Source: Bacteroidales bacterium
GTDB lineage: Bacteria > Bacteroidota > Bacteroidia > Bacteroidales > Marinilabiliaceae
Reading direction: 5' to 3'
NCBI GenBank assembly: GCA_024401335.1
Contig: JAKSLH010000001.1
Coordinates: 248,001-312,000, forward strand
DNA length: 64,000 bases
Of the stretch, positions 1-64,000 are shown one piece after another; within the stretch, counting starts at the first letter, position 1; every line of letters begins with the position of its first letter. The position numbers were made by a program, and so were the translations under genes. The notes below the pieces were generated by a model. The model was not told the origin of the DNA. It did not search any database and saw nothing but the letters and a program-made list of their open reading frames with translations.

Positions 1-105
1 GGTTAATATTTGTTCTGTTCTACGCTAAAAAACTAAAATGGTTTGCCATTTGCCTTGGGTTATTTTCCTATTTGGCGTTCCCTGTTGTTCTTTCCTCATT
101 GTCTA

Positions 106-135
106 TTGTTCATTGTCATTTATTTCTTATCTTTG
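106..135 (+). promoter_or_regulatory. Promoter of the acyltransferase gene
   Basis: A TTG at 106-108 is followed after 19 bases by TATCTTTG at 128-135, matching the Bacteroidota -33/-7 pattern. It would start transcription near 140, just before the ATG at 177. This argues against using the longer open frame that runs to the left edge. Confidence 0.6.
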
Positions 136-176
136 CCTCAACTCTTGTAAATAAGCTCAAATATCCTTCTCTATTT

Positions 177-1073
177 ATGGAAAAAGGTAGTATTCTAAAA
201 ACAATCTGGGAGAAGTTCATTCTTCTCATGTCGCGATTGCCTCTATGGTTTTTGTATGGCATTAGTGATGTGATTTATTTCCTCGCATATTATATCGTCA
301 GATATCGTCGTTCTGTTGTCAAGAAGAATCTCGAAATAGCATTCCCTGATAAGACAGATAAGGAACGTAAGGCTATCGAAAAGAGGTATTATCACCATCT
401 CTGCGACTATTTCGCTGAAACTGCTAAGGCTCTCACGATCCCTGTCGATGAGCTGATAAGCGACAAGCATATGGAGATTGTTAATGCCGATCTTGTTAAC
501 GATCTCGTCGCTCAGGGCCGTCAGGTGTTCATCTATTCAGGTCATGTGGGCAACTGGGAGTGGTTTATCACGTTCCCTAAATACTTCAACGAGTCCGAAA
601 TTCATACTTTCTATAAGACTCAAAAGACGTCTTGGACTAATGATATAATCATCGCTTCTCGCACTCGTGGCGGTATCGTGGCTGTCGATTCTAAAAAGGG
701 CTATCGACATATCGTTGAATGTATGCGTAGCCAGAAGAAGTGCGTCACCCTTATTATTGGTGACCAGTCGCCTAAGGCCGACGCTCAGCAGGAATGGGTC
801 GACTTCATGGGCATCAATACTGCTTTCCTCTGCGGCCCTGTCGTTATCGCGCAAAAGACTAATCAGGTTCTTGTCTATCCTTCTTATATAGGATATGAAC
901 GTGGCCATTATAAGGTGAAGCTCGAACTTGTCTCTGAAAACCCTAAAGAGGATTCTCAGCACGGCATTATCAGCCGTTTCGCACAGCTGCTTGAAGCTGA
1001 CATACGTCGTTGTCCAGAGATATGGCTCTGGAGCCATCGCCGATGGAAACTCAATAATGTTTACGACAAATAA
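177..1073 (+). CDS. Lysophospholipid/lipid A acyltransferase (LpxL/HtrB family)
   Basis: This 298-residue protein belongs to the LPLAT family that adds a secondary acyl chain to lipid A or a related lipid at the inner membrane. A hydrophobic N-terminal segment (about residues 14-40) is followed by a basic RYRR stretch. The H-x4-E catalytic motif appears as GHVGNWEW near residue 123, and a GDQSPK block follows near 200. The reading frame is open to base 3, but the promoter at 106-135 and the family's usual N-terminus favour ATG 177. It ends before a terminator and appears to be a single-gene unit. The acyl donor and acceptor cannot be told from sequence. Confidence 0.85.
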   Translation: MEKGSILKTIWEKFILLMSRLPLWFLYGISDVIYFLAYYIVRYRRSVVKKNLEIAFPDKTDKERKAIEKRYYHHLCDYFAETAKALTIPVDELISDKHMEIVNADLVNDLVAQGRQVFIYSGHVGNWEWFITFPKYFNESEIHTFYKTQKTSWTNDIIIASRTRGGIVAVDSKKGYRHIVECMRSQKKCVTLIIGDQSPKADAQQEWVDFMGINTAFLCGPVVIAQKTNQVLVYPSYIGYERGHYKVKLELVSENPKEDSQHGIISRFAQLLEADIRRCPEIWLWSHRRWKLNNVYDK

Positions 1074-1080
1074 CCATCAT

Positions 1081-1117
1081 AACGCCATTAGGATGCTCTC
1101 CTGATGGCGTTTCTCTT
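1081..1117 (+). terminator. Intrinsic terminator after the acyltransferase
   Basis: AACGCCATTAGGA at 1081 pairs with TCCTGATGGCGTT ending at 1111, with one central mismatch, and is followed by a T/C-rich run. Confidence 0.75.
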
Positions 1118-1272
1118 TCTCCCTCATCTGCTCTTTCCCATTTCCCTCCTTCCCCCATATCTGCCTCTCTGTCAAATCCCATCGAATGACTGCTTACCCC
1201 ATGCCGTAGGAGAGCGATACCTAAGCGATAGGAAAGCGATAGGATAAATCAGTTTCTGCAACTGTATATAAT

Positions 1273-1345
1273 ACTATGCAATGAAAATATCTATAGAAAA
1301 TATAGTACTATGTATTGCATAGTTCTAAAATTATATTTATGTTTG
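1273..1345 (+). promoter_or_regulatory. padR promoter with overlapping palindromic operator
   Basis: The promoter is TTG 1315-1317, a 20-base spacer and TATGTTTG 1338-1345. The -33 TTG lies inside a perfect dyad, ACTATG-TATTG-CATAGT (1307-1323). A second half-site, ACTATGCAAT, at 1273-1282 is an exact inverted match to ATTGCATAGT at 1314-1323. PadR proteins commonly bind such ATG/CAT dyads and repress their own operon, so this is the probable autoregulatory operator. Confidence 0.6.
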
Positions 1346-1371
1346 TGATGTCAAACACAAATTGATTGGTT

Positions 1372-1710
1372 ATGGCAGCAAATACAGAGAATATCAAATC
1401 GCAGATGAGAAAGGGCTTTCTTGAGTATTGCATACTGATGATACTCGATGGCAAGGCGGCTTACGCATCTGATATCATGCAACGTCTCAAGGAGGCGAAG
1501 CTGATAGTGGTCGAAGGTACTTTGTATCCGCTTCTTACCAGATTGAAGAATGCGGGTATGCTCGATTACGAATGGCAGGAATCGACACAAGGTCCTCCGC
1601 GTAAGTATTATAAGTTGACAACAGAAGGTATGGTGACCTTGGCTGAATTGGCCGACGCCTGGAAAGAGATGTATGAGGCAATAGATTTAATAACAACTAA
1701 AAAACAGTAA
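1372..1710 (+). CDS. PadR family transcriptional regulator
   Basis: This 112-residue protein has the winged-helix PadR fold. The motif GTLYPLLTRLKNAGML near residues 47-62 and the wing GPPRKYYKLT are diagnostic of the short (PadR-s1) group. A TTG codon two codons upstream could also be read, but ATG 1372 gives the usual N-terminus. The pspC-like gene begins two bases after its stop, so the two are co-transcribed. This PadR-PspC pairing is common in Bacteroidota and suggests a membrane-stress module. The likely operator overlaps its promoter. Confidence 0.9.
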   Translation: MAANTENIKSQMRKGFLEYCILMILDGKAAYASDIMQRLKEAKLIVVEGTLYPLLTRLKNAGMLDYEWQESTQGPPRKYYKLTTEGMVTLAELADAWKEMYEAIDLITTKKQ

Positions 1711-1712
1711 CT

Positions 1713-2744
1713 ATGAAAAAGACTTTGACTGTTAACTTGTCTGGTGTTGTATTCAACATCGATGAGGATGCTTATGATATGCTTAGCGATTATATGTGCG
1801 ACTTGGAGCGCCATTTTGCAAAGACTGACGAGAAGGAGGTCCTTAGAGATATAGAGTGTCGTATCGCTGAATTGTTCAACGAGAAGATGCCAGCAAGCCA
1901 TAATGTGGTTAATATCGATATGGTTCGCGAGGTGATCTCTATAATGGGACGCCCTGATCAGATGGACGATGGCGAATCGTCTGAGCGTAATGGCAGTTCT
2001 GATCAGTTCATGAACGATATGGCTGATACCGTGAAGGCAGCCGCTTCTGAGGCACAGAAGAAACTTCAGAAGAAGCTCTATAGAAGAACCGATCAGGTCG
2101 TTATTGCCGGTGTATGTAGCGGATTGGCTACTTGGGCTGGCGTGAACGTAGTTGTTGTGCGTGTGTTGGCTCTTGTCGCTACTCTTTGCTTGGCTCAGCT
2201 CTGGGTGCCTGTCGTCTATCTCATTTTGTGGATGCTTGTGCCACAGGCTACGTCTGCGTCTCAAAAGCTTGAGATGGAGGGCGAAGCGGTTAATGTCGAC
2301 TCTATCTGCGATATGAAAGAAAGGGAGGCTGATGACGATAAGGGTGAACAGTCGGGTGGTGGATGCCTTGGGGCTTTTCTGAAGGTTGCCCTGATATTAA
2401 TTGGTGTCATAGTCGGACTGGCTGTGTTCGGTACTCTCTTCGGCGTTATATTCGGCTTTCTGGGGATGGTGATTGGCGCTGTGACTTCTCTGTTCGCTGG
2501 AACAGTCTCGCTCACTGCTGAACTTGCAGGTTGCGGAAGTGCCTTTGTTCCGTCGCTTCTGGCTCTTGTTGTTGTCGTTGTCCCTGTCGTCGCTATTGTA
2601 TTGCTTGTTAAGAGGTTGCTGTCGCCCAACAATGGCAAACATGTAAGGAATGTGCTTCTTGCCTTGCTATTTATATGGGTGCTGGCTTTGGTATTCTTGG
2701 GCCATTACGGTGGCTTCCCTTTTGTTACAGGCTTGCCTTGGTAA
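1713..2744 (+). CDS. PspC domain membrane protein
   Basis: This 343-residue protein has a soluble N-terminal part (about 1-120) that resembles the regulator-associated region of Bacteroidota PspC proteins. A PspC domain follows at about residues 123-180, with the typical core KLYRRTDQVVIAGVCSGLA. An acidic linker and three or four hydrophobic segments complete the protein (about 218-340). PspC proteins are inner-membrane partners in envelope-stress responses. It is the second gene of the PadR operon, so its level is probably set by that repressor. The signal it responds to is unknown. Confidence 0.85.
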   Translation: MKKTLTVNLSGVVFNIDEDAYDMLSDYMCDLERHFAKTDEKEVLRDIECRIAELFNEKMPASHNVVNIDMVREVISIMGRPDQMDDGESSERNGSSDQFMNDMADTVKAAASEAQKKLQKKLYRRTDQVVIAGVCSGLATWAGVNVVVVRVLALVATLCLAQLWVPVVYLILWMLVPQATSASQKLEMEGEAVNVDSICDMKEREADDDKGEQSGGGCLGAFLKVALILIGVIVGLAVFGTLFGVIFGFLGMVIGAVTSLFAGTVSLTAELAGCGSAFVPSLLALVVVVVPVVAIVLLVKRLLSPNNGKHVRNVLLALLFIWVLALVFLGHYGGFPFVTGLPW

Positions 2745-2796
2745 ATAATTTGTGTCACATTTTTGACTTTGTTGTCGTATAATAACAAACAATTAT

Positions 2797-2804
2797 TAAC
2801 TTTG
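2797..2804 (+). promoter_or_regulatory. -7 element of the rnr promoter
   Basis: TAACTTTG matches TAnnTTTG and lies 27 bases before the rnr start. The -33 element is weak: the nearest TTG, at 2772-2774, is spaced 22 bases. An AGGAG ribosome-binding site (2818-2822) precedes the ATG. Confidence 0.45.
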
Positions 2805-2830
2805 GTTGCAATCATATAGGAGATAGGACA

Positions 2831-5251
2831 ATGGCAAAACGTAAAGCAGATGTGGAAGAAAAGCATAGCAAGATGGTCACTGCCATCATGCAGGCTATGA
2901 CGCAACGCGCCGGAGAATCATTCAATTATAAGCAGGTTACCGAGATGATCGGCTTGAAGAGTAAGAGCGATCGTCTTGAAGTGCAGGACTTGCTCTTTGA
3001 GATGGCTGATGCCGGAATGATTATCGAGGGTGTAGCAGGTAAATATCATGTGCCTGGAGGTTCAACAAGTGACGGCGCTGCAATAGTTGTCGGCATAGTT
3101 GATATGTCGGCTAGCGGTTTTGCCTATGTCATCCCTGAAGATAAGGAGCAGTATCCCGACGATATCTTTGTCCCTGCTCATGCTCTTAACTCGGCTCTTG
3201 ACGACGATAAGGTTGAGGTCGCTATTACTAAGAAGCGCAAAGGACGTGCTCCTGAAGGCGAGATTGTCAAGGTGCTCGAGAGAAAGAGAAGTCAGTTCGT
3301 TGGCGTCCTCGAATATCAGCCCGACGGTCACGCGTTTGTACGAATGGATTCGAGGACTCTTGGCGGCCGTGATATATATATCCCTAAGGAACGTGTTCCA
3401 TCTGATGCCAACTTCAAGAAGGTTGTTGTCAAGATTACCGACTGGCCTCGCGATGCTAAAAGCCCTTTCGGTGAGGTGATCGACGTGCTCGGTGATGCTG
3501 GCGATAATCAGACTGAAATGCACGCTATTTTGGCTGAATTTGGCTTGCCTTATGGCTATCCGGAAGAGGTGGCTAAGGAGGCCGAGAAGATTGATCCTGG
3601 TATCACTCCAGAAGAGATCGCTAAGCGTCTCGATATGCGCGATGTGGTTACTTTCACTATCGACCCTAAGGATGCTAAGGACTTCGACGATGCTCTCTCT
3701 ATCCGTAAGCTCAATTCGGGCAACTGGGAGGTCGGCGTTCATATCGCTGATGTCACTCACTATGTCCAGCCTCATTCTATAATCGATGAGGAGGGCTACA
3801 AGAGAGCTACTTCTGTCTATCTTGTCGACCGCACTATTCCGATGTTGCCAGAGCGTCTCTCCAACTTCCTCTGTTCACTTCGTCAGGATGAGGAGAAGCT
3901 TACCTATTCTGTTGTCTTCATTATGAACGACAATGCTGAAATATTGGGCTCTCAGATTAGTAAGACTGTTATAAAGTCCAACCGTCGATTTACCTACGAA
4001 GAGGCACAGGCTCTTATTGAGGCTCAAAGCGACGAGGCTGCAAAGTCTCTCCCTGGCTACGAATACCGTAATGAGATTCTTAAGCTCAACGAACTGGCTA
4101 AGCTGGTGCGTAAAAGGCGTTTCGATGAGGGTGCTATTGGGTTCGAACGTGTTGAACCTCGTTTCGAGATCGACGAGACGGGTAAGCCTATCAGTGTCTA
4201 TTTCAAGGAGGCTAAGGAGGCTAACAAGCTTATTGAGGAGTTCATGCTCTTGGCCAACAAGAAGGTGGCTGAATGTATCGGTAAGGACGAGATCAACGCT
4301 ACAGCTCGTAAGCGTACTCCTAAGACTTTCGTCTATCGTGTCCATGATGAGCCTAACGAAGAGAAATATAGTAAGTTCGCTACCTTCGTCCGCCGATTCG
4401 GATATGAGGCTATGCCTAAGAAGGGCGAGGAGATCAACAATGCTGTCAACCGTATCCTGAGCGAAGTTAAGGGTAAGGGTGAACAGAACATGGTAGAGGT
4501 GTTGGCTGTTCGCACAATGGCCAAGGCTTGCTATACTACCAAGAATATTGGTCACTATGGTCTTGCTTTCGATTTCTATACTCACTTTACTTCTCCTATC
4601 CGCCGTTACCCTGATATGATGGTTCACCGTCTGCTCCACTCTTACCTTAATGGCGGCAAGAGTGCTAATGGTGAGGCCTACGAGGACTTCTGTAAGCATT
4701 GCTCTGATCAGGAGATACTGGCTTCCGAGGCTGAACGCGCTTCTATCAAGTATAAGCAGGTTGAATTCCTTATCGACCATATCGGCGAGGATTTCCAGGC
4801 TACTATATCGGGCGTTACCGAATGGGGCATTTATGCAGAAATCGACGAGAACAAGTGCGAAGGTATGATCCCTCTGCGCGACCTCGATGATGATACTTAC
4901 TACTTCGACGAGGATAACTATTGCGCTGTTGGCCGTAATAGTGGCAGGAAATACCAGCTTGGCGATAAGATTAAGATTCGTATCGCTAATGCTAATCTTG
5001 AGAAGAAACAGCTCGACTTTACCGTTGCAGGAACTCCTCTGAAGGACATAGAGATTCAAAATCAGAAGCTCAAAGAGGCCGGTAAGCGTCCTGGTATCTC
5101 TTATGGCGCTACCTCACGCGATAAGGCTAAGCAGGTGAAGGCTTCGGCAAGAGATAATAAGCCTAAAGCTAGCGGAAAACCGCCAAAGAGTGTCCTTAAG
5201 AAGGCTAAGAAGCAGGGTAAGACTAAGGGCAAGGGCAAGAAAAAGAAATGA
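2831..5251 (+). CDS. rnr: Ribonuclease R
   Basis: This 806-residue 3'-to-5' exoribonuclease degrades structured RNA in the cytoplasm. An N-terminal helix-turn-helix-like region (about 14-70) is followed by cold-shock/OB domains (about 75-240). The RNB catalytic domain carries its metal-binding aspartates in IDPKDAKDFDDA (D278, D284, D286, D287) and the block HYGLAFDFYTHFTSPIRRYPD... near 575-595. An S1 domain (about 655-735) and a lysine-rich tail (from about 760) that helps bind structured RNA follow. Length and order fit RNase R/VacB. It has its own promoter and terminator. Confidence 0.95.
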   Translation: MAKRKADVEEKHSKMVTAIMQAMTQRAGESFNYKQVTEMIGLKSKSDRLEVQDLLFEMADAGMIIEGVAGKYHVPGGSTSDGAAIVVGIVDMSASGFAYVIPEDKEQYPDDIFVPAHALNSALDDDKVEVAITKKRKGRAPEGEIVKVLERKRSQFVGVLEYQPDGHAFVRMDSRTLGGRDIYIPKERVPSDANFKKVVVKITDWPRDAKSPFGEVIDVLGDAGDNQTEMHAILAEFGLPYGYPEEVAKEAEKIDPGITPEEIAKRLDMRDVVTFTIDPKDAKDFDDALSIRKLNSGNWEVGVHIADVTHYVQPHSIIDEEGYKRATSVYLVDRTIPMLPERLSNFLCSLRQDEEKLTYSVVFIMNDNAEILGSQISKTVIKSNRRFTYEEAQALIEAQSDEAAKSLPGYEYRNEILKLNELAKLVRKRRFDEGAIGFERVEPRFEIDETGKPISVYFKEAKEANKLIEEFMLLANKKVAECIGKDEINATARKRTPKTFVYRVHDEPNEEKYSKFATFVRRFGYEAMPKKGEEINNAVNRILSEVKGKGEQNMVEVLAVRTMAKACYTTKNIGHYGLAFDFYTHFTSPIRRYPDMMVHRLLHSYLNGGKSANGEAYEDFCKHCSDQEILASEAERASIKYKQVEFLIDHIGEDFQATISGVTEWGIYAEIDENKCEGMIPLRDLDDDTYYFDEDNYCAVGRNSGRKYQLGDKIKIRIANANLEKKQLDFTVAGTPLKDIEIQNQKLKEAGKRPGISYGATSRDKAKQVKASARDNKPKASGKPPKSVLKKAKKQGKTKGKGKKKK

Positions 5252-5274
5252 TGCATTCCCCCGATAGATAATGC

Positions 5275-5307
5275 AGGGACTTCGCGTTTGCGGAGTCCCT
5301 TTTTTTG
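5275..5307 (+). terminator. Intrinsic terminator of rnr
   Basis: AGGGACT pairs with AGTCCCT around the inner TCGC-GTTT-GCGG, followed by seven T residues. Confidence 0.9.
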
Positions 5308-5398
5308 TTCACATATTCTACGTTGCTAGTTCTGAATGTATTGGAGCTTATTTTTCAAACATTAACACAAAAGTTAAGCGCATTATAACCAATTTTTC

Positions 5399-5533
5399 TA
5401 TTTTTGCACACCGATAAATATAAAGCAAAACAAATTATGGACGATTATCATCCGGAACCTATAACGCTGCTGTAGAGACTTCACCTAATCATGAGTCTCT
5501 GCAATGTATGTGTTATATAAACAGAGACTGACA
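5399..5533 (+). promoter_or_regulatory. corA leader: promoter, mini-ORF and two exclusive hairpins
   Basis: TATTTTTG at 5399-5406 is a -7 element that would start transcription near 5411. The leader then holds a 12-codon ORF (5437-5475). AGAGACT occurs at 5474-5480 and again at 5523-5529, with its complement AGTCTCT between them at 5494-5500. Only one pairing can form at a time. Hairpin 1 (5472-5502) starts inside the mini-ORF stop codon. Hairpin 2 (5494-5529, 8 bp with G5501-C5522) ends four bases before the corA ATG and would hide its initiation region. The layout is that of a translation-coupled switch. Confidence 0.6.
5437..5475 (+). CDS. Putative leader peptide MDDYHPEPITLL upstream of corA
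   Basis: ATG 5437 opens a 12-codon frame ending in TAG 5473-5475. The peptide is acidic and proline-containing (DD near the start, then PEP). Such sequences destabilise translating ribosomes at low magnesium, as shown for the MgtL leader of enterobacterial mgtA. Its stop codon overlaps the first base pairs of leader hairpin 1, so ribosome position could choose between the two hairpins. The ORF is too short to prove from one sequence. The support is its position, its composition and the hairpin geometry. Confidence 0.45.
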   Translation: MDDYHPEPITLL

Positions 5534-6463
5534 ATGATTACATTCTACATCAACACCAAAGGATTCGAGGTGACAGATAAGTGGGAATCAGGATGTTGGA
5601 CTAGTATCGAGTGCCCAACAGCTGAAGAGACAAATTTCCTCATATCTGGTCTTGAAGTGCCAGAAAGCTTCCTTTCCGACATTGACGATAACGACGAGAG
5701 ACCTCGTCGAGAAGAAGAAGATGGCTGGCAGTTGATTGTCTTGCGAGTTCCTTATCGTAAAGACTCCCATAGCCATATCGATTATACCACCGTGCCTCTT
5801 GGCATGATACTCAAGGATGATATCTTTATTACCGTTTGTAATTATAAGCTCGATATCATCGATGATTTTGCGGTATATTCCATTCGTAAGCAGATAACAG
5901 TTGCTAACCACTACGAACTTGTGCTGCGCCTTATGCTCTCTGCTTCTGTATGGTTCCTTAAGTATCTTAAGCACATAAATATCCACATGATGCAGGTTCA
6001 GAACGAACTTCAGCAGTCAGTGCGTAACAAGGAGATCGTCGAACTTCAGAGAATCGACAACTCTCTCGTCTATTTTGTGACTTCTTTGAAGGGTAATGAC
6101 GTGCTTTTCTATAGAATGGTGCATACTAAGTCTATTCGCGACATTTGCGACGATGAATTGGTCGAGGATGTTGAGATTGAGCTTAAGCAGGCCGAGGAGA
6201 CAACCAATATCTATAGAAATATCAACCATAGCTTGTCCAACAGCTACTCTTCTTTGATCTCTAATAATATCAACTCTACAATGAAGCAGCTTACGAGTAT
6301 CACTATAATACTCATGCTACCAACGCTCGTTGCTTCGTTGTTTGGTATGAATGTGCCTAACTATATGGAGAATAATCCATTCGCAATGGCATATATCATA
6401 GGTGGGTCAATTGTGCTTAGCCTGATACTCTATCTGTTCATGAAGAAGCGCGACTTCTTTTAG
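5534..6463 (+). CDS. corA: CorA family divalent cation transporter
   Basis: This 309-residue protein is a CorA/MIT-type channel for magnesium (possibly cobalt or nickel) in the inner membrane, acting as a pentamer. It has the acidic N-terminal cytoplasmic domain, a long helical stalk (about 150-245) and two C-terminal membrane segments. The signature GMN sits at the end of TM1 (FGMNVP, near residue 272). The protein ends with the basic MKKRDFF. ATG 5534 is preferred to the in-frame ATG 5504, because the latter adds ten residues unlike the family and lies inside the hairpin-2 loop. Expression is probably controlled by the leader at 5399-5533. Confidence 0.9.
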   Translation: MITFYINTKGFEVTDKWESGCWTSIECPTAEETNFLISGLEVPESFLSDIDDNDERPRREEEDGWQLIVLRVPYRKDSHSHIDYTTVPLGMILKDDIFITVCNYKLDIIDDFAVYSIRKQITVANHYELVLRLMLSASVWFLKYLKHINIHMMQVQNELQQSVRNKEIVELQRIDNSLVYFVTSLKGNDVLFYRMVHTKSIRDICDDELVEDVEIELKQAEETTNIYRNINHSLSNSYSSLISNNINSTMKQLTSITIILMLPTLVASLFGMNVPNYMENNPFAMAYIIGGSIVLSLILYLFMKKRDFF

Positions 6464-6475
6464 CAGACCCTCTAT

Positions 6476-6520
6476 GTGCCGCCCGACTTTCTCATTCGGT
6501 TGTCTAGACGGCACGTTTTT
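6476..6520 (+). terminator. Probable terminator of corA
   Basis: GTGCCG at 6476-6481 pairs with CGGCAC at 6509-6514, followed by GTTTTT. The loop is long, so confidence is moderate. Confidence 0.55.
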
Positions 6521-6706
6521 ACTGCTTTCACGACCCTTTTTTTTCATTGCTCACTGACAGGTGACGAATGGCGTTTTTGCAGTGACGGATTGACGTTGGT
6601 CAAAAAAAACGACGGTTTCGTCAAAAATTTATTGTATTAAATTATTTAAAAAACGAAACGTTTTACCTTAGCCTACGTTAAACCCAATAGAACAATAAAA
6701 AACCGA

Positions 6707-6958
6707 ATGAAGATGAAAGGCTTATTAGTAACACTTGGAATTGCAGTAGCGATTGTTGCTGGTGTTTTGTATGTTAGCTCAAATGCTGAAAACAATGAAA
6801 AGATTGATGTTGCAGCTGATTTCAACATTGACCTTAACCAGAATGAGAATCTTTGCGACCTCGTTTTCGATGCAAACGGAGTTCTCATTTCCAACACTAC
6901 TTATGCTTGGAATGCACAGAGCAACACTCGCGGCGAGATTCTTGCTAGCGTAAAATAA
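6707..6958 (+). CDS. Small secreted or membrane-anchored hypothetical protein
   Basis: The gene encodes 83 residues with a basic start and a hydrophobic segment (about 5-24), consistent with a signal peptide or N-terminal anchor. The mature part is acidic and asparagine-rich and ends NTRGEILASVK. I do not recognise a family. Its layout resembles the short Bacteroidota exported peptides such as NVEALA-type proteins, but the hallmark is absent. It stops three bases before the ABC-F start, so the two are co-transcribed and perhaps translationally coupled. Confidence 0.6.
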   Translation: MKMKGLLVTLGIAVAIVAGVLYVSSNAENNEKIDVAADFNIDLNQNENLCDLVFDANGVLISNTTYAWNAQSNTRGEILASVK

Positions 6959-6961
6959 TTG

Positions 6962-8857
6962 ATGAACTATCTATCGGTAGAGAATCTGTCATATCATTGG
7001 GGCGATGTTTGCCTCTTCGATGATATCAGTTTTGGAATTAATGAAGGTCAGAAGACAGCTCTAGTAGCCAGAAATGGCACAGGGAAGACTACTCTTCTGA
7101 ATATGTTGACGGCAAAACTGCCGAATTCTTCTTCCGATGGTAAGTTATATCCTGATGAGGGTCGAATAATCTTCAATGAAGATGTTCGAGTGGGATACCT
7201 ACCCCAAAACCCTTATTTTAATAACGAGAATACGGTCATTCAGCAGGTGTTCGAATGTGGCACCGAGGTGACTGATGCTATTCGCGACTATGCTTTGGCA
7301 TTGGAGTCTTCCGATGTCGATCTTATAGCTAAGGCTACCGATCGCATGGATTCACTCAAAGCATGGGATTATGAGCAGAGAATTAAGCAGATTCTCTCTC
7401 AGCTTCATATCAATGATTTTAATCAACAGGTTAAAAACTTGTCAGGCGGTCAGCAAAAACGTGTTGCTTTGGCCGCTTTGCTTATTTCTTCTCCTTCGTT
7501 CCTCATTCTTGATGAGCCAACCAACCACCTTGACCTTGATATTATTGATTGGCTTGAAGACTATCTTACACGTTCCAATATTACTCTTTTGATGGTCACT
7601 CACGACCGCTATTTTCTCGATAGAGTATGCTCCGATATATTGGAGCTTGACGAGCATAAGATATGGCATTATGAGGGCAACTACTCTTACTATCTGAATA
7701 AAAAGCAGGAACGACAGAATATGCGTTCTGCCGAGGCTGATAAGGCCCGCAATTTGTTGCGCCGTGAGCAGGACTGGATGAATCGTCAGCCTCAGGCTCG
7801 AGGTACTAAGGCTCAATACCGCATCGATGCTTTCTATGAACTTCAGGAAAAGGCTAAGGACCCTTCTGCTCAGCAGTCGCTCCAGTTGCAGTTCGCTGCT
7901 CAACGTATGGGTAAGAAGGTTATTGATGTCTATAATATCGCTAAGTCTTTCGGTGATAAGCATCTGATAAACGACTTCTCCTATAAGTTTGTCCCTAAGG
8001 AAAAGGTTGCTATCGTAGGCGATAATGGCTGTGGAAAGACTACGCTGCTTAATATGCTTACTGGCGCTTTGCAGCCCGATAACGGACATATTGAGGTCGG
8101 TGAAACTATTGTGTTCGGCTATTATAGGCAGGAGGGTATTACCGTCAACGAGGGGAAGACTGTTCTTGAGGTTATTACCGATATAGCCGATCATATACGT
8201 GTTGGTGGCGACAAGACGATGTCTGCGGCTCAGTTCTTGCGCTATTTCATGTTCTCTAATGAACTTCACCATGTCGAGGTTAATAAGCTTTCTGGTGGCG
8301 AAAAAAAGCGTCTCTATCTGCTTACTGTTCTGGTGAAGAATCCTAACTTCCTGATACTCGACGAGCCGACGAATGATCTCGATATCCTTACGTTGAATGT
8401 ACTTGAGGATTATCTTGCAGAGTTCCAGGGTACGGTGATTGTTGTGTCACACGACAGGTTCTTTGTGGATAAGATTGCTCAGCATTTGTTTGTCCTTGAT
8501 GGCAAGGGTGGGGTGAAGGACTTCCCTGGTGATTACTCTGATTATATCGTCTGGAGAAAAAACAATGAGAGGTCTTTGGTGACAGAGGCTAAGACTAAGA
8601 GTGAACCTGTCGAGAAGAAGCCTGCAAAGAGCAACGAGAAACGTCGATTGACTTATAATGAGAAAAAGGAGTTCGCTGCAATAGAAGAGGAGATGTCTAG
8701 GTTGACTGAACGTAAGTCTGAAATAGAGTCTCTTATGAGCGGCGGAACAAACGATGCTAACGAATTGGTGTCTCTTTCCGATGAGTACCAAAAAGTTAGC
8801 CAACGCCTCGATGAGATTGAGATGCGTTGGCTAGAGTTGAGTGAATATGAGGCTTGA
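6962..8857 (+). CDS. ABC-F family ATPase (Uup-like)
   Basis: This 631-residue soluble protein has two ABC cassettes and no membrane segments, as in ABC-F translation factors. Cassette 1 has Walker A RNGTGKTT (near 38-45), signature LSGGQQKRVALA and Walker B FLILDEPTNHLD. Cassette 2 has GDNGCGKTT, LSGGEKKRLYL and FLILDEPTNDLD. A charged coiled-coil tail (about 545-631) resembles Uup, which works on ribosomes or DNA intermediates. A TTG directly before ATG 6962 is the only earlier start. It ends five bases from the convergent HTCS gene with no clear terminator between them. Confidence 0.9.
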   Translation: MNYLSVENLSYHWGDVCLFDDISFGINEGQKTALVARNGTGKTTLLNMLTAKLPNSSSDGKLYPDEGRIIFNEDVRVGYLPQNPYFNNENTVIQQVFECGTEVTDAIRDYALALESSDVDLIAKATDRMDSLKAWDYEQRIKQILSQLHINDFNQQVKNLSGGQQKRVALAALLISSPSFLILDEPTNHLDLDIIDWLEDYLTRSNITLLMVTHDRYFLDRVCSDILELDEHKIWHYEGNYSYYLNKKQERQNMRSAEADKARNLLRREQDWMNRQPQARGTKAQYRIDAFYELQEKAKDPSAQQSLQLQFAAQRMGKKVIDVYNIAKSFGDKHLINDFSYKFVPKEKVAIVGDNGCGKTTLLNMLTGALQPDNGHIEVGETIVFGYYRQEGITVNEGKTVLEVITDIADHIRVGGDKTMSAAQFLRYFMFSNELHHVEVNKLSGGEKKRLYLLTVLVKNPNFLILDEPTNDLDILTLNVLEDYLAEFQGTVIVVSHDRFFVDKIAQHLFVLDGKGGVKDFPGDYSDYIVWRKNNERSLVTEAKTKSEPVEKKPAKSNEKRRLTYNEKKEFAAIEEEMSRLTERKSEIESLMSGGTNDANELVSLSDEYQKVSQRLDEIEMRWLELSEYEA

Positions 8858-8862
8858 TTCCT

Positions 8863-11800
8863 CTATCCTTTGTTCTTTTCAATGTATGTGGTTGGTGTCA
8901 TGCCGTAGTATGCTCTGAAGGCTTGGCTGAAGTAATTGGTTGTTGAATAACCTGTCATTACTGCTACATCGGCAATCTCATATCCCTTGTCCTTCAAGAG
9001 CTCACCCGCATATTTCATTCTTACATTACGCACAAAGTCACGTGTTGTGAGGCCTGTCAGTTCTCGCATCTTGCGGTGCAGGTGTACTCTGCTATATCCT
9101 ACGTCGCTTGCCAGTTCCTCTATGCTATATGTAGGATTGCTTATGTTCTTGTTGATGATGTTCGTTACTCTCTCAAGCAGCTTGTCATCAAGCGTAGGCG
9201 CTGTCTCTACATCTACCTTTTGTGCCTCGACGGTTTCCTTGGCTTTGACATCCACGCGCATCTTTTCTCTGCGTGTTATCAGGCTCTTTATGCTCGCGGT
9301 CAACACGTCTATGTTGAATGGCTTAGCTATGTACGCGTCAGCACCGTTTTCGTAGCTCTCTATTCTGTCTGTGTCACTGCTTCGCGATGTTAATATGATG
9401 ACAGGTATATGGCTGACGTTCACATTGCTCTTGATGTTTTTGCACAGTGTAAAGCCGTCTATGATTGGCATGTTTACGTCGGTTACGACGAGGTCTGTCT
9501 CTGTACTTAGCAATGTGCTAAGCGCCTCCTGACCGTCGTTGCATGTTATGACGTTGAAGTGCTCTCCTAGATGGCTCTTGACATATTTTCGCATGTCACT
9601 GTCGTCATCGGCGAACAATACGGTGTATTTTGATCTGTGTTCTGGTGTGTCAGGCTTCTCTTCTTTTTCTTTCCCTGTGTTGTTCTCGATGGCTTTGCTT
9701 GCCGTCTCGTTTTGTGTCGCTTGCTTGTCGATAGGTAGTGTGACTCGCATTATGCCTCCCTTGTGCTCCTTGCAGTTCATGGCTTCGATTGTTCCATGAT
9801 GTAGTTTCACTAGGGTGTTCGTGAGGTCTAGCCCTACTCCAAATCCTACATTGCCGCTGTTTATGGCGTTTTGTGTACGATGGAATCTCTCAAATATATG
9901 CTTAACATCGCTCTCGCTGAATCCGTCACCCGTATCCTCTATCTCTATGATATATTTCTCTCCTTCTGTATACGACCTTACTTTTACCTCTCCGTCCTTA
10001 GGAGTGTATTTGATTGCGTTTGATACGAGATTGGTTATTATCTTGTCAAAGTGACGTGTGTCAACTTCTACTACAATGCCCTCTGTCTTTTCTGTGTCAA
10101 CGACTAGGTTGATGTTCTTGGCTCTCGCTTCGAATTCAAATGTGTTGCATACGTCCTGGATGATGTTGCTGATCACTGTCGGATAGTATTGCATTTCCAT
10201 TTTGCCTGCATCTATCTTCTGAATGTCGAGTATCTGTGTCATCAGACGCAATATGCGTTGTATATTACGTTCTATTATGTCATAGTTCTTCTGGCGCTCT
10301 GGGTCGTTGTCTTTCGACATGAGTTGGTTGAGCGGCGATATGACAAGACTCATTGGTGTTCTGATCTCATGTGCAATGTCTGTAAACAGTTGCATCTTCT
10401 CGTCGTGAACCTCCTGTTTGTGAAGGGTCTCTATCAATTCGGCTCTTGTCTTGCGGCGCAGATTATATTGTTTGTATATTACGTAGGCAATCAACGCTAT
10501 TATAAGGCAATAGAGAATCTTTGCCCATTTTGTTGTCCATATCGCTGAATGGATGGTTATATAGACTTCAATAGGCTCCGACTGTTGTCCGTCACATAGT
10601 CCCTGTACCGTTATCTGGTACTCTCCAGGCTTCATGTTGCGCAACGGAATTCTGTTGCTTCCGTTGCCGTTGTCTATGGCTGGCTCACCGTTTATCGAAT
10701 ATAGATACGATATTCTGTTTGGCGATATCGCCTGGGTTGTGGTGAGCTCTATGGTGAATGAGTTGTCTATGTGGCTCAAGTCATATTTAAGCATGCCTTT
10801 GCCCGAAGAGTCTCGCTCGTCTGTGAGCACTTTGTAGTTTTCCGACTTCGTTGAAGGTAATACTCTCTGACCTTTGATATAGAAGTCGGTTACTTTGATG
10901 ACAGGCTTCTCTCCGTCAATCTGGACTTCGTTCACGTTAAAGTACGTTATGCCGTCTGTCGCACCGAAATACACATAATCATTGTTGTGTGTTGATGATC
11001 TCTTGGCAAATTCGTTTGTGACAATTCCGTCCTGCTCGTAATAGGTATTGACTTCGTATGTCTTGTGGTTGATGTGGAATATGCAGTTTGATGCTGTTCC
11101 CCAGATCTCGCCGTTTTTGTCACATTCTACCGATTTGATCTCGTTCTGTGGTAATCCCTCTTTTATTCCAATGTGCTTTATGCTTTTGTCCTTGGCGTCT
11201 AATCTTATTAGTCCTTTGTTTGTTATTGTCCAGATGTTGCCATCACCGTCTTCGGTAAAGTCTGTTATCGTATAGTCCGCCAACACTCGGTTTGTTCCGT
11301 ATGTCGATACGAAGTCGTTTTTCTCTATGTCTAGGCAGCCTATGCCGTCCTGCGAACCAATATACAGGAGTTTCTTGTCTCTGCTCTGGTAAAGGCAATT
11401 GATCCACCTGTTGTGTAGTTTGTTTGTTGTCGTTGTATAGTTTACTCCAATGCTTGTCTCCAGTATCTCTAGCTCTTTAGTTCTTGGGTCTAGCTTGTAT
11501 ATGCCCTCGCCGAGTGTCGAGATCCATAGTTTGTTGTCTTTCGAGAGCTCTATGTCTGTAATAGGTATGTTCGCTCCGTCGCGTCTTGTTATGATGTTTA
11601 TGTGTGAGGCCTCTTTCGATGTTGCGTTTATTTTCCAGGGTCCCTCAGTATATGTTCCTATCCAGATGTTTTTGTCGGCGTCCTCCGATATGCACATGAT
11701 TGTCGCTGGCGAGCTATAGTGCCTTGTTTGCCATGTGCTAGTGTTTATGGCATATATGCCGTCGTTGTCTGTGCCTACATAGAGTGTTCCGTCTGTGGCT

Positions 11801-12840
11801 TTGTATATCGATGACACGTAGTTCGAACCTATTATGTTCTTCAACGACGACTTGTGCCCTATGTAGTTGAAGTTGTTGTTGTGCGCTGGCACTATCACAA
11901 CTCCTTTTTGGAACACTCCTAGCCATAGGTTTCCCCATTTGTCGGTGAGTATGGAGTGTACCTTTGCTTTTGTTGTGTTAAACGACTGTGGACCCATGTC
12001 ATAGTCCGACAGTTTGTTTGTGTCTGTGTCGTAGATTTTCAGGCCTTTGCCGTCTGTTCCTATCAGCAGATTGTCGTTGAATGCATGTAGTGTTTTTATG
12101 TTCAGGCCCTCTGTCTCTTTGCATATCGGTTCGAATAGGTCTTTCTGTGGGTTGTGACGCATCAAGCCCATCATCTGGTTGCCTGCATATATGTTGCCTT
12201 TGTTGTCCTCTCCAAATGAGGTTAGGTATGCGTCGTTAACGGCTTTTACTGTATATACAAATCCGTTGTTGCTGATTCTTGAGTTTCCTTTGTCTGATGT
12301 CGCTACCCAGACGTTGTCTTTAGAGTCGACGAATAGCTGTGCAATGTAAAAACCTATGCTTGAGTCTTGAAGTCTTGCCGCATTGTCTCCTGGCATCAGC
12401 TTGAAGAGTCCGTGTCCTGATGTCGCAATGAATATCTCTCCCGATGAGATCTCTACAATAGAAGAGATGTATGGATGCATCTCTGTGTTGTTGGCTATTA
12501 TTAAGGGTACTCTCTCAAATCTGTCGTAGTTGGGATTGTACTTCATCAATCCGTGTAAGGTGCCTACGTATATGTCGCCACTCCTCGACTCAAATGTCAT
12601 GCGTATGTTGTTGCCAAGAAGTGATGTCGTGTCGTTTATGTCATAATAGTATGTACGACACTTTGATCCGTCATACCTGTTCAATCCTTCTTCCGTTGCG
12701 ATCCATATCTGGCCGTCACGTGTTTGGTAAATGTCATTTACCAGGGTGGACGACAGTCCTCCTCGTGTATTTAATATTACAGGAAAAGCTGTTTGGGTAA
12801 AAGCAACAATAATGAAAAGTAGTGTTACAATATTTTTCAT
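8863..12840 (-). CDS. Hybrid two-component system regulator (HTCS) of the xylan locus
   Basis: This 1325-residue one-protein sensor and activator sits in the inner membrane. The signal peptide spans about 1-20. Two periplasmic Reg_prop beta-propellers (about 25-660) lead into a Y_Y_Y domain (about 665-775) and a membrane segment (about 780-800). The HisKA histidine is H824 in AHEIRTPMS, followed by HATPase (about 930-1050). A receiver domain has its phospho-acceptor D1121 in TDVNMP, and an AraC-type DNA-binding domain lies at about 1215-1325. HTCS proteins bind oligosaccharides directly and switch on the adjacent glycan locus. Here the target is xylan oligosaccharides by context. It is divergent from the GH43/xus operon. 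Confidence 0.95.
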   Translation of the reverse strand: MKNIVTLLFIIVAFTQTAFPVILNTRGGLSSTLVNDIYQTRDGQIWIATEEGLNRYDGSKCRTYYYDINDTTSLLGNNIRMTFESRSGDIYVGTLHGLMKYNPNYDRFERVPLIIANNTEMHPYISSIVEISSGEIFIATSGHGLFKLMPGDNAARLQDSSIGFYIAQLFVDSKDNVWVATSDKGNSRISNNGFVYTVKAVNDAYLTSFGEDNKGNIYAGNQMMGLMRHNPQKDLFEPICKETEGLNIKTLHAFNDNLLIGTDGKGLKIYDTDTNKLSDYDMGPQSFNTTKAKVHSILTDKWGNLWLGVFQKGVVIVPAHNNNFNYIGHKSSLKNIIGSNYVSSIYKATDGTLYVGTDNDGIYAINTSTWQTRHYSSPATIMCISEDADKNIWIGTYTEGPWKINATSKEASHINIITRRDGANIPITDIELSKDNKLWISTLGEGIYKLDPRTKELEILETSIGVNYTTTTNKLHNRWINCLYQSRDKKLLYIGSQDGIGCLDIEKNDFVSTYGTNRVLADYTITDFTEDGDGNIWTITNKGLIRLDAKDKSIKHIGIKEGLPQNEIKSVECDKNGEIWGTASNCIFHINHKTYEVNTYYEQDGIVTNEFAKRSSTHNNDYVYFGATDGITYFNVNEVQIDGEKPVIKVTDFYIKGQRVLPSTKSENYKVLTDERDSSGKGMLKYDLSHIDNSFTIELTTTQAISPNRISYLYSINGEPAIDNGNGSNRIPLRNMKPGEYQITVQGLCDGQQSEPIEVYITIHSAIWTTKWAKILYCLIIALIAYVIYKQYNLRRKTRAELIETLHKQEVHDEKMQLFTDIAHEIRTPMSLVISPLNQLMSKDNDPERQKNYDIIERNIQRILRLMTQILDIQKIDAGKMEMQYYPTVISNIIQDVCNTFEFEARAKNINLVVDTEKTEGIVVEVDTRHFDKIITNLVSNAIKYTPKDGEVKVRSYTEGEKYIIEIEDTGDGFSESDVKHIFERFHRTQNAINSGNVGFGVGLDLTNTLVKLHHGTIEAMNCKEHKGGIMRVTLPIDKQATQNETASKAIENNTGKEKEEKPDTPEHRSKYTVLFADDDSDMRKYVKSHLGEHFNVITCNDGQEALSTLLSTETDLVVTDVNMPIIDGFTLCKNIKSNVNVSHIPVIILTSRSSDTDRIESYENGADAYIAKPFNIDVLTASIKSLITRREKMRVDVKAKETVEAQKVDVETAPTLDDKLLERVTNIINKNISNPTYSIEELASDVGYSRVHLHRKMRELTGLTTRDFVRNVRMKYAGELLKDKGYEIADVAVMTGYSTTNYFSQAFRAYYGMTPTTYIEKNKG

Positions 12841-12882
12841 TTATGATAGAATTGATAGAATGCACTTCTGACTTATCGATAA

Positions 12883-12890
12883 CAAAGATA
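12883..12890 (-). promoter_or_regulatory. -7 element of the HTCS promoter
   Basis: On the minus strand the sequence reads TATCTTTG, 42 bases before the HTCS ATG. The -33 region is only a partial match, consistent with low basal expression of a sensor gene. Confidence 0.55.
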
Positions 12891-12929
12891 CGTACATTTT
12901 TTCTTTTTTTATAAACTTTTGTTTGCTTT

Positions 12930-13278
12930 TGTTACATGACAGTATTGTGTTTAGCCGTGCTGTTTGGGCTCTTGTTTAGCTCGTTCTTGGTGTCGTATAA
13001 AGCTTGAATTGTCTTTGTTTTGTTCTTTTTGGTGTTTTACGACTCTTCTTTTTTTTCATCAGATGTTGCTTTTTCCCTACGCTGTCCCTCCATGGTTCCT
13101 CCATGGTTTTATCATAGATAATGCTAGATGTGACGCATACCATATTAATGTTTGTTGCCGCGCGTAAATTGCAAATGTTACATTGTGCATTGAAAATGTT
13201 ACATGATTAAAATGTAACAACATCTAACAAATGTGTTTTTTCTTAAATAATGTACATGATAAATCTAAATTACATTTG
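12930..13278 (+). promoter_or_regulatory. Activator-type promoter of the xylan locus with repeated TGTTACAT boxes
   Basis: This describes the 497-base gap between the HTCS and the first GH43. The box AAATGTTACAT occurs at 13173-13183 and 13194-13204, exactly 21 bases apart on the same face. A relative AATGTAACA lies at 13211-13219, and an upstream TGTTACATGA at 12930-12939. The -7 element TACATTTG is at 13271-13278, and no TTG is found at -33, as expected for an activator-dependent promoter. A tandem 11-base repeat, CCTCCATGGTT, lies at 13087-13108. These boxes are the best candidates for the HTCS binding site. Confidence 0.6.
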
Positions 13279-13337
13279 CGTTGTTAAAAAGTGTATAGAT
13301 TTTTGAGAGCAATAAACAATTCAAATTGAAAACCTCG

Positions 13338-15044
13338 ATGAAACCGATTGGAAACATAACGACGTTAGTGGCATGTGCTTCTGCTTGTCTCTTTTTGTCG
13401 GCTTGTGATGCCGACAAGTCGATGACAGGTCCGATAGCTGGCGTGGCTCAGTTCGACAAGTTCAGCTACCAGGGAAACGATCGGTTCTACAACACCTATT
13501 CGTTGCCAACGGCAAGCAGTTTCTACAACCCAATCCTTCCTGGCTGGTACAGCGATCCTTCGGTGTGTACAAATGGAAAGGGCGATTATTTCTTGGCAAC
13601 ATCGACATTCGCATACTTCCCTGGTGTGCCTTTGTTCCATAGCCGCGATTTGGTCAATTGGAAGCAGATCGGTCATGTCCTCAGCCGCGAGTCGCAGCTC
13701 AACAACATGCAGTCTCAGCATGTGAGCGGTGGCATCTTCGCTCCTGCGTTGGCTTATAACCCTAAGAACGAAACATACTACATGATCACGACTAATGTCG
13801 GTGCAGGTAACTTTTTCGTCAAGACTAAGGATCCTTGGGCTGAGTGGTCTGATCCGGTTTACTTGGATGATGTCAAGGGTATCGATCCTTCTTTCTTCTT
13901 CGATGAAGATGGTAAGGCTTATATCGTTAACAATGATGAACCAACATACGAGGCTGAGTATCCTGGCCATCGTTCTATCCGTATTCAGGAATTCGATGTA
14001 GAGAAGGAGACTACTGTCGGTCCTCGTCCGGCTTTGGTTGATAAGGGATGTCGCCCTGCTGAAAAGCCTATTTGGATTGAGGGCCCACACATGTATAAGA
14101 TAAATGGCAAGTATTATCTGATGGCGGCTGAGGGTGGTACTGGCGTCAATCATTCTGAGGTTATCTTTACTTCAGATAGTCCTATGGGCCCTTTTACTCC
14201 TTGGGCTAAGAACCCTATTCTTACGCAGCGTCATCTCGATCCAAACAGACCTGACCCTGTGACATGCGCTGGTCATGCCGATTTGATCCAGGCTCCAGAG
14301 GGCGACTGGTGGGTTGTCTTCTTGGCGTGCAGACCTCTTGGTGGCGGTTTCGGTTATGAGAATCTTGGCCGCGAGACTTTCATGATGCCTGTTCGTTGGA
14401 CTGAAGACGGTTTCCCTGTTGTGACTTCTGGCGACGAACTTGTCAGCATGATATGCGAACGCGATGGGGTGCAGATTGAAAAGGGCGCCCGCTTTGGCAA
14501 TTTCGGCTATGTTGACGACTTTGATGGCGATAAGCTGAGTGTTGACTGGATGACACTTCGCGCCTCTGGCTCTGATAAGTATAGTGTAGGTAATGGTGTA
14601 TTGAAGCTTAAGTGCGACACTGCTCGTGCAACTCAATATTGCACTCCTGCAATGATAACTCGTCCTATTCACCATCATGTGTTTATCTCTACTGTTGACA
14701 TGACGTTCGATCCTAAGTCTTCAGAGGAGGCTGGTATGATTCTGTTTAAGGATGAGGGTCACCATTATTATCTGACACTTGGCTTGTCGGGTAAGAACAA
14801 GTTGGTGAAACTGCATAAGGTGTGCGGGGCAGAAGATGAGGTGGTTGCCTCTTCCGAAGTTCCTGCGAATACAGTGAATATATCTTTGCGTATTTCGTCT
14901 GATGGTGAGATGTTCACGTTCTCTTATTCATTGGATGGAGATAAATGGGAGGAGGTAGGACGACCTCTTGAGGCTCGTTTCCTTTCTACCACTAACGCAG
15001 GAGGATTTACTGGTACGACGTTAGGATTGTATTCTATTAAATAA
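13338..15044 (+). CDS. GH43 beta-xylosidase/arabinofuranosidase, surface lipoprotein candidate
   Basis: This 568-residue protein starts with a signal peptide and lipobox LSAC. The residues after the cysteine (DADK) are acidic, which often marks surface export in Bacteroidota. The five-bladed GH43 domain has base D73 (YSDPS), modulator D183 (GIDPSF) and acid E248 (WIEGPH). The C-terminal part (from about 385) is the concanavalin-like GH43_C2 domain typical of beta-xylosidases. It is the first gene after the HTCS-type promoter and lies 50 bases before the first susC. Whether it removes xylose or arabinose is not decided by sequence. ATG 13338 is used; an in-frame TTG lies 12 bases upstream. Confidence 0.85.
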   Translation: MKPIGNITTLVACASACLFLSACDADKSMTGPIAGVAQFDKFSYQGNDRFYNTYSLPTASSFYNPILPGWYSDPSVCTNGKGDYFLATSTFAYFPGVPLFHSRDLVNWKQIGHVLSRESQLNNMQSQHVSGGIFAPALAYNPKNETYYMITTNVGAGNFFVKTKDPWAEWSDPVYLDDVKGIDPSFFFDEDGKAYIVNNDEPTYEAEYPGHRSIRIQEFDVEKETTVGPRPALVDKGCRPAEKPIWIEGPHMYKINGKYYLMAAEGGTGVNHSEVIFTSDSPMGPFTPWAKNPILTQRHLDPNRPDPVTCAGHADLIQAPEGDWWVVFLACRPLGGGFGYENLGRETFMMPVRWTEDGFPVVTSGDELVSMICERDGVQIEKGARFGNFGYVDDFDGDKLSVDWMTLRASGSDKYSVGNGVLKLKCDTARATQYCTPAMITRPIHHHVFISTVDMTFDPKSSEEAGMILFKDEGHHYYLTLGLSGKNKLVKLHKVCGAEDEVVASSEVPANTVNISLRISSDGEMFTFSYSLDGDKWEEVGRPLEARFLSTTNAGGFTGTTLGLYSIK

Positions 15045-15093
15045 TAAGTATACTAATCAAAAAGAGTATGAAACCCCTAAATGTTAAACTTAA

Positions 15094-18000
15094 ATGTCTA
15101 TGAAAAGGAGATTTATTAATCTTTTTGGACAGGTGCGAAATGCATTGGTAGTATCGGCATTGCTGTTGTCGGCTACTATGGCATTTGCGCAGGTTCAAAC
15201 AAAAGTCTCGGGTAGAGTAGTCGATGAAAACGGCGAACCTCTGCCAGGCGTGGCTGTCATGGTTCAAGGCGTCTCAGGTGGTACTGTGACGGATTATGAT
15301 GGCAACTATTCATTGAGTGCACCAGAGGGCTCTACATTGTCTTTCTCATTCATTGGTTTTGAATTAAAGACAATAAAGGTAGGTGCTGGTGCAAATTACA
15401 ATGTAACAATGATCGACGAATCGAAGGAGATCGATGAGGTCGTTGTAGTTGGTTTCGGTCAGCAGAAGAAAGCTTCTGTTGTCGGTGCGATTGCTCAGGC
15501 TTCTGGTGAGACTTTGCAGCGTGCTGCTGGTATCAATGATATCGGTGCTGCGTTGACAGGTAATGTGCCAGGTGTCGTTACTTCTCAGGGTACTGGTCAG
15601 CCAGGTGAAGAGGAGCCAAAGATCGTTATCCGTGGTTCTTCATCTTGGAACAATTCAGACCCTCTCGTTCTTGTCGATGGTATTGAACGTCCAATGAACT
15701 CGGTAGATATGTCATCTGTAGAAAACCTCTCGGTTTTGAAGGATGCTTCGGCTACAGCGGTTTATGGTGTGCGTGGTGCCAACGGTGTAATCCTCATCAC
15801 TACTAAGCGTGGTAAGGAAGGTAAGGCTCATATCGATGCAGGTTTCACTGCTACATTGAAGCGTCCATCGAAGTTGCCTAATAAGTATGATTCATATGAT
15901 GCTTTGATGGCTCGTAACCAGACGGTAGAAAATGAGTTGCCTATTACTCCTAGCGAGTCTTGGGCTTATATTACTCCTCAGCAGACTATTGAGAAGTATC
16001 GTAACCAGACGACTCAGGAACAGAAGGAACGTTATCCGAATGTGGACTGGCAGGATGCGTTGTTCAAGGATGATGCCATGTCATACAATGCATACTTGAA
16101 CATCAGTGGTGGTACTAAGTTCGTAAAGTACTTCGCTGCTGCCGACTATGTGAATGAGGGTGACCTTATGAAGATCTATGACAATGGTCGTGGATATAAG
16201 TCAGGTTATAACTACAATCGTGTGAATGCACGTAGTAACTTGGACTTCACAATCACTCCTACTACTGTCTTCAAGGTTAACCTCGCTGGTTCGCTTGCCG
16301 TTAAGAAGGCTCCTCGCGCTAATGCAGGTGACGCTTGGCAGGAGGCACAGCGTTGGTCAGGTGCTTACAACATCGCTCCTGACGTGTTCTTGCCTCAGTA
16401 TTCTGATGGTTCATGGGGTATGTATCCTATGATCTCTAACGTAACTAACTCTGCAGAGAACTTGGCTGTCAGTGGTGTTGCAAAGACAACTACAAATACT
16501 ATTACAACTGACTTTACTCTCGAGCAGGATTTGAAGTTCATTACTGAAGGTCTTAACTTGCGTGGCGTTATCTCTTGGGATAACAAGTTCGTTGAAGGAC
16601 AGCGTGGTATCGCTGATGACTACAATGACTCTCAGCGTAAGTGGATCGATCCAGAGACTGGTATGGTGACTTTGAAGAAGGACTTCGATACAGCTACTGG
16701 TTTCGACTGGGTTGAGACAACAGAATGGTCATCACAATCAGGTGGTGTTGATAATACCCAGACATATCGTCGTCTCTACTATCAGGGTCAGCTCAACTAT
16801 GCTCGCAAGTTTGACGAACATGACGTTTCAGGTACAGGCGTATTTACACGTGAGGAGAACGCTACTGGTAATGAGGAACTTCATTATCGTGAAAACTGGG
16901 TGTTCCGTGTTACTTATGGTTATGGCGGCCGCTATAATTTCGAGTACAACGGTGCTTTGAACGGTTCTGCGGAATTTGCACCTAAAAACCGTTTCGCTTT
17001 CTTCAACTCTGGCGCCCTTGGTTGGGTTGTGACTGAAGAAAACTTCATGTCTTCTCTCAAGGAGAACGAGATTCTCGATATGTTGAAGCTCCGTGCTTCA
17101 TACGGTGAGGTAGGTTCTGACTTTATCGGCTTTGGTAAAAGATGGGCTTACCAGACTATTTGGTCTTCTGGTGGTACAACTGTAACATCACGTTCTGGTG
17201 ATAACAGTATCTATGAATACTATCGTCAGTCACAGCTCGGTAACGAGGATGTACAGTGGGAGGTTGTTCGCAAGTTCAACTTCGGTATCGACTACTCATT
17301 CCTCGGTGGTATGTTCGCTGGTAGCGTAGATATCTTCAAGGATAGACGTTCTGATATCCTTCTTCAGGGTAATAGCCAGGCTGTTCCTGCTTATTTCGGC
17401 ATGCAACCTAAGATCATTAACAAGGGTAAGGCTGAGTCTAAGGGCTATGAGTTTGAGTTGCGTTTCAACAAGCAGATTAATGATGATTTGCGCACATGGG
17501 CTAATTTCAGTATGACTCACGCTGAAAATGTAGTAAAAGAGAAGGATGACCTTCCATTGGCTCCTAACTATCAGAAGGCAGAGGGTTATGCTATCAACCA
17601 GACTACCTCATTTATTGATGCTGGATATATCAACAATATCGATGAGTTGTTCGGTAGCCCTGCTTATGTGTCAGACGACCGTTTCCGTATGCCTGGTACA
17701 TATTATATCGTCGATTTCAACGGTGACGGTATGATCGACTCTAAGGACTCTGCTCCTTACGCTTATACTGATACTCCTCAGAACACATACAACGCTACTA
17801 TTGGTGTTGAATGGAAGGGTATTAGCTTCTTCGCTCAGTTCTATGGCGTAAACAATGTTACTCGTGATGTAACACTCCAGAGCTTTGGTAACAGACTTAA
17901 TACAGTGTATTACATGGGTTCTGTTTGGACTAAGGATAATACTAACGCTGATGTTACCCCTTACCGTTGGAGTACTGCTCCTGTTAGTAAGGAAGGTGGC

Positions 18001-18264
18001 GCATTCCCTGTTTATGGTACTCAGTACAAGTTCGATGGCTCATACGTTCGTCTGAAGAATATTGAACTTGCATATACATGGAATCAGAAGGACTGGATCA
18101 AAAACATTGGTTTGTCATATCTTAAGTTGTTTGTCAACGGTAACAACCTCTGGTTGTGGACTCGTATGCCAGATGACCGTGAGTCAAACCTTGGAGGTGC
18201 TAGCTACACTGGTGCCTATCCAACCGTTAAGCGTTTCAATGTTGGTTTAAAACTCTCGCTTTAA
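15094..18264 (+). CDS. xusA: SusC/RagA TonB-dependent transporter, first xylan pair (XusA-like)
   Basis: This 1056-residue outer-membrane transporter imports oligosaccharides using TonB energy. A signal peptide ends near AFAQ. A carboxypeptidase-D-like domain (about 35-105, VSGRVVDENGEPLPG) is followed by the TonB-box-like EIDEVVVVG, a plug domain and a 22-strand barrel ending in NVGLKLSL. ATG 15100 is an equally good start; its ATGA overlaps the stop of an 11-codon frame beginning at 15068, which may or may not matter. It is paired with the SusD lipoprotein that starts nine bases downstream. The locus order matches xusA of the Prevotella xylan system. Confidence 0.93.
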   Translation: MSMKRRFINLFGQVRNALVVSALLLSATMAFAQVQTKVSGRVVDENGEPLPGVAVMVQGVSGGTVTDYDGNYSLSAPEGSTLSFSFIGFELKTIKVGAGANYNVTMIDESKEIDEVVVVGFGQQKKASVVGAIAQASGETLQRAAGINDIGAALTGNVPGVVTSQGTGQPGEEEPKIVIRGSSSWNNSDPLVLVDGIERPMNSVDMSSVENLSVLKDASATAVYGVRGANGVILITTKRGKEGKAHIDAGFTATLKRPSKLPNKYDSYDALMARNQTVENELPITPSESWAYITPQQTIEKYRNQTTQEQKERYPNVDWQDALFKDDAMSYNAYLNISGGTKFVKYFAAADYVNEGDLMKIYDNGRGYKSGYNYNRVNARSNLDFTITPTTVFKVNLAGSLAVKKAPRANAGDAWQEAQRWSGAYNIAPDVFLPQYSDGSWGMYPMISNVTNSAENLAVSGVAKTTTNTITTDFTLEQDLKFITEGLNLRGVISWDNKFVEGQRGIADDYNDSQRKWIDPETGMVTLKKDFDTATGFDWVETTEWSSQSGGVDNTQTYRRLYYQGQLNYARKFDEHDVSGTGVFTREENATGNEELHYRENWVFRVTYGYGGRYNFEYNGALNGSAEFAPKNRFAFFNSGALGWVVTEENFMSSLKENEILDMLKLRASYGEVGSDFIGFGKRWAYQTIWSSGGTTVTSRSGDNSIYEYYRQSQLGNEDVQWEVVRKFNFGIDYSFLGGMFAGSVDIFKDRRSDILLQGNSQAVPAYFGMQPKIINKGKAESKGYEFELRFNKQINDDLRTWANFSMTHAENVVKEKDDLPLAPNYQKAEGYAINQTTSFIDAGYINNIDELFGSPAYVSDDRFRMPGTYYIVDFNGDGMIDSKDSAPYAYTDTPQNTYNATIGVEWKGISFFAQFYGVNNVTRDVTLQSFGNRLNTVYYMGSVWTKDNTNADVTPYRWSTAPVSKEGGAFPVYGTQYKFDGSYVRLKNIELAYTWNQKDWIKNIGLSYLKLFVNGNNLWLWTRMPDDRESNLGGASYTGAYPTVKRFNVGLKLSL

Positions 18265-18273
18265 TACATTACA

Positions 18274-20226
18274 ATGAGAAAGATATTTAATTCAATAATG
18301 ATGCTTGCAGCGGGTTTAATGCTTTGCTTCTCGCTGTCATCATGTGAAGATTATCTCGACAGAGATCCTGATTTGCAGTTGTCTGAGAAAGATGCTTTCA
18401 AAGACTTCCGTAATTTCCAGGGCTTCGTTGAAGAAATCTACAATTGCATTCCTGATAAGGAAAAATGTAATTGGTGTCCATCATGGAACTGGGGTGATGA
18501 TGAAATCTTCAACCCTGAGGCCGATGACCGTATGACTCACCAGGTTGACCTCGGTAACTTCCGCGCTTGGAATCAGACAGGTAACTGGTTGTACAAAGGA
18601 ACAGAAGATCCTACAAATACAAACTCGTTCAACCACTCTTTGTGGGGCCATGCTTGGTATTGCATCCGCAAGTGTAATATGGGCTTGGAGCATATCGATG
18701 AAATGACTGGCACTAAGGAAGAGAAGGAACTTCTTATGGGTCAGATGTATTTCTTCCGTGCTTGGTGGCATTTTGAGCTCATGGAGTATTTTGGTGGTCT
18801 TCCATATATCGAAAAGGTATTCGATAAGGATGCTTCTTTCGAGGACATGAAGATGTCAAGATTGTCATATCAGGAGTGCGCTGATAAGGTTGCTGCCGAT
18901 TTCCGTAAGGCTGCCGACTTGTTGCCTATTAACTGGGACGACACTTCTGCAGGTTCGGCTACTGCCGGTAAGAACCAGCTCCGTATCAATAAGATCATGG
19001 CTCTTGGTTATCTTGGCAAGAATTATCTTTGGGCAGGTAGTCCATTGATGAAGAATGGCGCTCAGATCGGTGGTAAGAAGACTTATGAATACGATGTTGA
19101 GTATTGTAAGAAGGCTGCTGATGCATTTGCTGAACTTCTTAGCTTGGTAGAAGGCGGAGAAACTCAGTACGCTCTTGTTGAGTTCAATTTCTCTGATATT
19201 TACAACCATACTAAGGCTAAGGGTGCTACAACTTGCTATTCTGATTTGTTCTATACTACAGGTCAGTCTTGGGCTATGCCTGGTAGCACAGAGGCTATTA
19301 TGCAGGGTCCTTCTGGATTTGGTGGTAATGCCAACAACTCTAACTGGAATACATCTAAGGTGTTCGGTCCTAAGGTTGCTGGTCTCGTAGAGCACGATAA
19401 CGTTATCCACATGCCTACAGCTAACCTTGTTGAGATGTATGGTATGGAGAACGGTCTTCCTATCGATGACCCTGATTCTGGTTTCGACCCTTCACATCCA
19501 TTTATGAATCGTGACCCACGTTTCTACCATGATATCGTATTCGATGGCTTCAAATATGTAAATGGTGCTCTTGAGGAAGATAAGGAGCCTTACCGCTACT
19601 GCTCTCTCTATACAGGTGGTGCAATGCGTAATGTGGCTAATACAAGTAGAACTGGTTACTTTATCCAGAAACTTGTTCCTCATACTTGTAACATCGGTGA
19701 TAAGGTTTATGACTGGGGTGGCGCATTCCATTCTTACTTGTCATACATGCGTTTGGCTGATATCTATTTGATGTATGCTGAAGCAGGTGCAGCTATTTCT
19801 GGCGCTTCTTATAAGTCTGATAAGTTGGCTTTGACAGCTGAAGATGCTGTTAACAAGATCCGTCAGCGTTGTGGTGCAGGTTTGGTTAACGCTAAGTACA
19901 CAGCAGACAAGAATCTGTTTATGGATGAGATCCGTCGCGAACGTGCTGTAGAGTTGTCGTTCGAGGGCTTCCGTTTCTGTGACCTTCAGCGTTGGTTGCT
20001 TCTTACAGAATATCCATATAATGTGAAGTATTCTCAGGAATTCGACCGTATGGAATCTGATGAATTCTATACTAGCGGTGATAATGACCCTCGTACTGCT
20101 CGTGTGGCAAATTACCGTAAGGAAGAGATTCTTGTGCGTAACTTCGACCCTAAGCACTATTGGTTCCCATTCCCTGATTCTGAAATCTACCTCTATGAGG
20201 AATTTACTCAGAACACAGGTTGGTAA
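18274..20226 (+). CDS. xusB: SusD/RagB glycan-binding lipoprotein, first pair (XusB-like)
   Basis: This 650-residue lid protein of the SusC transporter has lipobox LSSC followed by EDYLDRDP, an acidic surface-export type start that is also the SusD hallmark. The TPR-rich SusD fold is shown by the middle block and the C-terminal LMYAEAGA...IRQRCGAG and IRRERAVELSFEGFRF...WLL segments. It binds xylo-oligosaccharides at the cell surface and closes over XusA. It is longer than average SusD proteins. It is co-transcribed with the flanking susC genes. Confidence 0.93.
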   Translation: MRKIFNSIMMLAAGLMLCFSLSSCEDYLDRDPDLQLSEKDAFKDFRNFQGFVEEIYNCIPDKEKCNWCPSWNWGDDEIFNPEADDRMTHQVDLGNFRAWNQTGNWLYKGTEDPTNTNSFNHSLWGHAWYCIRKCNMGLEHIDEMTGTKEEKELLMGQMYFFRAWWHFELMEYFGGLPYIEKVFDKDASFEDMKMSRLSYQECADKVAADFRKAADLLPINWDDTSAGSATAGKNQLRINKIMALGYLGKNYLWAGSPLMKNGAQIGGKKTYEYDVEYCKKAADAFAELLSLVEGGETQYALVEFNFSDIYNHTKAKGATTCYSDLFYTTGQSWAMPGSTEAIMQGPSGFGGNANNSNWNTSKVFGPKVAGLVEHDNVIHMPTANLVEMYGMENGLPIDDPDSGFDPSHPFMNRDPRFYHDIVFDGFKYVNGALEEDKEPYRYCSLYTGGAMRNVANTSRTGYFIQKLVPHTCNIGDKVYDWGGAFHSYLSYMRLADIYLMYAEAGAAISGASYKSDKLALTAEDAVNKIRQRCGAGLVNAKYTADKNLFMDEIRRERAVELSFEGFRFCDLQRWLLLTEYPYNVKYSQEFDRMESDEFYTSGDNDPRTARVANYRKEEILVRNFDPKHYWFPFPDSEIYLYEEFTQNTGW

Positions 20227-20253
20227 TACATGTTTATATAAACTGATTCAAAA

Positions 20254-23145
20254 ATGAAATATTTACATCATAAAATAGCTGTATGTGCTGCCTTGGTTTC
20301 AATGCCTATGGCTATGAATGCGCAGACCGAACAGAGTGCTGAAGCTGTTGTCGCTGAAGCCGACTCATCTGTTCACATGGTCAATGTCGCATTTCGACAG
20401 GTAGCACAGCAAGACCTGCTAGGAGGTGTGTCGACAATTAATGTCGAAGAGCTTATTAAGAGTAACTATACTCTTGGCGCACTCGAGAACACTGTCTCTA
20501 TGGTAGGTGGTTGGAATGGTAGTACTCTTTGGGGTATGGACCAGTTCACTTCAAATTACTTTATCCTTATTGATGGTGTGCCTCGTGATCTAGGCAATCT
20601 TATTGCTTCTGAAATTGAGCAGATCACTTTCTTGAAGAGCGCTGATGCGGTTGCTTTGTATGGTAGCCGTGGTTCAAAGGGTGCTATTCTCATCACTACT
20701 AAGCGTGGTAAGGTGAGCGATGGCTTGCAGATCGAATTGAGAGGTAATACTGGTTTCTATGTAGCTAAGAGCTATCCTGAGTGGCTCAGCTCTCCAGAAT
20801 ACATGATGTATTACAACCAGGCTCTTAAGAATGATGGTAAGGATCCTATGTATTCTGAAGAGGATATCTACAATTATGCTTCTGGCAAGAACCCATACCG
20901 TTATCCAAATATCGACTACTATTCATCTGATTATATCACTAAGTGGTATAATCGTTCTGATGTCGGTGCCGAGATTTCTGGCGGTAATGAGAAGGCTCGT
21001 TTCTATAGCAGCATCAACTGGTATACTAACGGTGACTACATGAACTTCGCTAAGGCTAAGGACAACCGCACAAACCGTTATAGCATTCGTGGTAATGTTG
21101 ATATCTTCTTCAACGAATATATCAAGGCGTATATCGATGGTAACGCTACTTACTATGACGCTAAGTCTACTGCTGGTAACTGGTGGAGAGCTGCCAACAA
21201 TGAACGTCCTAACCGTCCGGTTAATGCGGCTCCACTGATCCCTACTGATTTGATCGACCCAAGCGCTTCTGGTGCATGGAATCTTATCGGTGCTACTAAC
21301 AACGTATATGATGGCATGTTCTTGGCTGGTACTACTGATGACCAGACTAACGTATTCGCTGATATCTACGCTGGTGGTAAGAATAACACAACTATTCGTA
21401 AGTTCCAGTTCGATGCAGGTTTGATGTTTGACCTGAAGAAGGTTCTCGAAGGCCTCTCTTTCAAGACTGTTCTTGCAATGGACTTCGCTACTTCTTATAA
21501 CACTAATATCAGCAATAAATACTCTGTGTTTGTTCCTGAGTGGGGTAGCTATAACGGTAAGGAGTATATCGTTGGTCTCACAAAGCTCAATGTTGATAAG
21601 CAGAGTACTGCACAGAATATTGACGCTAGCTCCGACGACAGAACTGTTGCCGTATCTGGTCAGTTCGATTATGTTCGCAGCTTCGACCTTCACAATGTGT
21701 CTGCAACTGTATTGGCTAATGGCTATCAGGAGACTGAAGATGGTACATACCATACAGACTGTAACGCAAACCTTGGCTTCCGTGCAAGCTACAACTACGA
21801 CCATCGTTACTACTTGGATTTCAACTCTGCACTCGTTCATTCAGCTAAGTTGGCTGAAGGACATCGTAATGTGTTGTCTCCTTCTGTAACTCTTGGTTGG
21901 AACTTGGCTAAGGAGTCGTTCCTCGAGGGATCTGTAGTCAACAATCTCTTGATCTCTGCTTCTGCTAGCGTTCTTAACAACGACATGGATCTTGGTTACG
22001 GTGACCAGAAGTATTATCTCTACGACGGCGTTTGGGATAAGAACGGCTGGGGCTTCACTTGGCATGATGGTAATAACGCTACTTGTATCTCTCCTAAGCG
22101 AGGTGAGAACCCTGAGCTCGAGATGATCAAGAGAAAGGAACTTTCATTTGGCGTGAAGTCGGCTTTCCTTGATAATCTTATCACTCTCGACGCTAACTTC
22201 TTCACTAACTCAATGGAGGGCTACCTTATCCAGAGTGCAAGAAACTGGCCATCACACATGGAAGACTTCGTTCCTTATCAGAACAATAACAACGTTAAGC
22301 GTGTAGGTTTTGATTTCGCACTTGGTCTTAACAAGAAGGTTGGCGAGGTTGAACTCTCACTCGGTTTGACTGGTACATATTTCACATCTGAATTCTCAAA
22401 GTATGAGGAGACAAACAAATATGAATACCAGAACAAGCAGGGTCGTCCACAGGATGCTATCTTCGGTTACAGATGCCTCGGCATCTTCCAGAGCCAGGAT
22501 GAGATCAATCACTCTCCAAAGCAGAATCTCGGTACTGATGTTAAGCCTGGTGACTTGCGTTACAAGGATGTTAACAAGGATGGTGTCGTAGATGAAAACG
22601 ATAAGGTTTACCTTGGCGTTGGCGGTCTTCTCGGCTCTCCATTTACTGGTGGCTTGAACTTCACTGCTAAGTGGAATGGCTTCACATTGTTCATCGCTGG
22701 CTCTGCTCAGTTTGGTTCAAAGGCTATGTTCAGCAACAGCTTGGCATACAGCACATCAGATTGGACTTGCATAAATAGCCAGAGAGACTCATACTATTGG
22801 ATGGGTAATACTAGCAAGTATTCTGCTATCGCACGTGAGTGCTGGACAGCTGAGAATCCTAATGCTAAGTATCCACGTCTTACAACAGGTAGTACAGCAA
22901 ACAACTATTGCATCTCTGACTTCTGGTTGTATGATTTCAACGTATTCTCACTCGACAAGGTTCAGCTCACATACGACCTCCCAGCTTCATTGTTCAAGGA
23001 AGATGGTCTTGTAAAGAGCTTGTCAACTTATGTGAGTGGTGCTGGTTTGCTCACTATCGCTAAGGAACGCGAATATATAGAAATGAATGCAGGCGGTGCT
23101 CCAATGGCTCGTTTCTATAATATCGGTCTTAAGGCAACATTCTAA
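20254..23145 (+). CDS. xusC: SusC/RagA TonB-dependent transporter, second xylan pair (XusC-like)
   Basis: This 963-residue SusC-family transporter lacks the N-terminal carboxypeptidase-D-like domain of XusA. After the signal peptide (ending MNAQ) an unusual linker leads straight into the plug (STINVEELIKSN, then LYGSRGSKGAILITTKRG). The barrel ends in IGLKATF. It is about 95 residues shorter than the first copy and only distantly similar to it, so the two pairs probably take different xylan fragments. The paired SusD gene starts 22 bases downstream. Confidence 0.92.
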   Translation: MKYLHHKIAVCAALVSMPMAMNAQTEQSAEAVVAEADSSVHMVNVAFRQVAQQDLLGGVSTINVEELIKSNYTLGALENTVSMVGGWNGSTLWGMDQFTSNYFILIDGVPRDLGNLIASEIEQITFLKSADAVALYGSRGSKGAILITTKRGKVSDGLQIELRGNTGFYVAKSYPEWLSSPEYMMYYNQALKNDGKDPMYSEEDIYNYASGKNPYRYPNIDYYSSDYITKWYNRSDVGAEISGGNEKARFYSSINWYTNGDYMNFAKAKDNRTNRYSIRGNVDIFFNEYIKAYIDGNATYYDAKSTAGNWWRAANNERPNRPVNAAPLIPTDLIDPSASGAWNLIGATNNVYDGMFLAGTTDDQTNVFADIYAGGKNNTTIRKFQFDAGLMFDLKKVLEGLSFKTVLAMDFATSYNTNISNKYSVFVPEWGSYNGKEYIVGLTKLNVDKQSTAQNIDASSDDRTVAVSGQFDYVRSFDLHNVSATVLANGYQETEDGTYHTDCNANLGFRASYNYDHRYYLDFNSALVHSAKLAEGHRNVLSPSVTLGWNLAKESFLEGSVVNNLLISASASVLNNDMDLGYGDQKYYLYDGVWDKNGWGFTWHDGNNATCISPKRGENPELEMIKRKELSFGVKSAFLDNLITLDANFFTNSMEGYLIQSARNWPSHMEDFVPYQNNNNVKRVGFDFALGLNKKVGEVELSLGLTGTYFTSEFSKYEETNKYEYQNKQGRPQDAIFGYRCLGIFQSQDEINHSPKQNLGTDVKPGDLRYKDVNKDGVVDENDKVYLGVGGLLGSPFTGGLNFTAKWNGFTLFIAGSAQFGSKAMFSNSLAYSTSDWTCINSQRDSYYWMGNTSKYSAIARECWTAENPNAKYPRLTTGSTANNYCISDFWLYDFNVFSLDKVQLTYDLPASLFKEDGLVKSLSTYVSGAGLLTIAKEREYIEMNAGGAPMARFYNIGLKATF

Positions 23146-23167
23146 TTAGGTTTAAAAGATTATTTTT

Positions 23168-24937
23168 ATGAAACTAAATAGTATAGTTAAACTTATGGCT
23201 TTGGCCCCAATATTTGTTGCTTGCGACGATATGTTCGAGCCAAATATTGAGAATAACCGAGATTTCCAGACTATGTTGAGCGAACCAACTAACGCTCAGG
23301 GTCTGATGATGGTAGGTTATAACCGATTGCCATATACATCGTGGTGTAATGAAGATTATGCTACTGCTGATGCTGTTTCAAACAACAATGATAACGGTTA
23401 CCAGCAGATGGCTCGCGGTAAGTGGACTTCTAGCTCTAACCCTATAGACAGATGGACTACTTCTCGTGAGACTATCCAGTACCTTAACCTCTTCCTCGAA
23501 AATGTAGAGAGCGTGTCATGGGCTAAAGATAAGGCTGTAAATCAGATGTTCATCGACCATCTGGTTGGTGAGACTTATGCTCTTCGTGCTCTTCACAATT
23601 TCTATTTCTTGCGTGCTCATGCAGGTGTGGCAGATGGTCAGATGCTTGGTGTACCTATCTTGACTGAGTCAGAGAGCGTAACATCAGACTTTAACGTTTC
23701 TCGTGAGACATTCCAGAGATGTATCGAACAGATAATGGCTGACTTTGATAAGTCTATGGAGTATTTGGCTATCGATAACGAGAATATCAGCAACTCTGAA
23801 ATACCAGAGAAGTATAAGGCTCTCGGCGTGACTAACGCTAGTAGCTATAACCGCGTGTTTGGCGAGAACTTCCGTGGTCGTCTTACTATCAGAATTGTTG
23901 AGGCATTGAAGGCACAGGTTGCTCTCTTTGCTGCTAGCCCTGCTTTTGCCGACGCTAACGATATTACTTGGGCACAGGCTGCTGATTATGCTGCTGCTGT
24001 TCTCGACCGTATCGGCGGTGTTTCTGGTATGGCTAGCAATGGTAATACTTGGTACAACAACCATGAGGAGATCGACAACCTTGCTTCTGGTGAACTTCCT
24101 AAGGAGATCCTTTGGCGTTCTGATAGAGGTGATAAGGGTACTAGCCTTGAAGAGAACTACTTCCCACCATCATTGGAGGGTACTGGTACTCTCAACCCAT
24201 CTCAGAACTTGGTTGACGCATTCCCTATGAAGAATGGTTATCCTATCTCTAATGCATCAAGTGGTTATAAGGCTAATGATCCTTATACAAACCGTGACCC
24301 TCGTCTTGACCTCTATGTTATTTATAACGGTGCTGACTTCAAGGGCGCTGCTATCAATACAACAGCCAACAACACTAAGAACGATGGTTTGAATGTTGAG
24401 GCTAATAAGTCAACAAAGACTGGTTACTACTGCCGCAAGATGGTTCGTGATGACGCTAGCTGCGTATCAAGCTCTAAGAACCCTCAGTTCCACTATACAT
24501 CACGTATTCGTTACACTGAGATATTCCTTGCATACGCTGAGTCGGCTAATGAGGCTTGGGGCCCACAGGGTAAGGGTAGCCATGGCTATTCTGCATACGA
24601 CGTGATAAAGGCTATCCGTAACCGTGGCGGTATAACTAATGACTCATATCTTGAGGAGATCAAGGCTGATAAGGATAAGATGCGTGAGCTTATTCGCAAC
24701 GAGCGTCGTATCGAGCTCTGTTTCGAGAATACACGTTTCTGGGACCTTCGCCGTTGGAAGGCTGATCTTAACGAGGTTGTTAAGGGTATGAAGATTACCG
24801 ATAATGGTGGTTCTTATACTTATGAAGTATTCGATGTTGAGACTCCTTCGTATGAAAGCTACATGAATTTTGGCCCTATACCTCAGTCTGAGATTCTTAA
24901 ATGGTCTAATCTTGTTCAGAACGAAGGTTGGAAGTAA
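23168..24937 (+). CDS. xusD: SusD/RagB glycan-binding lipoprotein, second pair (XusD-like)
   Basis: This 589-residue protein has a lipoprotein signal with FVACDDMFEP, the acidic CDD start fitting surface export. The SusD C-terminal hallmarks are present: EIFLAYAESANEA, IKAIRNRGG and IRNERRIELCFENTRFWDLRRWK. It works with XusC as a surface lid. It lies between XusC and the surface glycan-binding protein, in the classical xusCDE order. Confidence 0.92.
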   Translation: MKLNSIVKLMALAPIFVACDDMFEPNIENNRDFQTMLSEPTNAQGLMMVGYNRLPYTSWCNEDYATADAVSNNNDNGYQQMARGKWTSSSNPIDRWTTSRETIQYLNLFLENVESVSWAKDKAVNQMFIDHLVGETYALRALHNFYFLRAHAGVADGQMLGVPILTESESVTSDFNVSRETFQRCIEQIMADFDKSMEYLAIDNENISNSEIPEKYKALGVTNASSYNRVFGENFRGRLTIRIVEALKAQVALFAASPAFADANDITWAQAADYAAAVLDRIGGVSGMASNGNTWYNNHEEIDNLASGELPKEILWRSDRGDKGTSLEENYFPPSLEGTGTLNPSQNLVDAFPMKNGYPISNASSGYKANDPYTNRDPRLDLYVIYNGADFKGAAINTTANNTKNDGLNVEANKSTKTGYYCRKMVRDDASCVSSSKNPQFHYTSRIRYTEIFLAYAESANEAWGPQGKGSHGYSAYDVIKAIRNRGGITNDSYLEEIKADKDKMRELIRNERRIELCFENTRFWDLRRWKADLNEVVKGMKITDNGGSYTYEVFDVETPSYESYMNFGPIPQSEILKWSNLVQNEGWK

Positions 24938-24960
24938 TGTTGTTTTTTAATACTTATAAT

Positions 24961-26457
24961 ATGAAACTTACTAATTTGATGTTATCAATGTCGGCAAGCC
25001 TCTTGGCGATAGGAATGGTATCATGCGAAAACCAGGATATCTCGTTCCCCGACTCTGATGGCGGTACTTCTGTATATTTTGCTTATCAATATCCTGTTAG
25101 AACATTGATAATGGGAGATGTTGAGACATACGATAATACTACAGACAACGAACACCGTTTTACTGTTTATGGTACATCGGGCGGTTCTTACAATGGCCTC
25201 AATGCAGTAGTAGATGTTACTATCGATGAGAATCTTATTCAGGGCCTTACATTTGAAGATGGCTCTCCATTGGTTATTATGCCAAAGGAATATTATGAAT
25301 TGAGTGGCTCTCAGTTGAACTATGGCGGTGACTACAGAGGTGGTGTTGAGGTTAAGTTGACCGACGCTTTCTTCAACGATAAAGATGCCGTTACAAGGAA
25401 GTATGTATTGCCTTTCCTTATGACTGAATCATCGGGTGTTGATCAGGTGTTGAGAGGTACAGCGCTCCCTGGATTGTCTAATCCTGTTCGTCAGAACGCT
25501 GAGGATTGGAAGATTACTCCTAAGGATTACACTATTTTCTGTGTCAACTATATCAATAAGTACGATGCTAACTATTTGCGTCGCGGTGTTGATGAGTATA
25601 GCGTTCCTGAGGTGTCTACTTACACTATCTCTTCTGCTGATAAGATCCAGGATCCATGGGAGACTCAGTTGTTCATCGCTTCTTCTATTGAGTTTGAAGA
25701 GGGTAAGGACTGGGAGTTGACTATGGATGTGAAGGCTGACATCGCCGCTTCTATCGGTACTCAAACTCACAAGGAACCAGGCAACTACCTCCATTGGGCT
25801 GCTATTGGCAACGTAGATTTCTCTACAGAATGGACTACAAAGAAGTTCACTGGTACTTTCTCTGCTGAACAGAACGGCGGTAAGTCGGTTGCATTCAACC
25901 TTAATGACTTGGCTGAAGCTAATAATTTCTATGTAAAGAACATTAGCTTTACAATCGATGGTCAGGACGCTATGTATAAGTCTGATGATAATAGTATTGT
26001 TTCAGGTAACATCTACAAGAAGGAGAAGAATGGTGCGGTAATCGCTCTCAGCAACCCTCATCCTGCTATGAATGAGAAGATCGTTCGTCATAAGCAGTTT
26101 GTAGAAAAGGATGAAGTAGTAAAGACTTCTTCTAAGGATTATAACACTGTGGTGCTTCCTGTTGAGGGTCTTATGTGCAATGGTGTTCCTGTAAGTTGTG
26201 ATTTGTTGCTTACATTCAATGAGAATGGTGAGTGTACTATCACTTCTGCTACAGCAGGCTACACTGCAACAGGTTCAGGTGTATATAAGAGCAAGTCAGA
26301 AACTAAGGCTTGGGGTGACAAGGATCGTGACGGTCTTTACTTGAACTACAAGATCGACCTTGGCGGTTACGCTCAGTATTCTACTTCTGATACACTTGTT
26401 TGGCGTGATAGAGGTACAGCTGCCTCTGCTCAGACTTATCGTCCAGTTTATAAATAG
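24961..26457 (+). CDS. xusE: Surface glycan-binding lipoprotein with inserted CBM (XusE-like)
   Basis: This 498-residue lipoprotein has VSCENQD at the lipobox. The N-terminal part (about 25-165) resembles DUF1735. A beta-sandwich CBM-like module (about 225-345) is closely similar to both modules inside the neighbouring GH10; the shared blocks are GNYLHWAAIGNVDF and AFNLNDLAEANNFY. The C-terminal DUF1735/DUF4361-like part ends TYRPVYK. The predicted role is holding xylan at the surface next to the xylanase. ATG 24961 is chosen because the ATG at 24928 overlaps the previous gene and precedes the signal peptide by 11 codons. Confidence 0.85.
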   Translation: MKLTNLMLSMSASLLAIGMVSCENQDISFPDSDGGTSVYFAYQYPVRTLIMGDVETYDNTTDNEHRFTVYGTSGGSYNGLNAVVDVTIDENLIQGLTFEDGSPLVIMPKEYYELSGSQLNYGGDYRGGVEVKLTDAFFNDKDAVTRKYVLPFLMTESSGVDQVLRGTALPGLSNPVRQNAEDWKITPKDYTIFCVNYINKYDANYLRRGVDEYSVPEVSTYTISSADKIQDPWETQLFIASSIEFEEGKDWELTMDVKADIAASIGTQTHKEPGNYLHWAAIGNVDFSTEWTTKKFTGTFSAEQNGGKSVAFNLNDLAEANNFYVKNISFTIDGQDAMYKSDDNSIVSGNIYKKEKNGAVIALSNPHPAMNEKIVRHKQFVEKDEVVKTSSKDYNTVVLPVEGLMCNGVPVSCDLLLTFNENGECTITSATAGYTATGSGVYKSKSETKAWGDKDRDGLYLNYKIDLGGYAQYSTSDTLVWRDRGTAASAQTYRPVYK

Positions 26458-26477
26458 TAAAATTAAATTGCAATATT

Positions 26478-28823
26478 ATGAAGCTTATAAATAAATGGCT
26501 TTTGGCATTTTTACCTGTTGCAGTTCTTACATCATGTGCTGATGATGAATTCGCAACAATAAAGGTGCAGGAACCAGCATACTTGGCTCAAATGCAATAC
26601 CTCAGCGACTACGATGTTCTTAAGAACTACGTGAATCGCGAAGCTAATCCTAACTTCAAACTGGGCTTGGCTGTCGATGGTGCAGAATATGCCAAATTAG
26701 GCGCGGTATATGGCCTGGCAACATCAAACTTCGATGAGGTCGTTGCAGGAAATGAGATGAAGTATGGCTCTATAGTGAAAGACAACGGTAGCATGAACTT
26801 TGCTACAGTTATTGATTTTGTTAAGTCTGCAAAGAGTGCTAAGCAGACTATATATGGACATACTTTGGCTTGGCATTCTCAGCAGAATACTAAGTATCTT
26901 AATAGTTTGATCGCTGATAAGGTCGATCCTAACTATGTACCAGAAAAAGTTGAGGTTACTAAACATGAGGATCGCGGATGTATCGTTGTTCATTCTGATG
27001 ATATGAAGGATGCTGCTTGGGATACTCAGTTCTGGCTCAACATAGGCGAAGCTAACGCTATCCATACTGGTGACAAGTGGGAAGTGTCTATCGATGTCAG
27101 AGCTGATAAGGAGGCTAGCGCTGGAACTCAGGCTCATACATCAGCCGGTAACTATAAACACTGGGATGCAATAGGCACTGTTAGTTTCACAACAGAATGG
27201 CAGACTTATGCAAAGAACGGTACATTCTCTGCTGCTGAGCAAGATGGTTGTTATACTATAGCCTTCAATTTGAATGACTTTGCAGAAGCAAACAATTATT
27301 ATTTTGACAATATCAGCCTCAAGGTCAATGGCGTTGAGATGATCAAGAATAATGATTGCGAAGGCGATGACAACTCTAGCTATATCGTTAAAGAGATGAG
27401 AGGCACTGTCGCTAATGCAGAAGTTGACAAGAATCTCGTTAAGGGTATCGACTACACTGTATTGGAATTTGCTCCTATGACTGTAGATATTGAGTACAAC
27501 AAGCCATGTTTTGTAGCTAAGGCTTTGGATAAGGCTAAAGATGCATGGGATTCGCAGTTTTGGATTGTAACTCCTAAAGATAAGCCTTATCAGAAGGGCG
27601 ACAAGTGGGAGTATTCTATGAAGGTTCGCGCAGATAAGAATGCTTCTATCGGAACTCAGGTTCACAGGAATCCAGGTGATTACCTCCACTGGGAGGCTAT
27701 AGGTAACGTTGATTTCACTACTGAATGGACTACAGTTACAAAGTCTGGTACATTCGGTGCTGATGAACAGACTGGTGGCTACTCTATCGCATTCAACTTG
27801 AATGATTTCGCTGAGGCAAATACCTATTATTTCGCTAACGTTAGTTTCAAGGTTAATGGTGTTGAATTGGTTAGCAACCCAGATATGACTGGCACAGATA
27901 ACGAGTGCTACTATGCTAAGCTTTATCCTGGCAACCCAGAACCTGTGACTCTCTTGCCTAAGGTTACATATACTGTTGAGAAGGATACTCCAGGTGTTCC
28001 ATTGACTGCTGAGCAGAAATATGATACTCTTAAGTATGCAATGGATAAGTGGATCGCTGGTATTATGGAGGCTACAGAAGGATATGTTGAAGCATGGGAT
28101 GTTGTCAACGAAGCTTTGTCTGGTGCGGGCGACGTTGATGGCCTTTATGAACTTCAGCACGAACTTGAGGGTAATGGCGTATTCTGCTGGCAGGATTATC
28201 TTGGCGATATCGACTATGTTCGTATCGCTGTCGCTTCTGCTCGTAAGCACTTCGCTGCTAATGGTGGTAAGGCTGAAAACCTTAAGCTCTTTATCAACGA
28301 CTATAACCTTGAGTCATGGTGGGATGGTAACAAGAAGCTCAGCAGCCTTATCGGTTGGATCAAGAAGTGGGAGGCTGATGGCCAGACTAAGATCGACGGT
28401 ATCGGCACTCAGATGCATATCTCTTGCTATGAAAAGCCAGAAAACCAGGCTGCAATTGAGGCATCTATCGTTAACATGTTCAAGTTGATGGCTGCTTCTG
28501 GTAAGCTCTGCCGTATCTCTGAACTCGATATGGGTTATGTTGCTGCTGACGATATGTTCGCAGATCCTCTTAAGACTAACGAACTTACTGAGGAGCAGCA
28601 TAAGAAGATGGCTAAGTTCTATAGCTTCATCGTACGTAAGTACTATGAGATCATCCCTGTTGCTCAGCAGTATGGTATAACTCAGTGGTGTGCTACAGAT
28701 GCTCCTACAAGCTCTGGATGGAGAGGTGGCGAACCTGTTGGCCTCTGGGATATCAACTACAACCGTAAGCATACCTACGCTGGTTTCGCTGAAGGTTTGC
28801 AGGGTAAAGAATATGATAAGTAA
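26478..28823 (+). CDS. xyn10C: GH10 endo-beta-1,4-xylanase with two CBMs inserted in the catalytic domain
   Basis: This 781-residue surface lipoprotein (lipobox LTSCADDE) cuts the xylan backbone. The GH10 barrel begins normally (NEMKYGS, GHTLAWHSQ near 125-137). It is then interrupted by about 350 residues holding two repeated CBM modules (about 160-300 and 335-470). The barrel resumes with the acid/base E545 (WDVVNEAL) and the nucleophile E682 (ISELDMG). Such insertion of tandem CBM4/22-type modules into GH10 is known for gut Bacteroidota xylanases. It closes the first operon before a strong terminator. Confidence 0.95.
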   Translation: MKLINKWLLAFLPVAVLTSCADDEFATIKVQEPAYLAQMQYLSDYDVLKNYVNREANPNFKLGLAVDGAEYAKLGAVYGLATSNFDEVVAGNEMKYGSIVKDNGSMNFATVIDFVKSAKSAKQTIYGHTLAWHSQQNTKYLNSLIADKVDPNYVPEKVEVTKHEDRGCIVVHSDDMKDAAWDTQFWLNIGEANAIHTGDKWEVSIDVRADKEASAGTQAHTSAGNYKHWDAIGTVSFTTEWQTYAKNGTFSAAEQDGCYTIAFNLNDFAEANNYYFDNISLKVNGVEMIKNNDCEGDDNSSYIVKEMRGTVANAEVDKNLVKGIDYTVLEFAPMTVDIEYNKPCFVAKALDKAKDAWDSQFWIVTPKDKPYQKGDKWEYSMKVRADKNASIGTQVHRNPGDYLHWEAIGNVDFTTEWTTVTKSGTFGADEQTGGYSIAFNLNDFAEANTYYFANVSFKVNGVELVSNPDMTGTDNECYYAKLYPGNPEPVTLLPKVTYTVEKDTPGVPLTAEQKYDTLKYAMDKWIAGIMEATEGYVEAWDVVNEALSGAGDVDGLYELQHELEGNGVFCWQDYLGDIDYVRIAVASARKHFAANGGKAENLKLFINDYNLESWWDGNKKLSSLIGWIKKWEADGQTKIDGIGTQMHISCYEKPENQAAIEASIVNMFKLMAASGKLCRISELDMGYVAADDMFADPLKTNELTEEQHKKMAKFYSFIVRKYYEIIPVAQQYGITQWCATDAPTSSGWRGGEPVGLWDINYNRKHTYAGFAEGLQGKEYDK

Positions 28824-28859
28824 ATATAGTAATAGTTCTATTTGTTTGTGATTCGATTG

Positions 28860-28903
28860 TAGCGCTGCAAGGCTGCGATAGTTCTTGCAGCGCTAATTTT
28901 TTT
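28860..28903 (+). terminator. Strong terminator after the GH10 gene
   Basis: TAGCGCTGCAAG at 28860-28871 pairs perfectly with CTTGCAGCGCTA at 28884-28895, followed by a run of T. It separates the uptake operon from the side-chain operon. Confidence 0.92.
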
Positions 28904-28919
28904 CTTTAAAAATATTGTG

Positions 28920-28975
28920 TTTGATTTGTGGGTTCCAATGTGTAATTTTGATAAATCTGATGTGAAGCACATCAG
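28920..28975 (+). promoter_or_regulatory. Promoter of the side-chain operon with a perfect dyad at the start site
   Basis: TTTG 28920-28923, 19 bases, then TAATTTTG 28943-28950 makes a good promoter, unlike the -33-less promoter of the first operon. Directly downstream, CTGATGTG-AAG-CACATCAG (28957-28975) is a perfect 8-bp dyad at about +3. It could be a repressor operator or the first hairpin of the leader. Confidence 0.55.
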
Positions 28976-29014
28976 TGATTGATTTCATGAATACTATAAA
29001 AACGAGAATAATAG

Positions 29015-29056
29015 ACTTGCTCGACAAGTAATATATAGCGGAGGGTTTAACCTTCC
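29015..29056 (+). other. Leader hairpins before the first GH97
   Basis: ACTTG-CTCGA-CAAGT (29015-29029) and GGAGGGTTTAACCTTCC (29040-29056) are two further short hairpins in a leader of about 145 bases. Their role is not known. Confidence 0.35.
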
Positions 29057-29099
29057 ATAAAACGATATCTGAAATACAATAATATATCAATCAATCTAT

Positions 29100-33753
<4,654 letters not shown>

Positions 33754-33769
33754 CGTTGTGAATTAAGCT

Positions 33770-37379
<3,610 letters not shown>

Positions 37380-37392
37380 TAATTTGGTTCTC

Positions 37393-39222
37393 ATGAAAAG
37401 AATATTATCAGCCTCTCTTTGTGCTTTTGCTTTGACTGCTAATGCACAGAATGATGCATCAGATATGTATGGAGGTGCTAAGGAGACTAAGGATTTCTTG
37501 TCACAGTCAACACGTTTCGCTTCTACTCCTGATCCTAATTTCCATATCTATATTTGTATCGGACAGTCGAATATGGAAGGCGCTGCAAAGCCAGAGGAAC
37601 AGGACTATGCTTGGAATAATGATCGTTTCCAGATGATGGCTGCAGTCGATTTCCCTGCTAATACCGCTAACTATCGTGGCGAGGGCCGCAAGATGTATCA
37701 GTGGTATGTGGCTCAGCCACCTCTCTGTCGTCCATATTCAGGTCTTACTCCAGCCGACTATTTCGGTCGCAAAATGGTAGAGAATACTCCAGATTCGATT
37801 AAGATTGGTGTTATCCATGTTGCTGTTGGTGGTGCCCGTATCGAACATCTCTTTAAGGAGTACGATCCTCTTACTGTTGTCAATGAGCCTGATTGGTTCC
37901 AGGGTATAATGTCTAGCTATGACGGATTGCCTTATACTCGTGTTCTTGAGTGTGCTCTCCGTGCTAGTCATCAAGGCGTGATTAAGGGTATCCTTCTCCA
38001 TCAGGGTTGTTCTAATACTGGTGATCCTGAATGGGCTGATAAGGTTAATAAGGTCTATCACGATCTGCTCAATGACCTCCATCTCAATGCGGCCGATGTG
38101 CCTCTTATCGCGGGTGAAGTGGTTAGCGAAGGTGTTGGTGGCGTATGTGCCGCTATGAACAAGCAGATTCGTGTTCTCCCTAACACTATTCCTACATCAC
38201 GTGTTGTCTCTGCTGATGGACTGCCTTGTGGTCCTGATCATCTTCATTTTAACGCTGAGGGTTATCGTGAACTTGGTCGCCGTTATGCTGACGCTGTGCT
38301 TCAGTATGAGCATTCCCCAATTCTCTATGCACAGGATATGCAACTTCCACCTGCTGCTTGTTACAAGCCTTCTAAGAAACAGGGTAAGATCGAGACTTTC
38401 TACTATAATGTAGAGCGTGATGGCAAGCAATGGCAGAAGAGAGCCCAGGTGTATCTGCCTTATGGATATAAGGCAAAGGATAAGAAGACTAGGTATAATG
38501 TTCTCTATCTGATGCATGGTGGCGGTGATAATACAACATCTTTCCTTACTCCACCTTCTGATTGGCTTCAGCTTCGTGACGTTCTCGATAATCTTCTTTC
38601 TGAGAAGAAAATGGCTCCATTTATTGTCGTTTGTCCTACATTCTATGATGATGACCAGAATATAGGTGCCAATAAGATGGAAGATGCTATCAGACTTACT
38701 ACAGAATACCATAATGAATTGCAGGATTTCCTTATCCCTGCAGTTGAGAAGGCATATAATACATATCTAGAAGGCACTGATGTAACTGCTATCGAAGCTA
38801 CTCGTAAGCATCGTGCTTATGGCGGTTTCTCAATGGGCGCGCTCTCTACATGGAATCAGCTTGCTTATGGCATTAATGCAGTGGCTACTTTCTTGCCTCT
38901 TAGTGGTGATATGTGGCTATTCAATGAGGCTGGCCAGAAGTTGAGTCTCGATCATGCTGCTCGATTCCTTAATGCTCAGGTCGCTGCAAGCAAATATGCT
39001 GACGATTTCCGTGTGCTTGGCTATAGTGGTTCTGATGATATTGCTGGCACCCCAGAGATGACTCTTATGCAGGCTCTACATACTCAGGCTCCTCTTTTCC
39101 ATTTCGGTGAGCCTGGCGCTAAGGGTGTGAATCTTTCTTTTGGTATGAAGAAGGGTGGTCGTCACTACTATGGCCACATCAACGAATACCTTTACTATGC
39201 ATTGCCTCTGATCTGGCGTTAA
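37393..39222 (+). CDS. Fusion: SGNH/SASA (CE6-like) + CE1 esterase
   Basis: This 609-residue secreted bifunctional esterase has a signal peptide ending NAQ. The SASA/CE6 domain (about 45-310) has GQSNMEG with S59 and DHLHFNAEGY. The usual HQGES block reads HQGCSN, with C206 in place of glutamate. The CE1 domain (about 325-609) has YLMHGGGDN, nucleophile S480 in GGFSMGA and the probable catalytic histidine in YYGHINEY. CE6-CE1 acetyl-feruloyl esterase fusions are known from Bacteroidetes xylan loci. ATG 37393 is used; the open frame also reaches a TTG nine bases earlier. Confidence 0.85.
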   Translation: MKRILSASLCAFALTANAQNDASDMYGGAKETKDFLSQSTRFASTPDPNFHIYICIGQSNMEGAAKPEEQDYAWNNDRFQMMAAVDFPANTANYRGEGRKMYQWYVAQPPLCRPYSGLTPADYFGRKMVENTPDSIKIGVIHVAVGGARIEHLFKEYDPLTVVNEPDWFQGIMSSYDGLPYTRVLECALRASHQGVIKGILLHQGCSNTGDPEWADKVNKVYHDLLNDLHLNAADVPLIAGEVVSEGVGGVCAAMNKQIRVLPNTIPTSRVVSADGLPCGPDHLHFNAEGYRELGRRYADAVLQYEHSPILYAQDMQLPPAACYKPSKKQGKIETFYYNVERDGKQWQKRAQVYLPYGYKAKDKKTRYNVLYLMHGGGDNTTSFLTPPSDWLQLRDVLDNLLSEKKMAPFIVVCPTFYDDDQNIGANKMEDAIRLTTEYHNELQDFLIPAVEKAYNTYLEGTDVTAIEATRKHRAYGGFSMGALSTWNQLAYGINAVATFLPLSGDMWLFNEAGQKLSLDHAARFLNAQVAASKYADDFRVLGYSGSDDIAGTPEMTLMQALHTQAPLFHFGEPGAKGVNLSFGMKKGGRHYYGHINEYLYYALPLIWR

Positions 39223-39235
39223 TATCAATCAGAAT

Positions 39236-40831
39236 ATGAGACTGAGTTTTTTGTCAATAGCTCTGTTGGGGGTGTTGTTAATGGCACCTTCTTGCAAACA
39301 GGCACAGGAGGAGACTACCTATCGTAACCCGATTATCAATGCCGATGTGCCTGACATGACTCTATGTCGTGTCGGTGACTATTATTACATGGTGTCAACT
39401 ACTATGCACCTTATGCCTGGTGGTCCTGTGATGCGTTCATCTGATATGATGCATTGGGAAACGATAAGTTACCTTTTTGACAAGATTGAAGACGGTGATC
39501 GTTACGATCTTATTGATGGTAGTGCTTATGGCCAAGGTCAATGGGCTTCATCTATGCGCTATCATAATGGCCGTTTCTATGTGTGGTTTACTGCCAATGG
39601 AGCTCCTCATAAAGGCTTCATATTCTCTTCTGAAAAGGCTGAAGGACCATGGGAACTTATAGCTCGTCCTCCTCATTTCCATGATGGTTCGCTTTTCTTC
39701 GATGATGATGACCGTGTATATATATGTTGTGAACAAGGTCATCTTGTTGAATTGTCGGCTGATCTTCAGGGAGTAAAAGAGGGTGGTGTTGATACCGTCC
39801 TTTTCCAGCGTGATGAAGAAGAGAAGACCTCTTTGCTTGAAGGTAGTAATATGTTCAAGTATGACGGCCGTTACTACATCATGATGATATCTATGGATTG
39901 GTCTATTCCTGGACGTGTCCGTCGAGAAGTATGTTACCGTGCTGACAATATAATGGGTCCATACGAAAAGAAGGTTATCCTCGAAACGCCATTTGAAACT
40001 TATGGTGGCGTGGGGCAAGGTGCTATCGTCGATGGCAAGAATGGTGAATGGTATGGCCTTATCTTCCAGGATAGAGGCGGTATAGGTCGTGTTCCTTGTC
40101 TTATGCCTTGCCGTTGGATAGATGGCTGGCCTATGCTTGGCGATGAGAATGGTAAGGTGCCTAGCGACTTGGCAAAGGCTCATATATTCCAGAAGGGTGT
40201 CTATGGCTCCGACGATTTTAGCGGTGATAAACTGTCTCTCTTGTGGCAGTGGAACCATAACCCTGTTGACAGCGCTTGGAGCTTGACAGAACGTGATGGA
40301 TATTTGCGTTTGCACACTGCGCGTGTTGTCGACAATATATTTGTTGCTCCTAATACGCTTACTCAGCGTATGGCTGGTCCTAAGTGTACTGGTGTTGTAA
40401 AACTCGACGTCTCTAACATGAAGGATGGCGATAAGGCGGGTTTTGCTGCCTATAATGGTGATAGTGGCGTTCTTACTGTTCAACGTGGTGAGAACGGCGG
40501 TTACTTGCTTACTTTGAGTGAGGAGAAGTCTATCTTCGATAGAGAGAAGAATGTTGTCGGTAATGACATGACTGTTCTTTTTGCTGTGCCATTTGACAGC
40601 AATGAAATCTATTTGAAGATCGACGGCGATTTCACCCCTGATAACGATTGGGCTACCTTTAGCTATAGTCTTGATGGTGTTACATGGAACTCTGTCGGAA
40701 AGCCTATAAAGATGGTGTTTGATTATCGACGTATGTTCATGGGTAGTAAATTCGCCATCTTTAATTACGCTACAAAGGCCTTAGGAGGTTACATAGATGT
40801 CGATAAATTCGACTATGAGCAGTATGAATAA
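39236..40831 (+). CDS. GH43 arabinofuranosidase/xylosidase lipoprotein
   Basis: This 531-residue protein has a lipoprotein signal (APSCKQAQ) without acidic residues after the cysteine, so a periplasmic location is likely. The GH43 triad is visible as the DVPD aspartate, the HDGSLFFDD aspartate and the LLEGSNMFK glutamate. The C-terminal GH43_C2 concanavalin-like domain begins near 325 (DDFSGDKLSLLW). The domain architecture matches GH43 subfamily 12-like arabinofuranosidases. It is the last gene of the side-chain operon and stops four bases before a copy of the locus regulatory box. Confidence 0.85.
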   Translation: MRLSFLSIALLGVLLMAPSCKQAQEETTYRNPIINADVPDMTLCRVGDYYYMVSTTMHLMPGGPVMRSSDMMHWETISYLFDKIEDGDRYDLIDGSAYGQGQWASSMRYHNGRFYVWFTANGAPHKGFIFSSEKAEGPWELIARPPHFHDGSLFFDDDDRVYICCEQGHLVELSADLQGVKEGGVDTVLFQRDEEEKTSLLEGSNMFKYDGRYYIMMISMDWSIPGRVRREVCYRADNIMGPYEKKVILETPFETYGGVGQGAIVDGKNGEWYGLIFQDRGGIGRVPCLMPCRWIDGWPMLGDENGKVPSDLAKAHIFQKGVYGSDDFSGDKLSLLWQWNHNPVDSAWSLTERDGYLRLHTARVVDNIFVAPNTLTQRMAGPKCTGVVKLDVSNMKDGDKAGFAAYNGDSGVLTVQRGENGGYLLTLSEEKSIFDREKNVVGNDMTVLFAVPFDSNEIYLKIDGDFTPDNDWATFSYSLDGVTWNSVGKPIKMVFDYRRMFMGSKFAIFNYATKALGGYIDVDKFDYEQYE

Positions 40832-40834
40832 CAA

Positions 40835-40943
40835 AAATGTTACATGCAAAGGTTGCTATTGTTACATTTCATGTGCGTGTATCATAGTCAAATGTATTTG
40901 TAACATAATTTAACTGCTCTTTGATATCTATAAGATACATTTG
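40835..40943 (+). promoter_or_regulatory. Second copy of the xylan-locus promoter boxes, downstream of the last gene
   Basis: AAATGTTACAT at 40835-40845 is identical to the two boxes before the first GH43. A variant, TATTGTTACAT, follows at 40857-40867 (22 bases on), and TGTAACA at 40899-40905. The -7 element TACATTTG (40936-40943) is followed by CATTGT, nearly the same as TACATTTGCGTTGT at 13271-13284. No PUL gene follows, so this promoter probably drives the short transcript listed next. Confidence 0.55.
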
Positions 40944-40946
40944 CAT

Positions 40947-41178
40947 TGTAAAACTTTTTTTGAAGTTGGTTTTACATTGATAGAATTGATTGGTCTGCGT
41001 GGTGATCATGCAGACCTTTTATAGATACTAAAAAAACTCTGAGCATGAAAACTATCTAACAGGTACAATGGGTATGAAGACATTTTTGAGTATGAGTCAT
41101 GAGTTAGTTATGAGCATGATATAGTTTTCGTTTTATTTTTTGTAATCTGAAAAGGGGCGGTTTTTACTGCCCCTTTTT
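40947..41178 (+). ncRNA. Candidate small RNA co-regulated with the xylan locus
   Basis: The transcript would begin near 40947. A hairpin GGTCTGC/GCAGACC at 40992-41016 followed by TTTT could end a form of about 70 bases. A stronger terminator lies at 41150-41180. The interval holds only tiny frames, the longest a candidate of 18 codons at 41068-41124 rich in ATG and GAG. It could be a regulatory RNA, a small-peptide mRNA or the remnant of a lost gene. Confidence 0.4.
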
Positions 41179-41180
41179 CG
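41150..41180 (+). terminator. Intrinsic terminator before the glnN region
   Basis: AAAGGGGC at 41151-41158 pairs with GCCCCTTT at 41169-41176, followed by more T. The only upstream transcript it can serve is the candidate small RNA or read-through from the PUL. Confidence 0.85.
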
Positions 41181-41205
41181 TTATGTATATCTCTATTTGA
41201 TGGTT

Positions 41206-41452
41206 TGTTCCATATTTTAGTGTTGTTTTTATAAAGTAGTACTAAAAAATAGGGGGTATATGTCTATAAAATATAAAAGTTGCGGCATTGCCCCTATGTT
41301 TTTAGATATCTTGTTTGCGTATTCGCTATTTTGCATTTATTTTTGTGTTGTGTTTCATTTAGAGGTGTATTCTGAATCGTAAACATCGTTTTCCCGACAT
41401 ATACCCCCTTTTTTATGGGGTATTGTTCAGAATACATGGTTTTTATGGAACA
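41206..41452. repeat. Set of inverted repeats upstream of glnN
   Basis: Three exact inverted repeats are seen. TGTTCCATA (41206-41214) matches TATGGAACA (41444-41452). AGGGGGTATATGTC (41251-41264) matches GACATATACCCCCT (41396-41409). TGTATTCTGAA (41366-41376) matches TTCAGAATACA (41426-41436). The first two pairs share one centre near 41330. Confidence 0.8.
41314..41436 (+). promoter_or_regulatory. glnN promoter and structured leader
   Basis: TTTG 41314-41317, 20 bases, then TATTTTTG 41338-41345 forms a good promoter with a start near 41349. The leader can fold as an outer 11-bp stem (41366-41376 with 41426-41436). Inside it lies ATACCCC (41401-41407) paired with GGGGTAT (41417-41423). A GGTTTTT tract follows the outer stem, so an attenuator is possible. 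The far arm of the GGGGGTATATGTC repeat lies upstream of the promoter and so cannot be in the RNA. Confidence 0.5.
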
Positions 41453-41485
41453 TATACTCAATAAAAGAATGCTAATATTATTTGT

Positions 41486-43672
41486 ATGGCGACACTAAGA
41501 TTTAAAGCACTAGGCGATCTGATGAACAAGAAGGCTCCTCAGATGCAGTGGCCAGAGAAAAGAGTAAGTGAGTTCTATGGTGAACTTACTTTTAATGATG
41601 AAGCGATGAAGAAGTATCTTCAGACTTCTGTCTACAAGCAGGTGAAGGCTGCTATGGTTAGCGGTGAACCTATTGACCGTAGAATTGCCGATGGCGTAGC
41701 TGCTGGTATGAAGGCCTGGGCGATAGATCATGGTGCTGTCCATTATACTCACTGGTTCCAGCCTTTGACAGATGGTACTGCAGAAAAGCATGACGGCTTT
41801 ATCAATTATGGACCTGACGGTAAGGTTATTGAGGAGTTTTCCGGCAAACATCTTGCTCAGCAGGAACCTGATGCCTCATCTTTCCCTAATGGCGGCATCC
41901 GTGCTACTTTTGAGGCTCGTGGATATACTGCATGGGATGTCTCTTCTCCTGCATTTATTGTTGGCTCTACTCTCTGTATCCCTACTATCTTTATTTCATT
42001 TACTGGTGACGCTCTCGACTATAAGACTCCTCTTTTGAAGGCTCTGCATGCTGTCGATAAGGCTGCAGTGGATGTATGCCAGTATTTCGATAAGAATGTT
42101 ACTAAGGTTGTCGCAAATCTTGGCTGGGAACAGGAATACTTCCTTGTCGATCAGAGCCTCTATTTGGCTCGTCCTGACCTCATGCTTACAGGCCGTACAT
42201 TGCTCGGTAACAATTCTGCAAAGAACCAGCAGCTCGAAGACCACTATTTTGCTCAGATACCTGAGCGCGTGGCTATCTTTATGCGTGATCTTGAGGTTCA
42301 GTGTCAGCGCCTTGGTATCCCTGTGAAGACTCGTCATAATGAGGTCGCTCCTAACCAATTCGAACTTGCTCCTATTTATGAGGAGGCTAACTTGGCTAAC
42401 GACCACAACCTTTTGGTTATGGATGTTATGAAGCGTCTTGCTAAGCACCATGGCTTTGAGGTGTTGCTCCATGAGAAGCCTTTTGCTGGCGTTAATGGTT
42501 CTGGTAAGCATAATAACTGGTCGCTTTGTACTAATACTGGCGTTAATCTTTTCGCCCCTGCTAAGAATCCTAAGGGTAATATGCTCTTCCTTACATTCTT
42601 GACTAATGTAATGGCTGCTGTATATAAGGGACAGGATTTGCTCCGTTCTATAATACTCAACTCTTCTAACCAGCACCGTCTTGGCGCTAATGAGGCTCCT
42701 CCTTCTATCATCTCTATCTTCCTCGGTACTCAGCTTACTGCTATGCTCGATTCTATCGTTGAGAAGGTGAGCGACGCTAAGATGACTCCTGAGGAAAAGA
42801 CTGCTCTTAAGTTGGGTATCGGACGTTTGCCTGAGATCCTCGTTGATAATACTGACCGAAACAGAACATCTCCTTTCGCGTTCACAGGTGACCGCTTTGA
42901 ATTCCGTGCCGTTGGCTCACAGGCTAACTGTGCTGGCGCAATGACTATCTTGAATGCTATGGTCGCTGAACAGCTTGTGGAGTTCAAGAAGAATGTCGAT
43001 GCTCTTATCGATAAGGGCGTGAAGAAGGATGAGGCTATTTTCCAGGAAATAAGAAAGCTCATTATTGAGAGCGCTCCTATCCACTTTGATGGTAATGGAT
43101 ACTCTGAAGAATGGAAACAAGAGGCTGCTAAACGTGGTTTGACTAATATCACAAGCGTTCCTGAGTCTATCTCTAAGATGGTTACTCCTCATGCTAAAAA
43201 GGTGCTTGTAGAGAGTGGTATCCTTACCGACCGCGAACTCGAGGCTCGTGCTGATGTAGAATATGAAAAGTATGTTCTTAAGGAACAGATTGAGGCTCGT
43301 GTTATGGGTGAGATTGTTATCAACCATATTGTTCCTACCGCTCTTAAGTATCAGAATATTCTTATCGGAAACGTGAAGGGTATGAAGGATGTCTTTGGTG
43401 ATGAAGCTGAGTCTTTGGTTGAGAGCGAAAAGGATCTTATCCGTAAGATCTCTGAACATGTGACTGTTATCCGCAAGGAGACACAGGCTATGATTGATGC
43501 TCGTAAGGTTGCTAACGACCTTGATGGCGCAGAAGCAAAAGCTAAGGCGTATCATGATACCGTTCATCCTCATCAGGATATCATCCGTTATCACGTTGAT
43601 AAGCTTGAGCTGATAATCGACAACGAGATGTGGCCATTGCCTAAGTATCGCGAATTGCTTTTCTTCCGTTAA
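41486..43672 (+). CDS. glnN: Glutamine synthetase type III
   Basis: This 728-residue enzyme makes glutamine from glutamate, ammonia and ATP, and is the main ammonia-assimilating synthetase in Bacteroidales. It has the length and motifs of GSIII: KHNNWSLCTNTGVNLF (near 340), NRTSPFAFTGDRFEFRAVGSQANCA (near 455-480, conserved nucleotide/metal region) and a C-terminal helical part. It has its own promoter, leader and terminator. The elaborate leader suggests nitrogen-dependent control. Confidence 0.95.
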   Translation: MATLRFKALGDLMNKKAPQMQWPEKRVSEFYGELTFNDEAMKKYLQTSVYKQVKAAMVSGEPIDRRIADGVAAGMKAWAIDHGAVHYTHWFQPLTDGTAEKHDGFINYGPDGKVIEEFSGKHLAQQEPDASSFPNGGIRATFEARGYTAWDVSSPAFIVGSTLCIPTIFISFTGDALDYKTPLLKALHAVDKAAVDVCQYFDKNVTKVVANLGWEQEYFLVDQSLYLARPDLMLTGRTLLGNNSAKNQQLEDHYFAQIPERVAIFMRDLEVQCQRLGIPVKTRHNEVAPNQFELAPIYEEANLANDHNLLVMDVMKRLAKHHGFEVLLHEKPFAGVNGSGKHNNWSLCTNTGVNLFAPAKNPKGNMLFLTFLTNVMAAVYKGQDLLRSIILNSSNQHRLGANEAPPSIISIFLGTQLTAMLDSIVEKVSDAKMTPEEKTALKLGIGRLPEILVDNTDRNRTSPFAFTGDRFEFRAVGSQANCAGAMTILNAMVAEQLVEFKKNVDALIDKGVKKDEAIFQEIRKLIIESAPIHFDGNGYSEEWKQEAAKRGLTNITSVPESISKMVTPHAKKVLVESGILTDRELEARADVEYEKYVLKEQIEARVMGEIVINHIVPTALKYQNILIGNVKGMKDVFGDEAESLVESEKDLIRKISEHVTVIRKETQAMIDARKVANDLDGAEAKAKAYHDTVHPHQDIIRYHVDKLELIIDNEMWPLPKYRELLFFR

Positions 43673-43699
43673 TAGGATCCTATAACATCACATTATATT

Positions 43700-43729
43700 G
43701 GGACGGCGCTATGTGCTGTCCCTTTTTTT
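43700..43729 (+). terminator. Intrinsic terminator of glnN
   Basis: GGGACGGC pairs with GCTGTCCC (one mismatch) and is followed by seven T residues. Confidence 0.9.
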
Positions 43730-43818
43730 GTTTTTGTGCGAAAAAAACGTTGTTTGAAACGAAACAAATGTCATTGTATTGCGTAATTATGTTCAATAAA
43801 ACTCTTAATTATACGTAA

Positions 43819-44478
43819 ATGAAATTTGTTAACATTCTCGCATGTGCTGCCGCTACTATGGCATTGGCATCATGCTCATGCAACTGCAACAAGGGTGCAG
43901 AAGGTACTTGTCAGGATAATGCTGCTGATTCTGCAGCTGTTGTAGAAGAAGCTGCTGCTCTAACTGATTCTGCAGCAATAGCAGAAGCTGCTGAAATGGC
44001 AGAGGCTCCTGTAGTAAAGGGTACTATCAAGGAAATCAATGGTAATGATGTCACTATCGCAACTGATGCTGATGACGTTGTTGTTACTATTGCAAATCCA
44101 AAGGATGAGCTTATCGAAGGTTCTCCTATCGAATTGAAGTATAAGGAAGTTGACGGCAAGCTCGTAGCTTTCGAAAATGGTGTAGTTGTTCCTGGTTTCA
44201 AGTACACTAACCTGCTCGGAAAGTGGGGTACAGAAGCTAACGCTATCACAATTGAACTTCGTAAGCGTGGACATGCAAGCAGCCTTGGCCATAAGAACCT
44301 CGATTTCAAGCATTGGGATCTCAACGGTGATACTATCAATATCCTCGTTAAGCCTGTTGGCGGCGCTGGCGAATTTGTTATGAACTGGCTTATCGCTGAA
44401 AACGACACTAACAAGCTCGTTCTTACTCAGGGCACAACAACTCTCGATATGACTCGTATCGACGCAGAACGTGAATAA
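43819..44478 (+). CDS. Lipocalin-like lipoprotein
   Basis: The gene encodes a 219-residue lipoprotein with LASC at the lipobox and an unusual Cys cluster CSCNCNK. An alanine/glutamate-rich low-complexity linker (about 30-68) follows. An OB-like stretch (GTIKEINGNDVTIATD) then leads into a beta-barrel reminiscent of the small Bacteroidota lipocalin-like domain (LLGKWGTEANAITIELRKRG). The function is unknown. It is a single gene between glnN and a bidirectional terminator. Confidence 0.65.
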   Translation: MKFVNILACAAATMALASCSCNCNKGAEGTCQDNAADSAAVVEEAAALTDSAAIAEAAEMAEAPVVKGTIKEINGNDVTIATDADDVVVTIANPKDELIEGSPIELKYKEVDGKLVAFENGVVVPGFKYTNLLGKWGTEANAITIELRKRGHASSLGHKNLDFKHWDLNGDTINILVKPVGGAGEFVMNWLIAENDTNKLVLTQGTTTLDMTRIDAERE

Positions 44479-44513
44479 TAAAAGCTCACAAACAATATAG
44501 AACTATTACAAAT

Positions 44514-44548
44514 GAAGAAGGACGCATCATTTAGGTGCGTCCTTCTTC
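44514..44548. terminator. Bidirectional terminator between the lipocalin-like gene and prfA
   Basis: GAAGAAGGACGCA at 44514-44526 pairs perfectly with TGCGTCCTTCTTC at 44536-44548, a 13-bp stem between convergent genes. Confidence 0.9.
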
Positions 44549-44575
44549 GTTTATATAGCTGTTTTGCTGCTAATC

Positions 44576-45685
44576 CTACAATTCGCTTTCCTTCAAGCGT
44601 TCTGCATTTTCTGCTACGATGAGGTGGTCGATGCAGTCCTGAATGTCGCCATCCATAAAAGCACCAAGGTTGTATATCGTATAGTTGATGCGGTGGTCTG
44701 TTATACGACCCTGTGGATAGTTGTATGTACGTATCTTTGCCGAACGGTCACCAGTCGACACCATTGTCTTTCTCTTTGCGGCAATGTCGTCAATATACTT
44801 CTGATGCTCCTTGTCATATATGAATGTACGCAAACGGCTTAAAGCTCGCTCTTTGTTCTTTGGCTGGTCACGTGTTTCGGTACACTCAATGAGGATCTCC
44901 TCTACTTCACCTGTGTTGGGATTCTTCCAGTTATAACGCAAACGTACACCTGATTCTACCTTGTTGACGTTCTGTCCACCAGCACCTGAACTTCGGAATG
45001 TATCCCACTTGATTTCACCTTCGTTGATTACAACATCGAATTCCTGCGCCTCTGGCAATACGGCAACTGATGCTGCTGATGTGTGTACTCGTCCCTGTGT
45101 CTCTGTAGCAGGCACTCGCTGCACTCGATGTACACCCGATTCATATTTCAAAGTGCCATAAACCTTTTCGCCCGAAACGGTACAGATCACTTCCTTATAT
45201 CCACCTGCAGCTCCTTCTGAGAAGCTTGATACGGCAAGCGTCCATCCCTTTGTTTCACAATACTTCGAGTACATTCTGAAGAGGTCACCTGCAAATATCG
45301 ATGCTTCATCGCCACCGGCACCGCCTCTGATTTCAAGTACGGCATTTCTGTCATCCTGTGGATCGGCAGGAATGAGCAGCAGCTTTATCTCCTCCTCGAG
45401 TTCTGGTATGCGTTTTTCGCATTCGTTGGCCTCTTCACGAGCCATCTCTTTCATGTCAGGGTCACTCTCGTTAGTGAGGATGTTCTTTGCCTCTTCAAGA
45501 CCATTGAGTGCCTTGATGTATTCGTCACGAACCTTCAGGATGTCACCTAGGTCTTTGTACTCTTTTGAGAGCTTTACGTAGCGCTTCTGGTCGGCTATCA
45601 CGCCTGGGTCTGTGATGAGTGTCGATACTTCATCAAAACGCGACATGAGTCCTTCAAGTTTGCTTAGTATTGTATTTTCTGCCAT
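44576..45685 (-). CDS. prfA: Peptide chain release factor 1
   Basis: This 369-residue factor recognises UAA and UAG and releases the finished peptide. The catalytic GGQ loop is in SSGAGGQNVNKVESG. The codon-reading PxT motif of RF1 is in RVPATETQGRVH, which distinguishes it from RF2 (SPF). It lies 89 bases downstream of purM on the same strand and probably shares its transcript, an arrangement seen in other Bacteroidales. Confidence 0.96.
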   Translation of the reverse strand: MAENTILSKLEGLMSRFDEVSTLITDPGVIADQKRYVKLSKEYKDLGDILKVRDEYIKALNGLEEAKNILTNESDPDMKEMAREEANECEKRIPELEEEIKLLLIPADPQDDRNAVLEIRGGAGGDEASIFAGDLFRMYSKYCETKGWTLAVSSFSEGAAGGYKEVICTVSGEKVYGTLKYESGVHRVQRVPATETQGRVHTSAASVAVLPEAQEFDVVINEGEIKWDTFRSSGAGGQNVNKVESGVRLRYNWKNPNTGEVEEILIECTETRDQPKNKERALSRLRTFIYDKEHQKYIDDIAAKRKTMVSTGDRSAKIRTYNYPQGRITDHRINYTIYNLGAFMDGDIQDCIDHLIVAENAERLKESEL

Positions 45686-45717
45686 ATCGTGGTTGTTTGT
45701 TTCTTATTATACATAAA

Positions 45718-45748
45718 ATCGGTACCACTTTTTTCGAAGGGTACCGAT
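45718..45748 (-). other. Perfect hairpin between purM and prfA
   Basis: ATCGGTACC (45718-45726) pairs perfectly with GGTACCGAT (45740-45748). The minus-strand tail is only GATTTTA, so it may be a weak terminator, processing site or attenuator inside the purM-prfA unit. Confidence 0.45.
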
Positions 45749-45774
45749 ATGATGAGGGCTTGCGCCTACGCTAT

Positions 45775-46941
45775 CTAATATTCAAATGTTCCGAATTCGC
45801 TCTTGATAGTAAGCTCTGTCTTGTTTGAAGCCTCAACACGACCGATTATCTGAGCATCTATGCCAAATGACTTGCTGATCTCAATGACTTTCTGCGCATT
45901 CTCTTTGTCGAGATATACCTCAAGACGATGACCCATGTTGAACACTTTATACATCTCCTTCCAGTCTGTGCCGCTCTGCTCCTTGATTGCCTTGAAAAGT
46001 GGAGGCACTGGGAAGAGGTTGTCTTTCACTACGTGTACGTTCTCTACGAAGTGAAGCACCTTTGTCTGCGCACCACCAGAGCAATGTACCATACCATGTA
46101 TCTGTGGACGGAGCTCGTCGAGAAGTTTCTTTACTACTGGAGCGTATGTACGTGTAGGTGAGAGAACGAGCTTGCCTGCGTTGATTGGTGAACCTTCTAC
46201 CTCATCAGTGAGCTTCAGGCCACCAGAATATACGAGGTCTTCAGGAACTGCAGCGTCATAGCTCTCTGGATATTTTTTTGCAAGATACTTTGAGAATACG
46301 TCGTGACGAGCACTTGTCAATCCGTTTGAGCCCATGCCACCGTTATACTCTTTTTCGTATGTGGCCTGGCCGAAAGATGCCAAACCGACGATTACGTCAC
46401 CAGCCTTGATGTTGGCGTTGTTTATGACGTCTGAACGCTTCATACGACATGTTACTGTTGAATCTACGATGATTGTGCGAACAAGGTCTCCTACGTCTGC
46501 TGTCTCGCCGCCAGTGGCATATACGCCTACACCCATCTCTCTGAGTTCTGCAAGGAGCTCGTCTGTTCCATTGATGATTGCTGAGATTACTTCGCCAGGA
46601 ACAAGCATCTTGTTGCGGCCGATAGTCGATGATACAAGGATGTTGTCAACTGCACCGACACAAAGAAGGTCATCGATGTTCATGATAAGCGCATCCTGCG
46701 CAATTCCTTTCCATACGCTTAAGTCGCCTGTCTCTTTCCAATACATATATGCAAGTGACGATTTTGTGCCAGCACCATCTGCATGCATGATGTTGCAGTA
46801 GTCTGGGTCGCCGCCTAGAATGTCAGGAATAATTTTGCAGAATGCCTTTGGATAAAGGCCTTTGTCGATGTTCTTTATTGCGTTGTGTACATCTTCTTTT
46901 GATGCAGAAACGCCGCGCAGGTTGTATCTTTCTGAACTCAT
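45775..46941 (-). CDS. purM: Phosphoribosylformylglycinamidine cyclo-ligase (AIR synthetase)
   Basis: This 388-residue enzyme closes the imidazole ring to AIR in step five of purine synthesis, using ATP. The conserved segments HADGAGTKSS, the ALIMNIDDLLCVGA block, GGETADVGDLV and GLASFGQATYEKEYNGGMGSN are present. The start is set at 46941 (MSSERYNLRGV), because the promoter at 46980-47009 lies just upstream. The longer frame to 47043 would extend through that promoter. Confidence 0.95.
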   Translation of the reverse strand: MSSERYNLRGVSASKEDVHNAIKNIDKGLYPKAFCKIIPDILGGDPDYCNIMHADGAGTKSSLAYMYWKETGDLSVWKGIAQDALIMNIDDLLCVGAVDNILVSSTIGRNKMLVPGEVISAIINGTDELLAELREMGVGVYATGGETADVGDLVRTIIVDSTVTCRMKRSDVINNANIKAGDVIVGLASFGQATYEKEYNGGMGSNGLTSARHDVFSKYLAKKYPESYDAAVPEDLVYSGGLKLTDEVEGSPINAGKLVLSPTRTYAPVVKKLLDELRPQIHGMVHCSGGAQTKVLHFVENVHVVKDNLFPVPPLFKAIKEQSGTDWKEMYKVFNMGHRLEVYLDKENAQKVIEISKSFGIDAQIIGRVEASNKTELTIKSEFGTFEY

Positions 46942-46979
46942 CTTTGTGTATTTAAGGCTCATAAGCCATAATCTTGTCG

Positions 46980-47009
46980 CAAAGATAATCAATCTTAGTG
47001 ACAATTCAA
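46980..47009 (-). promoter_or_regulatory. purM: purM promoter
   Basis: On the minus strand, TTG (47009-47007), 19 bases, then TATCTTTG (46987-46980). Confidence 0.65.
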
Positions 47010-47043
47010 CTCCTTTGTAACGGGTAGGGGAGTGAAATAACAT

Positions 47044-47079
47044 AAAAAAATAAGGACAATCCTTTAAGAATTGTCCTTA
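47044..47079 (-). terminator. Terminator of tRNA-Trp
   Basis: TAAGGACAAT (47051-47060) pairs with ATTGTCCTTA (47070-47079). On the minus strand the stem is followed by seven T residues. Confidence 0.85.
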
Positions 47080-47082
47080 TCG

Positions 47083-47155
47083 CACGGGAGGAGAGACTCG
47101 AACTCCCGACACCTGGTTTTGGAGACCAGTGCTCTACCAACTGAGCTACACCCGT
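47083..47155 (-). tRNA. tRNA-Trp (CCA anticodon)
   Basis: The 73-base cloverleaf has anticodon loop CTCCAAA, with CCA in a CTGGT/ACCAG stem. D-arm GCTC...GAGC and T-loop TTCGAGT are present, with discriminator G73 as expected for bacterial tRNA-Trp. The 3' CCA is not encoded. The acceptor stem ACGGGTG/CTCCCGT has a U6-U67 mismatch. Confidence 0.95.
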
Positions 47156-47184
47156 GTTTTGCACCTCATTTCTGAATTGCGGTG

Positions 47185-47216
47185 CAAAGGTACGCTTATT
47201 GTTTTAAAACACCAAA
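47185..47216 (-). promoter_or_regulatory. tRNA-Trp promoter
   Basis: On the minus strand, TTTG (47216-47213), 20 bases, then TACCTTTG (47192-47185), about 30 bases before the mature tRNA. Confidence 0.7.
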
Positions 47217-47297
47217 GCTTTGTTAAAAAAGTTTTTGAGGCTATTGAAAAAAACAAGTAGAAATACGAAGTGGATATTGAGAGAAATGTGAAAATGA

Positions 47298-47331
47298 AAC
47301 GAGGCTGGTCATTTATATGGCCAGCCTCGTT
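47298..47331 (-). terminator. Terminator of groESL
   Basis: AACGAGGCTGG pairs with CCAGCCTCGTT across a short AT-rich loop, just after the groEL stop on the minus strand. Confidence 0.85.
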
Positions 47332-47352
47332 TATATAGCTAGAAGCGATGAA

Positions 47353-49002
<1,650 letters not shown>

Positions 49003-49057
49003 TCATTGCGAAGCAGTATGAGCTCCGCGAATTAATTATCAGTTGTCGCTAATTTGA

Positions 49058-49336
49058 TTAGCAGATATACAATACATCACTCTGGTTGATGAGGAGATAC
49101 TTCTCGTCGTCAATTGTGAGCTCCTGACCTGCATATTTGCCATAAAGAACTACATCACCTACCTTGACTTCTACTGCCTCGTCCTTCTTAGCTGCGCCTA
49201 CAAGAACTACATCACCACGAAGTGGCTTTTCCTGTGCTGCATCTGGAATGATGATTCCGCTTGCTGTCTTTGTCTCTGCTGGCTGTGGCTTTACGAGCAC
49301 TTTGCCTGCAAGGATCTTACCTTTAATCTGTGCCAT
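49058..49336 (-). CDS. groES: Co-chaperonin GroES
   Basis: This 92-residue subunit caps the GroEL chamber. The mobile-loop region (TKTASGIIIPDAAQEKP) and the GDVVLYGKYAGQEL core are present, with a normal length. It is first in the groES-groEL operon. No CIRCE element (the HrcA operator) was found upstream. Confidence 0.97.
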   Translation of the reverse strand: MAQIKGKILAGKVLVKPQPAETKTASGIIIPDAAQEKPLRGDVVLVGAAKKDEAVEVKVGDVVLYGKYAGQELTIDDEKYLLINQSDVLYIC

Positions 49337-49440
49337 GTTATTATTTATTCTTTTATTATTTTCTGTGATTATGTTGGCAGCCTCCTTTCTGTCTGCTCAA
49401 CGTTCTTTTGTTTCTCATTAATTGTGCCAAAACTCTAATC

Positions 49441-49455
49441 GTGACAAAGTGTCAC
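49441..49455. promoter_or_regulatory. Perfect dyad in the divergent groES/cysK region
   Basis: GTGACA-AAG-TGTCAC is a 15-base dyad about 105 bases upstream of groES and 197 upstream of cysK. The rest of the 315-base gap is AT-rich and shows no gene. No clear TAnnTTTG was found for groES, so the dyad could be part of a special heat-shock control region. Confidence 0.4.
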
Positions 49456-49604
49456 ACTTTTGCGCTTTGTGTCAGTTTTTGATGCAATACAATATGACAA
49501 AATAACCTTTGTTACATATATACGTGTGCAAAAAAGTTTGTGTGATACTATTATGGGATGCAATATACCAATATCATGCTATATGATGTTTCGTCGGAAG
49601 CCTT

Positions 49605-49612
49605 TACCTTTG
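49605..49612 (+). promoter_or_regulatory. cysK: -7 element of the cysK promoter
   Basis: TACCTTTG lies 39 bases before the cysK ATG. The -33 region (TTTCG near 49589) is a partial match. Confidence 0.5.
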
Positions 49613-49651
49613 CAATATCAAAATTGATAAACACTTAAAACATTATATACT

Positions 49652-50599
49652 ATGGCAAAGATCGCAAAGCAGCTTACTGATCTTATCGGTAACACTCCAC
49701 TCCTCGAATTCAATTCGTTTGGCAAACAGCATAATGTGCAGGCCCATGTCATTGGCAAGCTCGAGTATTTCAACCCTCTTGGAAGCATCAAAGACCGTGT
49801 CGCTTTCAACATGATTGAAGCAGCAGAAAAGGAAGGCAAGCTTAAGCCTGGCGCAACAATCATCGAACCTACAAGTGGCAACACTGGTGTCGGCCTTGCT
49901 TTCGTTTCATCTGTCAAAGGCTATCATCTTATCCTTACAATGCCCGAGACAATGAGCATCGAACGTCGTAATCTTCTCAAGGCTCTTGGTGCAGAGATAG
50001 TTCTCACACCTGGCGCGGCTGGCATGAAAGGAGCTATAGCAGAGGCAGAGCGTCTTCGCGACTCTAAGCCAGGCTCTATCATTCTTCAGCAGTTCGAAAA
50101 CCCTGCCAACCCTGCTGTTCATGTTGCTACTACTGCCGAAGAAATATGGCGTGACACAGATGGCAAGGTGGATATCTTTGTCGCTGGTGTTGGTACTGGC
50201 GGTACTGTAAGCGGTGTTGGTAAGCGTCTCAAGCAGCTCAATCCTAATGTAAAGGTTGTCGCCGTTGAGCCTGCTTCTTCTGCTGTTCTCTCTGGTAATC
50301 CTGCCGGCCCTCATAAGATTCAGGGCATCGGCGCTGGCTTTGTCCCTAAGACTTTCGACCGCAATGTTGTTGATGAAATATTCCCTGTTGACAATGATGA
50401 CGCTATCCGCACAAGCCGTCAGCTCGCACAGTCAGAAGGACTTCTTGTAGGCATCTCTGCCGGTGCCGCTGTCTATGCCGCTACTCAGCTTGCCAAGAAG
50501 GAAGAAAACAAGGGTAAGAATATTGTGGTTATCCTTCCTGATACAGGCGAACGTTATCTCTCGACTGTTCTCTACGCTTTCGAGGAGTATCCACTCTAA
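49652..50599 (+). CDS. cysK: Cysteine synthase A (O-acetylserine sulfhydrylase)
   Basis: This 315-residue PLP enzyme makes cysteine from O-acetylserine and sulfide. The PLP lysine is K47 in GSIKDRVA. The substrate loop [12 protein letters not shown] and the phosphate-binding [13 protein letters not shown] are intact. The gene is a single unit with its own promoter and a strong terminator. Confidence 0.95.
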
Positions 50600-50623
50600 T
50601 CAAGAATGTTGTATATTGTATAG

Positions 50624-50657
50624 GCCTACTGCGTTTTTGCGCAGTGGGCTTTTTTTT
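50624..50657 (+). terminator. Terminator of cysK
   Basis: GCCTACTGCG pairs with CGCAGTGGGC around TTTTTG and is followed by eight T residues. Confidence 0.9.
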
Positions 50658-50676
50658 GTAAAAAAATGCGTCGCCT

Positions 50677-50708
50677 TTTGGCAGTCTTCAATTATCCTCT
50701 TATCTTTG
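50677..50708 (+). promoter_or_regulatory. Promoter of the tRNA-Gly/tRNA-Leu unit
   Basis: TTTG 50677-50680, 20 bases, then TATCTTTG 50701-50708, 25 bases before tRNA-Gly. Confidence 0.75.
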
Positions 50709-50733
50709 CACCGGTTTTAAAGAAAGCCTTTAT

Positions 50734-50806
50734 GCGGAAATAGCTCAGTTGGTAGAGCACAACCTTGCCAAGGTTGGGGTCGCGAGTTCGAGTCTCGTTT
50801 TCCGCT
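50734..50806 (+). tRNA. tRNA-Gly (GCC anticodon)
   Basis: The 73-base cloverleaf has acceptor GCGGAAA/TTTCCGC and anticodon loop TTGCCAA with GCC in a CAACC/GGTTG stem. T-loop TTCGAGT and discriminator T are present. CCA is not encoded. Confidence 0.96.
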
Positions 50807-50813
50807 CACGGAT

Positions 50814-50897
50814 GCTCGAATGGTGGAATCGGTAGACACGAGGGACTTAAAATCCCTTGGCTTCACGGCCGTGCGGGTTCAAGTCCCGCTTCGAGTA
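50814..50897 (+). tRNA. tRNA-Leu (UAA anticodon)
   Basis: The 84-base tRNA has a long variable arm (TTGGCTTCACGGCCGT region). The anticodon loop CTTAAAA has TAA in an AGGGA/TCCCT stem, the T-loop is TTCAAGT and the discriminator is A. Acceptor GCTCGAA/TTCGAGT closes with a G-U pair. It follows tRNA-Gly by seven bases. Confidence 0.95.
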
Positions 50898-50900
50898 CAG

Positions 50901-50935
50901 AAGAGAACTTCTCGATTTGAGGAGTTCTCTTTTTG
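50901..50935 (+). terminator. Terminator of the tRNA unit, overlapping the next promoter
   Basis: AGAGAACTTCTC (50902-50913) pairs with GAGGAGTTCTCT (50919-50930) with one G-U pair, followed by TTTT. The T-run also supplies the TTTG at 50932-50935 used as the next gene's -33 element. Confidence 0.85.
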
Positions 50936-50961
50936 TTTCTTATTCTTTTGTTATAGCTTTG
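50932..50961 (+). promoter_or_regulatory. Promoter placed five bases before the HsdR_N-like start
   Basis: TTTG 50932-50935, 18 bases, then TAGCTTTG 50954-50961. The ATG at 50967 lies where transcription should begin, so the mRNA may be leaderless or nearly so. Confidence 0.55.
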
Positions 50962-50966
50962 CACCT

Positions 50967-51407
50967 ATGGAACAACTCAATCTGCCACCGGCCGACCTTA
51001 AGGTCATTGAGGATAAGGGGCTTGTCAAGGTCTTCGATCCTTATCGTAAGAAGTATGTGAAGCTTACTCCAGAAGAGTATGTGCGTCAGTCGTTCCTCTC
51101 GTTTCTTGCACAACATTTGCACTACCCAATAGCTCTTACTGCTGTTGAACATCTTGTCGAGATCAATGGTCTCAAGCAACGCGCCGATATCGTTATCTAC
51201 GACCGTACCTTCCGCCCATACCTCATTGTCGAATGTAAGGCTGCCTCGGTGCCTATTACCAAAGAGGTTTTCGCACAGGCGTTGCGCTACAACACACGTC
51301 TCGGTGTGAGATATGTTGTCGTTACAAATGGATTGGCGCACTATTGTGCTGAGATTGCCGATGGCAAGGCTGTATTCCTTAAGGAAGTGCCTGTCTGGAA
51401 AGAATAG
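50967..51407 (+). CDS. Stand-alone HsdR_N-like (PD-(D/E)xK) protein
   Basis: This 146-residue protein resembles the N-terminal nuclease-like domain of type I restriction R subunits (HSDR_N_2). The PD-(D/E)xK core is visible as the aspartate in RADIVIYD and the E-x-K in LIVECKA. Helicase and translocase domains are absent, and no hsdM or hsdS gene is nearby. Such single-domain proteins are widespread in Bacteroidota and their role is unknown. The frame opens earlier across tRNA-Leu, but ATG 50967 is the only sensible start. Confidence 0.8.
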   Translation: MEQLNLPPADLKVIEDKGLVKVFDPYRKKYVKLTPEEYVRQSFLSFLAQHLHYPIALTAVEHLVEINGLKQRADIVIYDRTFRPYLIVECKAASVPITKEVFAQALRYNTRLGVRYVVVTNGLAHYCAEIADGKAVFLKEVPVWKE

Positions 51408-51418
51408 GGTGGGACTCC

Positions 51419-52645
51419 CTATCTCTTCAGCATCACGATGTCCTTCACACGTATGTCGGTCTTCGGCCTGTCGCCGATGAGCTCTACTGCGGCTATCTTG
51501 TCAACAATGTCCATGCCGCTCACTACTTCACCAAATATCGTATAGTCTCCGTCGAGATATGGAGCACCGCCTACTGTCTTATATGCTTCGCGTTGGGCTG
51601 CGGTAAATCTCTTGCCGTAGTCTTTCTCTATTTCGTTGAGCTCTGTGTCATTAAACTTTCTGCCAGAAACAATAAAGAATTGTGATCCGTCACTTCTGTT
51701 TGATGAGTTGTGGTCAGATGGCAGTTTCGATGCCGACACAACGCCTCGTTTGTGGAATATGCCATCCACAAGATGCATAGGTATCTTGTAGCCTGGCCCT
51801 TGCCAACCTACTACATCGTCTTTCTTCGCATATTTGCTGTCTGCAGCTCCTGTCTGTATCAGGTAGTTCTGCAACACTCGGTGAACGAGCAGTGAGTCGT
51901 AGAAGTTGTCCGACACTAGCTTTATGAAGTTGTCTCTGTATTCCGGCGTCTCGTTGTATAGGCGTATGGTGATGTCGCCCATGGTGGTCATTATCTTGAA
52001 GCCGCTTATTGTCTTATATGATGGATATACTTTGTTGGTCTTCAGACGAAGGTCGTATATGTTTTCGTGCCCGTCACCAAGTCTCGATGCTATAGCTCTG
52101 ATCTTTGTCGCGTCTATGAGGTTGCCTTCTCCGTCGGCTAATGCGGCTGTGTTTCCGTCGGTGTCAAAGAGCGCTGCGCCAGCGGTCATCTTGGTGTCGG
52201 CGGTGTATGTCGTGCGTAGTGTCTTGCCTTTCTTGGAGTCTAAGGTGTAAAGCGTGTCTGTTGGCTGTGCGTCAACGGTGTCTATCGGATTGATATTCTG
52301 TATGCGTTTGCCTATGCGTAGGGCAACGAGGTTGTTGTCTATGTCATAGGCCACAAAGCCAAATACGTTGATTACTTGCTTGCTGTCCATCTTGTTGGCT
52401 TTCGCCGAAAAGGCTCCTTTGATGAATTCAAATGGTGTGACGACTATGTCGGGGGCTACATATACGCCCATGCCGTCTGCTATCTTCTGGTTATATACGT
52501 CATAGGTTACTATTCGCACCATGTTGTCAATGTTGCGTCCGTAGTGTGTCGGCTTAGCAGCCTTCTTTGTCTCCTCCTTTTTTGTCTCTGAAGTGCCGCA
52601 GGCGACAAACAATGCCGCTATTATCAGAAGTATGACGTGTCTCAT
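51419..52645 (-). CDS. Cyclophilin-type peptidyl-prolyl isomerase lipoprotein with N-terminal protease-like domain
   Basis: This 408-residue lipoprotein (lipobox FVAC) has a C-terminal cyclophilin domain (about 215-405). It carries the altered active site HRVLQNYLIQTGAAD and SDGSQFFIVSG. Residues about 40-205 look like a degenerate trypsin/HtrA fold: GMGVYVAPDIVVTPFEFI where GxGFxV...ILTNxHV is expected, and AGAALFDTDGN where GNSGGPLF is expected. The catalytic His and Ser positions are replaced. Its ATG overlaps the stop of the preceding cyclophilin gene (TGATG), so the two are translationally coupled. Confidence 0.85.
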   Translation of the reverse strand: MRHVILLIIAALFVACGTSETKKEETKKAAKPTHYGRNIDNMVRIVTYDVYNQKIADGMGVYVAPDIVVTPFEFIKGAFSAKANKMDSKQVINVFGFVAYDIDNNLVALRIGKRIQNINPIDTVDAQPTDTLYTLDSKKGKTLRTTYTADTKMTAGAALFDTDGNTAALADGEGNLIDATKIRAIASRLGDGHENIYDLRLKTNKVYPSYKTISGFKIMTTMGDITIRLYNETPEYRDNFIKLVSDNFYDSLLVHRVLQNYLIQTGAADSKYAKKDDVVGWQGPGYKIPMHLVDGIFHKRGVVSASKLPSDHNSSNRSDGSQFFIVSGRKFNDTELNEIEKDYGKRFTAAQREAYKTVGGAPYLDGDYTIFGEVVSGMDIVDKIAAVELIGDRPKTDIRVKDIVMLKR

Positions 52646-53442
52646 CAGTCGATTATTTCTATTGTTATGCGTACATCGGTCAGTGGACGGTCGTTCTTGT
52701 CAACCTTGAGGTTGTTTATCTTGCGCACAACGTCTAGACCTTCTACAACTTGTCCGAAGACGGTATATTCCTCGTCAAGCTCTGGAGTGCCTCCGCGTTG
52801 TGTGTATGCTTCACGTTGCTCTTCGGTAAATTCCTTGTAGCCCGAAATGCGGTATTCATACTCCATGCGCTCTTTTATCTCTTTCACGAGTTTGTTATAC
52901 TCTTTGGCTTTCCCCTCTGCCTTAAGTCTCTGAAGCTCTTCCTTGTGTGGCAGCTGGTATGTCTTCTTGAGCTTGTTCTTGATAGGGATGTTGACTGCCA
53001 TCTCCATCTTGTCTAGGATGCTGTCGGCATAGACCTGCCCTCTGACTATATAGAACTGTGATATGTCTGAGTATTTCAACACATTTATCTTGTCGGGCTG
53101 TCGTGGAGCGCATAAGGCGCCAAACTGGTGGAAGTGGCGCTTGGTGAATTCCGAGTCTATCTCTATCGCCTCTTCACCATATCCTATGTGCTGTCCTGGC
53201 TTCGCGTTGCGCGAGTCCGACGAACCGCCCTGTATGACAAAGTTCTTTACGCATCGGTAGAAGAGTGTCCCGTCATAGTGCTTCTCTTTCACAAGACGCA
53301 AGAATTCGTCTCTGTGTTTGGGCGTGTCGTCAAAAAGTACGGCTTTCATGTCGCCCATGTTGGTCTTTATCAGCACATGATGAGTCTGTGCTGATGCCGC
53401 CAGTGAAAGCGTAAGCATTAATATGGTTAGTATTCTTCGCAT
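52645..53442 (-). CDS. Periplasmic cyclophilin-type peptidyl-prolyl isomerase
   Basis: This 265-residue protein has a cleavable signal peptide (ending ASAQ). The cyclophilin core has FYRCVKNFVIQGGSSD and SQFYIVRGQ. A charged helical insertion of about 70 residues (about 145-215) interrupts it before the final TPELDEEYTVFGQVVEGLDVV. Such an insertion is absent from standard cyclophilins. It folds or protects exported proteins. It is second in a three-gene cyclophilin operon. Confidence 0.9.
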   Translation of the reverse strand: MRRILTILMLTLSLAASAQTHHVLIKTNMGDMKAVLFDDTPKHRDEFLRLVKEKHYDGTLFYRCVKNFVIQGGSSDSRNAKPGQHIGYGEEAIEIDSEFTKRHFHQFGALCAPRQPDKINVLKYSDISQFYIVRGQVYADSILDKMEMAVNIPIKNKLKKTYQLPHKEELQRLKAEGKAKEYNKLVKEIKERMEYEYRISGYKEFTEEQREAYTQRGGTPELDEEYTVFGQVVEGLDVVRKINNLKVDKNDRPLTDVRITIEIID

Positions 53443-53449
53443 GTCTCTT

Positions 53450-54268
53450 CTATTCTTCTACTCTGATTGACATCCTAATGTCTTTTGTAGGACGGTCACG
53501 CATGTCGGTCATCACTTGCGCTATGCTGTCTATGACATCAAGCCCTTCTACTACTTCGCCAAATACGGTGTAGTCACCATCAAGATGTGGCGTGCCTCCT
53601 TCTGTCATATATACTTCGCGCACTTCTTCCGGAATGGTGAAGAGCCCTTTGTCCTCTGCCATCTCTGTCACCTTCTCCATTATGCGTAGCTGAAGGTCCA
53701 TCAGCTCTTCGCTCATGCCATTGTCCTGGTAGTATTTCAACGAGTCCTGATAATATGGCTGTATCTTATAGAATATCTCATTCTTTATTCTCGTGTTGCG
53801 TTTAGCCTCTATCTGGTCGAGCACATCTGGTGAGAAACGCTGCCCTTGTACTATGTAGAATTGCGATCCTGAGCTTTTCTTCTCTGGGTTGGCACTGTCG
53901 GGCTTCCTGGCAGCCGCCAATGCTCCTCTCTTATGTATGTGTTTAGGGTATGCTATCTCAGCATCAATAGCTGTCCCTATCTCTCCGTCACCCAACTCGG
54001 CATTCTTTGCCGCATGTAGTGAATTTGGATCTCCACCCTGTATCATGAAGTCTCTTATCACACGATGAAACAGCAGTGAGTCATACTTGCCTTCATAGGC
54101 TAGCTTGAGAAAGTTCTGTTTGTGTGCTGGGGTGTCATCATATAAGAGTACTCTCATGTCGCCATATGGAGTGGAGATTATAACATAGTCTGCGTCTGGC
54201 ACCCCGTTAGAACATGCGACGCTTGATAATATAAGGAGAGCTGCTATTAATGTATAGATTGTTCTCAT
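53450..54268 (-). CDS. Cyclophilin-type peptidyl-prolyl isomerase lipoprotein
   Basis: This 272-residue lipoprotein (SSVACSNG) has the best preserved active site of the three: LLFHRVIRDFMIQGGDPNS and SGSQFYIVQGQ. It carries the same type of helical insertion (about 155-225), showing that the three genes arose by duplication. The start at 54268 gives the signal peptide directly; the longer frame would extend towards the -7 element at 54299-54306. It is the first gene of the operon. Confidence 0.9.
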   Translation of the reverse strand: MRTIYTLIAALLILSSVACSNGVPDADYVIISTPYGDMRVLLYDDTPAHKQNFLKLAYEGKYDSLLFHRVIRDFMIQGGDPNSLHAAKNAELGDGEIGTAIDAEIAYPKHIHKRGALAAARKPDSANPEKKSSGSQFYIVQGQRFSPDVLDQIEAKRNTRIKNEIFYKIQPYYQDSLKYYQDNGMSEELMDLQLRIMEKVTEMAEDKGLFTIPEEVREVYMTEGGTPHLDGDYTVFGEVVEGLDVIDSIAQVMTDMRDRPTKDIRMSIRVEE

Positions 54269-54298
54269 AGTATTTGTTGTGTGATTTTTATTTTCGAC

Positions 54299-54306
54299 AA
54301 AGGTAA
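54299..54306 (-). promoter_or_regulatory. -7 element of the cyclophilin operon
   Basis: The minus strand reads TACCTTTG, 31 bases before the first cyclophilin start. No good -33 element was seen. Confidence 0.5.
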
Positions 54307-54524
54307 ATAAATTCTTGTTATATACGACTTCGCGTACTACCACTTATGTGAAGAAGCTCTTCTGTTACTGACTGATAATACCTTCGTATTCCCGTTTTTT
54401 GTACATAATGTTCTATATCGCTAACTTTTTTATCTATTAGTCGTATATGGTGAATGTGTTACGGATTTAATTTTAGCAAAGCTAGAAGTAAATTTTTTTC
54501 ATAGGTGGTTTAGACTATTGTGAT

Positions 54525-54555
54525 GCCGCGCCGTGAGGTTGCGGCTTTTCTTTTT
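54525..54555 (+). terminator. Orphan terminator-like hairpin
   Basis: GCCGC pairs with GCGGC, followed by TTTTCTTTTT. It lies in the 428-base gap between the cyclophilin and GH5 promoters, where no plus-strand gene ends. The rest of the gap is AT-rich without a convincing ORF. Confidence 0.4.
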
Positions 54556-54619
54556 CCCCATAAGTATTTCATGTTCTATCATATATGTGTCAGTTGATAT
54601 ATATAACCAATGTTTTTTT

Positions 54620-54627
54620 TAACTTTG
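54620..54627 (+). promoter_or_regulatory. -7 element of the GH5 promoter
   Basis: TAACTTTG after a run of T, 69 bases before the GH5 ATG. The -33 TTG (54594-54596) is spaced 23 bases, so an activator may be needed. Confidence 0.4.
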
Positions 54628-54696
54628 CTTCGCACAAATTTATATATGTCCCAATCTATATCAACCAATTTGTAACAAAACCAAACTATCATAAAA

Positions 54697-57456
54697 ATGA
54701 AACATTATTGTATCTTTAAGAAAATGACGTTTCTTCTGTGTGCGCTTTTTTCTTACTCTGCTATCAATGCCACTGGCTTCTTGCACGCCGACGGTAAGAA
54801 GGTTGTTGACATCAACGGTGAGGAGATTATCCTTCGCGGTCATGCACCTGGTGGATGGGTCCTCATGGAACCTTACATGATGGAGACTGGTGATTTCACC
54901 AACTCTCAGCATGAAATAAAAGCTAAAATCGAATCTCTTCTCGGTAAAGAGAATACCGAAGAATTCTACAAGAAATGGCACGCTAACGGTTTTACCGAAA
55001 ACGATGTCAAGATGCTTGCCGATTTCGGATTCAACAGCATCCGTCTCCCTCTTCACTACAACCTCTTCACCCTTCCTATCGAAGAGGAACCTGTCAAGGG
55101 CCAAAATACTTGGCTCGACTATGGCTTCGGCATTGTCGACGACGTTTTGTCTTGGTGTGAGAAATATCAGATCTACCTCATCCTCGATATGCACGCTACT
55201 CCTGGCGGTCAGGGTAAGGACTCGGCTATCTCCGACTACGACCCTTCTAAGAAGTCTCTCTGGGAAAGCACCGACAACCAAGATAAGCTCGTGGCTCTCT
55301 GGGTTAAACTTGCCGAACGCTACGCTGCCAAACAGTATATCGGTGGCTACGACCTCATCAACGAACCTAACTGGGCTTTCGATGGCGACAACCAGAACGG
55401 ATGCAACGAAAACAAAAACACTCAGATCTGGAACCTCTACAAGCGTCTCGTCGATGCTATCCGCGAGGTCGACCCAAACCACATGATGATCTTCGAAGGC
55501 AACTGCTGGTGCAACAACTTCAACGGCCTTCCTGACATCAACGACTGGGACAATAACCTCTGCCTCGAGTTCCACAAATACTGGACCATCAACGATGCGG
55601 GTTCTATACAGTTCATCACTAGCCTCCGCAACACTAAGAACGTTCCTGTTTGGTGCGGCGAATCTGGCGAAAACTCTAACCATTGGTACGCCGACGCTGT
55701 TCAGCTTTTCGAAGATAATGGTATCGGCTGGTCTTGGTGGACTTGGAAGAAGATAGGCTCAGTTACTGGCATCGGCACTATCCACGCTCCTGCCGGCTAC
55801 GAGACTCTAAAGAACTATTGGAGCGAGGGCGGCACAAAGCCTTCTCAGGAGTTCGCTACTAAGGTGATGTTCGACCTCGCCGAAGCTGCTCTCCTCGAAA
55901 ACGTAACTATCAACAAGGCTGTTGTCGACGCTCTCCTCCGTCAGCCTCACTCTGACGAACTGATGCCTTACGCCGACAATAAGATCCCTGGCAACATCTA
56001 TGCTGCCGACTTCGACCTCGGTCGCAATGGCATTGCCTACAACGATATCGATGGCTACCAGACTACCCACACTTCGGGCGGCGACTATGTCTCTTGGAAC
56101 CAAGGCTGGTCCTACAGAGCCGACGGTGTCGATGTCGAAGCTTGCAGCGATGCTAACTCTAACGGCTACAGCGTTGGATGGACTACTGCTGGCGAATGGA
56201 TGAAATATACTATCGACGTCGAGCAGACTGCTGCCTACAAGCTGACTATACGCTACGCTAGCAGCAATGCTTCTACTACTATGGCTTTCGAAGTCGATGG
56301 TGCCGCTATCTGTGCCGACGTGAAGATGGCTAGCACTAGCGGATGGCAGACTTGGAAGTCTGTCGAAGTGCCTAATGTTGTCCTCTCTGCAGGCAAGCAT
56401 GTCCTCAAGGTTACTACTGTAGCCGGCGGCGCTAACCTCAACTACTTTGCCTTCACCGACCCTCAGAATCTTAACACAGTAGATTTCATGGCTGTCTCGG
56501 CTACTACTGACGAAGACGGCACCGCTATCCGCCTCTCGCTCAACATGGACGTTGACGCCGCAAGTCTCAAGGCTTCCGACTTCACTGTCAAGTGCGACTC
56601 CAAGGAAATAACTATCGACGATGTCCAACTTAGTGACGAATCGCCTAAGGGCATCATTATAACTCTTGGCGACAAGATCTACTTCGACAATGTTGTGACG
56701 ATTAGCTGCGTTTCTTCTGCCGTTAAAAATACATCAGGAGACAACCTCGACGCACTGACCGACCTCAAGGTTACTAACGTTGCCCTGAAGCGCATTAACC
56801 TGCCTGGCACTATCAAGGTCGAAGACTACTATGCTCAGAGTGGTCTCTCTTTCGAGGCATGTGATGATAAGGTTGGAGAATGCAAGGAGAACTTCGGTTA
56901 TACTGATCCTGGCGACTACATCGACTTTATTGTCAACATTGCCGAGGCTGGCACCTACTCTCTCGAATACCGCATCGCTGCTCAGGCTGGTAACGGTAAG
57001 TTTGAAATACAACTCTATGACGACGAAGATAACAAGACTTCAGTCGGTACTTTCAATGTCAACGCTACAGGCGGATGGCAGACTTGGAAGTCGATGACTG
57101 GTTCTGTTGAATTGCCACAAGGCACCTACAAGATGCGCATTTACATCGTGAATAAAGAGTTCAACATGAACTGGTTCAAACTGGGCAAGTCAACTCCTAT
57201 TAAGGATCTCAAGGTTGTGAAGATGTTCACTACTTACCCTAACCCATGTCGTGAGGTCCTTAATGTCAACCTCACTTCCGATGCAAACAACGGCGATCTC
57301 TCTATCTGTGACATGAGCGGTAAGGTCTTCTACAGCCAGAAGGTCAATGGCGAAACGATTAGCATCGATATGTCTTCTTTCAAGGCTGGTATATATATCG
57401 TGAGTGTTCAGACTAAGTCTGCTAAATATGCTAAGCAGATCTCTGTGGAGAAATAA
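54697..57456 (+). CDS. Secreted GH5 endoglucanase-like enzyme with two CBM6 modules and a T9SS tail
   Basis: This 919-residue protein has a signal peptide (about 1-25). The GH5 barrel (about 26-385) has acid/base E223 in LINEPN and nucleophile E322 in WCGESGE. A CBM6 module follows (about 428-588, GYSVGWTTAGEWMKYTIDV), then an Ig-like domain (about 592-700) and a second CBM6 (about 705-835, NFGYTDPGDYIDF). The type A sorting domain of the type 9 secretion system ends the protein (about 848-919, NPCREVLNV...KAGIYIVSV). It is predicted to be exported and attached to or released from the surface to cut beta-glucan, mannan or xylan. Codon use is strikingly C-ending compared with neighbours. Confidence 0.88.
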   Translation: MKHYCIFKKMTFLLCALFSYSAINATGFLHADGKKVVDINGEEIILRGHAPGGWVLMEPYMMETGDFTNSQHEIKAKIESLLGKENTEEFYKKWHANGFTENDVKMLADFGFNSIRLPLHYNLFTLPIEEEPVKGQNTWLDYGFGIVDDVLSWCEKYQIYLILDMHATPGGQGKDSAISDYDPSKKSLWESTDNQDKLVALWVKLAERYAAKQYIGGYDLINEPNWAFDGDNQNGCNENKNTQIWNLYKRLVDAIREVDPNHMMIFEGNCWCNNFNGLPDINDWDNNLCLEFHKYWTINDAGSIQFITSLRNTKNVPVWCGESGENSNHWYADAVQLFEDNGIGWSWWTWKKIGSVTGIGTIHAPAGYETLKNYWSEGGTKPSQEFATKVMFDLAEAALLENVTINKAVVDALLRQPHSDELMPYADNKIPGNIYAADFDLGRNGIAYNDIDGYQTTHTSGGDYVSWNQGWSYRADGVDVEACSDANSNGYSVGWTTAGEWMKYTIDVEQTAAYKLTIRYASSNASTTMAFEVDGAAICADVKMASTSGWQTWKSVEVPNVVLSAGKHVLKVTTVAGGANLNYFAFTDPQNLNTVDFMAVSATTDEDGTAIRLSLNMDVDAASLKASDFTVKCDSKEITIDDVQLSDESPKGIIITLGDKIYFDNVVTISCVSSAVKNTSGDNLDALTDLKVTNVALKRINLPGTIKVEDYYAQSGLSFEACDDKVGECKENFGYTDPGDYIDFIVNIAEAGTYSLEYRIAAQAGNGKFEIQLYDDEDNKTSVGTFNVNATGGWQTWKSMTGSVELPQGTYKMRIYIVNKEFNMNWFKLGKSTPIKDLKVVKMFTTYPNPCREVLNVNLTSDANNGDLSICDMSGKVFYSQKVNGETISIDMSSFKAGIYIVSVQTKSAKYAKQISVEK

Positions 57457-57469
57457 GACATCTCTTATT

Positions 57470-57661
57470 ATGGCAAATACAGGAAAACCATGTGAGACAT
57501 GTAAGTTCAGAGCTAAGTACGATAAAGACCCAAAGTCGCTACTAGGAAGATTTTGGCGATGGCACATAAACTTCTGTCCAGGTTGGAAGGGCTATTTCGA
57601 TGTGCTCAACGAAGAAGAGAGGCAAGCCCTGAGAGACAAATATAAGTTTGATAAATATTAG
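57470..57661 (+). CDS. Small conserved protein with a C-x2-C-x20-H-x3-C pattern
   Basis: The gene encodes 63 basic, aromatic-rich residues, with Cys8, Cys11, His32 and Cys36 arranged like a zinc-binding site. It has a tryptophan cluster (FWRWHINFCPGWKGYF) and ends KYKFDKY. No signal peptide is present, so it is probably cytoplasmic. I recall similar short proteins in other Bacteroidales but no function. It starts 13 bases after the GH5 stop and probably shares its transcript, yet it has no obvious link to glycan breakdown. Confidence 0.75.
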   Translation: MANTGKPCETCKFRAKYDKDPKSLLGRFWRWHINFCPGWKGYFDVLNEEERQALRDKYKFDKY

Positions 57662-57715
57662 TAGAAGTTTTGAAAGGAATCATTGTGATTCGATTAACGT
57701 TTTGATTATATGAGA

Positions 57716-57756
57716 ACAGGCTGGATCTCCGTGATGGAGAGTCAGCCTGCTCTTTT
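57716..57756. terminator. Terminator between the small protein and GH31
   Basis: CAGGCTG (57717-57723) pairs with CAGCCTG (57743-57749) around an inner TCTCC/GGAGA, followed by TTTTT on the plus strand. It probably serves both convergent genes. Confidence 0.8.
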
Positions 57757-57788
57757 TATTGTAAACATTCCCCGTCTTGCTATAGTCA

Positions 57789-60200
57789 CTATTTCACAAC
57801 GACCTTGTTGGCGTTGTATTTGACGTCTTTTTCAATTCCACCGACAACCTTGACGTGGAAGGTTCGTTCTGTAATCATCCCAGCAAATGAGCCTGTACGT
57901 TTCCCTATGGTGAGTGTCTTTCGCTTGTCGTCCCAACGGAATTCTATAGTCGAGTATTCACCCTTCTCATAGTTGTAGTTGTCGCCTTCATCCTCATAGA
58001 GAGTGAATGTTGCATCCGCACCAGGATACACCACTATGTCGAGGTCGGCCCAGTCGGCTATGTTGGCATACTGCACATCCTTGGTGCAGAGAGGAAGGAT
58101 AGTGCCTGCCTTGATGTATACAGGACAATGGGCAATAGTTGCATCGGCACTGACGGTCTGACCACCATTGTACTTCTGATTGGTATAGAAGTCAAACCAA
58201 GATGCTCCAGATGGAAGATAAACGTCGTATCTCTTTTGCGCACTCCAATCTGCCGTGTAGCCTTCTTGATAGAGTGTCTTGTTGTCACGGTCCCAGCCCG
58301 ACATCTCATTTGTCTCGTTGGGCGTCTCAGGAGTGTAAAGAGCATTGACAACAGGGGCTACGAGGATAGAACGACCGAACATGAACTCACGGTTATTATC
58401 CCAAACATTCCTGTCGTCCTTAAAATCCATCATGAGAGCACGCATGAACGAATCGTCGTTGTGGCTCACCTGCCAGCTTGTGCTATAGATATATGGTAGG
58501 AGCTTATAGCGTAGTTTTACCGAAGTGAGAAGAGCGTCATAAATAGGCTCTCCTGGCTTGCCGAAATGATACAGCTCGCGATAGACCTCTGTGCCATGGC
58601 TTCGCATCATAGGTGAGAAAACACCGAACTGCATCCATCGAACATATAGTTCCTGATAGAGAGGATTGTTGCAGGCAGTCTGGTCGAGAGATGTCTTGTT
58701 GTAGGCATTGGCAAAGAAGCCGCCAAGGTCGGTGTTGACATTCGGATTGGCTGTGAGCGTATAGTTGAGGCAGATAGGTATCTGCTTGCGGAACGAATCC
58801 CAAGAAGAACCTACATCACCACTCCATGTGTTAGCACCAGTGCGCTGCTGACCTGCGAAGTAACTGCGAGTCAGAATGAATACTCGCTTCGATGGGTCTT
58901 CTGCACGTTGCTTGTCGTAGATGCCCTCTACTGTGCAGAGCGGGAAAGCATTACGCACCAATCGCCACGAGCCGAGAAAATCATCGCCTGTTTGTGGATT
59001 TGTTATCATCTTGACCTCGTCAAGGTCAGAGTCGGGCCAATACAGATGGTCTGGGTCGGTAGAGTCCATCCACCATGCATCGATGCCTAGGCTATGCAGG
59101 CGCTTGAGATTATCCCAGTAGATGTCGCGTGCAGTCTGGCTATACGGATCATAACAACGAACACCACTTGGATAATCCATGTTTGGTGGCCAAGAAGAGA
59201 GGCCGCTCATAGGCCATGTCTGGAAACTATAGAGGAGATCCTTCTCTGCAAGTTGACGATAAGCCTTAGTGTGCGGACCGAAGCTCGCCCAGATACTGAT
59301 TGACATGTGAGCATTTGACTCATGTACATGGTCAATCATCTGCTTATAATCTGCAAAATCCTCATTCAGAAACTCCATGGCATTCCATAGGTAGTTGTTG
59401 CCCCAATATTGCCAATCCTGAATGATGCCGTCAAAAGGCACACCCGTCTTGCGGTATGTATCAACAACTTCTAATAATTCGCGCGACGATTTATAACGCT
59501 CACGGCTCTGGTGAAACCCGTATGTCCATAGAGGCAGCATAGGCACGTGACCTGTGAGGTGACGCATCTCGGCAATCACGCCATCGGCCGATTGACCATA
59601 CATGAAGTAGTAGTCGACTTTTGAACCAACCTGTGATTCGAGCGAGAGCTGGTTGTCGGCATCTTTGAGCTGAGTGGGCGAATAGTTGTCCCAATAGACG
59701 CCATATCCCTTTATGCTCTGGAAGATATTGGCAAAATCCTCGAGATTCGTCTGAATCATAAGGCGGTCTTCACCACGCAGATTCATCTTGCCGTTCTGCA
59801 TCATGCCGATGCCATAGATAGCTTCGTCAGCATCGAGAGCGAAAGACTGGCGCACCTTATATCGGCCAGCATCTGGCCCCGTTGTGATAGGAGTGAAAGC
59901 ATGGCTTGCTTCACGTAGAAGGATGTTGCCTTTGCGGTCGGAAAAAGATACATTCTGAGTCTGAAGATCAACTGTTACGGTAAGATCGGAAGACGAATAT
60001 GATACGGTATTCCCGTTGTTGATGACTTTAGTCTTTACATTCGACGGGTTAGCCTTGACAACAAGCGACAGGCCAGTATCATGGCTCATGTCGGGAGCGT
60101 TCTTGGTGATGCGAACAATAGAAGGAGTGTAGAAAACAACATCCTGTGCATAAGATGCAATCGCCGACAAGAGCGCAACGAGTAATAAATTCATTTTCAT
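57789..60200 (-). CDS. GH31 family glycosidase, probable alpha-xylosidase
   Basis: This 803-residue secreted enzyme has a signal peptide ending SYAQ. The GH31 barrel has FDGIIQDWQYWG, the nucleophile D379 in WWMDSTDPD and the acid/base D462 in TWSGDVGSSWD. A C-terminal beta-sandwich includes FTLYEDEGDNYNYEKGEYSTIEF. The WWxDxxxPD nucleophile block is the form seen in Bacteroidota alpha-xylosidases, so release of alpha-xylose from xyloglucan or decorated xylan is likely. It has its own promoter and stands outside the main xylan operons. Confidence 0.85.
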   Translation of the reverse strand: MKMNLLLVALLSAIASYAQDVVFYTPSIVRITKNAPDMSHDTGLSLVVKANPSNVKTKVINNGNTVSYSSSDLTVTVDLQTQNVSFSDRKGNILLREASHAFTPITTGPDAGRYKVRQSFALDADEAIYGIGMMQNGKMNLRGEDRLMIQTNLEDFANIFQSIKGYGVYWDNYSPTQLKDADNQLSLESQVGSKVDYYFMYGQSADGVIAEMRHLTGHVPMLPLWTYGFHQSRERYKSSRELLEVVDTYRKTGVPFDGIIQDWQYWGNNYLWNAMEFLNEDFADYKQMIDHVHESNAHMSISIWASFGPHTKAYRQLAEKDLLYSFQTWPMSGLSSWPPNMDYPSGVRCYDPYSQTARDIYWDNLKRLHSLGIDAWWMDSTDPDHLYWPDSDLDEVKMITNPQTGDDFLGSWRLVRNAFPLCTVEGIYDKQRAEDPSKRVFILTRSYFAGQQRTGANTWSGDVGSSWDSFRKQIPICLNYTLTANPNVNTDLGGFFANAYNKTSLDQTACNNPLYQELYVRWMQFGVFSPMMRSHGTEVYRELYHFGKPGEPIYDALLTSVKLRYKLLPYIYSTSWQVSHNDDSFMRALMMDFKDDRNVWDNNREFMFGRSILVAPVVNALYTPETPNETNEMSGWDRDNKTLYQEGYTADWSAQKRYDVYLPSGASWFDFYTNQKYNGGQTVSADATIAHCPVYIKAGTILPLCTKDVQYANIADWADLDIVVYPGADATFTLYEDEGDNYNYEKGEYSTIEFRWDDKRKTLTIGKRTGSFAGMITERTFHVKVVGGIEKDVKYNANKVVVK

Positions 60201-60232
60201 GCCAATAATCCTTAATGATTTGTATTCGGTCA

Positions 60233-60240
60233 CAAATATA
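60233..60240 (-). promoter_or_regulatory. -7 element of the GH31 promoter
   Basis: The minus strand reads TATATTTG, 32 bases before the GH31 start. Confidence 0.5.
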
Positions 60241-60367
60241 GTAGATAAAAGGATATGACACAGCTATTTCGTCTGATATCTATTTAAAAAAACAAATCCG
60301 CAATTGAGTTTTTTGCCTCACCCAATATCGGCCGACCCTAACCGACGCCGAGCCCACCATAAACCAA

Positions 60368-60408
60368 AGCGAGCCGACCGCACTCCATGGCCAGCTCGCT
60401 GTTTTGTT
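60368..60408. terminator. Terminator-like hairpin after the HTH gene
   Basis: AGCGAGC (60368-60374) pairs with GCTCGCT (60394-60400), followed by GTTTTGTT on the plus strand. It lies just past the 3' end of the minus-strand HTH gene. Confidence 0.5.
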
Positions 60409-60439
60409 CTTCCTGCAACGTATGTAAAACGAATACTTA

Positions 60440-60991
60440 CTATCTTATAAACTCCAACAATGCTACTCCATTCCCCGTTAATATCCATCTGCCATCTTTA
60501 CGTCCTCCCTCTCTATATAGCAATCCCTTCTCCTTTAATGTCTTTATGTCATTTCTGATAGTCCTGTCTGTCGTCCCCGTCTTATCGGCAATTTCCTGTG
60601 TCGTTATTAGGAAATTAGCACTTATTATTTTTAGTATATCTGCCTGTCTTTCAGTAAATTCTTTTAGGAAATCTTTTAGGAAATCATTGTTTCTTGCAAA
60701 GATGTAGCCACGAAGCGAAGTAGCCTTGCCCGGATTCTTGTCGTATTCAGCCTTGTACAAATCGTACTGATCGCTGCCCGGACCCAACTTCATGATTCTT
60801 GACACCTGCTGGGTGACAGTCTTAAACTTGTCCTGGATATCGAGCTGTGTCACAGTCGGATCACCAGTGTAAGGATTCACGATGCGGTTGAGGTAGTATC
60901 GACCATTGCGCTTTGCGAAGTAAGCAGAATCCTGCTTGTTGACCTTTCCCTGAAGCGCCTCTACAGGGAAAGCTAGTGTTGCCTTGCTCAT
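60440..60991 (-). CDS. Chimeric protein: conserved Bacteroidales N-terminus joined to a DeoR-type HTH
   Basis: In this 183-residue protein, residues 1-108 (MSKATLAFPVEALQGKV, then NGRYYLNRIVNPYTGDP) resemble a conserved Bacteroidales hypothetical protein. After RGYIFARNN the sequence changes to a winged helix (about 118-183, ITTQEIADKTGTTDRTIRNDIKTL) like the C-terminal ends of AlbA_2/Fic-type proteins. It may be a genuine small regulator or the joined remains of two genes. The start at 60991 is chosen because upstream residues lose family character. Confidence 0.6.
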   Translation of the reverse strand: MSKATLAFPVEALQGKVNKQDSAYFAKRNGRYYLNRIVNPYTGDPTVTQLDIQDKFKTVTQQVSRIMKLGPGSDQYDLYKAEYDKNPGKATSLRGYIFARNNDFLKDFLKEFTERQADILKIISANFLITTQEIADKTGTTDRTIRNDIKTLKEKGLLYREGGRKDGRWILTGNGVALLEFIR

Positions 60992-61107
60992 TTTCTTTCC
61001 GTTTTTATTGGTTTCTGATGTCGCAAAGTTCACCAGCCAATCCAAGTCACTTGCCCTATCTTGTCCCATCTTTCTCAATGTTGCTATTTGTTTCTATATG
61101 TAGTCCT

Positions 61108-61359
61108 TCAGTACTCGAACTCATGAACATTCAAACATGCCGCAACATAATCCCTATAAACGCGGTCAATCCACTCTATCGTCACAAAACTAGCCAAATC
61201 CCTATAAAGCACATTTCCCTTAGCACAAATGCTAAAATCCTCATGAGTAGAACGACGATAATAAATCCGAACATTCCAAACATCCTTACTCAATTCGAGT
61301 GATAGGTGTAGCATGTACTTTACGCCATCTACTGTCACTATTTTATCTCGTGAAATCAT
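61108..61359 (-). CDS. Hypothetical protein
   Basis: The gene encodes an 83-residue protein with no signal peptide and no family I recognise. It has alternating beta-like strands (KIVTVDGVKYMLHLSLELS, WNVRIYYRR) and an aromatic C-terminus. It lies upstream of the chimeric HTH gene on the same strand, with 116 bases between them. Confidence 0.5.
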   Translation of the reverse strand: MISRDKIVTVDGVKYMLHLSLELSKDVWNVRIYYRRSTHEDFSICAKGNVLYRDLASFVTIEWIDRVYRDYVAACLNVHEFEY

Positions 61360-61470
61360 AGTTGTAATATTTTTTTGACAAAGATGAGATCAATAACTCA
61401 CACACTTGCCCTATCTTGTTCGACAAGAATCAATAAAGCATAACGTTGTTAGATGAAAAATAGGCGAAAA

Positions 61471-61502
61471 TTACCTGTATTTGGTAACTTTCTGTATCTT
61501 TG
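61471..61502 (+). promoter_or_regulatory. higBA promoter with a TTACC-N7-GGTAA dyad
   Basis: TATCTTTG at 61495-61502 is a good -7 element. Just upstream, TTACC (61471-61475) and GGTAA (61483-61487) form an inverted repeat where the -33 region should be. Antitoxins of this class usually repress their own promoter through such sites. Confidence 0.5.
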
Positions 61503-61525
61503 CCTCGTCTAATATCATTGTAACT

Positions 61526-61846
61526 ATGATAGTCGAATTTCAAGACGAAGATTTAAAAGAACTTATTGAGAAAGGGAAAAACAACAAATACAAGAAGTTG
61601 TCCAAAGATCGCAAATTCATAATACAACTTGTGTCTGTGTATAATCGATTGATAAGTGTCGATAATGCAAGTGAACTAAAGGTATTCAGTTCTCTTCATT
61701 ATGAGAAACTCAAAAACAATTACTCAGGCAAAAGTTCAGTCAGAATTGTCAACGGCAGGGTTGAACGTTTGATATTCGAAGAATTTGACGGAGGTATACG
61801 TATTGTTTTGTTGGAATTAAATGAAGATCATTATGGAAACAAGTAA
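61526..61846 (+). CDS. higB: HigB/RelE-type toxin
   Basis: This 106-residue basic protein has the RelE/HigB ribosome-dependent mRNA interferase layout. KNNKYKKLSKDRKFIIQLVSVYNRL forms the helical half, and SSLHYEKLKNNYSGKSSVRIVNGRVERLIF the beta sheet. The toxin gene comes first, as in higBA operons, and its end overlaps the antitoxin start by 26 bases. ATG 61526 is chosen because it follows the promoter at 61495. Confidence 0.8.
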   Translation: MIVEFQDEDLKELIEKGKNNKYKKLSKDRKFIIQLVSVYNRLISVDNASELKVFSSLHYEKLKNNYSGKSSVRIVNGRVERLIFEEFDGGIRIVLLELNEDHYGNK

Positions 61847-62924
61847 CAAAATCACTCCATTCGTAGCCGTTGCTCCTGGTGCAACAATCAAGGAGGAGCT
61901 TGTTGCGCGTGGTATTAAGCAGAAAGAATTTGCAGCCCTTATCGGCATGCAAACAACCCATTTCAGCGAACTCGTCAATGGAAAACGAGACATCACTCCA
62001 GCCATTGCCGACAAACTGGAAATTCAGCTCGGCATACCTGCTAAGTTTTGGGTCCGTCTTCAGGCTGAGTATGACTATGATCGTCAGGTCATTATGCAAC
62101 GCGATATCGAAGAGCAAAAGGCACAACTCCTGATAGCAGAATATAATCAGAAGATTGATGTCAACTTGCTTTTGCGTAAGGTTAATAGCAAGGCTTCCAC
62201 TTTCACTGAGAAGCTGGCTGTCCTCACTGATGTTTTTCGCTTGCCTAAGCCTGCTGTCTTGATTTACGAGCAAGGACGATTCCATAAATCCGACAAAGTT
62301 GGCACTGACGAACGTGCTATTCTAACATGGACAATCCTTGCACGACATGCGGCAACCCAGCAAAATGTCAATGGCAAATACGATGCCGAGGACAATACTC
62401 TCGTCGATCAGTTAGCCTCTGTTTTAAATAGCAATAGTGGGAATGTCATTCAGCTTGTGACCGATATTATGGCCAATCATGGCATTCGCTTTTGTGTCGA
62501 GAAGAAAATACCCAATGCCAGTGTTGATGGCTACTCTTTTATTGCAGCAGACGGAGTGCCATCTGTCGTTGTTACTATGCGCTTTAATCGTATCGACAAT
62601 CTGGCTTTTGCCATAATGCACGAAATAGGTCATCTCAAGCTCCATTTCGACGACACCAAAACTTCATTCATTAATATTTCCGAAGACACAAAGGAAGAAA
62701 ACGAAGCGAACAAATTTGCCAGCTCAGTACTTGTTCCTGATCATATATGGCGCAGTCGTCCGAAGGTTGCCGTTAATCCGCGTAACATTCAAACAGAGTA
62801 CGGGAAATGGGCAGAACGAAATGGATTAAACAGATGGGTTGTTTTGGGCCGCATCGCTCATGAAACTGGAATGTACAAATTCACACAAGACAACACCCGC
62901 CTTGTTAGTGGTTTTGACGTGTAA
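61821..62924 (+). CDS. higA: HigA antitoxin fused to an ImmA/IrrE metallopeptidase domain
   Basis: This 367-residue protein starts with a HigA-type XRE helix-turn-helix (about 18-80, GIKQKEFAALIGMQTTHFSELVNGKR). A linker leads to an ImmA/IrrE (COG2856) domain with the zinc motif HEIGH in AIMHEIGHLKLHFDD near 275. A downstream conserved acidic motif (EENEANKFASSVLVP) supplies the third ligand. The antitoxin half should bind HigB and repress the promoter, and the peptidase half could cleave the antitoxin or another regulator. Either ATG 61821 or 61830 may be the start. Confidence 0.85.
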   Translation: MKIIMETSNKITPFVAVAPGATIKEELVARGIKQKEFAALIGMQTTHFSELVNGKRDITPAIADKLEIQLGIPAKFWVRLQAEYDYDRQVIMQRDIEEQKAQLLIAEYNQKIDVNLLLRKVNSKASTFTEKLAVLTDVFRLPKPAVLIYEQGRFHKSDKVGTDERAILTWTILARHAATQQNVNGKYDAEDNTLVDQLASVLNSNSGNVIQLVTDIMANHGIRFCVEKKIPNASVDGYSFIAADGVPSVVVTMRFNRIDNLAFAIMHEIGHLKLHFDDTKTSFINISEDTKEENEANKFASSVLVPDHIWRSRPKVAVNPRNIQTEYGKWAERNGLNRWVVLGRIAHETGMYKFTQDNTRLVSGFDV

Positions 62925-62968
62925 TTATTAGAATACATTGCTTGCTTGTTTTTATAAAAATCAATTGT

Positions 62969-63862
62969 ATGAAGAAATTATTTACTCTTATATCATTAGG
63001 ACTCCTCGTTACTAATGTTTGGTCTCAAAATACAGAGAACGGTCACGAGTATGTTGATTTAGGACTCCCTAGTAAAACGCTTTGGGCAACAACGAATATT
63101 GGTGCTGATGGTCCCGAAAAATTTGGATGGTATTTTGCCTGGGGAGAGATAGAGCGTAAAGACGACTACAGGTGGCGCACATACCTATGGATGAATCATA
63201 GCATAAATTCCGAAGAAGGTTGCAACAAGTACACCTTTGCCGACAACCAGACAAGCTGCTCATGGTACAACTCCGATGGAGTATTTATCGGTGACAACAA
63301 AAAAGAACTTGATAGCGATGATGATGTTGCTGCTATCATTTGGGGTGGCAATTGGAGAATACCCTCACTTGAGCAACAGCAAGAATTATTGAGCAACTGC
63401 TACTGGGTATGGACAACTATTTATGACAGCAATAAGGTAAATGGATACATAGTCTTCAAAGCAAAAAGAGAAAGTGACAAGGGAGTCATTACTAAGACTT
63501 CTTCGTCTGATTACAATGTTGATGCTGATGTCCATCTATTCCTTCCCGCCGCAGGAAATCGTTATCAATTGAATTACAATGAAACTGGTCAAGCCGGTTT
63601 TTATTGGTCGCGAACGATTGGTACTTATGATTCTCAATGCGCTATGTACATGAAAATTGGTGCATCTACAGCAAGTTGTGATTATCACTTCCGTTGTCAT
63701 GGCAATTCTGTTCGTCCTGTCTACAAAATTAGTGGTGTGCCTACAGCCGTTGACATTACCAAGGCCGACATGACAACGAAGATTGTTAAGACTATCGAAA
63801 ACGGTCACATTGTCATCATCCGCAATGGCGAACGCTACGACATAGCAGGTCGCAAGCTCTAA
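62969..63862 (+). CDS. FISUMP/Fib_succ_major domain secreted protein
   Basis: This 297-residue protein has a signal peptide (ending VWSQ). A Bacteroidota/Fibrobacter major-paralogous-type domain follows, with HEYVDLGLPSKTLWATTNIGA and YFAWGE near 20-70. IWGGNWRIPSLEQQQELL, YWSRT and HGNSVRPVYK come later. The protein ends with a short conserved tail (IENGHIVIIRNGERYDIAGRKL) like that of many exported Prevotella proteins, and not a full T9SS domain. The function of this lectin-like fold family is unknown. It is a single gene with a downstream terminator. Confidence 0.75.
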   Translation: MKKLFTLISLGLLVTNVWSQNTENGHEYVDLGLPSKTLWATTNIGADGPEKFGWYFAWGEIERKDDYRWRTYLWMNHSINSEEGCNKYTFADNQTSCSWYNSDGVFIGDNKKELDSDDDVAAIIWGGNWRIPSLEQQQELLSNCYWVWTTIYDSNKVNGYIVFKAKRESDKGVITKTSSSDYNVDADVHLFLPAAGNRYQLNYNETGQAGFYWSRTIGTYDSQCAMYMKIGASTASCDYHFRCHGNSVRPVYKISGVPTAVDITKADMTTKIVKTIENGHIVIIRNGERYDIAGRKL

Positions 63863-63902
63863 AATGTTTTTAGGTGGGAGAAGTCTCTCCCTGCCTTCAG
63901 CC

Positions 63903-63943
63903 AAAAAAAGACTATGCTGGTTAACACTAGCATGGTCTTTTTT
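63903..63943 (+). terminator. Terminator after the FISUMP-like gene
   Basis: AAAGACTATGCT pairs with AGCATGGTCTTT (one G-U pair) and is followed by T residues. Confidence 0.85.
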
Positions 63944-64000
63944 GTCTTCTCGTCACCCTCTCCCCGACATACCCAACTCCGTTCGACGTGGTTTGAGTTA

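Follow-up and report, generated by a model that had tools for sequence, protein, structure and literature searches.

A candidate leader-peptide attenuator for magnesium transport genes in Bacteroidales

A short leader ORF and three complementary RNA segments precede the corA gene in the window (the whole stretch of 64,000 nucleotides that was analysed), and related modules reside upstream of corA and of several unrelated magnesium transporter genes in other genomes of the order. Comparison of these leaders gives good support to a leader-peptide attenuator architecture, in which a mini-ORF is combined with two mutually exclusive helices. We consider it quite probable that the module acts as a translational attenuator, in which ribosome drop-off on an acidic peptide would free the transporter's ribosome-binding site (RBS) at low Mg2+.

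The corA locus

The presumed regulated gene lies at 5534..6463 on the + strand and encodes a CorA-like Mg2+ transporter (Pfam PF01544, E 7.5e-44), which scores under the NCBIfam corA equivalog cut-off (81.6 vs 200.75 bits). Because orthologs begin with MITFYIN-like residues, translation likely starts at the ATG at 5534, not at an alternative in-frame ATG at 5504. An RNase R-like gene with RNB and S1 domains ends at 5251, and a terminator-like hairpin at 5275-5300 separates it from the corA leader; thus, corA probably forms a separate transcription unit. On the other side of corA, positions 6716-6958 hold an 80-codon ORF with no Pfam match, followed at 6959-8857 by an EttA/Uup-like ABC-F ATPase gene. 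This gene was considered as a co-conserved EttA-like partner and rejected: no ABC-F-like ORF was found 3' of corA in eight relatives.

The corA leader begins with the box TATTTTTG (5399..5406, + strand), whose letters match TAnnTTTG, which we take to be the Bacteroidota-type -7 promoter box. The mini-ORF that follows, MDDYHPEPITLL (5437..5475, + strand), runs for 12 codons from an ATG at 5437 to a TAG stop codon at 5473-5475, and its acidic residues 2 and 3 are the proposed sensor. Segment 1 (TGTAGAGACTT, 5471..5481, + strand) overlaps this stop codon, and segment 3 (CAGAGACT, 5522..5529, + strand) is located 5 to 12 bases 5' of the corA start. Both could pair with segment 2 (GAGTCTCTGCA, 5493..5503, + strand), which is assigned as their common partner on the basis of pairing, folding and covariation in relatives. 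Helix 1:2, the proposed ON state, joins 5471-5481 with 5493-5503 in 11 pairs, whereas helix 2:3, the proposed OFF state, takes 5522-5529. The 7-base cores are AGAGACT at 5474-5480, AGTCTCT at 5494-5500 and a second AGAGACT at 5523-5529. The original prediction, which described this promoter, 12-codon ORF and set of three 7-base segments, was accurate as to their positions. It had also assumed a Prevotella or Segatella host; however, in a scan of named genomes (30 loci), the nearest CorA relatives are from uncultured Bacteroidales / Marinilabiliaceae-like MAGs, with 88-90% identity. Further relatives in that scan show 64-73% identity, and the proteins of cultured species, Anaerophaga thermohalophila and Carboxylicivirga linearis among them, are 37-38% identical to the window CorA.

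The three-way pairing score of the window leader is 20, compared with a mean of 11.3 for shuffles of the intervening bases, none of which (0/100) reaches 20. In silico, the free RNA folds as helix 1:2, with the corA start region 0.67 unpaired. Placing a ribosome at the leader stop yields helix 2:3 over the corA start (0.36 unpaired), and placing it on the first leader codons leaves this start 0.65 or 0.70 unpaired in two placements. A block that covers 27 bases at the 5' end of the ORF lowers the value to 0.37, so the predicted switch point depends on the ribosome footprint. The isolated 73-nt RNA is only mildly stable (z -1.7; 9/200 shuffles fold equally well). Because the fold of this lone RNA is unremarkable, the case for a switch in the window rests on comparison with relatives.

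Conservation of the leader ORF and of two alternative helices

CorA ortholog sets were drawn from the genus (15 genomes), family (71), order (295) and phylum (296). A mini-ORF was scored when an ATG ORF of 7-31 codons started 70-200 nt upstream of the gene, stopped at least 30 nt upstream, and began with M[DE][DEGA]. Ten loci were dropped before counting: four for which no start was found, four that were the window's own, unrelated or repeat loci, and two paralogs. Identical upstream regions (15 pairs) were counted once. By this rule, a mini-ORF is present in 91 of the 146 distinct regions upstream of corA-type genes, a set that includes distant paralogs, compared with 85 of 7300 dinucleotide shuffles. 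In the order sample, a mini-ORF of the form M-[DE]-[DEGA] is found close upstream in 48/61 corA orthologs and 34/40 families (1.2% in shuffled regions; one incomplete locus, G316:C102, of the 62 was left out). Conservation of the mini-ORF, which had been proposed as a check, therefore extends across the order.

An acidic residue 2 is built into this rule, and we also used a promoter-anchored choice that is independent of residue identity, which takes ORFs 23-45 nt past a TAnnTTTG box and at most 330 nt from corA. Such ORFs exist in 40/61 orthologs, and the first ORF of each begins M-[DE]-[DE] (40/40), with D (39) or E (1) as residue 2 and D (30) or E (10) as residue 3. Among the 91 leaders, 86 have at least two acidic residues at positions 2-4, and none has Lys or Arg at positions 2-5. 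The idea of an acidic, proline-containing leader thus holds for its acidic part, whereas proline, present within residues 2-8 in 65/91 leaders, is not universal. For this reason, acidic residues 2-3 are more likely than proline to be the sensor part of the leader.

Subsequent positions are variable (mainly Y, G, D, S or V at 4, and P, H, Y or N at 5), and leaders range from 8 to 30 codons, with 10/91 having eight. Typical peptides are MDDYHPE.., MDDYHSEY, MDEGPYHS.., MDGDPYNS.., MDDSNPRTY.. and MDDYYYSLVLN, the last type coming from a family outside the order but within its class. In three peptide groups, 39, 37 and 38% of codon differences are synonymous in the true frame, compared with 9-32% in other frames; in a fourth group, the true frame ties with frame +1. 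Third codon positions are the most variable in three of these four groups and equal in the fourth. This modest codon-level signal suggests that the leader is conserved as coding sequence. Codon 2 (5440-5442 in the window) is GAC in 84 of the 89 cases in which it encodes Asp, and codon 3 mixes GAT and GAC freely. In 75/91 leaders, the 70 nt 5' of the mini-ORF include a TAnnTTTG box, mostly at a distance of 27-41 nt.

These leader properties bear on an unlikely alternative, that an attenuator of the same build responds to another signal (for instance, translation stress in general, the state of EF-P or ABC-F, or charged tRNA) or acts by ribosome stalling instead of drop-off. Leader peptides do sense many things: Salmonella mgtP is described as answering to charged tRNA-Pro (PMC8092293), and the E. 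coli ABC-F factor EttA as acting on MgtL (PMC11282234). The proline found in 65/91 leaders would fit such a signal. However, residues beyond 2-3 vary, so no single amino acid appears to be sensed, and the 8-codon ORFs (10/91) leave a stalled ribosome scant room short of segment 1. A signal other than Mg2+ would also have to be reconciled with the genes that follow the module, nearly all of which encode magnesium transporters of unrelated families.

Conservation in the closest relatives, which had also been anticipated, did not hold: no leader lies within 200 nt of corA in 10 of 15 congeneric genomes. In four of nine distinct leaderless regions from these congeners (L005, L007, L040 and L044), the corA ATG comes 13 nt after the start of the promoter box; thus, the corA mRNA in these organisms is probably almost leaderless. 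No near leader was found in 6/40 order families with a corA ortholog, and leaders are absent from five distant CorA paralogs and from those genomes of families f122, f125 and f136 that were examined. At three order-level loci (L075, L078 and L079), the mini-ORF is distal, 253-265 nt upstream of corA. Together with L120, these form a set of same-type mini-ORFs about 253-269 nt upstream that have an extra stretch between the leader and the gene, possibly reflecting an insertion or a different output stage.

In the relatives, segment 1 sits at the leader stop codon, mostly at most 13 bases away, and segment 3 is mostly between -18 and -5 of the transporter start. The arms diverge from one leader to another (AGAGACT/AGTCTCT in the window, and CTGTAAGG/CCTTACAG, GAACAAAGG/CCTTTGTTC, TTTTGAA/TTCAAAA and others elsewhere). 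Arms and loops have little sequence in common across families, and the first ORF codons are shared. The strict three-way pairing score averages 16.5 in 91 leaders and 10.2 in shuffles; it reaches p<=0.05 in 48/91 leaders and p<=0.01 in 35/91, with 43/91 failing individually.

Covariation was assessed in an alignment termed A1. Of 34 leaders matching M[DE][DEA][GDTV]P, it contains 27; the other seven, which are divergent, were removed manually beforehand, and this selection makes a clean alignment more likely. The columns were picked after viewing the alignment and the RNAalifold result. Both helices covary in A1, with 91.9% (1:2) and 91.0% (2:3) of cells paired, versus 45-59% for slid controls. 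Double changes occur in 8/10 pairs of helix 1:2 and 7/10 pairs of helix 2:3, and 0/500 shuffles match any of these measures. RNAalifold recovers helix 2:3 and not 1:2, because a single-structure method can display only one of them. Kinship among the leaders can inflate the significance of shuffles, and an arm-swap test was therefore added. In 33 non-redundant leaders (four of the 91 leaders had been set aside for short spacing), own arms outscore swapped arms for helix 1:2 (18.0 vs 12.6, p 1e-9) and for helix 2:3 (16.8 vs 12.4, p 3e-6). The predicted covariation of the complementary segments is thus borne out for both helices.

The two helices are also favoured at the stages at which each would be needed. 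In 90 leaders (one of the 91 was left out for short spacing), the expected number of 1:2 pairs before segment 3 is transcribed is 11.7, compared with 6.1 in shuffles, and, once a ribosome occupies the stop codon, that of 2:3 pairs is 11.8, compared with 6.9. Expected pairs number at least four for both helices in 84/90 leaders, a threshold scored on real leaders only. When the fold is computed at equilibrium with a ribosome blocking the stop codon, accessibility falls by more than 0.15 in only 16/91 leaders, and the mean drop (0.045 vs -0.023 for shuffles) is significant but small. Because this effect is small, equilibrium folding with a ribosome block was dropped as the main proof, and comparative pairing was chosen instead. 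In many leaders, helix 2:3 is the stable end state; since it already wins at equilibrium, the ON state would be kinetic and co-transcriptional.

A Shine-Dalgarno (SD)-like motif is present before the gene in 67/91 regions with a leader and in 3/55 without one, an association that may be partly a clade effect. If the module instead acts by transcription attenuation, intrinsic or Rho-dependent, as in mgtL and corL, both of which have been tied to Rho-dependent termination (PMC11552253), control would not be translational. We regard this as unlikely. A T-rich stretch precedes corA in 20/91 leaders, so transcription termination may occur in some of them. However, a scan for intrinsic-terminator-like sites found none on the + strand from 5406 to 5534 in the window. 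Moreover, the usual position of segment 3 on the ribosome-binding region, and the association of the SD-like motif with the leader, argue for the translational attenuator.

Association with other magnesium transporter genes

A covariance model, R1, was built on 27 corA leaders and run on 286 genomes of the order. Its 20 matches are all directly before magnesium transporter genes, namely, 11 corA, eight mgtE and one mgtA-type P-type ATPase gene (cut by the locus end; 592 bits on TIGR01524, cut-off 611). Training leaders account for 9/11 corA matches, and the remaining 11 matches are outside the training set. R1 detects only leaders of the MDEGP kind, and the window leader is not among its matches.

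In a separate search of mgtE genes in 149 order genomes, 66 places were read and the module was found at six (L224, L225, L226, L239, L255 and L263). With L299 and L330-L333, there are 11 mgtE leaders in total, of which L226 and L255 were recognised partly by eye, and L255 and L333 begin with MKDDP and fail the M[DE] rule. Five of the six module-bearing mgtE genes have similar N-termini (judged by eye, not from a tree), on which basis the mgtE genes with the module may form a single class; L256 and L277, with the same N-terminus type, have no mini-ORF by the rule.

We also searched for the MD(E/D)GP pattern, ATGGACGAMGGCCC, which occurs at 20 places in 291 genomes, compared with about 27 in a reversed control. 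Because matches are no commoner than in the control, their location, not their number, is the evidence. Leaders make up 15 of the 20 places, and these precede seven corA genes (distal at L293), four mgtE genes, three PRC-MgtE_N-CBS genes and one OprB porin gene. The other five lack a promoter box and resemble coding sequence or chance matches. An Nramp gene comes next after two of the three leader-bearing MgtE_N-CBS genes. Three-way pairing is above all 100 shuffles for 8/9 mgtE leaders tested, for the mgtA-type leader and for one of three MgtE_N leaders; the other two MgtE_N leaders fall short of p<=0.05. At the OprB-family porin locus (L294 / L313), the MDEGP-type mini-ORF and promoter box are accompanied by no three-way pairing. 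This gene is possibly an outer-membrane member of the regulon, or the occurrence is a coincidence.

An MDDY-type pattern is found at 117 places in 295 genomes, and its reversed control also matches many genomes; 18 of the places are corA leaders already known. We read 50 of these loci, including two known corA leaders, and nearly all are within long coding ORFs. At L205/L222, a 41-codon ORF of MDDY type with a promoter box resides before a CNNM-CBS-CorC_HlyC gene, and the corA of that genome has no such leader; we consider this ORF a probable new leader. At L202/L221, a MDDYHAEN-type start overlaps the start of ksgA (rRNA dimethylase) in a ksgA-corA operon, with no promoter box found, and its status as a leader is doubtful.

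Retrieval of the module before other, unrelated families of magnesium transporters supports the magnesium reading of the original prediction. It also bears on chance, according to which a random short ORF happens to lie near random short repeats. The window alone would allow this, since it offers 7-base repeats and a hairpin with a z of -1.7, and the feature is absent from most congeners. However, mini-ORF conservation, covariation, arm swaps, the R1 matches and three-way pairing across families together render such a coincidence extremely improbable.

The gene set of the module (corA, mgtE, MgtE_N-CBS, mgtA-type and probably CNNM) is nearly that of the M-box riboswitch, which is described upstream of corA, mgtE, mgtA and MgtE_N-NrmT genes (PMC4072509). 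M-box RNAs before the MgtE_N-CBS and Nramp arrangement led to the recognition of NrmT magnesium transporters, although some NrmT proteins carry manganese, which counts against a pure magnesium link (PMC4072509). On the whole, the genes downstream of the candidate leaders make the link of the module to magnesium transport well supported. Among 149 order genomes, the M-box (RF00380) was detected in three, each time directly before an mgtE gene without a mini-ORF by the rule (L315-L317, at L227, L232 and L236; stricter filters were used here, and weak matches may be lost). These loci appear to have exchanged one magnesium device for the other.

This shared gene set (PMC4072509) would also be expected if the RNA itself bound Mg2+ as a riboswitch and the mini-ORF were secondary. 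We find this very unlikely. The window leader has no Rfam match at gathering cut-offs, M-box RF00380 included; G000 has no RF00380 match; and a permissive scan (E up to 0.5) of 17 leader loci gave nine matches, none of them on a leader. Moreover, what families share is the first ORF codons, and little of the arms or loops.

Proposed mechanism and comparison with known systems

In our model, the module acts in cis to attenuate the translation of magnesium transport genes. Transcription would start just 5' of a leader ORF that begins with Met-Asp/Glu-Asp/Glu (or Gly) and often continues with Pro. With enough Mg2+, the leader would be completed and the terminating ribosome would sit on segment 1, leaving segment 2 to pair with segment 3 at the RBS or start region and turn the transporter OFF. 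When Mg2+ is low, ribosomes carrying a short acidic nascent chain would drop off early through intrinsic ribosome destabilisation, as with MgtL; segment 1 would then be free to pair with segment 2 as the RNA emerges, and an open segment 3 would turn the transporter ON. We infer from the compared sequences and by analogy that the leader is translated, that drop-off senses Mg2+ and that the switch has this polarity. With segment 1 beneath the ribosome and segment 3 on the start region, a fully translated leader should hide the transporter start.

The closest parallels are enterobacterial. Early acidic residues of MgtL are reported to cause drop-off of E. coli ribosomes at low Mg2+, an effect countered by EttA and bL31 (PMC11282234, PMC11552253). 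The mgtL leader of mgtA in E. coli and Salmonella resembles the module in having a short ORF with early acidic and Pro codons, followed by a magnesium transporter gene. In both, efficient leader translation corresponds to OFF, with drop-off at low Mg2+ (PMC11552253, PMC11282234), although for the module this would be by analogy. However, mgtL is described as acting by Rho-dependent transcription termination, whereas the second helix of the module would cover the ribosome-binding region. The two also belong to different phyla, and we liken them by architecture, not by sequence alignment. As far as is known, mgtL serves only mgtA, whereas the Bacteroidales module stands before several transporter families.

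The corL leader of corA in E. coli and Salmonella is similar in that a leader ORF precedes corA and its translation is inverse to corA expression, but it has fewer acidic and Pro residues, and its leader RNA contains a three-way junction and is controlled by Rho (PMC11552253). Three-way junctions are described for both mgtL and corL leaders (PMC11552253), whereas the window fold and the A1 consensus are simple hairpins with no such junction, so this architecture is not shared. The ON/OFF direction that we propose would agree with that of mgtL and corL.

The mgtQ leader of Salmonella mgtC-mgtB is an 8-codon ORF in which Asp2 and Glu5 play a comparable role in a purely translational switch, with alternative stem-loops over the RBS (PMC8092293). 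It differs in being inside an operon and in having an extra arm within the ORF (1:2/3:4 vs 2:3), such that a ribosome there frees the RBS (PMC8092293); its sense is opposite because of this arm. In 17 non-redundant leaders of the module, a small sample, we found no such arm (own 12.9 vs swapped 12.3, p 0.25), and a ribosome at the stop codon should therefore bury the RBS. The M-box (ykoK, RF00380) precedes members of the same transporter families (PMC4072509), but is a 169-position aptamer, whereas the module has no RF00380 match and begins with a conserved ORF.

Taking these comparisons together, we think it likely that Bacteroidales and some of their relatives use one ribosome-based sensor for their whole magnesium regulon, upstream of CorA, MgtE, MgtE_N-NrmT, MgtA-type and CNNM genes. 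It would combine an independently evolved drop-off peptide that has an acidic N-terminus with a portable three-segment RBS switch, and would fill the role of the M-box in other bacteria. To our knowledge, magnesium sensing by ribosome drop-off has so far come only from enterobacterial leaders. The available text of open-licence literature, PMC8040213 and PMC7324362 included, holds no account of such a leader in Bacteroidota. In B. thetaiotaomicron, short ORFs in long 5' UTRs have been called reminiscent of leader peptides, with corA not named in the text at hand (PMC7366714). Thus, this looks like a previously undescribed magnesium device that is distributed across Bacteroidales and some relatives, both gut and environmental.

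If the model is correct, magnesium sensing through ribosome drop-off induced by the nascent chain would also be a major mechanism in this phylum, whose members abound in the gut. Bacteria of this group mostly do without Shine-Dalgarno sequences, and the mechanism would help account for the SD-like sequence retained before these transporter genes. The module could also serve as a handle for finding magnesium-specific transporters, in the way that NrmT was recognised through the M-box. More broadly, ribosomes themselves would seem to serve as a general magnesium sensor, put to regulatory use on more than one occasion in evolution.
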